A DNA stretch of 64,000 nt. Origin: Straminergon stramineum (Eukaryota > Streptophyta > Bryopsida > Hypnales > Calliergonaceae). Shown here piece after piece: positions 1 to 64,000 of this stretch (position 1 is the first letter of the stretch; every line of letters begins with the position of its first letter). The stretch covers positions 21,602,019-21,666,018 of the forward strand of contig OY987270.1 in the NCBI GenBank assembly GCA_963920665.1, given 5' to 3'. The notes under the pieces were generated by a model. It was given only the letters and a program-made list of their open reading frames with translations, was not told where the DNA came from and did not search any database. A program made the translations under genes and the position numbers.

Positions 1-178
1 AACCGTGTGACATCATCCACTTCAGAAATACCAGAAATACTCATTGGGAGTCAAACTACTGTAGAAGATCTTCCCTTTCCATCCCTAATTCCGAGGATGA
101 ATAGTTGCAATTCTGTCCTACACAGGAGAATTTTTTGTCATTCATTGGACAATAATCATCCGCCACATCGTTCAAGGG
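1..178 (-). mobile_element. TTAA-flanked MITE, ~222 bp family, cut by the window edge
   Basis: This is the reverse complement of the element at 34,191-34,412 and matches it almost throughout, including the internal block GAGGATGAATAGTTGCA. Its right terminus (..TTCAAGGG) is followed by TTAA at 179-182. The other end lies outside the window. No coding capacity; the short open frame across it is incidental. Confidence 0.75.
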
Positions 179-182
179 TTAA

Positions 183-609
183 TGATACTTTACATCCTAA
201 TTAGAGGGGCTAAAAGTGCATAATTTTGAATAACTTGAAATCCTTCCATATTAAAAATTCCTAGTGAATTGGGGGATGTTAGAAATCTTGCACTACATCA
301 AATGGTACATGAATTCTTGCTTTCCAACTTGCGAAAGACCTTTGAATACCACAATTTACACTAGTAATATGCTTAAAGTATATTCATATATATGATAGTG
401 TATGCTACCTTACAACAATATACAATTGGGTAAGTAAATGGTGTATGTAAATGCAATATGCAAATGTTTTTTTTTTGAAGATCACAAAGTTGGTGTTGAG
501 CTATTGAGATTGCCCTTTTGATCTCGTAATATACACACATGAATAAGCTTGCACCACAAACCACAGGGATTGCACATTCTACACTAAAATTCAACAAAAT
601 TTGAATGTT
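183..609. other. AT-rich intergenic DNA
   Basis: No gene, RNA or repeat boundary is recognised here. Small open frames lack codon structure and domain similarity. Confidence 0.5.
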
Positions 610-3600
610 TGCTTGTCACCTGTCATTAGAAAGGTTAGATTGTCTAATTTCACAAGTTTGTTGAACTTGTTTCTTTTCCTTTGATCTCTATTTGGTTGAG
701 AATGTGATGAGGTTGTAGAAAAATGCACAAATGATCCAATCCTAGGCCATGCAATAATATATATATAATACTCCATAATACCAAAAAGTACACTTCCACT
801 TTCTATGCTATAACTTTGTGTATAAACTTCCATATTTCTATAAAGAACATTGTTTTATAAGTAGGTACTAAAAATTGTGTTTTCTAAAAAATATTTGGTA
901 TCTCAAGGATTCATGCCATTCGATCATTGTAAGCGTGTTGCCCTCGATTGAATATGCTTGCTTGTAGTCCATTCTAAAAACATTTTGCAATTCTTGGTTA
1001 GATATTTTGACTTTACTTATTCAATTTCTAAAATCCTAGAATATTTGGAAATTTAACTTTTTAAACAATTTTTTATATGAATGGTTTTGAAATTTCAAAG
1101 TCTCAAATTTCAAATGATGAAATACATTGTTAGAAATAATTAAAGATTTGGGCCAAATAGAGGCAATTTGAAAATGGGCTAGAAGTTGGGGAGGAGTTGT
1201 AAGCTAAACAATGGTCTTGGTCACAAATGCATTTGGGCCCAACAATAGGTTTGGACTCTTGAATTAAGGTCTAAACTCAAGATTGATCCCTAATTTTGAA
1301 TTTCATTCTATTTTAAAGAGAAAGAACCTTGAATTGGCCCCCACTTGAGAATTAGCTATACAAATTAGAATTAATATTTTATGTGTTCTTGCAAACATTA
1401 ATAAGGAAGTCAAAAAATTTCACACACCCAACAAGCGAATAGAAGCACAATAGCCCTCCTTGCATATCAATTCACTTAAGAATTTGGGTAGAATTCTAAA
1501 AGCCTACCTTCAGTGAATACATTCATTAGAAAGTTGACTTTTCAACAAGCCATTGTTGAGGTGGAATACTCAACAAGATAAAAGAATGAATTTCAATTTT
1601 TTGCACCATTTTGCTTTAAGGTTCAATTCATAGTATATGGAGTCAAAATTGCTATTAAAACTAAATTTGTAGTAGGAACTCTAATGGATGTGTGAGGCAT
1701 ATATTTGTATTTAGCTCAACTTGATAAGTTGTTGCTATGTTTGGTTTTCAAGTGTATTACACAATCTTAGTTAAAAATGTACAATAAATACATAGGCCCT
1801 TGTAGGCCCTTTTTTCAACACAATTGCTAGAGGGGACGGGACATGTATATATCAAAATTGTCACATTCTTAACCATCAACAAAAATCGACCATGAAATTG
1901 CACTAGCCTCAGTTGTTATTATGTACACAAAAAAGAACAAGATTCAAAGGTCATTAATACAAAATTAGTGCTCAAAGCAAGACATTGAGAAAAACAACAA
2001 TGCAAGCATAACAATAGGTGATATAGGGCACACTAGAATAGAAACTCAATACTTAAAAGCAAAAATGAAGACAATGATGGAATTTGTATTCAAGTAGTAG
2101 TCCAACTTCAATAAAAGTCATTTTGGGGGAGATTATCAAGCCTTGTATTTTGGTGTATGTGTATCTTTGTAGTCTCTATTCTATCTCATGCAAACATTAA
2201 GGTGAATGTGGATTGTATTATGCTTGCAATCATTGAGTACAATTTGAAGGCTTATAAAGATATCAAGTTTATGATGAATAAAGACATTGAGCAAGATTAT
2301 TTTAAAATAGAAGAAAAGGTGTATATAAGCGGAGTGAAAATGTAAGACTTCAAGAGGCCAATTAACTTTTATAATGTTAAGCAAGTAAACACCCTTAGTT
2401 TATTTATTAATAATGTTATTTGTAGTGCAATAAATAATAATGAGTAAATGACAATAATTATACAATCACAAAAGTATCTAGAAAGATCATCCCAGAGATA
2501 AATTATAGTTCCATCATCTTTCATTTGGGAGTCCAACAAAAATAATTCCAGTCCACACATTTTGCACAAAAAAAAAGAAAGTCCAATTGTTTCAATCTCT
2601 ATGAATAATGCAACTTATGTAATTAGGTCACGTTATAATATATGTAGCCATCAATGAAGTGCCTATTTTTCTTTCAAAAAACAATTGAAGTAAATATTTT
2701 GAAAATATGGCTAAACTTAAAAGGCTTTCCTTAGTTTACATTTGAAAGAAAAACAAATGCTTAACAATTTTTGAGTCTAGTTTAAAAATTTTCATGCACT
2801 TTTCTTGTAGAAACAATCCAATCCCTCTTATCTATGCAAAATGCAAAATTTACTTTGGGGAAGACTTTGTAGTTGAAAATGCTTGTTTTCTATATGCATT
2901 ATTTTCTTGATAATGGATGAATTCAACTATAGATTTCTAAAATACTCATTACCTTCCTAGATGACAAGAGTAGACAATAAAATGTGTAAAACAAAGTCCT
3001 AGTGAGTACATGTGATACAAGGAGATAAATTGTGATTGAAAAGAACTTTAAAAATCTTTGCAAATTGTGTGAGTGAACATATAGTGTTTTGTGACTATAA
3101 TTAATGTTAACTTCATTAAATGCCTATTCTTAGGATAATCCTAACTCAATTCTTTTGTTGGTGTTTATTTGTGTGCTAGTGATTTTGTAATTGATAGTAA
3201 TGGATTCACTTTAGTTGCTCATGGAATTGCTATTTCTTTTTCTTTTCTAATCACAACCTCAATAGTAGAATTAGTCTCCTACTGGTAGTTCATTAATCAT
3301 AACCTTGATGGTAGGATTGATTGCACAGACTTATATAAACTGTGCTACTTCTACGTCAAAGACACACTTTCCTTTATTCCTTGTCTAGTTTCAATTGACA
3401 CTAGTAACTTATCCTACTAATGCATGTGACACTAATTAGAAATTGAAGGTTATAATTTTTGTGAAGTGTCTAAAGTTTAGTCTTCCTAGCTAGGTCATCG
3501 TGGATACATCATCCCAAGTCTTGATCCTTATGAGAATTGATGCAATTGCTCAAGGTTTTGCACCTCCAAGAAATTAGAGTGCCATGGCGTCATTCAAGAT

Positions 3601-4925
3601 CATTGCAATTGCCTTCGTGTTGCTTGCCACCCTTGCGGTTTGCAAGGTAGGGTAGTTGATTTTGCACAAGTCTCAATCACTTGCATCTCATGTAGTGGTC
3701 GATGCCACAATCACTCTTCTAGACCTCAATGACAAACATGGTGGACTGTGCCACTTGATGCACATTAGTATCCAACAAGAGGAGATCTCGGGAGTAGGAA
3801 TTCCTACATGGGAAGTACAAATCACAAACTTGTGTGCCAATCCCCTTTGTGCCATTTTCAAAGTGACCATTCAATGAGGTGCATTTCATTTTCCAACTCT
3901 TGTTAATCCCCACGTGTTCAAGTGTTTGGATTCCAAAGCCGGGACATGCATTGTCAGTGATGGCCATACAATTGAGATTGGGCACATAGTCTCGTTCCGA
4001 TACAAAGAGGTAATTAAGGAGTTACTAGAGTTGAAATCTGCTAAGGTCATATGTTGGTGATCATTTATTTGAAGCTAGAGCTACTATTATCAATAGTTTT
4101 TATAACATGCATGTATACATTGCATGGATTTTGCAAAACCCGATGGCTAAGTGATGAAATTGTTTACTAGTAATTGCAATAGTAGCTAAAAGATAGTAAT
4201 GGCAATGGTAGTCTAGTGGCTTTGGAACTAAGATTGCATTGAACATTGTGCAAATAAAGAGATAGTTACTTTGATGATCATTTTGAAACAAGTATTTTCA
4301 TAAATTTTTATGATAATAAAATGAAAAACTAATAAATGCTCTAATAGAAAGTTTAATGTTTACATAATCTCTCTATCTATATATATTTAAAAAAAATTGA
4401 ATAAGCAATTGCATTCTAAAGATTTATGGATTTAAAACCCTTCTTTTAATGAAAAAATTAAAATTGTTTCAAGTTAGCTTTAGCTAGAAATTGAATGTGA
4501 AATCAAATCCTTCTTAAATTAGAGAAATGTTCATCCCCCCTCATTGTTTTGACATTGCTTCAATGGGAAGAAAATTGTCCAATTGAATTAGTGTTCTTCT
4601 AATGTTGTTTTTGTCATTCTACTAATATTGTTTCAATATGGTATTGTAACAATAAATACTTTGGTGACTTTAAAAAATGATTAAATTCAAATTAAATTAA
4701 ATCAAAATTACATAAATATTGAAAAAATTATTCTTATCAATGAATATTAAGTTAATGTTTTCCATGCATTATTGTTGCAAGGTACATTGTGTCAACAAAA
4801 CTTCAATTTTTCTTTGCATCAACATTGATTCAATATCTAGATACAATAGATGTTGATCAATGTTGTAATGCATATTGTGTCAACATAATTTCAATTTCTA
4901 AGTTACTATTAATATCAACTCCTGC
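610..4925. repeat. Segmental duplication, copy A
   Basis: This stretch is collinear with about 13,285-21,320 and then 25,748-26,190. Anchor matches include the block near 625-760 (with 13,287-13,430), 780-1,310 (14,800-15,376), 1,317-2,235 (15,955-16,900), 2,240-2,376 (17,540-17,678), 2,381-4,500 (18,613-21,310) and 4,500-4,925 (25,760-26,190). Copy A lacks the transposons that interrupt copy B and so serves as the empty-site reference. It carries the TPD1-like pseudogene at 3,584-4,060. Identity looks like roughly 80-85 percent by eye. Confidence 0.8.
3584..4060 (+). pseudogene. TPD1-like small secreted protein, pseudogene copy A
   Basis: An ATG opens a signal-peptide-like leader (MASFKIIAIAFVLLATLAVC). 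After a Cys the frame reads the TPD1 family pattern: a Cys before HISIQQ, then GIPTWEVQITNLC, LVNPHVF, a Cys, DG and a G...SFRY stretch, ending in VICW and TGA at 4,058-4,060. TPD1 (TAPETUM DETERMINANT 1) proteins are small Cys-rich secreted ligands for receptor kinases in anther development. Two in-frame nonsense codons break this copy: TAG at 3,653-3,655 (TGG in copy B) and TGA at 3,875-3,877 (a Cys TGC in copy B). There are no frameshifts. A GT at 3,647 directly after codon 21 could be a splice donor that skips the first stop, but the second stop would remain. Confidence 0.72.
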
Positions 4926-6848
4926 AAGCAATGTTCTTAATTGGAAACCAAACAAGGCAAATGATTAATTAATTAATCAAGAGGCTAACTGCGTAACATG
5001 GGTGGCATGTGGACTCACAATGCAAAAGGGCATTTATTGGAAATGGCATCATGGAGACAAAATAGCAAAGCTAGACTCCAACATATCCGTGGAACAGAGC
5101 AACTAAATGTGTGGGCAGGTCGGCGAAATCATCTAATTTTTGCTCATTCATTCTTCAAAGATATGCTTTCATTTGTAAAATGATCTAGATTTAGTAAACT
5201 TCATCCAAAGTTTGTCAAACCTTAAATTGTTTAAGAATTTTTTTGCCAATTTTATTCACTATTTTTCTTTTCATCTAGTGTAAAGGAAGCCAATTCAAAA
5301 ATCAAATGTGATTTTGGTGAAAACTCACCACTACAAAAATCATTGATCTCCATCCATCTGCCCTCTCACGCTAGATGAATTGATTCAACACATCTACTAA
5401 AGAATATGCCCAATGTCACAAAAGTCACGATTTTATTTGTCACGCATGTGGTCATGATTTCATCCATATTTGGGAGTGCAAAAAAGGTAGCCCATTGTTG
5501 CAATGTTTGGTGTTGCAAATTTTGCACCAAAGTGTACTGATAAGTCTGTCTATCCATCTCATATATCAAGGTATCTATCTCTCTCTCTATTGGGTTTTTG
5601 CTCTGCGATTTCAATATTTGAACCATTTCAAACTGAAGCTTGTCCCTCGTTTACAGAGTGAATAAACAACTGACACGCAGGCCTACTTCAATTATTGTTT
5701 TTAGAGATTGTTCACTTCAAGTTCAATTGGTAAAAGAATTCAGAGTGAGTGGAATTCTTGCGGTGATTGAGATGCTCAAAGTAATGTCTGACTCATGTCA
5801 GCTATCGTTTCAGCAACATGTAATGACAATGCAAGCATATGTGATTTGTTAGAGCAACTCCAATGCACACACTGTTACAAGCGCAGTATCCACATTTTGA
5901 AGAGGAGGTAGGCGGACCTCATTCAGTGCCGGCAACTTTTAAAAAAAAATTGCACCAATGCAAAGTCGGCAATCCAAACCGCAAATGAACCTTTATTGCA
6001 TTATAAAAAGAAAGAGAAAGAAGATTCTTCATTAAATATAGATTTTCATGCAAAATAGAAGAGCTCAAATTTTATTAGTACTCAAAACAAGGTCAAAAAG
6101 GGATGACATTGTTGAATTTGGCTATCGTGTGCCACCTCAGGAGCTCTTCATATTTCTTCAAAATGCCGAGCAAGGGATGGATCATGATAGGCCCGGGAAT
6201 ATCCAATGACCAATGCCAGTTGAATTGGGGCATGTTTTTTTAGTAATCTCCATTATAGGATACATGTTGCAAATTAATTTTACCTCATTTCACAAAATTT
6301 TGGTGCTATTCACTCACTTTTTGACCACCTATGTGATAGGTTCATGTCCTTCCAAAGTTAATAGGATGAATACAACATGATACATCTTGCAAATTATTAT
6401 TTAAATCTCACTTCAACAAAGCTTTAGGATGACTCCAGTGAATGCTGAAAAAATATATGAAGTTTTTCGGAGTCAATTTTCAAAATGTCAAATGAAAAGC
6501 TCAAAGAAGGAATATTTATTGTTTACTAGAACATTTTCAAATCAATAATTCCCAATTTTTTGAAGATGTGTTTAGCAACTTAGTCTTCAATCATTCATGA
6601 AGATCAAATTATTTTCATAAAATTAAACAAAGGGATTCATTAGAACTTTTCTTTAGAATAATGTGATTGTAACTTACCTCCAAAACAAGGGCTCCAACTC
6701 TCGAAAATAGTTGGAGGCAAAACCATCACAATGTGCCAAATGTAGGTAAATTCTTGTTAACCTCAAGCACAACTCCCTCAAATGGTGGATCAAGCAACCA
6801 TCCACATGCTTGCTAGCAATCAACAATTTGAGGGAGCTAAGCATGAGG
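4926..6848. other. AT-rich intergenic DNA without recognised gene
   Basis: Short open frames at 4,998-5,183, 5,366-5,626 (minus) and 5,640-5,852 show no domain or convincing codon bias. A sequence CACTACAAAAATCATTGA near 5,329 resembles a CACTA-type terminus, but no partner end is seen nearby. Confidence 0.45.
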
Positions 6849-6852
6849 TTAA

Positions 6853-7076
6853 CCCTTAAAGGTTGAACTAGTCACTGCAAAAATCATTTGTTTTGGTATG
6901 GGGTGAGTTGTTGGATTAAAAAAAAATGAAAAAACACTCATTGGAAGTCAAATTACTATAGAAGACCTCCCCTTTTTCTCACAAAATTGGGAGGATGAAT
7001 AGTTGCACTTATGTCCTATATGGAGAGATTCTTCATCATTCATTGGCCAAAAAATGGCTATGGCTTCATTTAAGGA
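6853..7076 (-). mobile_element. TTAA-flanked MITE, ~222 bp family
   Basis: TTAA lies at 6,849-6,852 and 7,077-7,080. The left terminus is CCCTTAAAGG and the right is its imperfect complement (TTTAAGGA). The interior shares the family blocks (GTCAAATTACTATAGAAGA, GAGGATGAATAGTTGCA) with 1-178, 34,191-34,412 and 47,572-47,802. 224 bp, no coding capacity. Confidence 0.75.
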
Positions 7077-7178
7077 TTAATAGGAAATCGCCTACATTCA
7101 ATAGATTAATAGAACAAATGACCTACTTGCTAGTATGGACAAAAGAATTCACAGCACCCCGGGTCAATTAGGGATTAA

Positions 7179-7708
7179 CCCTTAAACGACATTTCCTGCC
7201 TTGGCTTGGTCAAACTTCATTAGATTTCTACATTAGAAAATATTGATTTCAAAAAACAAATAAATTTTCATGTGGTAAATATATGTCTAAAATTTATCCT
7301 TGTTTTCTTATAATGAAAACATAAAATTGAATTTTATATGATTTTTTAAAATAAAAATTATATTTATTAAAAAAAAATTAGTATGAGATTAAATTAGTAT
7401 GTAAAATGAAAATAATAGTGAAAAAACTCATGGTGTAATTTGATGCACTCCTTGAGCTTTCACCAAGAGAAATTCAATAGAAATAAGTTCAAAAGTGGTG
7501 TATAATTTTAAACTTTCAAGATGCTATCTTCAAAGTGTTACAAAAATCAAAATTTTAAAAATTTTGGAAAAAATTTTGGTGGAAAAAAGTTGATTATTGG
7601 AGCTATAATTTCATAGTTAAGCTTAAAAACATTAAAAATAAAAAACTATGTGAAAATTTAGGTTTTGACTTTCAAAATGCCCATGGGGCTTGCAATTTCC
7701 TTTAGGGG
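7179..7708. mobile_element. Possible TTAA-type element
   Basis: Its left end has TTAA (7,175-7,178) followed by CCCTTAAACG. The right end is TTTAGGGG followed by TTCAA, a damaged TTAA. Terminal matches beyond the first ten bases are weak, and the interior does not clearly match the other families in the window, so the boundaries are tentative. Confidence 0.4.
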
Positions 7709-8070
7709 TTCAAATGGTATGAACTAGAAGAGCTAACTTACAACCCTAGAGTACCACTTATGACAATGCGTAGCTTAGAAACAAAGACAAAGGAATTGAT
7801 CAAAGAGACAAGAATAGTGACGATGATAAAATGTTTTGACTAGATGCATGATGCCATAAATGTTTGGAAAATTTGGAATTTGAAGTAGGTCGGCTACATG
7901 TGTCTGTATTCTATATGACTATACCTGTTCGTTTACTATTTCTATTTCTATTTCTATTGCTATTTCTACCATACATCTCAATTCATAGACCATCTATGTC
8001 AAATACATTAAAAAACACCATGTTGCAAACACAATTGGGCTCTCTAGACATTGAAGGGTTAATGTTCTTT

Positions 8071-8243
8071 CACTAGAAGAAAACCTTGTTGAAGTTAACA
8101 CAAGCCACATGACATTTTTGGTTTCATGTAACCAAATACATTAAATTCAACACAATTTTTGCATTGACTCTAATATGTTTGGTTATAGAAAACAAAATAT
8201 GTCACGTGGATTGTGTTGACTTCAACAAGGTTTTCTTCTAGTG
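8071..8243. mobile_element. CACTA-type MITE, 173 bp
   Basis: The ends are near-perfect inverted repeats of about 45 bp starting CACTAGAAGAAAACC. TTT flanks both sides, which fits the 3-bp target duplication of CACTA elements. The arms differ at only a few positions (TTAACAC/TCAACAC, CACAT/CACGT). No coding capacity. Confidence 0.8.
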
Positions 8244-8484
8244 TTTTAGCTAATTGTAGGGTAATTGCACCTAAGAGGGTCTAAATATGCATATATATAT
8301 GTTCAATATTATGTAATTGGCTCAATTTTTGTTGAACAATCATTAGCAATGAAGGATCATTCAATGTATCTTAGGATGGATTTTTTAGACATTGTATGAA
8401 TAAATTATGAACTTTCAAAACATTGCATGTAGTTTTACAATTTTACTTAGGATTGACCCTAGGCTCTCATGTTTATTTCATATA

Positions 8485-8566
8485 CTCCCTCTATCCCAAA
8501 ATTATCGTCCTATCTTCTCTTGGTTGTATGTGTGTTTAGTGGACAATAAATTTGGGACATAGGGAG
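8485..8566. mobile_element. Stowaway-like MITE, 82 bp
   Basis: The inverted termini CTCCCTCTATCCCAAA and TTTGGGACATAGGGAG are flanked by TA at both ends (8,483-8,484 and 8,567-8,568). CTCCCTC ends with TA target duplication are the hallmark of Stowaway MITEs (Tc1/mariner superfamily). Confidence 0.85.
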
Positions 8567-8568
8567 TA

Positions 8569-9145
8569 TATCTTAGGAAAAATCTATAGAGGCAGATATT
8601 AGGTAGGTGTTTCAATTTATTGTATTTAAGTTAGTGCAATGGCAAGATTCCACATTGAAAAAAATACAAAACTTTATATTCTAATCCAATTGGCTACAAT
8701 GAAGATAACATTTAGAAGAACTATAAGGAAAGAATTCCAAAGAATTCCAAAATTCTAGATTCTAACAATATGTAAAAAAAACTTATTCTAAAGAACCCTA
8801 AATCTTTAATTTAGGAATACACAAAAAAATAAAAATAATCAATAATACAAAACCTTATTAAAACCATCCACTATTCTATGGTTTTAGATGAAATAGAATT
8901 CTATTACATTTGTATAGTCATAAACTTTTGAACTTCATAGTATTTGATCATTTTTATATCATGCATATTATGATATGTTGATATTATAAAAATCATGTAA
9001 AATGTAAGAACTCTATCATGACCCACATCAATTTTTGAATTTCCAATTGAAAAAAAATGGTACTGAAAACTTGACTAAAATGAATTTGTAACTTATAGTA
9101 AATAAACACTCCAAAGTATAACAAGAACTATAATCTACATAATGG
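8569..9145. other. AT-rich intergenic DNA
   Basis: Nothing recognised between the Stowaway-like MITE and the cyclin H-like pseudogene. Confidence 0.4.
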
Positions 9146-9655
9146 TTACTTCTTTTGCAATAAGCTTGAATTTCTACAACATCTTAACTTGCGATCAATG
9201 TGACTCAATTTTATTTGTGAAGGTTCTCCACTCTCAAATTTAACCAACTCTTCAATGGTGTGAATGTTGACAATCAATTGTTGCAATGGTTTTTGGTTTG
9301 GTAAAGTTTGGAGGTATCCTACAAAATCTATCTTGGGCTCATTTTGAATGACAATCCATAGTCCAACTAATGCTATCTATCCTGGAGGATAATAGAGGGG
9401 GGCATTTGTAAGCATCATCTTATCCACACAATAAGTAGTTGCTCTTTGTAAATCTTCTAAAGCTTGCAAGCCAATAGAACCAATCTTTTGCACAAAGGGC
9501 TCTAAATAATAGATGAAGCCTTGTAGAGCATGATAAGGGGTGTGCACCATAAGATCAAATTCTTTGATTTCAAGCACAAGCATCTCATATTTATAAACAA
9601 ATTCAAGATCTTCTCCACGACCCCTTCCAAATTCTTCAACAGACATAAAGTTGTC
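9146..9655 (-). pseudogene. Cyclin H-like pseudogene fragment (C-terminal half)
   Basis: Read on the minus strand from about 9,655, the frame gives SVEEFGRG, then EFDLMVHTPYHALQGFIYYL, LQALEDLQ, VDKMMLTNAPLYYPPG. After one in-frame TAG at about 9,380 it continues IALVGLW, KIDFVGYL and SHIDRKLRC, ending at TAA 9,146-9,148. This matches the second half of plant cyclin H (usual motifs FDLIVYAPYRSLEGF, VDKIMLTDAPLL-PPG-LALAAL, HIDRKLKSC). Cyclin H is the regulatory subunit of the CDK-activating kinase and TFIIH. The TAG sits where the family has Gln. The N-terminal cyclin box is missing upstream, and the fragment shows no introns, so a truncated retrocopy is possible. Confidence 0.72.
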
Positions 9656-10224
9656 TTCTAGGCCATATTCATTATATTGAGACCTTTCACAGTCTCAATT
9701 TTATCCTCGACTCGAGGATAAACCATTTTATCTCTTTATTGATATTTTTTTATAAATAGGTAACAACACCAACTTTTAGAATTTCATGATAGGATTACTA
9801 TTTGAGCATTATTTATTTTTGGTTTCAATTAATATTTTTTTAAATGAATTTTCCAATAACTAGCATTTTGTCTCAAAATCTACGAAAAGTCTCAATATAA
9901 CAAATATGGCCTTTTCTACTTTGCATGCCACATATATACGTGTGAGCATGATTTTTTTGAAATCATGCTCCATGATTGACCACTTTTGATAAAATTTTCT
10001 TGAAGTACATAATAGTTGTTGAATTTTATGAGGAAGTTGAAAAGATGCACAAACTTGTTGAATTTTGCCCTCATAAAATCTTCAATGAATAAGCTCTTCT
10101 CCAATAGATAGATGTTGTGGTAAAGACCCTTCCCTTCTCTTTGCAAGTGAAATGTCACTAGGATAGCTCAAGCTTCCATCCTCTTGTACTTCTATTTCAC
10201 TTCAGCCATATTTTTGTAGAGCAT
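9656..10224. other. Intergenic DNA
   Basis: AT-rich, with no further cyclin similarity and no recognised element. The minus-strand open frame at 9,916-10,158 has no recognisable domain. Confidence 0.4.
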
Positions 10225-10770
10225 TCATAAATTGCTGTTTAGAAATCAATTTGGGTTCCTCCGAAAAGGGGAGGAAGGCTGCACTAGCCAAGGAAATAGA
10301 GCAAGACCAAGACAACGCGCGCGGTGCGGACAACAAAGAGCCAAACAGACCCGCACCCGCTTGAAAATGAAATTAATATCATAACGTTCGACGAGCCTCG
10401 TATCAGATACCATCCTGATAGGAACTATTCCTGCATCTCGTCTCAGTGATATGGCCGAAGATGGTATCCGAAAGCCGTTCAACCCAATCCTTATTGTACC
10501 CACAATCTGTCTCCACCATCGCCACAATGTATGGGACAAAGTAACTCCCGACACACCTCCTTTTACTTAATTTACTTCGAGAATTATCCTCCCGACTCAT
10601 CCGTCATGAATTCCCTGATGTTTGTCCGGCACAGTGTGAGAGATTCTTACTGCAATAACAAAATGGCGAGAGAGCAATGACTTCGATTCAAAAATTCAAC
10701 ACATCAAAAGATATCGCTGGATTATCAAGTCAGATGCTTACCAGAGACTTCAGTGGCCAGCATTTGGAGC
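10225..10770 (-). repeat. GC-richer duplicated block, copy 1 (unknown, possible gene relic)
   Basis: It shares with 12,175-12,760 a chain of matches: GCTGTTTAGAA, AAGGAGG(C)TGC, GCAAGACCAA, CGCGCGCGG, CCCGCACCC, GCCTCGTATCAGATA, CCCACAATCTGTCTC, ACCATCGCCACAA and TATGGGACAAA. On the minus strand both copies keep part of one frame (VAMVETDCG..NK.W), but both carry stops. Base composition is clearly richer in GC than the surroundings. The identity of the ancestral sequence is not recognised. Confidence 0.55.
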
Positions 10771-10961
10771 TACAAAATGGAGCTGAATCTTCCTCGCGGA
10801 CACCCATCGTCGCCTGGCATTCAATTCCTTCCACAAATTTCTTTGCCAAACGCCAAAGCTTTAGCACGTTTCACGGCTCCAAATTTTGGTCATCTGATGT
10901 CCCTACGCGTGAGGCAAAGCTTTGCATGATCGTGGAAACGTGTCCCCAAACTGCCAGTTTT

Positions 10962-11210
10962 TCAAGAATCAGGATACAGATTTCGTGAGCCTCTGATAGG
11001 CTTCTTTGCCGGCCAGAATTCCTTGAACCGGCGAAAGGGGTTGATGTCCAGACCACATGATGGAACATCGCAACCCCGCACATACATGCAGAGTTGAAGA
11101 GCAGAATAGCTGATCTGAACTTGATCCAAGCCACAAGCCTGAGAGCAATATTTATCTCTGCGTTGGTCCATGACATCATGACTATCAAACAGCAAATCGT
11201 GACACCCCTA
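10962..11210 (-). pseudogene. Exon-like open frame of unknown family
   Basis: On the minus strand, codons from about 11,207 to 10,962 stay open and give a protein-like stretch with ISYSALQLCMYVRGCDVPSC and LDINPFRRFKEFWPAKKP followed by RNLYPDS and a stop. Composition (Cys, Trp, Pro, charged residues) and GC content look like real coding sequence rather than the AT-rich noise around it. I do not recognise the family. Upstream the frame is closed by TAG at 11,208-11,210. It may be one exon of a decayed gene. Confidence 0.35.
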
Positions 11211-12174
11211 GTGTTTATATGAACTTTGATGAATATCGTATGATGTTGGCCGGGGGACTTAACAGTTCAGAGATTATGCCATGGACAAGAATAGGACTCC
11301 AACAGTCACGATCGAAAGAACAAAGTCGCTACTCACATTTTTGTCATTCATCACAAATAAATGAAGTATCGGCATCGGGATAAGATGATTACTAACAAAC
11401 TTTTTATGTCCAGATAGTAGGGCACTCATATCGAGTAGCTTTAACCTGAACACATAAAACTCAAACTAACATAGTTTATCACAATCCTTGATGTGTGAAT
11501 TTTTCGCAACGTCAAATGCTTTTACTGCTCTAAATCTTAGGGTCCCATAGCCGAGTCGTGCATCACTATAACATTCCATAAGGATTTCCAATAACGAAGA
11601 GAAAGATCCCACTACTTGAGTTCCGAGTTCCTAGTCGGCCTAATTCATCTGCATAGGAAAAATGCACAAGGTAAGGCATGACCATCTTACAAGTTTCAAA
11701 ACACTCGTTACAAGGCCCTTCTCCTCGGCAAGATTCGCGGTGACGAACTTGGACATCAGGGCGATCGGTTATTTACCAGATGAGAAAAGCACCACAGTCC
11801 GATTACCCATATCCTAAAATCCTAAACATAACGTAACGCACTCTCGTAGTTAAACCCTAAACAGTATTCTAGAACTGCACACACAGCGTTTCAATCTCCT
11901 AAATTCCATTACCATAAAATGTATCTCTTCAAATTCATAGAGTAGTCTGATTCCAGATCACAACAGACGATTCATGCCAGCAAAAAATTCATCAGTATTC
12001 TCACAATACCCTTAGAGACATCGAAAGACGACGCCTAACAAGCTTTTTCATTACTAGTCATGCCTTTGCCGCAACAAAAAAATTCAAGTTGATCAAACAT
12101 ATCACCGAACTTTGACACTGAATGGATGTTTTAATACATATCATCCTGAGATTTGAGGATTATGTGTACCCTCG
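11211..12174. other. Intermediate-GC spacer between the two duplicated blocks
   Basis: Base composition is less AT-rich than the flanks and many short open frames occur, but no domain, RNA or repeat structure was recognised. It may be decayed genic DNA belonging with the exon-like frame at 10,962-11,210. Confidence 0.35.
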
Positions 12175-12760
12175 AGTTTGGAAAATTGCTGTTTAGAATT
12201 GAAATTGAATCCCTCGGTAGAGGGAAGGAGGGCTGCGCCTCCCAAGGAAGTTGTGCAAGACCAAAGCGACGCGCGCGGGGCCGGACAACGAGCTGCCAAG
12301 CGGACCCGCACCCTAGAAAAATTAGATCAATACCATGAGGCTCAATGAGCCTCGTATCAGATATTAAACTGAAGTGAACAGACACTGCACTCGATCTTGG
12401 GCAGAAGGTCGTGAAAGATGTGCTAACTCGTTCTCAACCAGCCCTTGTTCTACCCACAATCTGTCTCTACCATCGCCACAACGTATGGGACAAACTAACT
12501 TGCACCCGCGCTCCTCGTTTCACTTTTCTTCAGAGAACTTCCCCTCCGACTCACCCATCATGAATTCGCTGGTTTTTGTAATTCACACAATGTGTGAGAG
12601 ATTCATATGGGAGTGAGAACTGTGTAGAGATGAGTGAAGTGGTGTGGAGCATGCGACGAATTCAAAGCTTCATCACATCAAACTTCCAGCATTCTTTTCG
12701 ATGAATCACAAGTGCTTCAGGGAGGTTAGTGGCCATTGCTTGAACAGTCTAATTGAATGT
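12175..12760 (-). repeat. GC-richer duplicated block, copy 2 (unknown, possible gene relic)
   Basis: The diverged partner of 10,225-10,770. The two blocks lie in the same orientation about 1.95 kb apart, so this is a local tandem duplication. Reading frames are broken differently in the two copies. Confidence 0.55.
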
Positions 12761-13284
12761 GCGTGGCTCTCGGTTGAAGGTGTCTTTCTCTGCTTGGAGA
12801 CCCGGGTTCGGATTTCGGAACAGATATTTTCTGTTGTTACATTTGAGTTCAGTGGACGACTGTTACCTTGAGGTGGGACGAAAAAATAATGAACCTCCAG
12901 GTCTGGTCGCTCGTTCTCTAGACCAAAGAAACTCAGGGCACTTCCAAGATTGTGACATTCAACATCCTTCTTGAATTCCACTAACTGAAGTTGCACATTA
13001 ATGATACTCCCTCCATCCTGAAATAAGTGTCGGCATTGAAAACTCATGTTTTTTTTAGTAGTTTTGAGTAAGTTGTGGAGAGGCTTTCTTGGTCCCGATT
13101 TTTATTTAGGTTGTAATGAATACATACAATGTTCATAATAGATTGTGGTGATATAAAATGTGGACCCTTCATAATTATGCATTTTACAATATGATCAATG
13201 ACATTGGTAACCAATCACCTGTTTCAACACCAAATCAACATCAATTCTAGGTGCTTTATTATTTGAGACATGTGATTACTTGTG
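12761..13284. other. Spacer with a lone Stowaway-like terminus
   Basis: ACTCCCTCCATCCTGAAATA near 13,005 looks like a Stowaway-type left end, but the matching right end was not found, so it is a fragment at most. No gene recognised. Confidence 0.35.
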
Positions 13285-13504
13285 ATGTATCATTGGAAAG
13301 GTTAGAATGTCTAATTTCACATCAAAGTTGTTGCACCTGATTTTTTTGCTTTGATCTCTATTTCGTTGAGAATGTGATGAGGTCCTTGAGAAATGCTCAA
13401 ATGATCCAATTCTAGGTCTTGCAATATACAATATATGTTGCAAAATGCTCCGTTGGGTGTACACTAAATTTAATAAGGGAAGCAACCCATTTTCAACCAC
13501 TTAA

Positions 13505-14450
13505 CCCCTAAATGTATTTGACTATGTTTTCACAAAAAAACGCTCCAAAACTGCCATTTCTAGTACAAGTACCAAATTTTAGAAAAAAATACATTTTTGA
13601 CCACATTTTACCATAGGATCTTGTAGTACATTGGTGTGAGAAGATGTGGAAAAAATTTCAGAAATTTCCACGGCATAGATTGCAAGATAATTGCGTTTAC
13701 ATTGACAAAAAGTCTTTTCTTGGTCTTGCAAAACCCCGGGCAGCTGCACTTCACAAGGTCAAATCATTATGAAATAATGTCCAAAATGGTTGTAACTCTT
13801 AGGATTCAATCTTCAAGGTTGGTTGAACACATGCTTGAAAAAATTTAGATCATTTGGGATTGTAAAACATATAGGAAAAAATTAGTAAGTAGAAAGAAGT
13901 AGAGAATGATTCAAAATACTAAATTGTTAACAATTTATTTATGGAATTGGAAAATTCCAATCCCAATGGTTGTAATGTTTTAATAAACAATATATACCTA
14001 ATGTTTTTATTTTTTTCCAAAAATATAGAAAATTGAGTTAAATAAAGGTCTTCAAAGTTTATTTTAGGGTAGAGATTCCATAACTATCCACAAACTACCC
14101 ACAACTAAAACTCTTCATAACTTTCATCTCATAAATCAAAATGGAATGATTAAAAGCTTTTCATGTATATATAAATCTAGAAAATAAATTTCTAATTTTC
14201 ATTTTTTTTAAAAGTGTTTTTTGAAGAAGTTTTTTTTGTTGCTTGAGCTACCCACCAAGCAATGAAAACTACATATCATACAATAACTTTTTAACCATAT
14301 ATTCAAAAGTAATGAAATTTTTTGGGCCTTAAAGCTACTCCTTGGGCACATGTTGTGTGAAAATTTCAAAGAAACAAATGAAAAATTCCATTTGTAGTGA
14401 GTTGCCCAAATTGATATGTTGCCAAAAAATGTTGTTTGGTCATTTAGGGG
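13505..14450 (+). mobile_element. TTAA-flanked element, family 1 (946 bp)
   Basis: TTAA lies at 13,501-13,504 and 14,451-14,454, with termini CCCCTAAATG and CATTTAGGGG. The interior shares the family blocks TAGGATCTTGTAGTA, TTTCAGAAATTTCCA and AGATTGCAAGATA with 17,683-18,608 and 48,350-49,275. No open frame of transposase size, so it is non-autonomous. It is nested in the compound insertion of copy B. Confidence 0.85.
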
Positions 14451-14499
14451 TTAAGCAATTATATATATCTACGAGGCGGCTTTCTTTAGTGGGAAATTT

Positions 14500-14690
14500 G
14501 ATTGTGTGAAAAAAAAGAGTTTGGAAGGATTCCATAATTTTTCTGATTTTTTTCCCTCAAAACATAATTACCATGAATTTTTTTAGCTAAGATTATGTTC
14601 GCCCCATATTAGTCATATGGTCTTCCTATTTTCAACCAAGCTTGGCTAGCTGTAAAATCAACCAAGGGCTAGTTGTAATATCAAAAGACT
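14500..14690 (+). repeat. Dispersed repeat also found at 53,457-53,620
   Basis: Shared stretches include ATTACCATGAATTTTT, a region around CCATATTAGTCATATGG, and GGGCTAGTTG. It belongs to the compound insertion of copy B that contains the 13,505-14,450 element. The parent element is not identified. Confidence 0.5.
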
Positions 14691-15380
14691 TTTAGTCAAT
14701 TATAATGTGCCATAACTAATCACTACTCATCTCTACTTGCATAGAAAGAAAGCACCCTACCCAGTCAAAATGGGTGTGTGATTAGAATTGGGTTGCTTCC
14801 TATATTCCATAATACCACAAAGTACACTTCCTATGCCATAACTTTGTGCATAAACTTCTATATTTCCATAAAGAACAATGTTATAAAAGTAAGTAGTGTA
14901 AATTGCATTTTCTAAAAAATTGTTTGGTATCCAAAGGGTTAATGTTGTTAGACCATTGTAAAAAATATGGTCCTTCATTGAATGTGCTTGCTTGTAGACC
15001 ATTCTAAAAACATTTTGCAATTCTTGGTTAGATATTTTGACTTTACTTACCCAATTATATATATATATAATATTTGAAAATTTAGCTTTCAAAAACATTT
15101 CTTATAAGAATGTTTTTGAAATTTCAAAGAGTCTTAAAAATGATGAAATTTGTTGTTAAAAATAAATTTAGATTTGGAACAAATAGGGTCAATTTGAAAA
15201 TGGGCTTGAAGTTGGGAAGGAATTGCAAGCTAAACAATGGTCTTGGTAATAAATGCATTCAAGCCCAACAATTGGGCTTGAATTAGAGTCTACAGTCAAG
15301 ATCATGGTCTTGGTTTAGAATCCCTCATCCCACATGCTGACAAGATTGATCCTTAATTTTTCATTTTTATTCTATTTTAA

Positions 15381-15950
15381 CCCCTAAACGTCCAGATTCA
15401 TCTCCAGAATTGATGATTTGAGAAAAATCAATATAAAGTGCTATTTGAAAGTATATTTTGAAATTGATATACAAATGAAAGTTGTAAATTATGATTTGTA
15501 GATTCCATCTGTATGATTAGATTCACCAATTTTATCACCAATATCTTTTTATAAATTTTGAAAGAGAAATTCCAAAATTCCTTCAAAATTCAATTACAAG
15601 CAAAATATTATCATTTTTTTGTGTAAATTTTGTTGGAATGGATTTGAAATGAGGTCCTCTTCACATGGTGATTTTTTGAAATTTTTGTGTTCTTCCTATC
15701 TATGACTTCATTTTGGCTAATCTAGTTTAGAAGTAAAGTCACTGCAATTTGACCACTTGACATACTTGCACATTTGTAATTTTAGAAAAATATGAAATTT
15801 GGTAACACCAAATCCAACCGTTAGATAGGACAAAAACTTGATAATGTATCCTCACAAATTAAAATAACTTTCATCCAAGTAGTTAGGAGGATGAAATTGG
15901 TGTTTCAAACTGTTCATCGTCCAGAAAATGGACGTCGATGTGTTTAGGGG
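15381..15950 (+). mobile_element. TTAA-flanked element, family 2 (570 bp)
   Basis: TTAA lies at 15,377-15,380 and 15,951-15,954, with termini CCCCTAAACG and TGTTTAGGGG. Copy A has a single TTAA at 1,313-1,316 at the same place, so the four bases were duplicated on insertion. A second member of the family lies at 45,497-46,417. Confidence 0.88.
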
Positions 15951-16904
15951 TTAAATGTAAAGAAACTTGGGTTGGTTCCTACTTGAGAATTAGCTCTACA
16001 AATCATAATTATTATTTATGTGCCCTTGCAAACATTAATAAGCAAGTGAGAAGATTTCACACACCCATAGCAACCATCTAGAGGCATAATAGCCCTCCTT
16101 GCATATCAGTTCACTTAAGAATTTGGGTAGAGATCTAAGAACCGACCTTCAATGAATACAAACATTAAAAAGTTGAATTTTCTATGAGCCATGGTTGAGT
16201 TAAAATACTCAATGTGATAAAAGAATAAGCCTCAATTTTTTTTTCTCACCATTTTGCTTCAAGGTTCAATTCATAGTATGTGGCGTTATGAAGTGCTATT
16301 TAAATTTAAATTTAAACTAAATTTGTAGTAGGGCCTCTAATTGATGTGTAAGGCATATATTTGTATTCAACTCAACTAAATAAGGTTGTTGTTACATTTG
16401 GTTTTCAAGTGCATTATACAATCTTGGTTAAAAATTTGCAATAAACACATGGGCTCTTCTAGGCCCTTTCTTTCAACACAATTTTAGGAGGACATGGAAC
16501 TTATATATCAAAATTATCACATTCTTAAACATCAACAATAGAAGATTACAAAACTACATGAGGTTCAATTATAGTTTTGTACACCAAAAGGAACATGATT
16601 TAAAGGTCATTAATACAAAATTGGTGCCCAAACCATGTCATTGGGAATAATATCAAAGCAAGTGTAACAAGAGGTGATATAGTGCACACTAGAATAGAAA
16701 CTCAATACTTAAAATCAAAAATGAAGAAAATGATGGAATTCATATTTGTGTGGTAGTGCAAACCTCAATAGAAGTCATTTTCGGGAAGATAATCATCTAA
16801 CAAAAGGAATCCTTGTATTCTAGTCTATGTGTATTTATGTAGTCTCTATTCCATCTCATGCAAGTATTAAGGTGATTGTAATGCATTATGCCTACAATCG
16901 TTAA

Positions 16905-17535
16905 GGGACTCTTTACACTATGGCCATCCAAATTGAGAGGCCATGGGAGTGAATGACCCAAACTTTGTTGAGAGTCCAAAGAAATGGGCTATTAAAAGGC
17001 AACAAAAAATAGGATTTAAAGCCTTTGGTTGGCCATAGTGTGAAGCCTCCAAAGGCCAAGTCCAAAGTTCAACTCCTTGGCAATGAACCCCCATGGCCTC
17101 TCAACATGGACATCCATAGTATAAAGTCTCCAAAGGCCAAGTCCAAGAGGTCCAAACCTTGGCAATGAACTCCCATGGCCTCTTGATTGGGATGGTAATA
17201 GTGTGAAGCCTCCCATGGCCAAGCCCAAAGTCCAAACCTATGCCAATCTAATGATTGAGATCTTGTTAGATTCTGATTTTTAATGAAAAAACTCCCATGT
17301 CCTCTCGACTTGAGTTTGGGTCTCCATTTTTGATCAACCCAAACTCTAGTTGAGAGTCCGTCGCCATGTAAGAATGTGGCTTCCATGTAGGCAATTTTAC
17401 AGGACATCGAATTTGATGGACTTTGGATTGTGCGGCGTAGTGTGAAGGGTCGAGAGGCCAAACTCATGGTTTCTTGAAATTTGATTGGTGGAAACCGATG
17501 GACTCTCAACCTTCGGCCATAGTGTGAAGTGCCCC
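16905..17535. mobile_element. Tourist-like (PIF/Harbinger) element, 631 bp
   Basis: TAA flanks both ends (16,902-16,904 and 17,536-17,538). The 21-bp imperfect termini share ACACTATGGCC. Copy A (about 2,240) has no insertion. The interior repeats a roughly 75-bp unit built on CATAGTGTGAAGCCTCC and GGCCAAGTCC, ending in CCCATGGCCTCT-like text. The long minus-strand open frame across it is a by-product of these repeats. Confidence 0.7.
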
Positions 17536-17682
17536 TAAGTATGATTTGAAAGCTTGTAAAGATATCATGTTTATGATGAATAAATGCTTTGAGCAAGATT
17601 TTTTTTAAATAGAAGAAAAGAAGTATATAAGAAGAGCTAAAATGTAAGACTTCAAGAGGTCAACTAACTTTTATATTATTAA

Positions 17683-18608
17683 CCCCTATAGTTCCTAGTG
17701 ACCATGTTATCACCAAAAACTCTCAAAAACTACTATTTCTAATACAAGTACCAAATTTTTGAAAAATATTATTTTAGGACACATGTAACTACAGGATCTT
17801 GTAGTATGCTAGATTGAAAAGTTGTTGAAAAAATTTCAGAAATTTCCACTGTTTGGATTGCAAGATATTAACATTTGAAGTGACAAAAATCTTTTTTTTG
17901 GCCTTGTGAAAAATTGGGCAACTACACTTCACAAGGTCACATTTTGTATGAAAAAACATCCAAAACGGTGGTGCTTCTTTAGATTCATTGTTCAAGGCAA
18001 GTTGGCTACATGCTTGAAATGTTTTAGATCATTTGGAGTTGTGCAACATATAGGAAAAAATTAGTAAGTAGAAAGATGTAGAAAATGATTCAAAATAATA
18101 AATTGTTAACAATTTATTAAGGAAATTGAAAAATGCCAATCCCAATGGTTGTAATGTTGTAATAAACAATCTACACCTAATGTTTTTATTTTTTTCCAAA
18201 ATATTGAAAATTGAGTTAAATAAACGACTTCAAAATTTATTTTAGAGAAGAAAATCTATACTTGCTCTCAAACTAAAACATCTCATAACTTTCGACTCAT
18301 TGATTAAAATGGAATGTTTGAAAGCTTTCTATGTATATGTAAATCTAGAAAACCAATTTCAAATTTTTTATTTTTAAAAAAGTAATTTTTTCAAATCTGC
18401 CCGCACTGCCCACGTTGAGAAACAAACTACATATTAGGCCATAATTTTTCACTCATATCTCTAAATCTCTTGAAATTTCGTGCACATGAAAGATATTCCT
18501 TGTCTATACCTTCTTTTGAAGTTTGGGCCAAATACATGGAAATCTCTACTCAGATGTACTTGCCCAAAATTTCTATGTTGCCAAAAAATGCACTTAGTCC
18601 TTTAGGGA
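17683..18608 (+). mobile_element. TTAA-flanked element, family 1 (926 bp)
   Basis: TTAA lies at 17,679-17,682 and 18,609-18,612, with termini CCCCTATAG and CTTTAGGGA. Copy A has one TTAA at the homologous site (2,377-2,380), directly showing a TTAA target duplication. Interior blocks as in 13,505-14,450. No transposase. Confidence 0.88.
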
Positions 18609-19820
18609 TTAAACAAGCAAACACTCTTATTGCATTTGTGAACAATGTTATGTATAGTTCAATAAATAATAACAAGTAAATGAAAATAATCATAAAATGA
18701 AAAAATTATCAAAAATTATCATCCTAGCTAGAGATAAATTATAGTTGCATTGGCTTTAATTTGGAAGGCCACAAAAATAACTACGTTCAAGAACTTTTGT
18801 ATGAACAAAAAGAGAATCCGTTTGTATCTATATAAAGAATGCAACTTAAATAATTAGGTCACATTACAATACACATGGTAAATTCAATAAGTGCTTATTT
18901 TTGTTTCAAAAACTAATTGAAGTAAACATCTTGAGAACAAGGCAAAATTTTAGAAATTTCCATTGGCCTACATTTGAAAGAAAAGTAAGTGCTTAACAAT
19001 TGTTGTGTCTAATTGATAAAATTTTCATGCATTCTTATCATAGAAACAATCCAATCCCTTCTATATGTGCAAAATGCAAAATTCACTTTGGGAGAGCCTT
19101 AGTAGTTGAAAATACTTGTTTTCTGCATGCATTACATACTTGAGAATAGATGAATTCAATTGTAGATTTCTAAAATACTCATTACCTTCCTAGATGATAG
19201 AAGTAGACAATATAGTGCATGAAACAAAGTGCTAGACAAGTGAGTATGTGTGATACAAGAAGATAAATTGTAATTGAAAAGAACTTTAAACGTCTTTGCA
19301 AATTGTGTGAGTGGACAATTAGTATTTTGTGTCTATAATCGATATTAACTCCATTGAATGCCGATTCTCAATATGATTCTAACTCAATTCTTTTTATGGT
19401 GTTCATTTTTTTCTAGTGTTTTTAGGAATGATAGCAAATTGAGGATTGATAATTGCATATGAAATTGCTATTTTTTTCATTTTTTAATCACAACCTCGGT
19501 AGTAGAATTGGTCATTAATCATAACCTCGATAATAGGCTTATTTGCATAGACTTATATAAACCGTGCCACTTTTATGTCTAAGTCACACTTTCTATTGTT
19601 TCTTATTTAGTCTCAAGTGATAGTAGTAACTTATCCTACTAGTGTGTGTGACACTATTTACAAAAGTCATACTTTTTGTACAGTGTTTAAGGTTGAGTCT
19701 TGCTAGCTGGGTTTTGTCTAACCTAGTCATTCGATACATCATTCCAATAGTCAAGCCTTGATCTCTACAATAGTTGATGCAATTGCTCAAGGTTTTGCAC
19801 CTCCGAGAAATTAGAGTGCG

Positions 19821-20888
19821 ATGGAGTCATTTACAATCATTGCAATTGCCTTCATATTGCTTGCTAGCCTTGTGGTTTGTGAGGTAGGATGGTTGATTTT
19901 GCACAAGTTTCAATCACTTGCATCTCATGCGGTGGTCAATGCCACAATCACTCCTCTAGACCTCAATGACAAACATGGTTGACCGTGCCACTTGACGCAC
20001 ATTAGTATCCAACAAGAGGAGATCTCGGGAGTAGAAATTCCTATATGGGAAGTGCAAATCACAAACTTGTGTACCAATCCCCTTTGAGCGATTTCCAAAG
20101 TGATCGTTCAATGCGGTGCATTTCATTTTCCAACTCTTGTTAATCCCCACTTGTTCAAGTGTTTTTGATTCCAAAGCCCAAGGAGATCACTTAGTGTATC
20201 CATAACAAACCACGTGTGTTAAAGTGATTTTTTGCCCCCCTATATACTTTTTAATAAATAATAATTTCAACCTATAACTTTGAGCTTTGTTTAATAATGA
20301 CTATAGGTTTCTATTGTCAAAAAATTTCAACTCAAATAACATATGAAATGATTTCTAGAATAGGTTGAATAATGAACTAAAATGGCATGTTTTTTAACTC
20401 AAATATTTATAGAGAATACATTTCAGATGACCATTGCATGACTATTCAAGAAAAATGAAATTTCAATAGGGTGTTATTTTCAAGAATTTTTTGTTCATTT
20501 TTTAGACATTTTTTTCTTATATAAAATAGGGGTGTGAAAGTTATTTTCAACTCTATAGTGTATCTTTTTACTTCAAAAATTTGTAACTAATTATAATTAT
20601 CTAAAAAAATATCAATAATTCACAACAGAAACTTTCAAAGTAGGAAAATCTAGTCATATTTTCTTGTTCTTTTTCTTTAAATTTTAGAATATAATATAGG
20701 GGGTCTAAAATCTTAGTGCACATAGTTTCTAATGGACGCACTAAGTGATCTCCCCGGGTTCCAAAGTTGGGACATGCATCGTCAGTGATGGCCATAGAAT
20801 TGAGAACGGGCACATAGTATATTTTCAATACAAGGAGATAGTGAAGGAGTTACTAGAGTTGAAATCTACTAAGGTGATATGTTGGTGA
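19821..20888 (+). pseudogene. TPD1-like small secreted protein, pseudogene copy B
   Basis: Homologous to 3,584-4,060: ATG, leader MESFTIIAIAFILLASLVVC, then the TPD1-type Cys-rich body (HISIQQ, IPIWEVQITNLC). Lesions differ from copy A: TGA at 19,980-19,982, TGA at 20,085-20,087 replacing a Cys, a one-base insertion before TTCCAAAG (near 20,165), and a 582-bp transposon at 20,177-20,758 that splits the 3' part. The Trp and Cys codons mutated in copy A are intact here. The remainder resumes at about 20,767 and ends with TGA at 20,886-20,888. Confidence 0.72.
20177..20758. mobile_element. MITE with 8-bp target duplication, inside TPD1-like pseudogene
   Basis: TTCCAAAG flanks both sides (20,169-20,176 and 20,759-20,766) and occurs once in copy A. 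The 20-bp terminal inverted repeats share GGAGATCACTTAGTG. An 8-bp duplication fits hAT elements; a 9-bp reading (with one mismatch) would fit Mutator-like elements. No coding capacity. Confidence 0.8.
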
Positions 20889-21983
20889 TCATTTATTTGA
20901 AGCTAGAGCTTCTATTATCAATAGTTCTTATAACTTGCATGTACACATTGCATGGATTTTGCAAAACCCAATGGCTAAGTGATGAAATTGTTTACTAGTA
21001 GTTGTAGTAATAGCTAGGAGATAGTATGGGCAATGGTAGTCCAATGGCTTTGGAACTAAGATTGCATTGAACATTGTGCAAATAAAGAGAAGATTACTTT
21101 GATGATCATTTTGAAACAAGTATTTTCATAAATTTTTATGATGATGAAATGATGAACTAATAAATGCTCTAATAAAAAGTTTAATGTTTACATAAGCTAT
21201 ATATATATTTTTTAATTTGAATAAGTAGTTGCATTCCAAAGATTTATGGATTTAAAACCCTTGTTTTAAAATTGTTTCAAGTTAGCTTTGGCTAGAAATT
21301 GAATGTGAAATCAAATCCTAATTGAGTAGGAAAAGTGTACATAAGATGAATTCTCTAATATTCTTATTAGAACATCTTAAGATCTAATTTTTGGAAATTT
21401 CTAAATATAGACTCAATGTGTCAAAAAGAAATTTTGAAACTAGATATTTGGATTATATGTACTAGTAATTTAGATAGATTTTTAAGTTTTGAGTTGAAAA
21501 AATGGTTTCAATTTTGTTCAACTATAGATGAGGGAAGAATATAGTATGATTTCTTAGTGCATATATATTAGTAAATGTGACATTATAAAAATTCTCCACT
21601 TGGTAGGTTCCTTGAAAAATATTCATTTTACATCTCAAATTTCGAACGTCATTGAAACACCCCTTAAAGAATTCAACAACAATACCTAATTCCATAGAAT
21701 GTCATATTGAACAACAAACATTGAAACAATTGCTTCTTGTATTATTAGGGAAATAATTTTTTATTATAATTGAATTGAAACAAGAAGTCTTTGTGAAACT
21801 ATAGAAACAATGAGTCATTGTTATTGGATTGAAACAACATTGTGTTGTTAAAAATATTAGAGGTACAATGCCTCATTGAGGCATCCATGTATCAATTTTC
21901 CTATAATTATAACTTTAAAAATGAAAATTTGAAGAGTAACTAAAATAATGTCTACATGCCATGGAATTATGAATTGAATTTTG

Positions 21984-22745
21984 TGAGCTCCCAATTCGTC
22001 ATTTGGAACTCATAGTTGTTGTTTTTTTCCGCTTCTTGCAGTTTAGTACGTAATTAGGTGTAAAAAGCCCCCAAAAGAGCCTAAGTCCAAAATAGGTTGT
22101 GACATACCAAATTAGGTATTTGGCCTCTTTTAGGGTTTTAGGTCTAGTTACTCCTTAGATGCCCACCTATACATAGGTTAAAACCACAAATGGTGGAAAT
22201 TAGTGGATTTGAGTGTAGTTGCCTAACTATGCCCTAGCCTGCTAAATAGTAGCCCCAACTAGCTAGGAATTATGTCGAGAGAAGCCTTGTGAGGTCCCTA
22301 AGTAGGTCTCTGTTTCCCCATCCCATCATTGAAATCGTAGAGCCCAATTGTTAGCATTGTGTGAGCCCCTATTTCGTCATTGGGGACTCACTTTTCTTAT
22401 TTTTAATTTTTTTTGTGAAAATAAGTGTGGAAAATAGTACAAAAAACCCAAAAAAGAGTGTAAAACCAAAATAGGTGTGTTACATGCCAATATAGTATTT
22501 GGTCATATTTTGAGAGTTTTTACTAATTAGATTCAAATTTTACTTGTAAATAGATTAAAACCTAACCAATCGTGATAATTACGAGTTATGAACATACTAG
22601 GCTCAAAATCCCACATAGAAAGGACATCGCTTGGCTAATATTGGTTGAGGGAACCCTGGTGAAGCACATAGGTCAGTTCCCGGAGATAAGTTCTAATTTC
22701 CCCATTTCATCGACGAAATAGCGGAACCCCGATTATTAGCTTGCA
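21984..22745 (+). repeat. Tandem duplication, period about 388 bp
   Basis: Unit 1 starts at TGAGCTCCCAATTCGTCATT (21,984), unit 2 at TGAGCCCCTATTTCGTCATT (22,372). Further matches are the AAAATAGGT(T/G)GTGACAT-like stretch and the end of each unit (ATTGTTAGC / ATTATTAGC). The copies are diverged. No coding role seen. Confidence 0.6.
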
Positions 22746-23608
22746 AATGTTAAAAATACCAAGATGGGACCGTGGAGGAATCTCTAGTCCAAGGAAGGTG
22801 ACTTAGGATTAAAACCATGCCCGGGAAACAACGGTGAAGTCGGTTTGCCAAGATTCCCACCGGTGTGGAAGATTCCCTCGCCATCGATAATTAAATAAGA
22901 GGGTGGATTTTGTTCCCCTAGGCCGATGTGTAGAGTAAAAATATGAGCCTATACATATATTGTGGGATTCCATGGGAGGTCCAAAAAAAGTTTCGGAATT
23001 TTCTGATAGTCAGGAGATGCTTTTCCAGATGGTCAACTGCCCAAACCTACGATGAGAAATTCCTAAAATTTCTTCAGGTTGTGGTAAAATCTCACTAAAA
23101 ATTAAAATAGTTTCTTTTATGTTAGTAAGACGCTCCAACAAGTTTCAAGACATTCTGATAGTCAGAAGAACCCGAACTTGCAAGATTCCTCAACAATTGA
23201 CAAAATTTAAAGATTACGATGGAGTTGACCAGTGGATTGGGAGCATACAAAAGCGGAATGGGGTCAAAGATAGGTCTTTTCTTACTCCTCCACACCTACT
23301 TAAGAGCCTAGGCTAGTTACTTTTTTCAAAAAAGTAAAACTCCAAAAGTTGGGTTTTTAACCCTTTGGGGTGTTAAGTTGGCGTCAGGTTTCGTTGAAAT
23401 TTTGAAGTTAGAAAAAGGGGTGGGGATTTCCTTAGATTAAAAATGGCCTTTTGAAGCCAATGGTGCAATCCGTTTGTGATTTGGAGTTAATCTCCAAAAG
23501 TTAGAAAATGGACCAGCATAGAAAGTCAAAATTGGTAAATTAGGGTGAAAATTGTAATTGATAAGATTACCATGTTGAAATGAGAGGAGGTGGGTGCCCT
23601 TGAAAGAG

Positions 23609-23616
23609 TATATAAG
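23609..23616 (+). promoter_or_regulatory. Possible TATA box
   Basis: TATATAAG lies in a slightly GC-richer context followed within 30 bp by CACTCATTCTTCACTC. It could drive a transcript of the surrounding insertion, but no gene downstream is recognised. Confidence 0.25.
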
Positions 23617-24480
23617 GGCACTCATTCTTCACTCAAATCACCCCTTCTAGCCATTATTTTGGCTTTGTAAACACATTGGTCCATTAATTGTGGACTTTTG
23701 GCCATTTTTGAGCCAAAGTTGTAAACGTGGTGTTTTTGGAGCATTTCAAGCTCCTTTTGTTGCTATTTTGTAAGCTTTGAAGGACTTTGAAGTCCCTTCA
23801 AGTCTTATTTGTTGTTCTTGTATTGGTTTTTAAAGTTCTTGGCAGAAATTTGGTAGTATTTTGTTGTACTAACTCTTTCTTTAGTATATTTGTTGTTCCT
23901 TCAAGTCCTTGTTTAGGACTTGAGTATTGTGTACTAACTCTAGAGGATCCTTCCCTTATGACTAGCGATGCCGCTTAGGGAAAACCTCTATCTTGTTATA
24001 TTTATAGTTTTTGTACTAATTTTTGTACTAACACTTTTGATTCATCTTCCTTTAAGTTCTTTTGTCAAAATCTTTGTGTGTGTTATTTTTCATGCTTACT
24101 ATAACGCGGCGAAGCTTGGACTTTGGGTTTTAGAATTGGATAGAAATTTAGTGGGCTTTGGGGGAACACATCGGAGCTTTAAACCTCCAAGTTTAGAAAT
24201 GCTATATTAGTTTGTCAAAAGTTTCCCACACGACGAAGCTTTGAACTTTAGAGTCCTAAAATGTTTTCTCAAAAACAAGATTGTTAGAAAGTTCATCAAG
24301 TTAGCATAAAAAACAAAAATAAAATCTCATCACATTTTCTTTCTCACAAATCTTTTAGTTCCATAAGAAAGTAGAGGGAATAATTTTCATAGAAGGTAGA
24401 GGAATTAATTTTCATAGAAGTTCTTTGAAATTTAGACAAAAATAAAGACAAAAAAAAAAAATTAAAATTAAAAAAAAACA

Positions 24481-24822
24481 CGACCTGCCAAGGCCAAGGA
24501 GCCCTTCCGCAGGGAGAGACCCGCCTGGCAAGGGAGCCCCGCCAGGAAGGGGAGCCCCGGCCCCAGCAGCAGCCCCGCTTGGCAGGGGAGGCCCCCGGCT
24601 GGCAGGGAAGCCCCGGCCGCCTGCTGGCAAGAGCCCCCGGCTGGCAGGGAAGCCCCTGGCCGCCTGCTGGGAGGCCCCCGGCTGGCAGGGAAGCCCCGGC
24701 CGCCTGCCGGGAGGCCCCCGGCTGTAAGGGGAGGCCCCGTCCACAGGGGAGCCCCCTGCCTAGGAGCCCTACGAGGCTGCAGGCCGCAGGCCCCAGCAGG
24801 GGCCAGGGGAGGAATTAATCCC
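24481..24822 (+). repeat. GC-rich minisatellite, period about 42 bp
   Basis: Very GC-rich DNA in an AT-rich setting, built of about three to four units such as GGCCGCCTGCTGGGAGGCCC and CCGGCTGGCAGGGAAGCCCC. Proline/glycine-rich open frames on both strands are consequences of the repeat and are not annotated as genes. Confidence 0.75.
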
Positions 24823-25747
24823 CCCCCCTCTCAAGAAAATTTGAGTTTTTATTTTTATTTTTTTTCATTTTTGTTTAGGAATTAAGGTAGACTCAATCTA
24901 GGGAAAATAGAAGAGAGGAAGAATAGAGAGGTACAAAACCAAAATCAAAACCAAAACCAAACAAGTTTAAAGTAGAATTAAAATAGGTTAGCCATAGGAA
25001 TAGGTTGAGAAGGAAAACTATCATAGTTTGGAGAAAAATAGCAACCAACACTAATTTCACCACTCTTTCTCTCTTAAAAGTTGTAGCAAGTGCATAACAA
25101 GATTAGAAGTCACAAGCTCAAAGTTGCATGATAGAATGAAGGAGTACGAAAGCTTGAGTTTAGATAGAAATTAAATAGAAATTAAGAAAATCTTAAAGAA
25201 TCAATTAGAACCATAGAAAATAGGATAGATTAGAAAGTTGCCTTGAATTAGTGAAATCTTATCAAAAACCATATCCTTTCAAGTCAACTTGTAGAATAGA
25301 ATAAATAAGTTTAAATAGTGAGAAGGGATAGAAAAAAATTTCGTTAGTCATATTCCACCAACTTGTAATTAAAATCCACTCTTCAAGCTGTAAGCAAAAA
25401 AAATGGAAAATGAAGGAGAACTCAATGATCTATACAACAACGTGCCAAATAACTTCCAAAATGAGGTAAGTTATTAAATAATCTAAATTTTATTAATTTT
25501 CAAAGTAAGTCAATTAATACAATTTTAGTAGAAAAGCCCTATGTTGTTTAGGACTAATCTTTGTGAATTTGTTTGTTTCTAATAAGTTTTTTTTGAACTT
25601 GGGATTTAAGAAAGAGTCCATTGCTTGGAAGGCTCAATGGACAACGCTTAGACACCCGTTAGTAAATAAAATTAAGACAAAACAAAAAGAACCTGTTGTG
25701 GAAGTTGTTTACCATGGGTGGGTAAATAAACACTCACACATTGGGTA
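24823..25747. other. A-rich DNA of the large insertion
   Basis: No gene recognised. CAAAATCAAAACCAAAACCA-type simple repeats occur near 24,940. Confidence 0.35.
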
Positions 25748-26190
25748 GAAATTGAATTTGAAATCAAATCCAAAATAAATTGGATAAGTGCAAATCACCT
25801 ATTGACCCCTCATTGTTTTGACATTGCTTCAAAATTAAGAAAATTGTCCAATTGAATTAGTGTTCTTCTAATGTTGTTTTATTATATTGTTATTATTGTT
25901 TCAAATTTTCAGTATGATAATGCAACAATAAATACTTTGGTGATTTTGAATTTAAGAATTGTTTCAAAATCAATTAAATTGGCATTACATGAATACTAAA
26001 AGAGTAATTATTATCAATGAATATTACGTTAATGCTACCATGCATTCTTATTGTCGTGGACATTGTGTCATCATAACTTTAAATTTTATTTTTTTCAACA
26101 TTGTTTCAATATCTACATAGATGTTGATCATTGTTGCAATGTATATTATATCAACATATTTTCAATTTTTACTTCTAACAATATTGATTC
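25748..26190. repeat. Segmental duplication, copy B (distal part)
   Basis: Continues the match with copy A (about 4,490-4,925), for example CCCCTCATTGTTTTGACATT and GTGTTCTTCTAATGTTGTTT, after the 4.4 kb insertion. Confidence 0.7.
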
Positions 26191-28009
26191 AACTAAAATT
26201 TCCACTTGTTTACAAAAAAGTGGCCATTGTGTCCAAAATGTAGCACAACATACACTACTCTCAATATTTTTGATGCTTCTACTACTATGTATTTAGGTCA
26301 TTATGCTCTCTTCACTTGAGTCCTCTATAATCACATGGAATAGACCATGATAACTTTGCACATTTCAATATTCTTCTCAATCAATCCTCATCAAATTCAC
26401 AATAACACTCACAAGTGCTAAATCCAAAACTGAAAAGCATAAGAAGATGCACCTCACAATTCCAGGTAATTTTAAATTCACTTGTATTCTCTATCTTAAG
26501 TGCAACACTACTATACCATGGGTGTCTATGGAATGAATTTGAAGCTCGTACATATAGAGGTGACTTACTATGGCATCCTCCCAAACTTCCTAGAATTTGC
26601 TAGTGTTTTGGAAACTCCCAACACTTGCAAGTAAAAGGGATTCAAGTCAACTATATATAATTTAAGTTTATATTTGAAAAAATATTCAAAAGATATAATA
26701 TTAGAACATTGATAACTTCATTCATACTATTCATAAATGATTTGAAAATTAGTCATAAGCACTAAATTTACTTACTAGAGGCAATTGAATACCACTCTAC
26801 ATCTCAAAGCTCTAAAGAATATGCAACAAGTAGTTTGGAACCTCTAATTGATGATGAAAAAGTTGTTGCACCTTTTTTGCTAATTCAAGTGGCAACATCA
26901 AACCCTCTCTCCATTTGGATGTCATTGATAGTTGCTCCAGGTGTTTAAGAAACATCACATGCATCTTGGGTCAACCAAGATTTTTTAATGTTGACATTAG
27001 TCCCCCAAATCACAACTTTCCAAAAGAAAAAATGAAATAAGAATCAAACCTACACTCATTTAGAAGAATTGTGTAAACCTCATTTCACGGAATATCAATG
27101 CAATAACTTAAATTGTCAACATGAAATGGAATAGTAATGATAACTATCAACTTATATTGGAGACAATAATGTTATGCTAGATGGAAGTTCACAAACCTTA
27201 TCAAGGATTGTCTCTCTTTGAACTTATATGTTCTCAAATCCTTGAAGGTATTTGCCCATTGTCATCAACGACATTTCCAAGTATCTATTCATTTTGTTTT
27301 ATAATTTGAAGGAATGCATTTCTCTTGTTATTTGTTTTGCAAGTTTTTCTTATGAGGGCAATGTGCATGCATGTGTTCAAACAATTTGTGGAATATTTCT
27401 ATAGAAAATCAGATTGACAAATGCAAGGATCAATCTAAATGAATCATCGTATGCACTTTGATGGTGTTGAAAGCAAATCTTTACTAGTCACTCAAATTTG
27501 ATCCTTTCATCTCATTCACCACCTTCAAAAAAAAAATTTGATTCCAATATTTACATGTAGTTTGATAACATCATGGATCTAACATGTAACAAATATATAA
27601 TTAATATATTAATATACAATACACAATAACATAGGGGTGACTATAGAGAAATTTGAGTTCATGAAGTTGCTACTAACTTGTTCATTGTAGTTTCTATTTG
27701 AAGAAGACTTCCATCAATATACTTAGTGCTTCAACATGCTAGATAATACTATTTAATCCATAAAAAATGCAAAGACTTTGATGATGTTCAAGTCATAGAG
27801 TCCAATCAAACAAAACATGCGTTGACACTTGCATTACAACTCTATGCTCAAAACCTGCATAGTTACCATTTGATGTAAAGTAACCTCCTTTGCACTTCCT
27901 AGATTCTTGAAACTAGGATAGCAACACTTATAACAAATATGAATTAACATTAATCAAGTTGAGTAAGAGTGGTTGGTGGGACCATCTCTTAGATGATACA
28001 TTAGGAAAA
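26191..28009. other. AT-rich intergenic DNA
   Basis: No gene, RNA or clear transposon end recognised. Open frames at 26,051-26,296 and 26,381-26,603 (both strands) carry no domain. Confidence 0.4.
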
Positions 28010-28215
28010 TCTTTGGCACCCCTGCAGTGCAAGTACAATTTTTTTTTAAATTAATTCTTTTTGAAAAAAAATATTAAAATATAAAAGAAAAAAGTCAATC
28101 TGACATGGCTCTGATGTGGCACTACTAGTGCCACGTCAGATTCCAGATTTTAAAAAATAAATTTTTATTTTTTATTTTTTATTTTTTCCATAATTGCACC
28201 ACCAGGGTGCAGAAT
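28010..28215. mobile_element. Small foldback element, about 200 bp (probable MITE)
   Basis: Outer arms: GGCACCCCTGCAGTGCAA near 28,016 and its partial complement TTGCACCACCAGGGTGC near 28,190. At the centre is a perfect palindrome GTGGCACTACTAGTGCCAC inside a larger pair TCTGACATGG / CCACGTCAGA. The arms between are A/T tracts. Target duplication not resolved. Confidence 0.5.
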
Positions 28216-29890
28216 TCACAACCTTGCTTAGAGCTCAAAATTTTCCTAATGATATATCAACTAGCATTGTTAATATGCCAACATCACTCTACTATAAAGT
28301 GTCAATATGAATTGCTAGATATGGGTTCCATAATTTTGTATCACTACCATTGAAATTCCATAATGCACATTGCAAAACATATTAACAAGTACAAGGGCTA
28401 TAGACATGTGCAATAACTTATTATGAAGATGTGAGTTCACCTATACAAATCATGACTTCAATTACATTGGTTGCGTATTAATTTGTAAATAAATAAATAA
28501 AACATAATCTAAAGGCCTTGGATTTTATAGACTAAAAGTTGAATGTTTCACAAAATTCTATCAAAGTTTATCAAATTAACTCTACACGGTGTACAAACCA
28601 AGATTTTGATATTTTCATGGGCAATTCTCAATTTTTTGAAAAATATTTTAGCTATTTAGTTTTTTCTTTCTTCTAGTACCACATTCTACATTATAATTTT
28701 AAAAAAGATGAATACATATGTTAAGAAAAATAAATTCATGCATTCTTAACCTATTTTCCAACATATTGATTTCATGCACAAGTTATGAAAAATATGTTCT
28801 TTTTTCTAGAAATGTAGATAGACAAAACTTCACTATTGAGAGGGGCTAAACAAACCTACTTAGGAAGTTTAGGCACATTAAACTTGGAATGGATGCAGAT
28901 TTTCACTATGAAATTTTGGGAAAGTGTACTTGAACAATTTAGGTAAAAGATCCTATGATTGGATTTGTCAAAGAATAAATTGAACAGAACAACAATTGAC
29001 CTGGATAGGATAAACTTGGTAAACTTTTAGGGGCAATTTAGGTTCTGTTGGGATTTATCCGTGTTCATTTCAAACTCCTTTCAACTTGACTTACTTCTAT
29101 AGTCTTCATTCCATTGGTGGTGGTCTGAACATTGATTCATTACAATCCGAGTATTCAATGTGCAAATCAGTGCATGTTGTGTGTGAAACTATCAATTACA
29201 AGTAATTTGGGCAGCGAAACTTGTCATTCATGTGCAGTGAGGAAAATATTCAAATTCTTCTCATGCACATGATTGTCTGTCTGTTTTCTGAGAGATGTCC
29301 ATGATTAAGAACTTCTGAATCACCTCTTTTAGTTCATATTTGGTAGTACAGAATAGCATATTATGTACTACAATTTAGCTTCAAATCTAAGATATGTCTT
29401 ATCAGTAGTGAGAACTTTCAACTGTTCCAAGTCATATTCAAATCATAGTTCACAAATAACTCTAAGTGATAGGAAGATGTGACTCTGGTGATGCTTTTTT
29501 TCACTATGGATTCTCAAATCTCAATTGTTTTCATTTACAACTCCAAAGGAATATGTGTTTAGGGGCATTTAATATATATTTATTTTTTTGAAGGTTAAAT
29601 TGAATGTAATCCTTTGAAGAAGGTACAAAAACAAGTGCAAAATTCACTATTGAAGGAGCAAGCCCCTCCTTCAGTTAGGCTAGCAAGGAATTTTAAAATA
29701 GATTATCAAATTATAAAAGAGATAAATATAGGCAATAATCAGCATATTGCATCAAATCACCTCTTTTCATTTTGCTTCACTAATTCTCCTTGTACTCAAC
29801 TTTAGCTAAAAATGACTTACAATAGAAATCAAATCTTAAGAACATTTCAATTATATCCAAGACATGCCACTATCACAATGGTATAAATTT
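28216..29890. other. AT-rich intergenic DNA
   Basis: Nothing recognised. The open frame at 29,614-29,805 shows no domain. Confidence 0.4.
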
Positions 29891-29899
29891 ATCTAGCTA

Positions 29900-30790
29900 T
29901 AAACCCTTGAAGGACCAAGGCCTTTCTTAGCCAAAAGACACACACTCTCTACACTACCATTTCTATTGCAATGAGTAAAAAAATTTGAAAATTGTTTTTT
30001 TTGCACATCTAACCATAAGATCTTACACCTAACTAGTATGAAAATGTGAAGAATAAATTTCAAAATTTTTGAATGCATAAATTGCAAGATATTTGCTTTT
30101 TAAGAGAAAAAAATAAGTTTTTTTTGCAAGTTGTAGGACTAGATTATTTGACTTTGAACCTTCTTAACTTAAATTTTTGGCACTACAAAGTTTTGAGGTT
30201 TAAATCTTTATGGTGGGGAATTTGGTTGAGACTTGAGAGTCCAGGAAAAAAAATTCAAGATTTAAAAAAAAATTTCATCTTTAAAAAATTGTTAAATAGA
30301 AGTAGGTATGGGATAGAAGGAAAATATAAATTATTAATATCTCTATGATGAAATTAAAATGCACTAATCCCAATGGCGAGATTGTTCTATCAAGCAAACT
30401 AAAGTACTAAACCATGTAGAATTTTTTTTTTAATTGTAAAAATTGCATTCAGAAATGAATCCTACAAGGGATTTTTTCAAGAAGATGCTCAGATTGCTCC
30501 AAAACAAGATTGTTGATAACTTTTACATCACTTATCCAAATGAAATGAATGAAATCTTCCACATAGAAAAAAAATTTGAATCGAAGAGAAATTAAAAAAG
30601 AAGTTTAATTAAATTCTTTTTTTACTGCCCGTTCTCTCCAATTTCAAGCATAACTTTTGTTTTTGGGCATAACTTTTGTTCCCAGACATCAATTGAAAAA
30701 ATAATTATATTCCCATGAAGATAATCAGTTTTCTATCTTTAAAAAAAGTTTCAAAAAATCAAAATCAAAACTAGGAGAGACTATAGGTAG
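29900..30790 (+). mobile_element. Degenerate TTAA element, family 1
   Basis: The left end near 29,901 reads AAACCCTTGAAGG, and the interior keeps the family block (ACCATAAGATCTTACACCTA, then TTTCAAAATTTTTGAATGC and ATTGCAAGATAT). Termini are too mutated to fix the boundaries. Confidence 0.5.
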
Positions 30791-31056
30791 TTAAACTAGG
30801 AGAGGCTAATGAGAATGAAGCAAGTGTCCATCAAAGTTTCAAAGCCGATGTGTGTCATCAAAGGAATGCATACAACTCATTAGAGAAGAAATTAATCACT
30901 ATTGAAACTCAACAATGATTCCAAAAAACCCCAAAAAGGCCACCCTAGCATTGATTCTTTGAATGTTATAGGTGCCTCACACCCACCTTCTTGAGAGGTA
31001 TTTTGTCTACATGTCATATTATTGAGATGAATTGGTACTTCAAGTGTTATACTTAA

Positions 31057-31230
31057 CCCCTTAAATCCTTGACAAAGTCTCCTCAAAAGTACTTTACAAC
31101 TACCCATCCTAGTGTAAAGAGTGGAAGATAGAAATAAAATTGTTATTTTTGTTTCTAACCATAAGATCTTAATCTTCACTATGAGAACCATATGCTCACA
31201 TATTTTCAAAACATTTGACCATATATATTT
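31057..31230 (+). mobile_element. TTAA element fragment, family 1 (left end)
   Basis: TTAA at 31,053-31,056 is followed by CCCCTTAAATCCTTGAC, and the interior keeps ACCATAAGATCTTAATCTTC. Only the first ~170 bp are recognisable. Confidence 0.5.
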
Positions 31231-31779
31231 AAATATTATTATTATAATTCTTTAAACTAATGAAGTAGAATTTCATTGTAAGGGCAAAGTACAAGACCAC
31301 CAGCCACAAGATCACATTGTTTGAAGTGACATTAGACTATGTGAGTTTTTTTATGCTTCCCTACACTAAGAGTATCAATAGACTTTGAATTTCTCCAATT
31401 TTTTGAAGTAGAAGAGGAGTGAAATATTTTCGAAAAAATTGTGCATGGTCTGATGATTCAAAAAGTGACAAAATCACATTTTAATTTTTATAAATTGAAA
31501 AAACAAATGGTCAAACCAAAGGTTCATTCATCTTCTTGAAGTGGAAAAAATAAAATGAGGAAAAAAAATCAAAGCCTCTCATTTTTATGTGGAAATGAAG
31601 AATTTTATTTTGCATCCTACCCAAAAACTTTGACTCCTCTTGGAGTGAAATGTTTGCATTATGGAAGGTTATCTTTTTTGTAAATCTCAAAATAAAATCA
31701 TGTTGTTTACTTGCATAAAAAAATCTCACATTTGATTTCAATTTTTTTGAGTTGCTCGTCCATTTAGAAAAAATCATTT

Positions 31780-32480
31780 TTTTCAAAAACTAAAATTTTG
31801 AAATTGGTTTTCTAGAGTTATATGTGCTTGGAAAGCTATGAATCATTCTATTTTGATTAGTGAGTCAAAACTCAAAAGTTATGAGGATTTTTTTGTTTAC
31901 GGGCACTTATGGATTCTCTACTCTAAAATAAACTTCAAAGTCCTTTATCTTACTCAATTTTCAAGATTTTTGGAAAAATAGAAAATTATAGGATGTAGAT
32001 TGTTTATTACAACATTGCAAGCATTGGGATTGGCATTTGTCAATTCTATAATTAATTTTTTAGCAATTTAGTATTTTGAATCATTCTCTACCACTATCTA
32101 CTTACTATTTTTTTCCTATATGTTTTACAATTCCAAATGATCTAAAATTTTTTAAGCATGTGGGCATTTTGTCTAGGAAAACTAATCCAAAGAAGCACCA
32201 CCATTTTGGAATTTTTTTAATAAAAAAGTGGGCTTGTGAAGTGGAGCTACCTTGTTTTTCATAGGGCCAAAAAAATAATTTCAGTGAATTTGAATGCTTA
32301 TATCTTGCAATCCATGATGTGGAAATTTTTGAAATTTTTACCACATGTTCTCAAGTCATCATACTACAAGATCCAACAGTTACAAGTGTCAACAAAAATT
32401 TCAAAAAATTTGTACAATTGTACTAAAAATGGCAATTTGGGGGCATTTTTGGTGAGAACATAGTCATGGAACTTTAGAGG
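31780..32480 (-). mobile_element. TTAA element, family 1, truncated, reverse orientation
   Basis: The right end reads GAACATAGTCATGGAACTTTAG-like sequence and ends in AGAGG followed by TTAA at 32,481-32,484. Reverse-complement matches to 48,350-49,275 run back to about 31,780, where the match stops, so roughly 220 bp of the distal end are missing. Confidence 0.65.
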
Positions 32481-32484
32481 TTAA

Positions 32485-34186
32485 TTAGAGTTAATCGTAA
32501 AGTTTATCTTGTGTTTACATATGGATATCACAAGAAGATTTAACTAAGAATAAGGTAGGAGGTCCATAAAGTGTCCATCTAAGAGTTGAAACTGAATTTT
32601 GGGGAGGTGAAACTTCTTGAAATATTTTTCAGTAAATTTTTCTTGAAAGACAAGAGGAATTGACATCTAACCCAAGTCATTTCATATTTTTTGGAGCTTT
32701 GTAGAATTACTTATGAATTTTTGAAGTCGAAATGGCATAGGGCTCTAAAACCGTCCACCTCCTCAAATGAACACAGTTGGTACATCCATGTAAAGATGAA
32801 AGTATCCCATGTACAAATAGTGTACATTTGACAGGTGGGTGGTTCAAAATGCCCTAATGGAGTTCGAGCCTCCTACCTTAGTACAAAAGAAACCCAGCAC
32901 CAAACTCAATCAGACCCGAGTTTTGATGCTCCAAGAAGTTGTTTCGTCCTGTGTTTTTCGCAAACTGTGGCACCTGGTCCCGCAATGCACATTTGCACAC
33001 TCTTTACAATTAACTCTAATATCCACTTCCTATACAGCAATTAAAGATGGTGTAGTTCTGTTGCTCTTGACTTGGAAGCACCACTGAACCAGGGACAGGG
33101 AGATTCTCTGAGATATTAGCGACACTATAACGTCCCCAGAATGATCAATATTATTTACATAATCATTGCCAGTGTGCTTGACGTTGTTAGCAGGTTCCTT
33201 TTCTTTTTCTTTCTTTCTTTTTTATTTATTTTTATTTATTATTTATTTTTAACAAATGGAAATCCATTGCAAAACCTCAGAATATCCTTTTCGTTACTGA
33301 TCTGATAAACTACTGTTACTGATCTGATAAACTACAGTAATGTACTGTTCTGGTCATGGTACCTGTAATAAGTAACTATTCGATGCATATGCTCTAACGA
33401 CCACTGGAAGCTGAGTCTGTCCCAGAAGGAGGGACTTCTTCAACCAAGTAAGTTACTGTCCCAAAAGGAGGGACTTCCTACTTTATGTACTTCGTAACCA
33501 CAGGAAGTAGAAGTTTTATCGACTTCCAAAACAAAATATTCTTTAAATGTGTACCACACGCCCCACACCCCAAAGAAGAAGATAGATAAGGATCAGGCTA
33601 TCATAAATGATCTCTTTTTCTTTTTTTTCACCCCTTTCTCTTGCGTTCAATATTAGATATGAAAATGATCCACAGTAGAAATTGAAACCTTGGAATAAAC
33701 CAAGATGATCGAGGCACCATTAGAAAGGTGGAGACTTATATCGAGCTATAGGCAGCTAGATCATGTACAGTACAGTTGATATTCAATCCTCTAAGTGGCG
33801 CGGGGCTTATGGTCATTTAACATTCATTAGCTAGATGAACCGGAATCTTCTACTTGATGGTGGTGAATCAAGGGCATAATTTAGTTGTTCCCATGAATGA
33901 TTCTATTTCTACTGTAGATCATCTTTAATTACAATTGAACACAAGGAGTGATTTGATGGAGTCCACAGTTTATTGTGTCTCTGTTATGGCCCAATTTGTG
34001 TTTCTTCTCCTTTTTTTTTCTAGTTTTCTTCCCCACTATAGCGTTTTGGACCTAGTCATTCGTGTTATGGTCTCCTCAGCTTGTCGACATAACAAATACG
34101 ACGCTGAACATGTGTTTTGAAGCAGTAATGTACCAGACTATACTTGCACTCACTCACATTACACAAGAAATGAAACTGGCGAACAC
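32485..34186. other. Intergenic DNA 5' of the TNL gene
   Basis: Less AT-rich than the left part of the window. It holds short direct duplications: TTACTGATCTGATAAACTAC twice near 33,295-33,335, and CCCA(A/G)AAGGAGGGACTTC twice near 33,420 and 33,455. A T/C-rich microsatellite lies at about 33,200-33,250. No gene recognised; open frames at 32,835-33,087 and 33,935-34,120 lack domains. Confidence 0.4.
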
Positions 34187-34190
34187 TTAA

Positions 34191-34412
34191 CCCTTAAACG
34201 TCGACACGGACGTTTTGTGTCCGATGGATGACAAGGAATTCTCCTGTATAGGACAGAACTGCAACTATTCATCCTCGGAATTAGGGGTGGAAAGGGAGGA
34301 TCTTCTACTGTAGTTTGACCTCCAATGGTTATTTTTGTTTTTTCAAAAGTAGATGATGTCACACGGTTCCAAAAGTCATGATTTCCACGGTCACTAGTCC
34401 GTCCTTTAAGGG
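34191..34412 (+). mobile_element. TTAA-flanked MITE, 222 bp family, in TNL upstream region
   Basis: TTAA lies at 34,187-34,190 and 34,413-34,416, with termini CCCTTAAACG and CGTCCTTTAAGGG. This is the best preserved member of its family. It ends about 550 bp before the TNL start codon. Confidence 0.85.
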
Positions 34413-34965
34413 TTAAGTGTGAGAAGGGAAGACTGGATATGAGATGGATGAAAATGAGATGGGAATAACAAAAAGTGAGGTGGGAATAACAACGCCCCAT
34501 AAAAATTGTCAACTTGCTTATTGGTACAGACTTTCCTCCGGCAGACTAACTCAGCAAAAGTATAATCCTCCGAATTCAAGCTGAAGAGACCACCTCAAGC
34601 TAGTACTGCACGTCGACATCACTCTAATGAATCTGCTCTACAATCTCACCAAGTCCTCAATTCTTCTCATGCTAGGGCTCAACAAGGTTTCATGCTTGAT
34701 AACACAAGTCTTGTGATGCCTGTTTAACATCATTGAGATACATTTGTGCCCTCCATGTGTGGCACACCATCTTGGCTATATGCATTACATGTATTGGCAG
34801 TAACATTTGGTAACATAAAATTTGGCACTTTTGTGCAAAACTTTCTAGATGCAAACTCGAAGTGCAATTTAAGAGTCTTGATAACTCACATAAAAGCTCA
34901 GTTCTCAATTCTCACTGGTTTAAGGTTGTGTAGGCCCAGTGAATGCATGAAAGGGCTAGTGAACA

Positions 34966-35579
34966 ATGTCGCTAACGATCTCAGGCGTGTGGTTGATAAT
35001 ATTATGCATAGTTTTTAACTGGTTGTTCGAGAGAGTCTCGGTCCATCGCAGGAATCATGTCAACGTCGACAATAAACTACCGTCGGTAGACGCGAACAAG
35101 AAGAAAGACACGGTGGTCAAAGCAGGCTCACCGAAGTTGCACAAATACGACGTCTTCATAAACCACCGGGGACCAGATGTAAAACTGACGTTTGCTACGC
35201 ACTTAGAAGAGGCTCTGTGCAACGCGGGATTCCACCCCTTTCTCGACGCGAAGTCTGTCGCGCAAGGGCGCCATGTGTTCAACTCGATTGACGAAGCGCT
35301 CGGCGATGCCTGTGTGCATGTGGCTATCTTTTCGCGGCGGTACGCGGAGTCAAAATACTGCCTTCAGGAGCTCTGGGACATGCTGCAGACGCAGAAGGTG
35401 ATCCTACCTGTGTTTTATGATGTCCAGCCCAAGGACCTGAAGGATGTTGACCGAGGGCCTTATGCCCCAGCGTTCCAGAAACACCGGAGGTGTAGGAAGG
35501 TCGAGGAGACGAAGCAGTGGAGGCAGGCACTCCGGGAGATTGCTGACCGCCGAGGTTTCACCAAAGATGAGTTTGCTGG
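34966..35579 (+). CDS. TNL exon 1: N-terminal hydrophobic segment and TIR domain
   Basis: Residues 6-21 (SGVWLIILCIVFNWLF) form a likely signal anchor, followed by a basic, charged linker. The TIR starts at about 60 with KYDVFINHRGPDVK and continues through PFLDAK (box 2), VHVAIFSRRYAESKYCLQEL and VILPVFYDV. Glu135 in the CLQEL motif is the residue that is catalytic for NADase activity in plant TIRs. The donor is GTGAGT at 35,580, leaving phase 2. Confidence 0.9.
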
Positions 35580-38500
35580 GTGAGTCTCATCCGAGTCCCT
35601 TTTCTAGCAACTATCCTCTCCACATAGTATGATTTGAATGGTGAGATAGAACACGAGTAGTTAAGGCTATATTAGCTATATTGGCGGCTTTGAGCACCAT
35701 TGGCGGGGACTTTGAACAAAACGTTCTAGATGCAAATTCTTCGTGCAATTCAAACATTTTAAGCTTTTTGATATCATTTTTGTATCTGCAATAGACTCTA
35801 TCATGTAGATGCAACAAGGCATGTTAGATTTGTCACATGAGCAGAGAAATAATTACAAAATCGGTTAAAGAGAGATGGCACAATTCGCAATGTGAAAACC
35901 GCCAATACAACGAATACAGTTTTACTTACAGAGTTGTAAGCGAGATGAAAATGGAACGGAGGCACACGTGAATGCCTTACTGATGAACTTTTGGCGCCGA
36001 CGTTCCAGGGATGAAGACCTGCTGGTACGGAGCATCGTGGTCGAAGTGTGCACGCAAATGCCAAAAAAACTGGAATCAGATACACGCCGATTCGGCATCG
36101 ACGAGTCGCTCCACGACGCACTGCAACAAGTGGACGCCATGCCCGGCGACAGCGTGGGCATTGTCGGATTATACGGCATGGGCGGAATCGGCAAGACGAC
36201 GCTGGCCGATGAGCTCTACCGAAGCCTCCTTGCTTCAAGTCACAGAGACAAATTCAAAGTCCACAGCTTTCTGAAAGACGTCCGTTCCAATGCGCCATCC
36301 TACCTGCAAAGGGAGCTGGTGCGCGATCTCTTCCAAATGGACATGGGGCGGACCACCGTGCCGTACCGCAAATGGTTCAACAGGTTCAAGAGCCAGAAGG
36401 TAAGGCCATATTCGTGTACACAACCAGAGGCGGTTTTCATAGTGCCAATGACAATTGTACTTTCTCTTTGAACAATCTGTAATTTTCATTCTCTATTCTA
36501 ACATGCTCTACACAATAATGCCTAAAGTAAAAGTGCGCAAATGATATCAAGGTTTGAAGTCCTCAATCTACAGTTAGAATTTGTGTGATCTAGAAAGGTG
36601 TGCACAGAAGTAATGAAAACTGCCGATCTAACCAATAAAGCCATAAGGTGCTTATTGTTGTGGACGACATCGACCACGTGAGCCAGTTCACGGCGCTGAT
36701 CCCGGAGCTCCCGCACCTGGGCCCTGGCAGCCGCGTCGTGGTGACGTCGCGGCACCTGGATGTGCTGCACGCCGCCATGGGACCAGCTGCGCACAAGGCC
36801 GTTTACGAAGTGAAGGAGCTCAAGTGCACGTTCGCCCGGCAGCTGTTCAACTGGCACGCTTTCGGCAGCGAAGAGCCGGATCCTGATGATTTCCGTGAGT
36901 TGGCCGAGAAAGTTGCAGACGTTTGCAGCGGGCTCCCTCTCGCGCTTGAGATCATCGGCGCGTCCCTGTTCGACAAGAAGGACCCGGAAGCTGATCGGTT
37001 CGTGTGGATGGACGCCATCAAAGCGTTGAAGGAGAATGAGAACATTCTGGATAAGGTAGAGCATCCTATTAAATTCCCGGTCTGTGTCGTACGGAATCCA
37101 GCTCCAAGTTAATTCCTAATCCCCATGTTGCCTTATACTTAATTGCGGAATGGATATACCGAGCATGCTTAATCTTAGGAGTACTCACGGCGCATCTTAC
37201 TGGTTTCCATCGATATACCTTGATAGTTTCCAGCAGATCATATTCCTTAAGATCGGATTAAAATGCATTATAAGTAATTATAATCAGGGCCATATAATAT
37301 GGAAGTTGCATACCCGGGATTATCAAAAGTCATTATTAGATTTTTAAAACACATTTGAAGTCTATCTGTGACTGAGATATTTTTGTTCCATGGAAATCAA
37401 TTTACTTAACAGTACATGGTCAATTTCATTAAAATGGCGGTATTCAAATGTCATTTTTCAGACTGCGCGGTCTGAACTGTAAAAGGACATCTAGGATTGT
37501 TATAGATTTCTGACATCTAGGACACTTATAGATCTCAGAAATCTAGAGGGTTTATAGATTTCAGACCACGCAGTCTAAACTATCTATGACATGTCCAGAT
37601 TTTGTACATCTAGGACAAATCTAGATTTCTAACATCTAATACCGTTGTAGATTTTAGACCATGCCAAAAGTAGTGAAATGGACTACCAATTTTCTAGAAT
37701 ACCGCCAATTTACTGGAACACAGCCATTTTAATGAAATTGACCATGTATGCAGCATGCCTGAAACTAATCATGAGAATTGTGACTGTTATCTACCTTCAG
37801 CTGAGGATAAGCTACGACAGTCTTCCCAGCGATGGCGACAAGGCCATGTTCCGAGACATAGCATGCCTCATGATCGGCGTCCGGAAGGAGGTGGCGTTGG
37901 AGGTTTGGAGCTCGTGCCAGTCGTGCAGCGACTACTGCTCCACCTCCAAAGGCCCGCACTTGGCCCTGCGCACGCTCTTGGACAAATCTCTGGTGCGGCT
38001 CGACTCCGGCTCAGGTGAGTTGAGCATGCACGACCAAATTCGCGACATGGGCAGGGACATCGTGGCCAAGGAGGTGCCCAAGGATTATCCGGGGAGGCGA
38101 ACGCACTTGTGGGATACCACAACCGCTGTCAAGGTGTTGAGGAAACATCAGGTCAGTACTACGAGACTTTCACAGTAATTTTGGAATTAGAACAAGTGTG
38201 AGACGCGCTCATTACGATGACTCAAAGTAATGCCGATTGTTACCACAATTAATACGAGAGCCAGCTTATGATTGTTGCACTTAATTTGGGTCTTGCAGTA
38301 AATATAATAATCAGAGTGGTGAATTTAATCCTAGTACGGATGATTCCAGATTAGCGTGGCCTACTGAAATGGAAAAATATCAAAGCCTATGATGACGGGT
38401 TTTTTCCCTTCAAATATTGCGGGCATAACTTGTATGATGCGTTAAGTAAATGCTTAGGGCTCAACAGATGTCAATATACAGTACAATATGCCTTGCCATT

Positions 38501-41500
38501 ATTTCTTAGAAGCAGTAGCTACACCTCATCATGGTACGTCGACTACCAAGGTTGGATATGGTAATTGCAAGGTCGACGATGAACCTCGATTCAAGCATCA
38601 TGATTTTTATGGACCCGAAGAAGACAAAACCTACACATCCATCGAGGTCTTCCATTGATTCGGTATCCGGGCATGAGGGAACCCAATTGGCCAATTCCAG
38701 TGATGAGCAGAGTTCTAGAGGATGTGCCCAGAGCACGTTCACAGTTTTCTCATGACATTCGGCGTCCTGCTTCAATTTAGAAGGCTCTTGCTTTCTTGCA
38801 CTTAGAGGCATTAAAGATCATGGTTCAAAAAGTTTGTTAAGTGGATGCATACACATATTATGTTGCCATGTGCAGGGGACAGGTAGGCTGAGGGGCATCA
38901 ACCTCTCGGCCATGGACCGCCATGGCACACCGACTCCGGAAGCGGAGCAGTTCGCAAGTGTGGAGGAGCTGCACCTGCTTGTTCTGGACGGTTGCGCAGT
39001 CGGTGGTGGCGACTTCTCTCACTTGTCACAGGAATTGCGGTGGGTGCAATGGAGGTCGTTTCCTTTTCCTGAGCTCCCTCCTCATCTGAACCTGCTCAAC
39101 CTCGCAGTTCTGGATCTCACCGACAGCGCCAACTTGTGTCGACTTTGGCAAGACGATGCTCCTCTTGAGGTATGTAAGAAGTTCGCATGATCTTTCTCTA
39201 GATTCACTGACTCTGGAGTCTGGCGGCATGATCGAATAGTTTGGAATTTTGGTTGACAGATGTTTAAATTCCTAAACTCCACCTAATTTGGCTGTAGTTG
39301 CTATTATGTTCCAAGGCAGTTTTCAGTGGGAACCATAGTTTGGCCAAAACTTTCTAGATGCAAATTTAAGTGCAATTCAAACATCAAATTTAAGTGTTTT
39401 GATACCATTCGACTCACTTAGAGAGGGAAAAATATACACATTCGACAGAGAAAGATCGCACAATTGGCAAACCGCCTTACCTTTGATGCTTTTGCAGTTT
39501 CCGAATCTCCAGAGACTCGTTCTAAAAAACTGCAGAGGCTTCGAGAAGCTCCCAGGAAACATAGACCGCAGCATACCAAGGCTACGGGCGCTGGAGATGG
39601 AGAATTGCTCCCTGATCCAGGAGCTCCCCTCGTCGCTCGGCCAGCTGCTGCACTTGGAGCATCTGACGCTGTCCGGCTGCGAAAGCCTCACGGCGTTGCC
39701 AAGTGCAATAGGGAGCCTCAGCAAACTGGAGATGCTGATGCTGAACGACTGCATCCGGCTGAAGCGGCTCCCCCTGGAGCTCGGGAAGCTCTCGAACCTC
39801 ACGGAGCTCAACCTCTCCAACTGCAACAACCTGGAGGAGCTCCCACCCTCCATGGGCAGGCTGCGGAAGCTGAGGGTCCTGCGCATGCGCACCCCGGCCT
39901 CCGTGAAGGCGGACGACCGTTTCGGTATGGCCCTTAGCGACTTCTACGCCCAGCTGCACACCTCGTCCACCTCCCACGTCGTCACGGCGCTCCCGGACAG
40001 CTTCCATGGGCTGCAGGCGCTGGTGTTTCTGGACATGGCGGGCTGCAAGGTGCAGGGCTCCCTGCCCTCCAGCTTCGGAGCCCTCACGGCGCTCACCACG
40101 CTCAACTTGCAGGGCACCCAGTTGGTTGCCGTTGCAGCGCTCCCGCCAAGCGTGCAGAGCCTGAATCTGTTCAATTGCCATCAGTTGGTGCATCTTCCGT
40201 CCTTTAAAGAGATGAGGTACGGTTATATATTCGGTTCTAATATTGCCAAATGTGTTACCAATTCGTAAAAAAATTCTCTGCTCAGCTGATAAATCTAACA
40301 TGTCTTACTGCAGAGACTATCGTTAGAATTCAGATCGAATGATATCAAGATTTAACTTAAAATGTTTGAATTTGCATGATCTAGAAAGATTTGCACCTAA
40401 GTGCTGATGGTAAGTTTGAGAACTGCCAATATAACAAATTTAGGGTCCATAGGTGGTTGAAGTACCTCAATCTGGGCAACTGCCAGAACTTGACTGGCGT
40501 TCCGGGCCTGGAGTTTGTGGATTCTCTGGAGGAAGTCAACCTTGCGGGGTGCACATCTTTGGCGCACAATGTTGTGCACAGCTGCAGAGCTTTGCGCTTG
40601 TGCGGATTGAGCGGCAGTGGCCTTGGTGTGTCTTACGACAATGCCTGGTCTGAGGTGAGTATTGACTTGTCATGATCTACGGAGTCCCTTCAGTTTTGAA
40701 CCTCTTCATTTTCTATCTATATTCAAAATTATAGGTAATACATAGATTGTCTTGTTTAGACTCGGACTAATAATGGAAACTTCGACTAATAATTCTGGAT
40801 TTAGAAGACTGTGCTCTGGGTTAATTGAGGTAACTTGTAGGTTTCACTTTGTGTTACCTACATTATCCTTGTACTTGGTGGAAAAAAGGTTAAAAGAATT
40901 GAACATTGCTCTTAGGGTGAATATGATGATTTGTATAGTCCATGATGTAGGACAAATGTTCTTCTTTCTAATGATGTATAGCTTAACCCAAAAAGGTCGT
41001 GGGCCTTTTTGGGTTTAAAAACATCATTGCTTTTGAAGTGTTACAGGTCTAAATTTCACTAAATGACTAAGGTAAAGAAATCTTAACCATGAAATCTTGT
41101 AGTGTATGTGTTGTGGATGATGTGAACCAAATTTGAAATCATTTGGCCAAATAGATTGCAAGATTATAATATTTTAGTGTTGAAAAAGAATGCTGAAATT
41201 TTTCTAGCAACACATTTGGAGGTGAAATTCAATTTCTAAACCTACTTATATGAAAAAACTTAAAATGATACAACACTTCAAAACTAGCATGCAAATACAT
41301 TGATGAAAGAAAATATAATTCAATTGGCTTGCTGAATCTACAAAATGGCTTTGAAATAGCAAAAAATAGCAAAAAAAGGTTGCAAGAAACACATTTGAGG
41401 TTGAAACCCCTTTCACTAAAATACTTCTCAATCACTTCTTAGATTCATATGAAATTTTAACCACACAAACTAGACTAGTATGTGTGAAAAGAAAATTTAA

Positions 41501-44500
41501 ATGGACACTGTATGAAGAAGAAACAAGCCTCCAAAGTTCAATGTAATCCAAAAATGTTTAGATTTTGAACTTTGAATTGCTCCCAAACATTCAAAACGAC
41601 TTGGATTGAAATGAAAATTTTACCACAATGACTAGACTTCAAGGATATCTTAACCCAACAAATTTCATTAAAAACAAACATTTGATGAAGGAGATTCAAG
41701 CCCCCAAAGTTGTAGCCATCACAATGCAGTTTGGTGAACCCAATTGAACCCTTAAACTTCCAATGGGCTTCCAAAAACTCATTACATCTTGGATTGATTT
41801 GGAAATTTTACAATACAGACTAGAAGAGGGAGCATAGATTTCTTAACAAGTTTTATTGAATTAAAAAATTAGATGCATAAGTTACATCACTTTGAATTGG
41901 AAGACACTTTTGGTCCCCTGGGACACTTAGGGGTTATAGATTATCTTCAAAGAATGGTTTCTCAAGGAATGAGTTACTTCATATCAATGCAAGTTACTTT
42001 GAGTTACTACTCTCCCACTTCTTAGGATGCATGGCAATGTGTCATTCTCTTCTTCAACTCCCTCAATGCATTTTTGAAGAATTGGCATTCCACCTTCCTA
42101 AGAGCTTGGAATGCCAATTTTCTTGGAATGCATTAAGGTTGAAGGATATCTAATTGAGACATTGTCAAGCATTCCATGAAGTAAGAGAATGGTAACTCAA
42201 GGCAACTCTCACTTTGGATGAAGTAACATTCTCATGGATTACCTTCTCAAATAAATGGGTTGTACACTCCCCTCATATACATGGGCACTTTTGTGAGTTC
42301 ATGGGCATTTAACCCCTAAGTGTCACAAACAAAACAACGGAGTTGATGAATTTGGAGGCGAGTTCTAGAAAAAACATAATAAATTGAAGTGTACAAGACT
42401 TGGTTACTAAAGTTGTCACAGTAAAGATTTCAAGCCAACTTCTTGATGAGTGCAGATCTGTAGTTTTTAAGAAAATCCACGGTGCAGATACAAAGATTAT
42501 AAAGCTTGATGAACAAGGTCTTTGAGGAATCCAGGTCATTCTTTGCGTCCAGAAAACATCTGCTCTGATGTTTAGGGGTTAAGGGTTGATTCCCATTTCC
42601 TCATTAATTTTGGAACTTGAATGAATGGAGTGTTGCATGACGATGTTGATATAACAACCCAGCAGTCACGAGATTTCATGGTTGCAGAGAGAACCAGCTT
42701 TGCAACTCATCAGCTGCTACGGCAACGTCATGGGGTTCCTCCCTAATGGTATGACGCAAAAGATCCGGGAGGTTCGCATTGGGGAAGTTGTGATGGACAC
42801 CACCATTTCCAGTGAGACCGAGTGTGTTGCTATGATCATTTGTGTTGTGGCACATGACCAAGGTTGGACTAGTCACCCCTCCCAGGCAGATCCGGCAGAG
42901 AAGGGTCTGTACAACAGCCCCTGTCATCTGGAGGTGAGGGTCATGAGAGATGGCGTCCAGGTCAACAGTGCGCTTCTGTTTCGATTGAAGCACGCTGATA
43001 AACACAACCAAGTGTACCTTGTCACGCTGCGGAGGCACGATCCGTTGGTCCAGTCACTCAAGTGTGGAGACAACGTTTGTGTCTATGCACAAACGTCTTG
43101 GGTGGGATGGAAAATCTCGGTGGAGGAGGGAGCCATATGTGTGGTACACGGTGAAAACGATGACCAAGTTGTGGCAGTTAATTCCAAGTTGTTGAGCAAG
43201 ACTCAGTCCAAAGACGTGGGGCTCCAATTGGGCAAACTTGTGTTGGCAGATGATGCAATTCCACCTCTGGTAAAACCATCCTTTGATGTATGCATTGACT
43301 TTAATATCGTCTTTTCAATCATTTCCTCAATGCTACTGACACAACTTCCCCACTTGTCAGAGCTCCTGCTAGGGCCAAAACAAACTCAAACTGGTGGTAA
43401 ATATGAGGCAGAACTGGGTTGGGTTTCAATTGCAGGTGTCATCTGCTTGTTTGAGCAGCTTAATTCACCCATCATGCAAGAGTGCATATGAGCTGCAATC
43501 CAACTCTTTCAACAACAAGTGCTTGCGCTTGAGTATGTGGTTACAAATATACAACAACGCCCCTGTGCTATAAGCATTCTTCTTTGTTGTTTGAACAAAG
43601 TGAAGGGATTTGGCTTTCAATACAGCTGGATTCACAAAGGCATCTACACAAAGTAGTGAAATTAGGTTGCCTTAACAATTAAGTTGCCTTCCATCAAGAA
43701 AGTTACTTTACAAGTCATCAAAATCAACAAATATTTCTAAAAATATTTTCATTTGTATACAAGGAGGTTCATGAGTCCCAATTACAACAATACTTAATTC
43801 AAAAGTAGTGCATTCTTGTACAATAACTGAAAATATTTATTTAATGTCAAAGGTTGAAAAATTAGTGTGGAGCTACCTAAATTTCACTATTTTGTGAGAA
43901 TGTTTTACCTTACCATCAAAGTTCATCGAACTTGATACACATAGCATATTAAGTGAACTTCATTGAAGTTTTAATCATTTGATATACATGGTTTATTTAG
44001 TGTTTAATTAGTTCAAGATTTCTCCATGTAATTTTACAGCTGTTGTGAAAAAGTGCATGTACAAGGTAAATTTGTGATGTTTTATCTAAGTCTGAGTGAG
44101 AAGGCTCGCAATATATATAATCCCATAATTGGGAATAAACTTGATTTTAATTATCAAAGAATTTTACTGCAGGTGGAGTTCTTGCAGAATACTAGTATCA
44201 AGAGTGATAAAATCTGTGCGGAATCAAGCAGTAGTCCACCATCAAAAGAAATTGCCATTATGTACAAGCACACAAGACCAAGTTTGAATGAGGTGAGTGT
44301 GATAGATATGCCTTCCTTGGGCTTATATTAATTGGTGACTGATACCATACTTTAAGAGCAAATGTGGCAAAAGAGTGCCAATTAATTAATTAATTAAAAA
44401 TCTCCTAAATTAATGGCATAATTGTTCTAGAATTAATGAAAAATCTGTCAAAATTTTCTTCAATTTTTTTGAAAGTTTGGCACTTGTATGAATAATAATA

Positions 44501-47453
44501 CGGTTTAGCATGTCACTGAATCATTCATTTGTTGCATTCAAGAGTACTTTGTCCTCAAACATATGCTTAAGGCTTAATGTCTTTCACTTCTTCACTTGAG
44601 TGTGAGTTTCTTTTGCTCTAAAGTGCTTAGCAACATAGCTGAACAAAGGCATTTCAAGCTATGATATAGCCAATAGAAATTGATTTCTATTGATATTAGG
44701 GTCAAGTTTGTTAAGTCACCTTAGAGTTTCAATAAGATAATGGTCTTTTGATTTATAATATTACTATTTTTTCACTCTTAATAGCTATTGGATTAAGAGC
44801 TATTGGATAAGGAAGAACTTCGTGTCTTTAAATTTAGGTTAGTAGTTTCAGCAACTTTTGAAGGAGCAGGAAGGAGAGGTCATAATGCACCATGAATTTT
44901 AGTCACCTTTATTCTTTTTGAGCTGATTATGATATTTAGAAGCATTGAGGACTAATCTTAATAATTAAAATTGAGAGAGGAGGTGAAGATTCTTGGTATC
45001 TTGCCTCACTTTACACATAAGTTTATTAGTGTGTTATATATTCAAAGCAAATGGTATGAAAAAATTTGTATAGATGTATGGATATTTTTTTTATTATACT
45101 ACTATTTTGAAGTTATTTTATTAAAAATTAGGAAAAAAACAACATCCGCTATTCTAGTAATGAGTTAAGTTGATTGAAGGTCCAAAGTATCTTTTTAGGA
45201 TTCAATTTTTCTTGAAACATGGTACTAGAATTATTCTTGTGAGTCATAATTTTCCTATGGAAAATATTTTATGAAAAGTATTAAATGAAAAAAAAATTAG
45301 ATAATTATTAGAGTTAATTGTAAAGGGTGTGCAATAAAGGACTAGGTGTTGGAGTTTGAGAAAAACATAGGATGAAACTCCTTAAAGCACACGATCTTGG
45401 TCTAATAGAGTTTGGTGTTGTGTTTCTTTTATACTATTTTTAGTGAAACCTTCCTTTGACATCCCTTCTACAAATTGGGGGTTACTTTATGATTAACCCT
45501 AAGCGTTGAGATTCATCTCTAGAATTGACAATTTGAGATAAATCATTATAAAGTGTTATTTGGAAGCATATTTTGGAATTGGTATACAAATAAAAGTTGT
45601 AGATTGTAATTTATTGATTTCATTTGTACCATTAGATTCACCAATGCTATCACCAATATTTTTTTTTATAGATTTTGAAAGGGAAATTTCCAAAATAATT
45701 CTAAATTTGATTACAAGCAAAATTATATCTTTTTTTTAGTACCATTTTTTGGAATGGATTAGAAATAAGGTTCTCTTCTCATGGAGATTTTTTGAAATTT
45801 TTGAATTTTGAACATCTATGACCTCATTTAGACAAATCCATAAGATGAAATTTGGGAGCTCCAAGAGCCCCTGAGTTATCTTGAGTTCCCAAGCTTTGGG
45901 AACTCCCCACAACAGCAGGATGACATGGCATAGTCACTACTACGTCAGAAAATAATATATTTTCAAATTATTTTCAAAAATATTTTTTTTGATAAAAAAA
46001 ATATTTTTTTAATTCAATTTTAAATTTATCAGTACTTTTTAGAAATTTTTTTGGAAAAAAAAAAATATTTTTTTTTTCAACACATTATGGGCTGGTTCCC
46101 AATTTCTAGCAGCACAAGGAACAATGCAAAGAACAACCCTGAAACGGGCTCTCGGAGCCCTCAAATGCCCCCTAATGCAATTTTGAATTAGAGTCAATGC
46201 AATTTTGGCTTGGTCAACTACTTGACATACTTGCACACATGTAATTTTAGAAACATAAAAATACTCTAGTAACACCAAATCCAACCCTTAGATAGGACTA
46301 CAACTTAATAAAGTATCTCCACAAATTAGGATGACTTTCATCCAAGCAATAAGAAGGATGAAACTTGAGTTTCAATCTATTCATCATCCAAAAAATGGAC
46401 ATCAGAGGGCTTAGGGGTTACCACTATTTATCTTCTTAAGTTGTTTTCTGGAAATGTGTGCAAATTCTCAAGCAACAAGCACCTTGGACTATTCCTCTCT
46501 TGGATGGCCACTACACTTGGACAAATTCCTGGAGGCTTCTGAGACCTGGTGAGGGCATTGTATCCTTTACAGCCGAAGGCTCCAATGACATCCATGTAGC
46601 AATTTCCACAGCACCTGAAACTCAAGTTCCAATGTACGAGATTGTCATCGGTGGGTGTAGAAATGGTACATCTATTGTACGAAGACAGGCCCAAGGGCTC
46701 AATCTTACTTTCGTGGCCACGGTGGGTGTGATCAATCCTCAGAGCCCTAACAGACTCTGGGTATCAATTGATAAAAGAACAAGCATCATCCAAATTGGTC
46801 AAGGAGAGCCTAGTGACCAAGATATCCTTTCTCAATACATGGATCCATACTTTATTTTCGAGGCCCAATTCATCTCGTTTACAACATGGGATGTGCCCAT
46901 CACCTATTCCAATGTTGTGATTCAGGAATTGGAACCCATATCGGTTGGTCCGTCACATGACGTGGAAGAAGAGAAACTTATTCATCTCGACGTGGTGATG
47001 AATCAAAAGTGGTCAATCTCACCCCGTCATGGACAATACACTTGGGCTCACTATTGGAAGCTCCCAAGAATGGGACAGGGGGTGTTGGCATTTGTAGCTG
47101 AAGGGAACTCGGACATCCATGTAGCAATTTCAGCCCGGCCTCAAACCATGAAGCCCATGTACGTGATTATCATCGGAGGATGGAATAATACACAGTCCGT
47201 GATTCAGAGAGAAAGTGGAGGACGGAATCTGTGTGTGGTGCAAACTGGAATCACCAGCAATACAAGCTGTTATTGGGTGTCTCTGGATGATCGAACAAAA
47301 CTCATCCAAGTGGGGAGAGGCATGCCATGCAAGAATACCTTTTGCGTGTGGATGGATCCGGATTTTCTATCCGAATCTTTGTATTTTTCCTTCACTACTT
47401 TCTCGACATCAATCACCTACTCTAGTGTGCAGATTGCAACTTTACCCAAGTGA
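34966..47453 (+). CDS. TIR-NB-ARC-LRR receptor with C-terminal tandem Methyltransf_FA domains (gene model)
   Basis: Proposed exons: 34,966-35,579; 36,009-36,399; 36,648-37,055; 37,801-38,151; 38,876-39,169; 39,498-40,216; 40,453-40,654; 42,688-43,269; 44,173-44,292; 46,473-47,453, about 1,553 residues. All introns are GT-AG and reading phase is kept at every join. TNLs are intracellular immune receptors: LRRs and extra domains sense a pathogen effector, NB-ARC switches on ATP exchange, and TIR assemblies act as NADases that start cell-death signalling. Domains in order: hydrophobic helix (6-21), TIR (about 60-195), NB-ARC (about 235-560), LRRs (about 610-990), post-LRR domain (about 994-1187), linker, and two Methyltransf_FA-like domains (about 1228-1390 and 1404-1553). 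No stop or frameshift is seen in the exons. The start ATG is preceded two codons earlier by an in-frame TGA. Exon 1 to 8 joins are secure by family comparison; joins 8-9 and 9-10 are inferred. Alternatives are a shorter TNL ending at 43,491 or 43,573. Confidence 0.7.
35680..35907 (+). mobile_element. GGCGG-type MITE in TNL intron 1
   Basis: Its ends are TATTGGCGGCTTT and GAAAACCGCCAATA. The interior (TTCTAGATGCAAATT, GTGCAATTCAAACAT, TTTTGATATCATT, TCTAACATG in complement) recurs in introns 2, 5 and 6. Noncoding. Confidence 0.7.
36009..38151 (+). CDS. TNL exons 2-4: NB-ARC domain
   Basis: Exons 36,009-36,399, 36,648-37,055 and 37,801-38,151. Motifs: P-loop GMGGIGKTT (261-269, Lys267), kinase 2 VLIVVDDID (336-344), RNBS-B GSRVVVTSR, RNBS-C near VYEVKELKC, GLPLAL (430-435), RNBS-D near FRDIACLMIG, and MHD (547-549). 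All residues needed for nucleotide binding and switching are present. The exon 2 acceptor at 36,007-36,008 is chosen because it joins FAG to DEDLLVRSIV, as in other TNLs. A second in-phase acceptor at 35,932-35,933 would add 25 residues. Confidence 0.9.
36429..36624 (-). mobile_element. GGCGG-type MITE in TNL intron 2 (reverse)
   Basis: Reverse complement of the intron 1 copy: GGCGGTTTTCATAGTGCCAA, then TCTAACATG, AATGATATCAA, GATCTAGAAAG, ending GAAAACTGCC. It fills most of this 248-bp intron. Confidence 0.65.
37056..37800 (+). other. TNL intron 3
   Basis: A 745-bp intron, with donor GTAGAG and acceptor CCTTCAG. It contains a 334-bp MITE (37,414-37,747), and the remainder is AT-rich without other features. 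Confidence 0.8.
37414..37747. mobile_element. MITE with perfect 25-bp inverted termini in TNL intron 3
   Basis: The left end ACATGGTCAATTTCATTAAA, continuing to AATGGC, is exactly the complement of the right end. TA next to the ends may be the target duplication. The interior carries several CATCTAGGA / AGATTTC(T/A)GA repeats and inverted GACC(A)CGC(A/G)GTCT motifs. Perfect termini suggest a recent insertion. Confidence 0.8.
38152..38875 (+). other. TNL intron 4
   Basis: A 724-bp intron with donor GTCAGT and acceptor TGTGCAG. No repeat or gene recognised; short frames at 38,506-38,811 are chance. Confidence 0.75.
38876..40654 (+). CDS. TNL exons 5-7: leucine-rich repeats
   Basis: Exon 5 (38,876-39,169) starts GTGRLRGINLS, the usual NB-ARC to LRR transition. 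Exon 6 (39,498-40,216) encodes canonical plant LRRs such as LEHLTLSGCESLTALPSAIG and LTELNLSNCNNLEELPPSMG. Exon 7 (40,453-40,654) adds WLKYLNLGNCQNLTGVPGLE. Exon 6 ends in phase 2 and exon 7 supplies the matching base, giving an Arg across the join. About nine to eleven repeats. The 239-codon minus-strand open frame over exon 6 is a shadow. Confidence 0.88.
39315..39476 (+). mobile_element. GGCGG-type MITE in TNL intron 5
   Basis: Ends GGCAGTTTTCA and TTGGCAAACCGCC. The interior has CAAAACTTTCTAGATGCAAA and GTGCAATTCAAACATC. It stops 21 bp before the exon 6 acceptor. Confidence 0.65.
40230..40437 (-). mobile_element. GGCGG-type MITE in TNL intron 6 (reverse)
   Basis: Interior matches in reverse orientation: TAAATCTAACATG, GAATGATATCAAGATTTAAC, TTTGAATTTGCATGATCTAG, with the distal end GAGAACTGCCAATATA. 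It fills nearly the whole 236-bp intron. Confidence 0.65.
40987..41943 (+). mobile_element. TTAA-type element, diverged family 1, in TNL intron 7
   Basis: TTAA lies at 40,983-40,986. The right end CACTTAGGGG is followed by TTAT (mutated TTAA). The interior keeps ACCATGAAATCTTGTAGTG and TAGATTGCAAGAT, the family 1 block. The left terminus (CCCAAAAAGG) is modified, and a small palindrome CCCAAAAAGG..CCTTTTTGGG lies there. Confidence 0.55.
42313..42578. mobile_element. TTAA-flanked element, 266 bp, in TNL intron 7
   Basis: TTAA lies at 42,309-42,312 and 42,579-42,582, with termini CCCCTAAGTG and GATGTTTAGGGG. The interior does not match the other families. It ends 105 bp before the exon 8 acceptor. 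Confidence 0.75.
42688..43269 (+). CDS. TNL exon 8: post-LRR beta-rich domain
   Basis: After the last LRR (ALQLISCYGNVMGFLPNG), the protein shows alternating beta-strand-like stretches (VAMIICVVAHD, CHLEVRVMRDG, VYLVTLRRHD, CVYAQTSWVGWKISVEEGAI). By position and pattern this resembles the C-JID / post-LRR jelly-roll domain of TNLs, but I cannot confirm the family. The donor proposed at 43,270 (CTG|GTAAAA) is weak. Without it the frame runs on to TGA at 43,489-43,491, adding 73 residues. A third option splices to an acceptor at 43,434-43,435 and ends at TAA 43,571-43,573. Confidence 0.65.
43270..44172 (+). other. TNL intron 8 (inferred)
   Basis: Its first 220 bp remain open and relatively GC-rich, so part may be coding in an alternative transcript (stop at 43,491, or exon 43,436-43,573). 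The rest is AT-rich with no recognised element. Confidence 0.45.
44173..44292 (+). CDS. TNL exon 9: short linker exon (predicted)
   Basis: A 120-bp stretch bounded by CTGCAG| and |GTGAGT stays open in the phase that fits exons 8 and 10. It encodes about 40 polar residues (rich in Ser and Lys), as expected of a linker. It is supported only by splice signals and phase. Confidence 0.5.
45497..46417 (+). mobile_element. TTAA-type element, family 2, with a nested insertion
   Basis: TTAA lies at 45,493-45,496. The right terminus CTTAGGGG is followed by TTAC (mutated). It matches 15,381-15,950 at both ends (GATTCATCTC.AGAATTGA; AAAATGGAC near the right end). The extra length comes from the insert at about 45,854-46,163. 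Its right end lies 55 bp before the exon 10 acceptor. Confidence 0.75.
45854..46163. mobile_element. Foldback insert nested in family 2 TTAA element
   Basis: Imperfect inverted ends GGGAGCTCCAAGAGCCCC and CGGGCTCTCGGAGCCCTC enclose A/T tracts. The 15,381-15,950 relative lacks it. An internal GACATGGC..ACGTCAG pair resembles the small foldback at 28,010-28,215. Confidence 0.55.
46473..47453 (+). CDS. TNL exon 10: two tandem Methyltransf_FA-like domains
   Basis: 326 codons in one exon, ending TGA at 47,451-47,453. Two related halves repeat one pattern: GHYTW..SW / GQYTWAHYWKL, then (V/A)F.AEG..DIHVAIS, PMYEIVIGG / PMYVIIIGGWNN, a variable loop, LWVSID / YWVSLDDRT, IIQIGQG / LIQVGRG, YMDP / WMDPDF, ISFTTW / FSFTTF and ITYS. 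This is the Methyltransf_FA (PF12248) pattern known from arthropod farnesoic acid O-methyltransferase-like proteins and many other proteins, a compact beta domain whose enzymatic role is doubtful. The frame is closed upstream by TAA at 46,437-46,439 and has no ATG near the start, which argues for splicing from an upstream exon. The acceptor chosen is CTCAAG|C at 46,471-46,472. Confidence 0.8.
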   Translation, partial: QQAPWTIPLLDGHYTWTNSWRLLRPGEGIVSFTAEGSNDIHVAISTAPETQVPMYEIVIGGCRNGTSIVRRQAQGLNLTFVATVGVINPQSPNRLWVSIDKRTSIIQIGQGEPSDQDILSQYMDPYFIFEAQFISFTTWDVPITYSNVVIQELEPISVGPSHDVEEEKLIHLDVVMNQKWSISPRHGQYTWAHYWKLPRMGQGVLAFVAEGNSDIHVAISARPQTMKPMYVIIIGGWNNTQSVIQRESGGRNLCVVQTGITSNTSCYWVSLDDRTKLIQVGRGMPCKNTFCVWMDPDFLSESLYFSFTTFSTSITYSSVQIATLPK

Positions 47454-47571
47454 TAACTTTGCTATTTTAGAGACAGACTAATATATAGAGTAATGTAGAA
47501 ATTTCAGCTTAGTTAGTAATAAGAAAAACCTATTCTTCAGTATGGATCTAAGGTGGAATTCTCAAACTTAA

Positions 47572-47802
47572 CCCTTGTAGGATGGATTGGTGACCATGGA
47601 AATCATCCCTTTTGGAATCGTGTGATTGACATCATTTACTTAAAAAAAATAAAAATTTAAAGTATTCATTGGAGGTCAATCTACTATGCAAGATCTCTCC
47701 TTTTGGCATAAAATTCCAAGGATAAACAATTGCACTTTCATCATACATAGGAAGATTTTTGTCGTCCATCGGACAAAAAATGTCCTCAGAATTGTTTAAA
47801 GG
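47572..47802 (-). mobile_element. TTAA-type MITE, 222 bp family, just 3' of the TNL
   Basis: TTAA lies at 47,568-47,571, followed by CCCTTGTAGG. The right end TTTAAAGG is followed by ATAAT (damaged TTAA). Interior blocks are as in 34,191-34,412 (TTGGAGGTCAATCTACTATG). It begins 118 bp after the TNL stop and may lie in the 3' UTR. Confidence 0.7.
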
Positions 47803-47805
47803 ATA

Positions 47806-48345
47806 ATCCACATGGTGGTGACAAAGTGAAGTCTTATTGTAGTGTATTCCCAAGGAGATTATTCTTGAGTTTGTAGAAAACTACGTGAGTTAAAAGATAT
47901 AGTCTATTTTATTTAATTCAAAGCAGGAAAAATTTATATAATATGTAGGGCTACTATAGGGTCCATTAAATTTCACATGCTCTAAAATATAAATTAGTGT
48001 ACAGAAAATCATCATATAATAGAATTTTTTTTTAATAAATTAGCCTTAATAGATAGGGGCCATACAAATTTTCATAGTACCATGAGTATAAATAAGGACA
48101 AATGATTTCATGTGGATGATAAAATGGATACAATGAAAAAAATCTACAATGAAGGGTGGTAGACTAAAATTGTTCTACGGTACTAATAGTAAATATGTAT
48201 AAAAAAAAGTGTTAATGTAAGAAATTGACCACAAATGGCAAAATTTGTCACATTGCACAAATAGGTAGGTTTACTTTGATGAATTCAATGACCTGAAAAC
48301 TATACCTGAAAACTATACAATATGAGGATAGAGTTCGTAGTTCAT
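47806..48345. other. AT-rich intergenic DNA
   Basis: Nothing recognised between two TTAA elements. Confidence 0.4.
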
Positions 48346-48349
48346 TTAA

Positions 48350-49275
48350 CCCCTAAAGGTTTTTGACTATGTTTTCACCAAAAACACTCCCAAACTGTCA
48401 TTTCTAGTACAAGAACCAAATTTTTTTTTAAAAACATTTTTGGACATATGTAACCATAGGATCTTGTAGTAAGCTGGTTTGAGAACATGTGGAAAAAATT
48501 TCAGAAATTTCCACCTTGTAGATTGCAAGATATTAGCGTTTGAATTGACAAAAAAACTTTTTTTGTCCCTGTGAAAAATCGGGCAGCTGCTCTTCATAAA
48601 GTCATATTTGTCTGAAAAAATGTCCAAAATGGATGTGTCTCTTTTAATTCATTCTTCAAGGCAAATTAGCTACATGCTTGAAAAATTTCAGATCATTTGG
48701 AATAGTACAACATATAGGAAAAAAATAGTAAGTAGAAAGAAGTAGATAATGATTGAAAATACTAAATTGTTAAGAATTTTGTTATGGATTAAAAAAAATG
48801 AAAATCCCAATGGTTGTAATGTTGTAATAAACAATCTACATCCTATGATTTTATTTTTTTCAAAAAATATTGAAAATTGAGTAAAATGAAGGACTTCAAA
48901 GTTTATTTTAGAGTGGAGAATCCATAACTGCCCGCAAACTAAAACTCCTTATAACTTTCACCTCATCGATCAAAATGGAATGATTCAAAGCTTTCCACAC
49001 ATATAGAAATATAAAAAATCAATTTCAAATTTTTAATTGTGAAAAAAGTGATTTTTTCTGATCTGCCCAAGCTGCCCGAGTTGGGAAAGAAACTACATAT
49101 TATACAATAACTTTTTAACCATGTAGCCAAAACTTATGAAAATTGTTGGGCCTTAAAGCTACTCCGTGACCACATATTGTGTCAAAATTTCAAAGAAAAA
49201 AATGGAAAATTCAACTCGTAGTAAGCTGCCCAAAATATCTATAATGCCAAAAAACCATGTTTGGGACTTTAGGGG
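48350..49275 (+). mobile_element. TTAA-flanked element, family 1 (926 bp)
   Basis: TTAA lies at 48,346-48,349 and 49,276-49,279, with termini CCCCTAAAGG and GACTTTAGGGG. It is full length, with the family block ACCATAGGATCTTGTAGTAA and GAAATTTCCACCTTGTAGAT. Same length as 17,683-18,608. No transposase. Confidence 0.88.
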
Positions 49276-49279
49276 TTAA

Positions 49280-52194
49280 CTTCAATCTTTGAAGCTATAT
49301 GGGATGTTCATATTGAATGGGATGTTCACATAATAGTTTTAGTGGGGATTTTAAAGTGTTCAATGGAAATTTTGTTATTGAAAATCACCACTTGGTCAAT
49401 GGCACTTGAATTGAATTGATTGTTGTTGGTTTCATGGTGAATACCCTATACATGCATGTAGTAGAAGGAAAGAAAAACTTCCAAAGGAGGGTGATAGCTA
49501 GAAAAATTTTGACACTTAAATTTTGAATGTAAAATATAGGCACCCATAACCGATCAAATAAGCCATTTTTGACATGATCTAGAGTATTGCAAGGCAATGC
49601 AAATATTTTGAGAGGCGCAATGACAAAAATGATAGGGATTGCAATTTTTTTGGTAATTTTATTGCTTGAACTAAAATCACCATGAATTTTGAAAGGCAAA
49701 AAAGTGCTTCAAACCCAAGCCAATGTCTAGACTCTTCCAATTCTGATCATTCAAGAAATACTTTCCTACTCATTCTTTCTTACTTTCTTACTCACTATTT
49801 TAGAACATGTGTCATGAATTTATTAGGCCAAACCTTGAAAAGGAGAAAAAAAAACATTCCATACTTTGGTTGGAAATTTGTTCCAGACTTGGTTGGAAAT
49901 AAATGCACCCTATAGGTTGAGTATGGGTCATTGGTTAGGAGTGGGTGCCTTCACCTTAAGATAGTCCTACTTAAAAAATTAAGTGAATGAATTTATCAAA
50001 AAATACATGGTCTTAGAAATACACCCTCGTAGTTTTTTATGTAAAAATATGGTCATGCTAATGCAATAATGAAGGTAAATAGCCCCACATCAAATATCCT
50101 CTTAACTCAAGTGAATACCTTAAATTACAAGGAGCAGTCTCCCTAAGAATGTATTATGATTTTATTTCCTTTGTAAGTCCTCCCAAATTGGATTTTATTG
50201 CATTATTAGTAGGTTCCAAGCATCTTGATTTTGATTATGAGTTTTGGAAAAAATTTAGATATTGAGAATTGTAAGAGATTTAAGGGAATATAATTGTATT
50301 TGATAGTGCTCACCAAAATAAAGCAAGGTGCATAATGAGGTGCAAGAAAGTATAACTTTCAATTTGTTTGGAAGTTTGGGCATTAACGGTACACACCTTT
50401 GCTACTTCACATTTGTGAAAATTATAATAAATCTTCCCATTAAAAATCCTAATTTTTAAAAAATAATAAAAATAAAAATCAAGTTGAAATTTCTTGAAAT
50501 ATATATAATGGAAAAAATCTAAAAGTTTTACGTGCCCAAATGAAACTAGATAAAGGTGATTAATTTTAGCTAAAATGATTAATGAAGATGAAGGAAGCAA
50601 GATAATGGAATATAACCTTGTATTAGAACCTACCTAGCCACTTAGTGGCACCTTAAGAGGTATTGACTTGCAGATGTATTTCATTATCTTGCCTCATGTT
50701 GCTTTGGAATTACTAAGTACAACCTCAGTTTTAGCCAAGATGAACTATTGATTTTGAAAATTTGAAGTTTTGAGCCATTAATTAAATTAAAGCATGCATA
50801 TTTATTAAAGGCACTATGAATCTCATCAAAGTTTGCCTTGAAAAGAATCCAATTGAGATAGAAGTAATGGTCATTGACTCATTGAGTGTGAATAACCAAT
50901 ACCATGATTTTTAGCTAGTAGGTGGCTTGTTTAATTGAAGTGGATTGAGTACATAATTATTGTAATTGAACAACACGTTTAACCAAAAATAATTAAAAAA
51001 ATCAATGTTGGAAATTTTGTGAAATTATGTTTTTGTAAAAAACAATAGTCTACCAACAGATACAAAGGTTTTTAATTATTTCACATAAAATTGAATATAA
51101 TTGTCGGAAATATGATAGTTGGACCAATAGAATGCCTTATTATCAAATTGTTGACAACTATTGCAAAAATAAATGGGTTGATGTTGAGCAATATAAATTC
51201 TAATGTAGTTTTGATTTGCCAATTAGAACATGCCACAACAACAAATCCTTTCTACATTGAGATCATGAGTATGTTGATAGGATTGCTACTAGCTTAGCCA
51301 CCTAGACCAAAATAAAATGTAGTGCTTCCTTGCAAAGGTAAACTCCAAATATGCTCAACATGTTACATATTGGTACAACAATTATTTTTGGAAATATTTT
51401 GCTATTTTTAAGCCATTTGAGGCCATATTTATTATTTAGTGACTTCCCCCCCTCAAAAAGAAAAATCAGAAAATTCATTTAATGTGGAATGAACCACATT
51501 CTTTCAAAAAGAAATTAAAAGTTTGTCTCAAGAATGATGACCCTACTAGAGTGCTATGGTAAACTCCACTCCACATGTGCTTAGCATGTTTCAACATTAT
51601 CTTTTGGACCTACCTAGTGGCCACCAACATAAACAGCTCCTTCCAACAGATAGTGGGCATGAACCTCTCCTCCTTGTCCCTACTCCGGAAGCTCCCACTC
51701 ATACCTATGGACCAAGTTCCCAAAACATGAGCGATACCATACTATTCATCAACACAACATATGGGCACATGTGTCTCCCTAATCCGAAAGTGATCAGCTC
51801 ATGGGGCTTAAATCCCAACAAGTGGTTCACATCCCATTCCAAAAGACCAAAACTCACTGCAAGTCAAACTTGTCCGAATTCTCATACAACCAAGTTGCGG
51901 TGGATGGCGTACAACGCTATAAGAAAAGGGGGCCCTAATCTATACAAGATGAACTAATTTGTGTTGATTGTGAAGAAAATGGAATTTCATTTGTTGATCC
52001 CATTGTTGCATTTCTTGACAAAAATAGCAATCAACAAAAATCTGTCGATTGTGACCAAAAACAAGATTTGCTTAGTTTATTTGGCAATCTATGATATATA
52101 CTCAAAGTAGAATATCAAATATCATTTTTAGTATAGAAGATCCTTTTGACAATTCATCTTTGAGTGCCACTTATGATGGTGTTAAAATACATGT
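49280..52194. other. AT-rich intergenic DNA
   Basis: No gene recognised. A 133-codon open frame at 51,556-51,957 lies in slightly GC-richer DNA (His/Pro/Ser-rich, no domain) and is not called as a gene. Confidence 0.4.
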
Positions 52195-52792
52195 GAAGAC
52201 AAGTTGTTTATACAAGTGGGGTGGTACTGTGGTAGGAGGTAAAAGAAACTGTTTGGGATATGTTTGATTAGGATGAGAAGGAGCTCAACCACCTTTAGTT
52301 AAATCAAAACTACCAAACATACCTAAGTAGAATATCAAACCTCATTTAGGTATAGTAAAACAATTTTTTTCAAAAAAACTTTAAACAAAATAAGATGTTA
52401 AATTAAACCAAATTTCATTTCCAAAAATCCATTTAACATTTCAAGACTCCAATTAAAAGTTATAGGCAAATTTTAGATAGGAAGTTTTAAATTGTAAAAG
52501 AAAATGTCCTTTCCACACCCTCTCTGAAATTTGCCCATAACTTTTAATTGGAGTCTTGAAATATCAAACGGATTTTAGGAGATGAAATTTGGTTTGATTT
52601 ACCACCTACATTTAGTTCCAAGTTTTTGAAAAAAATTGATTTACTATGCCTAAATGAGGTTTGAAATTCTACTTAGAGTATGTTTAATAGTTTTGATTTA
52701 ACTAAGGGTGGTTGAACTCCTACTCATCCTAATCAAACATATCCCATATGTTCTACCTCTTACCATTTCACTTGTATAAATAGCTTGTCTTC
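52195..52792. mobile_element. Long foldback (inverted repeat) of 598 bp
   Basis: Two arms of about 270 bp are reverse complements with scattered mismatches. Outer ends are GAAGACAAGTTGTTTATACA and its complement near 52,770-52,792. Middle blocks GGATATGTTTGATTAGGATG / CATCCTAATCAAACATATCC, inner blocks TTTCAAGACTCCAATTAAAA / TTTTAATTGGAGTCTTGAAA. The loop is about 54 nt (52,473-52,526). Transcription would give a long double-stranded hairpin. No target duplication was fixed. Confidence 0.8.
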
Positions 52793-53628
52793 TTATATAT
52801 TCTAATGTTGTAGTAAGGGGCAATCAAAATTCAATTGGTAAATGTATATTGATGTACTATAAATACAATGCTAAATTTTTTTAAATTAAGTTTTAATTAA
52901 TTTTAAAAATACAATTTTATTGTAGTCCTATTTATGTGGTGGAAGTGTTGAATCGGCAGTCTTGCCTATGTGGCATTTTTAGCCTGTGTGACACTCTACT
53001 TGACAAATTTTTGAATAATAAAAATTTGACCAAATCACAAAATAAAATCAACATAGATGTGTTGAATATTGTTAGAATCAAGACGTCTTAACCAACAGAA
53101 ATAACCAATATATATGAATTCATTTTCTTGTTGGTTTAGACACATTTGTCTTGTAGTGCAAGTTGAGAGCAAATTGAGACCCCCTAGGGATGGCATATCC
53201 CATAGCGAGAACTGATCCTAGGGAGGGGCAATCGAGGGGCACAGTTAGGTGAAGATGTAGGATAATTTGTGGCAAGGAAGGGGAGGTTGGAATGTCAAAT
53301 GGATTCTTGCATTAGAGCATGGCAGGGTGGCCAAATCTTGACAACAAAGGGGAATTGGTGTGCTTTGTATGCATGGCGCACATCGCGAATTCATGACCCT
53401 CTAAGGGAGGCAACCCATTTCTGCATATTTGAAAGGGAGTTTTCAACAATGGGAAAATTTCCCATGTGCAAAAATAGAGTTCATAAGTTTTTTATAAGTT
53501 TTCAAATTTTTATTTCTCAAAATAGAATTACTATGAATTTTTCAGTTGGAGATTCTATTCCACCCATATTGGTCATATAGGACTTCTTATTTCAAACCAA
53601 GGGCTAGTTGCAAAATCCAACAAGAGTT
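52793..53628. other. Intergenic DNA with repeat debris
   Basis: 53,457-53,620 matches 14,500-14,690. The remainder carries no recognised gene. Confidence 0.4.
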
Positions 53629-55405
53629 CACTAGTAGAAAACTGCATTGCAGTCATTGTGAGGGTGAATTTACCCACCCTTGGTAAATCGCAAGTACAAC
53701 CAGGTTCTGGGTTTTGGCTAAGTGAATCCTACCTTTGGGTGTCTAAGCGTGGTCCATTGTGCCTTCCATGAAATGAATCTTTTTACTAAGTGCTTAAGTG
53801 ATCCCAATCCGCAAGGTTCTCTTAATCTACTTCTAGTGTTTTGGGGGCTGACCGAATGGATGACCCACTGTGTGTGTGTTTAATGGAATCTGTATCAGGG
53901 CAGAACTAACCTAAGAACCCTCTAGTTAATCTTTTTCCATTTCTAAAAACATAAAACTCGACCCTATCCGACCTTCCTAGCCAAAGTTATGGGTAAATGA
54001 AATTTGACCACTACTCGGTTCCTCAAACTTCATCCATCGATTGAACCTAGCTCCCTAATTCAAAAAGGTCCGAAATTTTTAGGGATGAGCCAAAAGACTT
54101 TCTCCTACCTAGGTCTGGAGGTTGTACCTAATTAGGGATTCCCACGAAATTCTCATCCAAGCCTTATCTAAACTTCATCCGCTAATTTCTCCAAACCTAT
54201 AACTCGGAATTAACTTTTCTTTTCGGCCTTGGACCCTAATTGATATCCTCCTCCTAATCTCCTTAATTCGTTGTCAACCCCTAGGTCTAGCTATTCTTCA
54301 TCCCATTTGACCCTAATCTTCATTTGGTGATAACTTCCTTGTTTTGGACCTAGTTGGGGCGTGCCTTAGGGTTTGGAAAAGCTACAACTTTCTTTTTTAA
54401 ATTTATGTCTTAGGAAATGACCTGACTTATAGTCCTAAGGGTAGGCCTCAGCTAGAGTTACTAATCACTAATTAGGGACCTTGAAAGAGTTGGGAAAGGT
54501 TTAACTCATACCTTGGAACTTGAGTCGTTGATTGCACCGACCGGAAGCTCTCTCTCCTCCACCATGAACTCCCATGTTGTGAGACAACGAACCACCATTT
54601 TAATCATAAGATAATTCTACACAAGGATTTATTTGTTGGCATTATCCCATTTCTTTCTCCCTTTCTTCTTTTCTTTCCCCACTATCCTTCCCATGTACTA
54701 TGGTGGCCCAACTACCCTTGGTTCTCCCTACAAAGCTAATCTTAAGGACACGTCATGCCATCCTCCAAAGTTGAACTACCTCTTACGTCCTACGCCTTAT
54801 GCTTAATCTCATGTAAACCACCTAATTTTAATCTAAGGGCTTGGATAAGATGTGGGGATTACCCTCCTATCTTATCTACTTCCACTCCTACCCCTTCAAA
54901 TTGTCTTCCCTCTTGTCACTCTCTCATTCTCTCGGCTGCTTGCTTGTAGCTTTGGTGACGTTTATGGGAGACGGGGAGTTTGATTTTTTGCCCCGACGGT
55001 TTGTTTAATGCGTGGGCATGTCTTGTTGGTCTTCTATTCTCTTCCCCCCTTAGGTACTAGACAACCCCTTCCCTTCTTTCGTGTTGGACAACCCTCCCCT
55101 TTGATTGTTGTAACTTCTCCCCCCTCTTAATAACTGGACTGCTTGGACCTGACTATTTGACAACCCCCTCCCTTTTTGATTATCATAACCCCGCTCCCCT
55201 CCCTTCGTGTTGGACATCCCTCCCCCTTGATTATCGTAACCCTGCTCCCCTCCCTTCGTGTTGGACATTCCTCCCCCTTGATTATCGTAACCCCACTCCC
55301 CTTCCTTCTTAATAACTGGCCTGCCGGTTCCAATTACTTGGACAACCCCCTCCCCTTTCAATTATTGTAACCCCACTCCCCTTCCCTATTCTTAATAATT
55401 GGCCG
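53629..55405. other. Repeat-derived DNA left of the CACTA element
   Basis: CACTAGTAGAAAAC at 53,629 looks like a CACTA-type terminus without a visible partner. DNA from there to 55,060 is less AT-rich and shows no coding domain. It is continued after 62,022 by sequence of the same C-rich character, so the CACTA element inserted into it. Confidence 0.4.
55064..55400 (+). repeat. C-rich minisatellite, period about 55 bp
   Basis: About five to six units of the type CCCTTCGTGTTGGACATCCC, TCCCCCTTGATTATCGTAAC and CC(C/T)(A/G)CTCCCCT. Gly-rich minus-strand frames across it are repeat artefacts. Confidence 0.75.
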
Positions 55406-55714
55406 CACTACAAGAAAACCAATGTTTCATGACTATGAAAATATGACTACAGATGACTGGCAACTACTCACAGTCATATTTTTGGAGCCTAAGACCTTGG
55501 AAAAGAATATGACTACAAATATGACAGTTAGTCATATTCTAGCATGGTATTTTGAGGACATATAGTATACGCCCATTGGGAACACCAAAATACTTCATAG
55601 GGAACGATAGGGAACAGGTTTGGAGAACGTCCAGTCATATTTGGTAGTCATATTTTTATAGCAATCATATTTGGCAGTCATATCTTTATGGTTGTGAATT
55701 TTTTCTTTTTTAGG

Positions 55715-56215
55715 GCAGTCTAAGGTAAATTTGGGTGGGAAACATGCTTGGAGAGGTCCTAGTCATATTTTTGCTTTAGTCATATTTCATAGTCATATTT
55801 TGCAGTCATATCTTTATGGTTATGACTTTTTTTTTCTTTTAGGTTGGCCCAAGGTAAATTTGGGTGGGAAACATGCTTGGAGAGGTCTTAGTCATATTTT
55901 TGCTTTAGTCATATTTCGTAGTCATATTTTGCAGGCAATTATATTTTGTAGTCATATCTTTATGGTTGTGATTTTTTTTTTCTTTTAGGTTGGCCCAAGG
56001 AAAATTTGGGTGGGAAACATGCTTGGAGAGGTCCTAGTCATATTTTTTCTTTAGTCATATTTCGTAGTCATATTTTGTAGGCAATCATATTTTGCAATCA
56101 TATCTTTATGGTTGTGATTTTTTTTTTCTTTTAGGTTGGCCCAAGGTAAATTTGGGTGGGAAACATTCTTGGAGAGGTCCTAGTCATATTTTTGCTTCAG
56201 TCATATTTCGTAGTC
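55715..56215 (+). repeat. Tandem repeat in CACTA left arm, four units of about 130 bp
   Basis: Each unit reads (T)GGCCCAAGG(T/A)AAATTTG, GGTGGGAAACATGCTTGGAG, AGGTC(C/T)TAGTCATATTTTT, then AGTCATATTTCGTAGTCATA and TCTTTATGGTTGTGATTTTT. The first unit lacks the leading GGTTGG. They duplicate the subterminal binding-type motif. Confidence 0.75.
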
Positions 56216-57499
56216 ATATTTTTTTTTTTTTTGTGTGTGGGCAACCCAAGGAAAAGGTAGGCAATCTAAAATGGCCTTCTCATATTTTGGCCATAGGGAC
56301 ATCCCTTGGGGTGTACACATCACTTTTTTTTATTTCTATTAAAAAAAATATTTTTTGTTATGTATTTTGTCTATAACAAAATTGGCGTCCAATAAATTCA
56401 GGTGCCACATGTTCATATTTCAATTCATTAATTTATATTATTCATAGGTTTTACAAGTAAATTACAAAAAAATAAATCAATTAATGGTAGGAGACAATAG
56501 ATGGGTTTATATTTAGATCATCTCGTAGGAAGGGATTAGGGAAGGGTCTCCAAATGCATGTGAAACATATTTTGATTTTAAGGTTCACATACACTTTTGG
56601 TGACAGTGATAGTCCTCAGAAATAGTATTCCAAACATAGACTTTGTTATCATTACATAAAGGGGTTTATTCTTTCATATACACATTAGGTCAAGAAAAGA
56701 TGGTCAATCTTGCAAGAGAGTGCAATGGCAGCGTTGGTGCTTGATGTATCATATGATGAATGCTATTCATTTCATTGACATTTTCCTACAAAGACCAACA
56801 CGGTTACATGGTGTGTTTCTATGTGATGAGTTGAAGAGAATTTTATATACAAAATTCAAATTAAAACATAAAAGACAACTTCATTTACAACATTTGTAGC
56901 CATGATTGGGGAATCAGTCATAATCTGCATCAAAGTATTGTATGTCATTTGCTTCTATGTCATCATTAATCAGACGTTGCAATGCAGTTGCAACCACATT
57001 GGGCTTTACTTCCACTGCATTGTACATGATAGGTGTCTTTGGTATGAGGTCTTCATGCAAGGTCGTGGTTTCTAGTCCATGAAAATTAGTTGTCTTATTC
57101 AACACTAAAACAAAATGGATGTTTTATGATTCTGAAAAATTAATATAATTGAGGATGATTAGTGACTACTTGTAGTAATATTTTTAGAGGCCAATACTTT
57201 GGAGAGAAATATGACTGCTACTTATATTTTGGCCTTGTACATCGTGGGCTTATAGTATACATTTGTTTGGAACACCAAAATATTTTATAGTGCTTCATGG
57301 GAAATATATTTGAGGAATGCACAGTCATATTTAATAGTCATATTCTGCAGTCATATTTCTATGATAGTCACATTTTTTTCCTTTAGGCCAGCCTAAAGAA
57401 ATTTGGATGGGGAATATATTTGGAGAGTGCTAAATTATACTTTCACTTTAGTCATATTTGTTAGTCATATTTTGCAGTCATATTTTGTAGATATATTTC

Positions 57500-59760
57500 T
57501 TTGGTAGTTATTTTTTTCCTTTGGAGGAAGCCTTAGGAAACGGTGGGCAATCTAAGATGACTCTTTTATATTTTGCCCTTAGAGGCCATTCCTTTGAATT
57601 AAGGCATGACTTTGTTTAATACCTATTAAAATAAATTATTTTCTTTTGTATAATGTGTCTATTAAAGAATTAATGTCCAAGTAATTTAGGGTGGTATATG
57701 TTTATATTTTTATTAATATATTTAAAAAATTTATAGGAGTTAGAAAAGGAATAGAGAAGAATAAAGTAATTAATTCTAGGAGATAATGAATTTTTTTTGA
57801 GGATTTAAGGGAAAATTAGAGAGGAATAAAAGCCTATAGACAAACCAAAGCACCAAGGTGGGACTAAGCCTGAGAACCCAAGATGAAAATCAGGCCTCCC
57901 TTGACCCAATATTGGAACTTGTCATGGGTTTGACTAATTATGCTAATTGATTGTGATGGTTAATACAAAACAAAACCTAATGCATTTAAACTGATAATAT
58001 AGATTGAAGGTTGTGGAGTTTAGAAAAAATACTTGAAGCTTAGGAAAGATCTAATTCAAGGAAAAGAAAGAAGAATATGAGCAAAATTCATACCCAAGTG
58101 GCCATGAAGCAAGAGTAAGTGAGGAGTGCGATTTGTGTTGAGAGTCTCTAAGTGTTTGAAGAAGAAGTGTAGGTTCCAAGCTAAGACTAGAAACTTTGGA
58201 CATGGTTAGGAGATTAATATGACACCTTATAGGGATTTGACTTTGTATTATACAGAGATTGTTGATTACAATACATATAGTTGATCAAACAAAGTTTCAA
58301 AGTCTTAAGTAGATATTTAGTTAGCATTTATGAAATTGATGTCATTACAACTGTTTGATTCCTAGAGTAATTATAAATCAGTTAGTAGTAATAGAAGTTA
58401 AAGATTGCAATTCTAAACTATCCCCAAAAATAAAGTAAAAAAAAAAACATTGAAAATAATATAGAGAAAGTAAAGAGGGAAAAGTAGAGAGAAATAGGTT
58501 GAAAGAAAAGAATTAGATCATATATCGAATTTATACCTCTTGTTGTAAAAGTTGTTATTTAGGTTATATACAAAAATAAAATAAATAAAATAAAAATGGA
58601 TTAATTCAGACCTCATGATACAATTACAATATACCTGTTGAATTGTTGGAGAATGGGGATGTGGTAGAAACAGATTCCAAGGCATGTCCTTAAGTTTGGC
58701 ATTTAGTTTTTTCTCTTCTTGTAGAATCTATATTTGCGCTACAAATTAGAGGTTTAGGTCAAACCTCTAAGAATTTATTAAATCCAAATTTGAATTCAAG
58801 ATCACTTAGTTAATTTGTAGAAAATTCTAGTAACATATCACACTTTAAAAAATAGATAAAAATTATGGAAGATAGAGAACAATGAAATTGGATATTCTAT
58901 AGTATTAGTTTTAGATAAAAAATACGAAAGTTCATCCAATTCAAATAAAAAAGGGAACTTGAAATGTAGTGACATTTAGAATCCAATTTTGAAAGTAAAA
59001 ATGAATTTAGACTTATAGGCTAAAATAAAATGTTGGATGAAATCTTGAAGGATGAATTAGAGACAAACCTTCATCTATTTATATTTTTTTGTTATTGGGC
59101 TTCAAATTTCCTAAGTTAGATATTTAAATATTGTTCAATGGACGTTCTAAGCAGTGAACAATTTTTTTTCTAATGATAAACTATAAATGGTTCACATCTA
59201 AACTAAAACAAACACAAATTATAAAAATTAGAAGTTTTAATTGATTTTGGCCAATCTGGGTCAAAATTTTAGACCTCCAAATATCAAAGATATAAATAAA
59301 ATACTGACATATATCATGTATTGAAGTTTGTCTCTTTCTTAAAAAGGTTCTCTGAAATGTTATGTAAGTCATATTTATAAAGGGACTTTAAAGGGCCATT
59401 TAGAAGTCACAAAATTATTCATATGAAGATTGAGGCTTACTATGATACATGTGCTTGTATTGCAATTAAAAGATGGTTGCTTAAATGTTCTTTGAAGGAT
59501 ATAGACTATAAAAATATAATCCCTTTTTCTACTTCAAAGATACTTTTAAATAGAGCTTCTATCAAATATTTTTACTCTTATGTACTTAGTGCATAGACAT
59601 AGATACTTTGATTGATGCAAGGCATTTGCTGAGTTGTCTTTTCTTGCCATAACTGTAGGTGTTGAAAGCCTTGCAATTTTTCTTTAGATATTTTGTAGAA
59701 TTGTATTGCAACATACATCCACTTTGAAGCAAATTTTGTTGTTAAAATAGCTTAGTTGCT
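57500..59760. other. Interior of the CACTA element
   Basis: AT-rich, with no open frame of transposase length. Short frames such as 59,181-59,372 (minus) have no domain. Confidence 0.4.
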
Positions 59761-59924
59761 TAGTATAGTCAGATTTAGTAAGTCGCATGACTACATCAAG
59801 TCACATGACTAAAGCAAGTCATGTGCATGACTAGGGTAAGTCACATGACTAGAGTTTGAAAACCCTAGCTGTCACTTCTACGTAGCCGCCATTGATTTAG
59901 GGTTTTGAAACCCTAGCCGCCGTT

Positions 59925-60660
59925 TCTTCTTCTTCTTCTTCTTCTTTGTTTATTGTTGTCTCTTAGGTTTTGCTTCTTGTTGTTTTGTAGCTTTGGCTTC
60001 TTCTTTCTTATTAGTTCTTAATTTTTGTTGCTTCTTAGTTCTTGATTCTTGCTTCTAGTTTCTTCTTGTTACCTTTTAATTCTTACTTTCTAATTCTTAA
60101 TTCTTGCTTGTAGTTTTTGCTTGTTACATCTTAATTCTTGCTTCTAGTCTTTTCTTTCTACCTCTTAATTCTTGTTTCCTAATTCTTGCCTCTTCTTGCT
60201 TCTTAGTTTTTGCTTCTTGCTTATAGTTTCCTCTTGTTATGTCTTAATTCTTGTTTCCTAATTCTTGCCTCTTCTTGCTTCTTAGTTTTTGCTTCTTGCT
60301 TATAGTTTCCTCTTGTTATGTCTTAATTCTTGTTTCCTAATTCTTATCTCTTATTGCTTCTTAATTCTTGCTTTTAATCTCTTCTTGATGCATTTTAACT
60401 TGTATTTCTTATTGCCTTTCAATTCTTGTTTTTCTTATTATTTGTTGCATTTTATTGCATCTTAACTTGTCTCTCTTGTTGTTTCTTGTTGCATCTTGAT
60501 TTTTTTTTCTTGTTATTTATTGTATCTTAAATTGTGTTTCTTGTTGCTTCTTATTGCATCTTAATTCTTACTTCTTGTTTCTTTTTGTTACATCTTACTT
60601 CTTGCTTATTATTACCTCGTAGCATTTGTCGCCTTCTAGTTTTTTTTCTTTTTATCACTA
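59925..60660 (+). repeat. Pyrimidine-rich tract with 80-bp tandem units
   Basis: Starts with (CTT)n and continues as T/C-rich text of TTCTTG / TTAATTC words. A unit of about 80 bp starting CTTAATTCTTGTTTCC repeats nearly perfectly at 60,163, 60,243 and 60,322. It lies inside the CACTA element. Confidence 0.7.
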
Positions 60661-62022
60661 TTGTTGTTCTTTCCTCTTATTTTCTTGTGTTTTCTAGAGA
60701 TATAGTGATTATGGATTCTTCTTACTTTAAACTTGTGCTTTACATTTTATGTTGCTTTAAATCTTTGAAGATTGAGCTATATTGTTCATTTACTAAAAAT
60801 TAACCTCTTTCATTTTATGTGTAGGCACTTAAAGTTGGATTGAAGTTATTGGAGGCTATTTACAATACTAGAGAGACAACCTCTTCACATTTTTGTAAGG
60901 AATTACAAGTCCTAGAGTGTGTAGGGATATATATTTATAGACTGTCATTGTAATATGTTTTTTGTTAGTGACTAATAAATGTCATTGAAAAGAGTCACAT
61001 TTTTTTCTTGCATTTTCTCTCTTCAATATGATTATCTTTGTGCATCTCAAAAATCATATTTACTCATTTTTTATTGTATGTAGTCATTTATACAACTACT
61101 AAACCATATCCATGCACGATTGCAACACCTCATGTCAATTTAGAATGTATAAAAAATGTGATTACAATTTATGACAAAAGTTACTATAAACCTCAAGTCA
61201 CCTAGTTACAAATATCACTTGCTTGAGTCATGTTTTATAATATGTCTTAATCAAAATATGACTTGTTGTAGTTATATAATGTTCACAATCATGCCAATAA
61301 TGTGACTATACTTTTAAAAATATAACTACATTCAATCATAAAATTACTAGTAACATTCCATGTGAACTACTACATAGCCAAAAATATGACTTACATCAGT
61401 CATATTTCACATCAATAAAAAAAGTGACTCATGAAGGTCATATTTCACATCAATGAAAAATATGATCCACTAGAGTCATTTTCTGCATCAACATGCAAAG
61501 AATATGACCCATGAGAGTCATTTTTCACATCGACAAAAAATATGACTCACAAAAATCATATTCCACATCGTCCTGAAATATGACTACAGAAAGTCATATG
61601 CCTCATCCACCAAAATATGACTCACCATAGCCATACTCCATGTCCGCCAAAATATGACTCACTATAGTCATACTCCACATCCACCAAAATATGACTAACC
61701 ATAGTCATAGTCCACGTCAACTTAAAATATGACTACAAGCAATCATATGCCACATAGACTTTTTTTCCTTGCCCAGGCAAGTCAAGAGAAAGTCAAGTCT
61801 CCAAGAATAGTCAACGTATACATTGGCAAAATATGGCTAATTATACCCCCCAAATACGATGACTACAAATATGACTCATGTTCGAAGCGACTAGTCGGTA
61901 ATGACTAGACCCAGTCATGTTGCGCATCATCTACAGTAATTCCTGCATGAGTCATATTTTCAAATTTTTTGACTCACTGCAGTCATTTTTTGCAGTCATA
62001 AAACATCCATTTTGTTGTAGTG

Positions 62023-62400
62023 ACGCCTAGCCATGACTGTTGGACAACCCGATGCCCTGCCCCAACCCTTCCCGGGTATCGAGGGTGTTGGGTGTTGGTT
62101 GATGCTGGGTGCTAGCTTGATGTTGGATGTTGGTCTGGCAGGGAGGGGTCTTGTAATCTAGAATTTCGCCTTCTTCAACAAAATCCAAGATTATAGTATA
62201 GGGATTCAAAATCCAAGGAATGATCAAATAGTTTAACGCATTGTAACTGAAGTCACTTTTATAATAGAAATGTCTTATAAACTTGATTCTAATGAAAAAG
62301 ATTACAAAAACAACCCATTGGTTTCGGGAAAAGATATCACTCTTTTATCCAATCATTAATTTCTGTCTGACACATATGAATGCAACAAAATAAGTATACA
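62023..62400. other. Continuation of the DNA interrupted by the CACTA element
   Basis: TGTTGGACAACCC near 62,039 resumes the C-rich minisatellite language seen before 55,405. Then follow short G/T-rich repeats (GTTGGTTGATGCTGGGTGC). A minus-strand frame (62,027-62,227) has no recognised domain. Confidence 0.45.
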
Positions 62401-62429
62401 ATCTCCGTCTTATCCTAATATGGGCATAA

Positions 62430-63375
62430 ATAAAGGATACGCTTAAAGCAAGGATAGACATGACATATAGCTTTAAGCACCATAGTATTCATTTTATGTT
62501 GCATTTGCTTAAAGCATAAACTCACATAATTCGCTTAAGCGTCACTCCATTCATCCAACAAACCATGGTTAGTATTTCTAACTTCACTCAGACCATTGCA
62601 ATTTCAATATTGTTTATAGCATTCCTTGTTCTAATTTGCTTTAAGCAACTACACAATATACTTCTTTAATAATCATCTTTATAGTTCATCTTTGATATAT
62701 ACAGTCATCTGCTTGTAGCATTACTATACTCATTTTGCTTAAAGCCATTTTTTCGAAACAATTCATTGTGGAACTAAACAATTGCTTTAAACCATTTAAT
62801 ATTCTCCAACAGTACAACTTCTAAGCCCTCTAATGACACACACACACATGCATTCACTTGAATTACATACACTACTCACAAATTTGTTTTAAGCATTACT
62901 ATCACATACTACACTCAAAGCTTTCATAAACTAAGTTAATCATGCAATAGAAATTCTCACTAACTTTCACTTAAAGCTTCAATCCTTATACACAAACAAA
63001 TGCTTCAAGCCTTAATCAGATTATACACTACTACAAAGCTTATACAAACAGATGGAATGATTTAATCAAATACTCACAAATGAGCAATTGCTTTAAGCAC
63101 AACAAATAATAATTCTACTCATAGGAAATTCCACACAAACACAATTGCCCAATCCTCGGGACTTTAAACTTAATCTAAATACACAATAAAAAAATGCCCT
63201 ATCACTGGGACTTACACACAATTAAAATATATATGCTTAAAGCTCATTATAAAGACTATCAACAAAAATAGAGAAGTGTTCCGAAACTCACATACAACCT
63301 GAAAATAAAGAAGGGAAGAAGAGAAAGCAAAAAGAGAGAAAGAAAATCACTTATTAGCACAGCTTAAGCGACTAT
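62430..63375. repeat. Dispersed array of the palindrome-like word GCTTTAAGC / GCTTAAAGC
   Basis: Roughly fifteen exact or one-off copies occur in about 940 bp, for example near 62,442, 62,470, 62,509, 62,531, 62,637, 62,737, 62,970, 63,001, 63,090, 63,235 and 63,362. Spacing is irregular (about 30-120 bp), and sequence between is A/C-rich and unrelated. No gene recognised. Confidence 0.55.
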
Positions 63376-64000
63376 CCAAATTCTTTCTAGTCTAACCATT
63401 AAATTCATTCATTGTTCACTTGAAATCCCACGACAATTCCTCAAATCACTTGACAATCTATCATCTATCACCATGAATTCCTAAAACCAAAGATAAAATG
63501 AACTCCATTCACACTTCAAAACAAAAACAAAAGATTTGATTTAATAGTTTTATATCTACAGGTCTCCTTTTTTTGCTGATTTCTTGCTAACTTCTAAGGG
63601 GGGTTTGGGGAAACCATGTCTATGGTTAGAGGGGGTAAGCTAAGTTCATAGGGTGAAGACCTCACTTGTTTTCTCCTAATTACTCTCCATACTCAACTTG
63701 ACCTCTAATTCCTATTTTTTGGGGCCTAAACCTTGGTTTATTCTCGACACGTTTTGGGAACTAAACCTTGTGGGAAGAGGGCCTACGAGGGCTTATGGTT
63801 CTACCATGGGGTGGTTTAACACACTACTAGGACTTTTCAACTCAAGGGGGTTCAAAGCTTCATTATCATGGCGGGACCCACTAACCCTTACCCTCTCTTA
63901 AGCCCCTCCAAGGAACATCAAGTTAGGAGGAGGAGAACAAAAACAGACCTCAATTCTCAAAGGACTAGCTACACAGGGTTTGTAACGTGAAAGACTTCAA
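63376..64000. other. Repeat-like intergenic DNA at the window end
   Basis: A/C-rich, then G-rich around 63,597-63,640. The open frame 63,698-63,901 has no recognised domain. Confidence 0.35.

Follow-up and report, generated by a model that had tools for sequence, protein, structure and literature searches.

Immune receptors of the NLR-ID type, for example rice Pik-1 and RGA5 with HMA, join a canonical NLR and an extra, non-canonical domain in one protein, and TNLs with the Roq1-type winged helix, which we take to be represented by ROQ1 and RPP1, have the order TIR, NB-ARC, WHD_ROQ1, LRR and beta-rich post-LRR domain. To our knowledge, few NLR ligands are known outside flowering plants, and glycan sensing has been demonstrated for no intracellular NLR. 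Tandem-repeat galectins (galectin-8, galectin-9) are cytosolic glycan danger receptors with two beta-sandwiches, and the PF12248 domains of animal and bacterial proteins are often found in tandem, in some proteins presumably with Gal_Lectin, F5/8C, GH16, DM9 or LamG as partner domains. A passage of PMC7931364 describes how animal galectin-8 binds exposed glycans and so marks ruptured vesicles, and the main text of Chia et al. 2024 (PMC11218826) reports an expansion of NLR-IDs in the mosses Ceratodon and Sphagnum.

Here we describe a predicted TNL gene of the moss Straminergon stramineum with a tail of two PF12248 domains, located in a window of 64,000 nucleotides (the whole stretch of DNA that was analysed; C8:21602019-21666018 of an assembly of 326 Mb in 59 contigs). 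The gene shares the order of its parts with ROQ1 and RPP1 but differs from them in the two PF12248 domains that follow and in a hydrophobic segment before the TIR; Pfam C-JID gave no match to its exon 8. In contrast to Pik-1 and RGA5, it is a moss TNL, and its extra part is a PF12248 pair with a predicted beta-sandwich fold. The tail is homologous to the PF12248 domains of animals and bacteria, whereas its partner here is TIR or TIR-NB-ARC-LRR; to galectin-8 and galectin-9 it is alike in predicted fold alone, without a galectin sequence match, with uncertain domain placement and fused to a TIR receptor.

Literature searches (Methyltransf_FA with NB-ARC and TIR; PF12248; galectin with NLR and integrated domain) returned nothing relevant; among the matches listed, no title or abstract opening named the architecture. 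By term search, the tandem PF12248 domain was not named in the main texts of four NLR surveys, and the terms 'farnesoic' and 'Methyltransf' were absent from the main text of PMC11218826 and from the searchable text of PMC7145615 and PMC4759884. A passage of PMC11126693 names a Methyltransf_11-NBS class, Methyltransf_11 being another Pfam family. The Ceratodon fusion described below may be an unnamed row in the supplementary domain table of PMC11218826. The tandem PF12248 would thus be a new tail within the known NLR-ID class, with a TIR-only sister form.

Gene anatomy and Ceratodon counterparts

The predicted gene consists of ten exons, all bordered by GT/AG and compatible in phase; spliced together they read through without a stop for 1,556 codons, or 1,553 amino acids with the exon-7 acceptor at 40453 (Table 1). 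The preliminary description of the locus proposed a TIR-NB-ARC-LRR exon series followed, on the same strand and in phase, by an exon with two PF12248-type domains, and the Pfam matches and the single frame bear this out, except that the acceptor of exon 7 is better placed 9 nt downstream, because the three extra residues are missing from the Ceratodon protein P0001. TIR, P-loop NB-ARC, winged helix and LRR follow each other in canonical order with Pfam matches above cut-off and the motifs GMGGIGKTT and MHD, and the NB-ARC protein and the non-canonical domain form one protein in the spliced model as well as in Ceratodon P0001 and P0002. The profile search that the preliminary description had proposed for exon 10 matched PF12248 in two stretches of the frame, with a score of 145.6 bits (cut-off 24.2) and E 1.1e-42. 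As described earlier, exon 10 has 326 codons and no ATG near its start, the first in-frame ATG being codon 54, within the first domain. Its acceptor has a pyrimidine-poor context. Exon 1 has the donor ctgg/gtgagt and the same start as P0001.

Exons 5 and 9 had no Pfam match, and exon 8 had none except one chance-level row. A fold search with the exon-8 model (mean pLDDT 68.6) gave no clear relative, with ROQ1 and RPP1 absent among the best 50 of either list, and the homology of exon 8 to the paralog on C5 stops near the donor.

Table 1. Features of the window gene and of related loci. Plain numbers are window positions; entries with a prefix lie elsewhere in the genome.
Feature	Position	Strand	Content	Evidence or remark
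Minisatellite	24586-24739		GC-rich, unit ~41 bases, 3.8 copies, 88% match	Among several overlapping ORFs on both strands
Exon 1	34966..35579	+	Hydrophobic segment (residues ~3-21), TIR with YCLxEL	Pfam TIR 92.7 bits; hydrophobicity
Hydrophobic start	34966-35035	+	Possible membrane anchor	Hydrophobicity
Exon 2	36009..36399	+	TIR/NB-ARC linker, P-loop GMGGIGKTT	NB-ARC 30.9 bits; borders; P0001 80% identity
Exon 3	36648..37055	+	Second part of NB-ARC	NB-ARC 48.5 bits; P0001 81%
Exon 4	37801..38151	+	Winged helix (WHD_ROQ1), MHD motif	PF23282 43.8 bits; borders
Exon 5	38876..39169	+	LRR region begins	Identity 87% to P0001, 60% to C5 paralog
Exon 6	39498..40216	+	Leucine-rich repeats	LRR_14 76.4 bits
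Exon 7	40453..40654	+	Final LRRs	Alternative acceptor 40444 possible; 40453 fits P0001
Exon 8	42688..43269	+	Beta-rich post-LRR domain of this TNL subfamily	P0001 80%; donor ctg/gtaaaa
Exon 9	44173..44292	+	40-codon linker, both ends phase 0	P0001, 24/40 residues identical
Exon 10, part 1	46473..46973	+	First PF12248 (predicted galectin-like), link to second	85.6 bits; predicted fold
Exon 10, part 2	46974..47453	+	Second PF12248 (predicted galectin-like), stop codon	64.1 bits; predicted fold
C5 paralog, exon 2	L010:6279-6281	-	In-frame TAA	Just past P-loop
C7 gene	L013:4876-7811	-	TIR exon, then exon with TIR/NB-ARC linker and four PF12248	
C7 single-domain ORF	L013:3766-4434	+	One PF12248	Convergent to C7 gene
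C1 ORF	L015:5856-6692	-	PF12248, then BTB/POZ domain	Without TIR
C2 cluster	C2 ~8.28-9.40 Mb (L040-L047)		TIR and exon-8 matches	Without PF12248

A protein search with the model of the window gene, scored on residues 1040-1556 across 3,215 candidates, returned three matching proteins, all of them from Ceratodon purpureus. P0001 (KC19_5G042800, 1,546 aa), an annotated (deposited) gene model with TIR, NB-ARC, WHD_ROQ1, LRR and PF12248, is 79% identical to the window model over residues 1040-1556 and continues across the two questioned splice junctions just as the model predicts, so that the donor at 43269, exon 9 and the acceptor at 46473, as first proposed, agree with it residue by residue (...VEFLQNTSIKSDEI...SNEQQAPWTI...). 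Identity between the two proteins is 75–87% in exons 1-8, 60% in the linker exon and 80 and 83% in the PF12248 domains; the added domains are therefore conserved like the NB-ARC, and the linker has drifted most. Ceratodon has one more TNL that carries PF12248, namely P0002 (1,522 aa, likewise an annotated, deposited gene model). P0003 (1,170 aa) is without PF12248 and has its annotated end just past its own exon 8, its TIR falls inside the fused clade of the TIR tree (support 90/98), and the missing tail reflects either domain loss or a shortened gene model. The TNL-PF12248 architecture is not unique to the window gene, as two deposited Ceratodon proteins share it; a TIR-only version exists as well. 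The reading of the preliminary description that a single receptor gene has integrated the double domain is supported. Its pointer to gymnosperms is not, the nearest deposited proteins being those of the moss Ceratodon and the assembly measuring 326 Mb, and neither is any reading through the 'methyltransferase' name, in view of the predicted fold (below).

The window gene shares its hydrophobic start with P0001 and the C5 copy (best 19-residue mean 2.0–2.4 in the three); the stretch is weaker in P0002 (1.2) and P0003 (1.6) and absent in the four TIR-PF12248 proteins looked at (<1.0). The catalytic glutamate of TIR NADases is located in a WCLxEL-type motif, which at the sequence level was found as YCLxEL in nine of nine TIRs of fused or closely related proteins. 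Fifteen of 20 other TIRs of the genome also match the CLxEL-type pattern, and the motif is therefore not special to the fused genes.

Related loci in the genome and domain phylogeny

We found nine PF12248 matches in the genome, in the window (n = 2), on C5 (n = 2), on the minus (n = 3) and plus (n = 1) strands of C7 and on C1 (n = 1). All three multi-domain loci lie downstream of a TIR match on the same strand, with gaps of 11.0, 9.4 and 1.0 kb; the chance of a TIR within a 12-kb reach is ~0.3% per locus, as calculated from at least 150 TIR matches in 326 Mb, and the adjacency of PF12248 and TIR exceeds chance. The remaining two loci are the BTB-type ORF on C1 and, next to the C7 gene, the ORF with a single domain.

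The C5 TNL has all parts in the same order as the window gene (identity 42–68% in exons 1-8, 40% in exon 10), and its exons 8 and 10 are likewise separated by a short exon, 37 or 44 codons long and in phase 0 (..CDESSTAESKDVK.. against ..CAESSSSPPSKEI..). This copy may be dead because of the in-frame TAA in its exon 2, which suggests a decaying or differently spliced paralog. In the C7 gene, a TIR exon with two phase-compatible donors precedes an open frame of 702 codons, in which the TIR/NB-ARC linker (GKDELLMKDIVDDVV) comes first and leads directly into the four PF12248 domains; Pfam matches to NB-ARC and LRR are absent from this gene. Because linker and PF12248 domains share one exon, their fusion is independent of splice prediction. 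The convergent single-domain ORF groups with Ceratodon P0038 in the domain tree.

Exon 8 matched 16 places in the genome, namely the window, C5 and 14 places on C2, where two pairs resemble fragments of one gene each. The matches of the C2 cluster include several with stop codons, and some copies there therefore look decayed. Among the C2 places read (n = 8), six reach an in-frame stop 10–49 codons past the exon-8 match and those near 8.28 and 8.37 Mb are open across the stretch read; the stops are consistent with exon 8 as last exon, a splice upstream of the stop being possible. The genome profile search gave no PF12248 match on C2, and the PF12248 module looks like an addition to this TNL subfamily. 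A genome search with EDS1_EP gave no match, its controls being equally silent.

With the C7 protein as query, for which only the 7,995 candidates with most shared words were scored, at least 26 proteins matched, among them P0006 (871 aa, TIR and four PF12248, 59% identity to the C7 protein) and Ceratodon P0013 (539 aa) and P0014 (537 aa), each with TIR and two PF12248. P0011, from an ENA contig of 1.14 Mb, has four PF12248 after a start that resembles the linker, and its C terminus is hydrophobic; it may be a tail-anchored protein with an overlooked TIR exon. Eight of the 15 distant matches, which include animals and bacteria, have other Pfam domains, and in six of these eight we take the extra domains to be carbohydrate-related (Gal_Lectin, GH16, F5/8C, LamG, galactose-oxidase-like). 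Exon 10 alone as query returned 11 proteins, including the single-domain P0038.

The domain tree comprised 61 domains from 22 of the 38 returned proteins (16 omitted), several rows being of metagenomic or assembly origin, and the BTB-type domain on C1 was removed by the 80-position length filter. Forty moss or moss-like domains form one clade (95/88), in which the TIR-PF12248 and single-domain rows are a nested clade (24 rows, 99/97). The TNL first domains cluster across both paralogs (8 rows, 94/79), and the second domains do not form one resolved clade; because of the grouping of the first domains, the tree suggests that the PF12248 pair predates the TNL paralogs. In the TIR tree (20 of at least 150 genome TIRs, with a long-branch warning), the TIR-PF12248 and TNL-PF12248 groups are each supported, their mutual relation not being settled by this tree. 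The intact frame with its domains, the full-length Ceratodon counterpart, the same-order paralog, the TIR-only cousin and domain conservation at the level of the NB-ARC together show, from genomic and protein sequences, the anatomy of the predicted fusion.

Predicted fold and proposed role of the tail

The exon-10 model, built on 9 sequences (pTM 0.56, mutual placement of the domains uncertain), is nearly all beta, and galectins and carbohydrate-binding modules are its best structural matches. The galectin beta-sandwich is recognizable in the model, and each added domain is predicted to be a galectin/CBM66-like beta-sandwich. Agreement is good within single domains, and both domains jointly reach a TM-score of only 0.32–0.38 to tandem galectins (rmsd ~18). 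Exon 10 has no galectin sequence match, PF12248 being the only Pfam family matched at E up to 1, no sequence match among solved structures, where a profile search gave one chance-level row, and none in NCBIfam. The most conserved PF12248 residues (Y55, W96, G109, D124) are common to bacterial and animal relatives and may for this reason serve folding over binding, and a shared galectin-like fold alone is no proof of sugar binding. The model suggests a carbohydrate-binding-like fold behind the Pfam name 'farnesoic acid methyltransferase'.

The best explanation of the whole, to which we give a probability of about 0.6, is a fused moss TNL in which the double PF12248 tail would gate the receptor by binding a ligand, a glycan being the most likely one. 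As in the preliminary description, we infer that the double domain is probably a sensing tail. The N-terminal hydrophobic segment would hold the receptor at a membrane, its domains lying in the cytosol, and the two beta-sandwiches of the tail would bind a ligand, most likely a glycan of microbial origin or from the plant's own damaged compartments. Binding would free the NB-ARC from autoinhibition, and the TIR domains, once assembled, would signal enzymatically. In the TIR-PF12248 cousins, which have no NB-ARC switch, the TIR would be controlled by the sensor itself. Galectin-8 offers an animal precedent for a cytosolic role of such a tail. The more specific proposal of a moss receptor lineage in which tandem galectin-like domains sense cytosolic glycans, from microbes or ruptured own compartments, and switch the TIR either via NB-ARC-LRR or directly (TIR-PF12248x2/x4) is tentative and, in this full form, rather unlikely.

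Another possible, if doubtful, reading is that of an integrated decoy, comparable with HMA in rice, in which the tandem domain mimics a host protein targeted by an effector and is bound or modified by this effector, no sugar being bound. Several abstract openings assign this role to integrated domains, and the stand-alone single-domain relatives (the C7 single-domain ORF, Ceratodon P0038) could be the guarded protein, but these cluster with the TIR-PF12248 clade and not with the TNL domains. Moreover, both TNL paralogs have kept the pair, and from the window gene to its Ceratodon counterpart it has changed no more than the NB-ARC, whereas an arms-race decoy would be expected to change faster. 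It is unlikely that the PF12248 domains serve receptor oligomerisation, folding or placement rather than sensing: the residues shared with bacterial and animal relatives and the two to four tandem copies would fit, but the C2 relatives of the same TNL subfamily are without PF12248 match, and PF12248 is therefore not required for the basic fold. Two adjacent genes, with the TNL stopping in intron 8 and the PF12248 domains encoded by a gene of their own, would account for the frame beyond exon 8, which runs to a stop ending at 43491, for the annotated end of P0003 and for the stops shortly after exon 8 in several C2 relatives. We rejected this very improbable arrangement on the fused P0001 and P0002 and on the C5 paralog, which has the same order and the conserved small linker exon; exon 10, moreover, has no in-frame start codon ahead of the first domain. 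Hardly credible, and rejected on the predicted fold, is a tail with the activity of a farnesoic acid O-methyltransferase, for which only the Pfam family name speaks and for which a Rossmann-type fold would be expected instead of the nearly all-beta model with its galectin-type matches.

If the proposed glycan-sensing receptor lineage is real, it would give plants an equivalent of the galectin-8 danger receptor of animals, with a direct link to TIR signalling, and mosses may couple lectin-type sensing to a TIR immune signal. A moss lineage in which a lectin-like tandem is joined to TIR, in some proteins through the NB-ARC-LRR switch and in others lacking it, makes cytosolic galectin-type danger sensing in plants directly testable, and the moss TIR-PF12248 forms also make it testable how a TIR is gated without NB-ARC.
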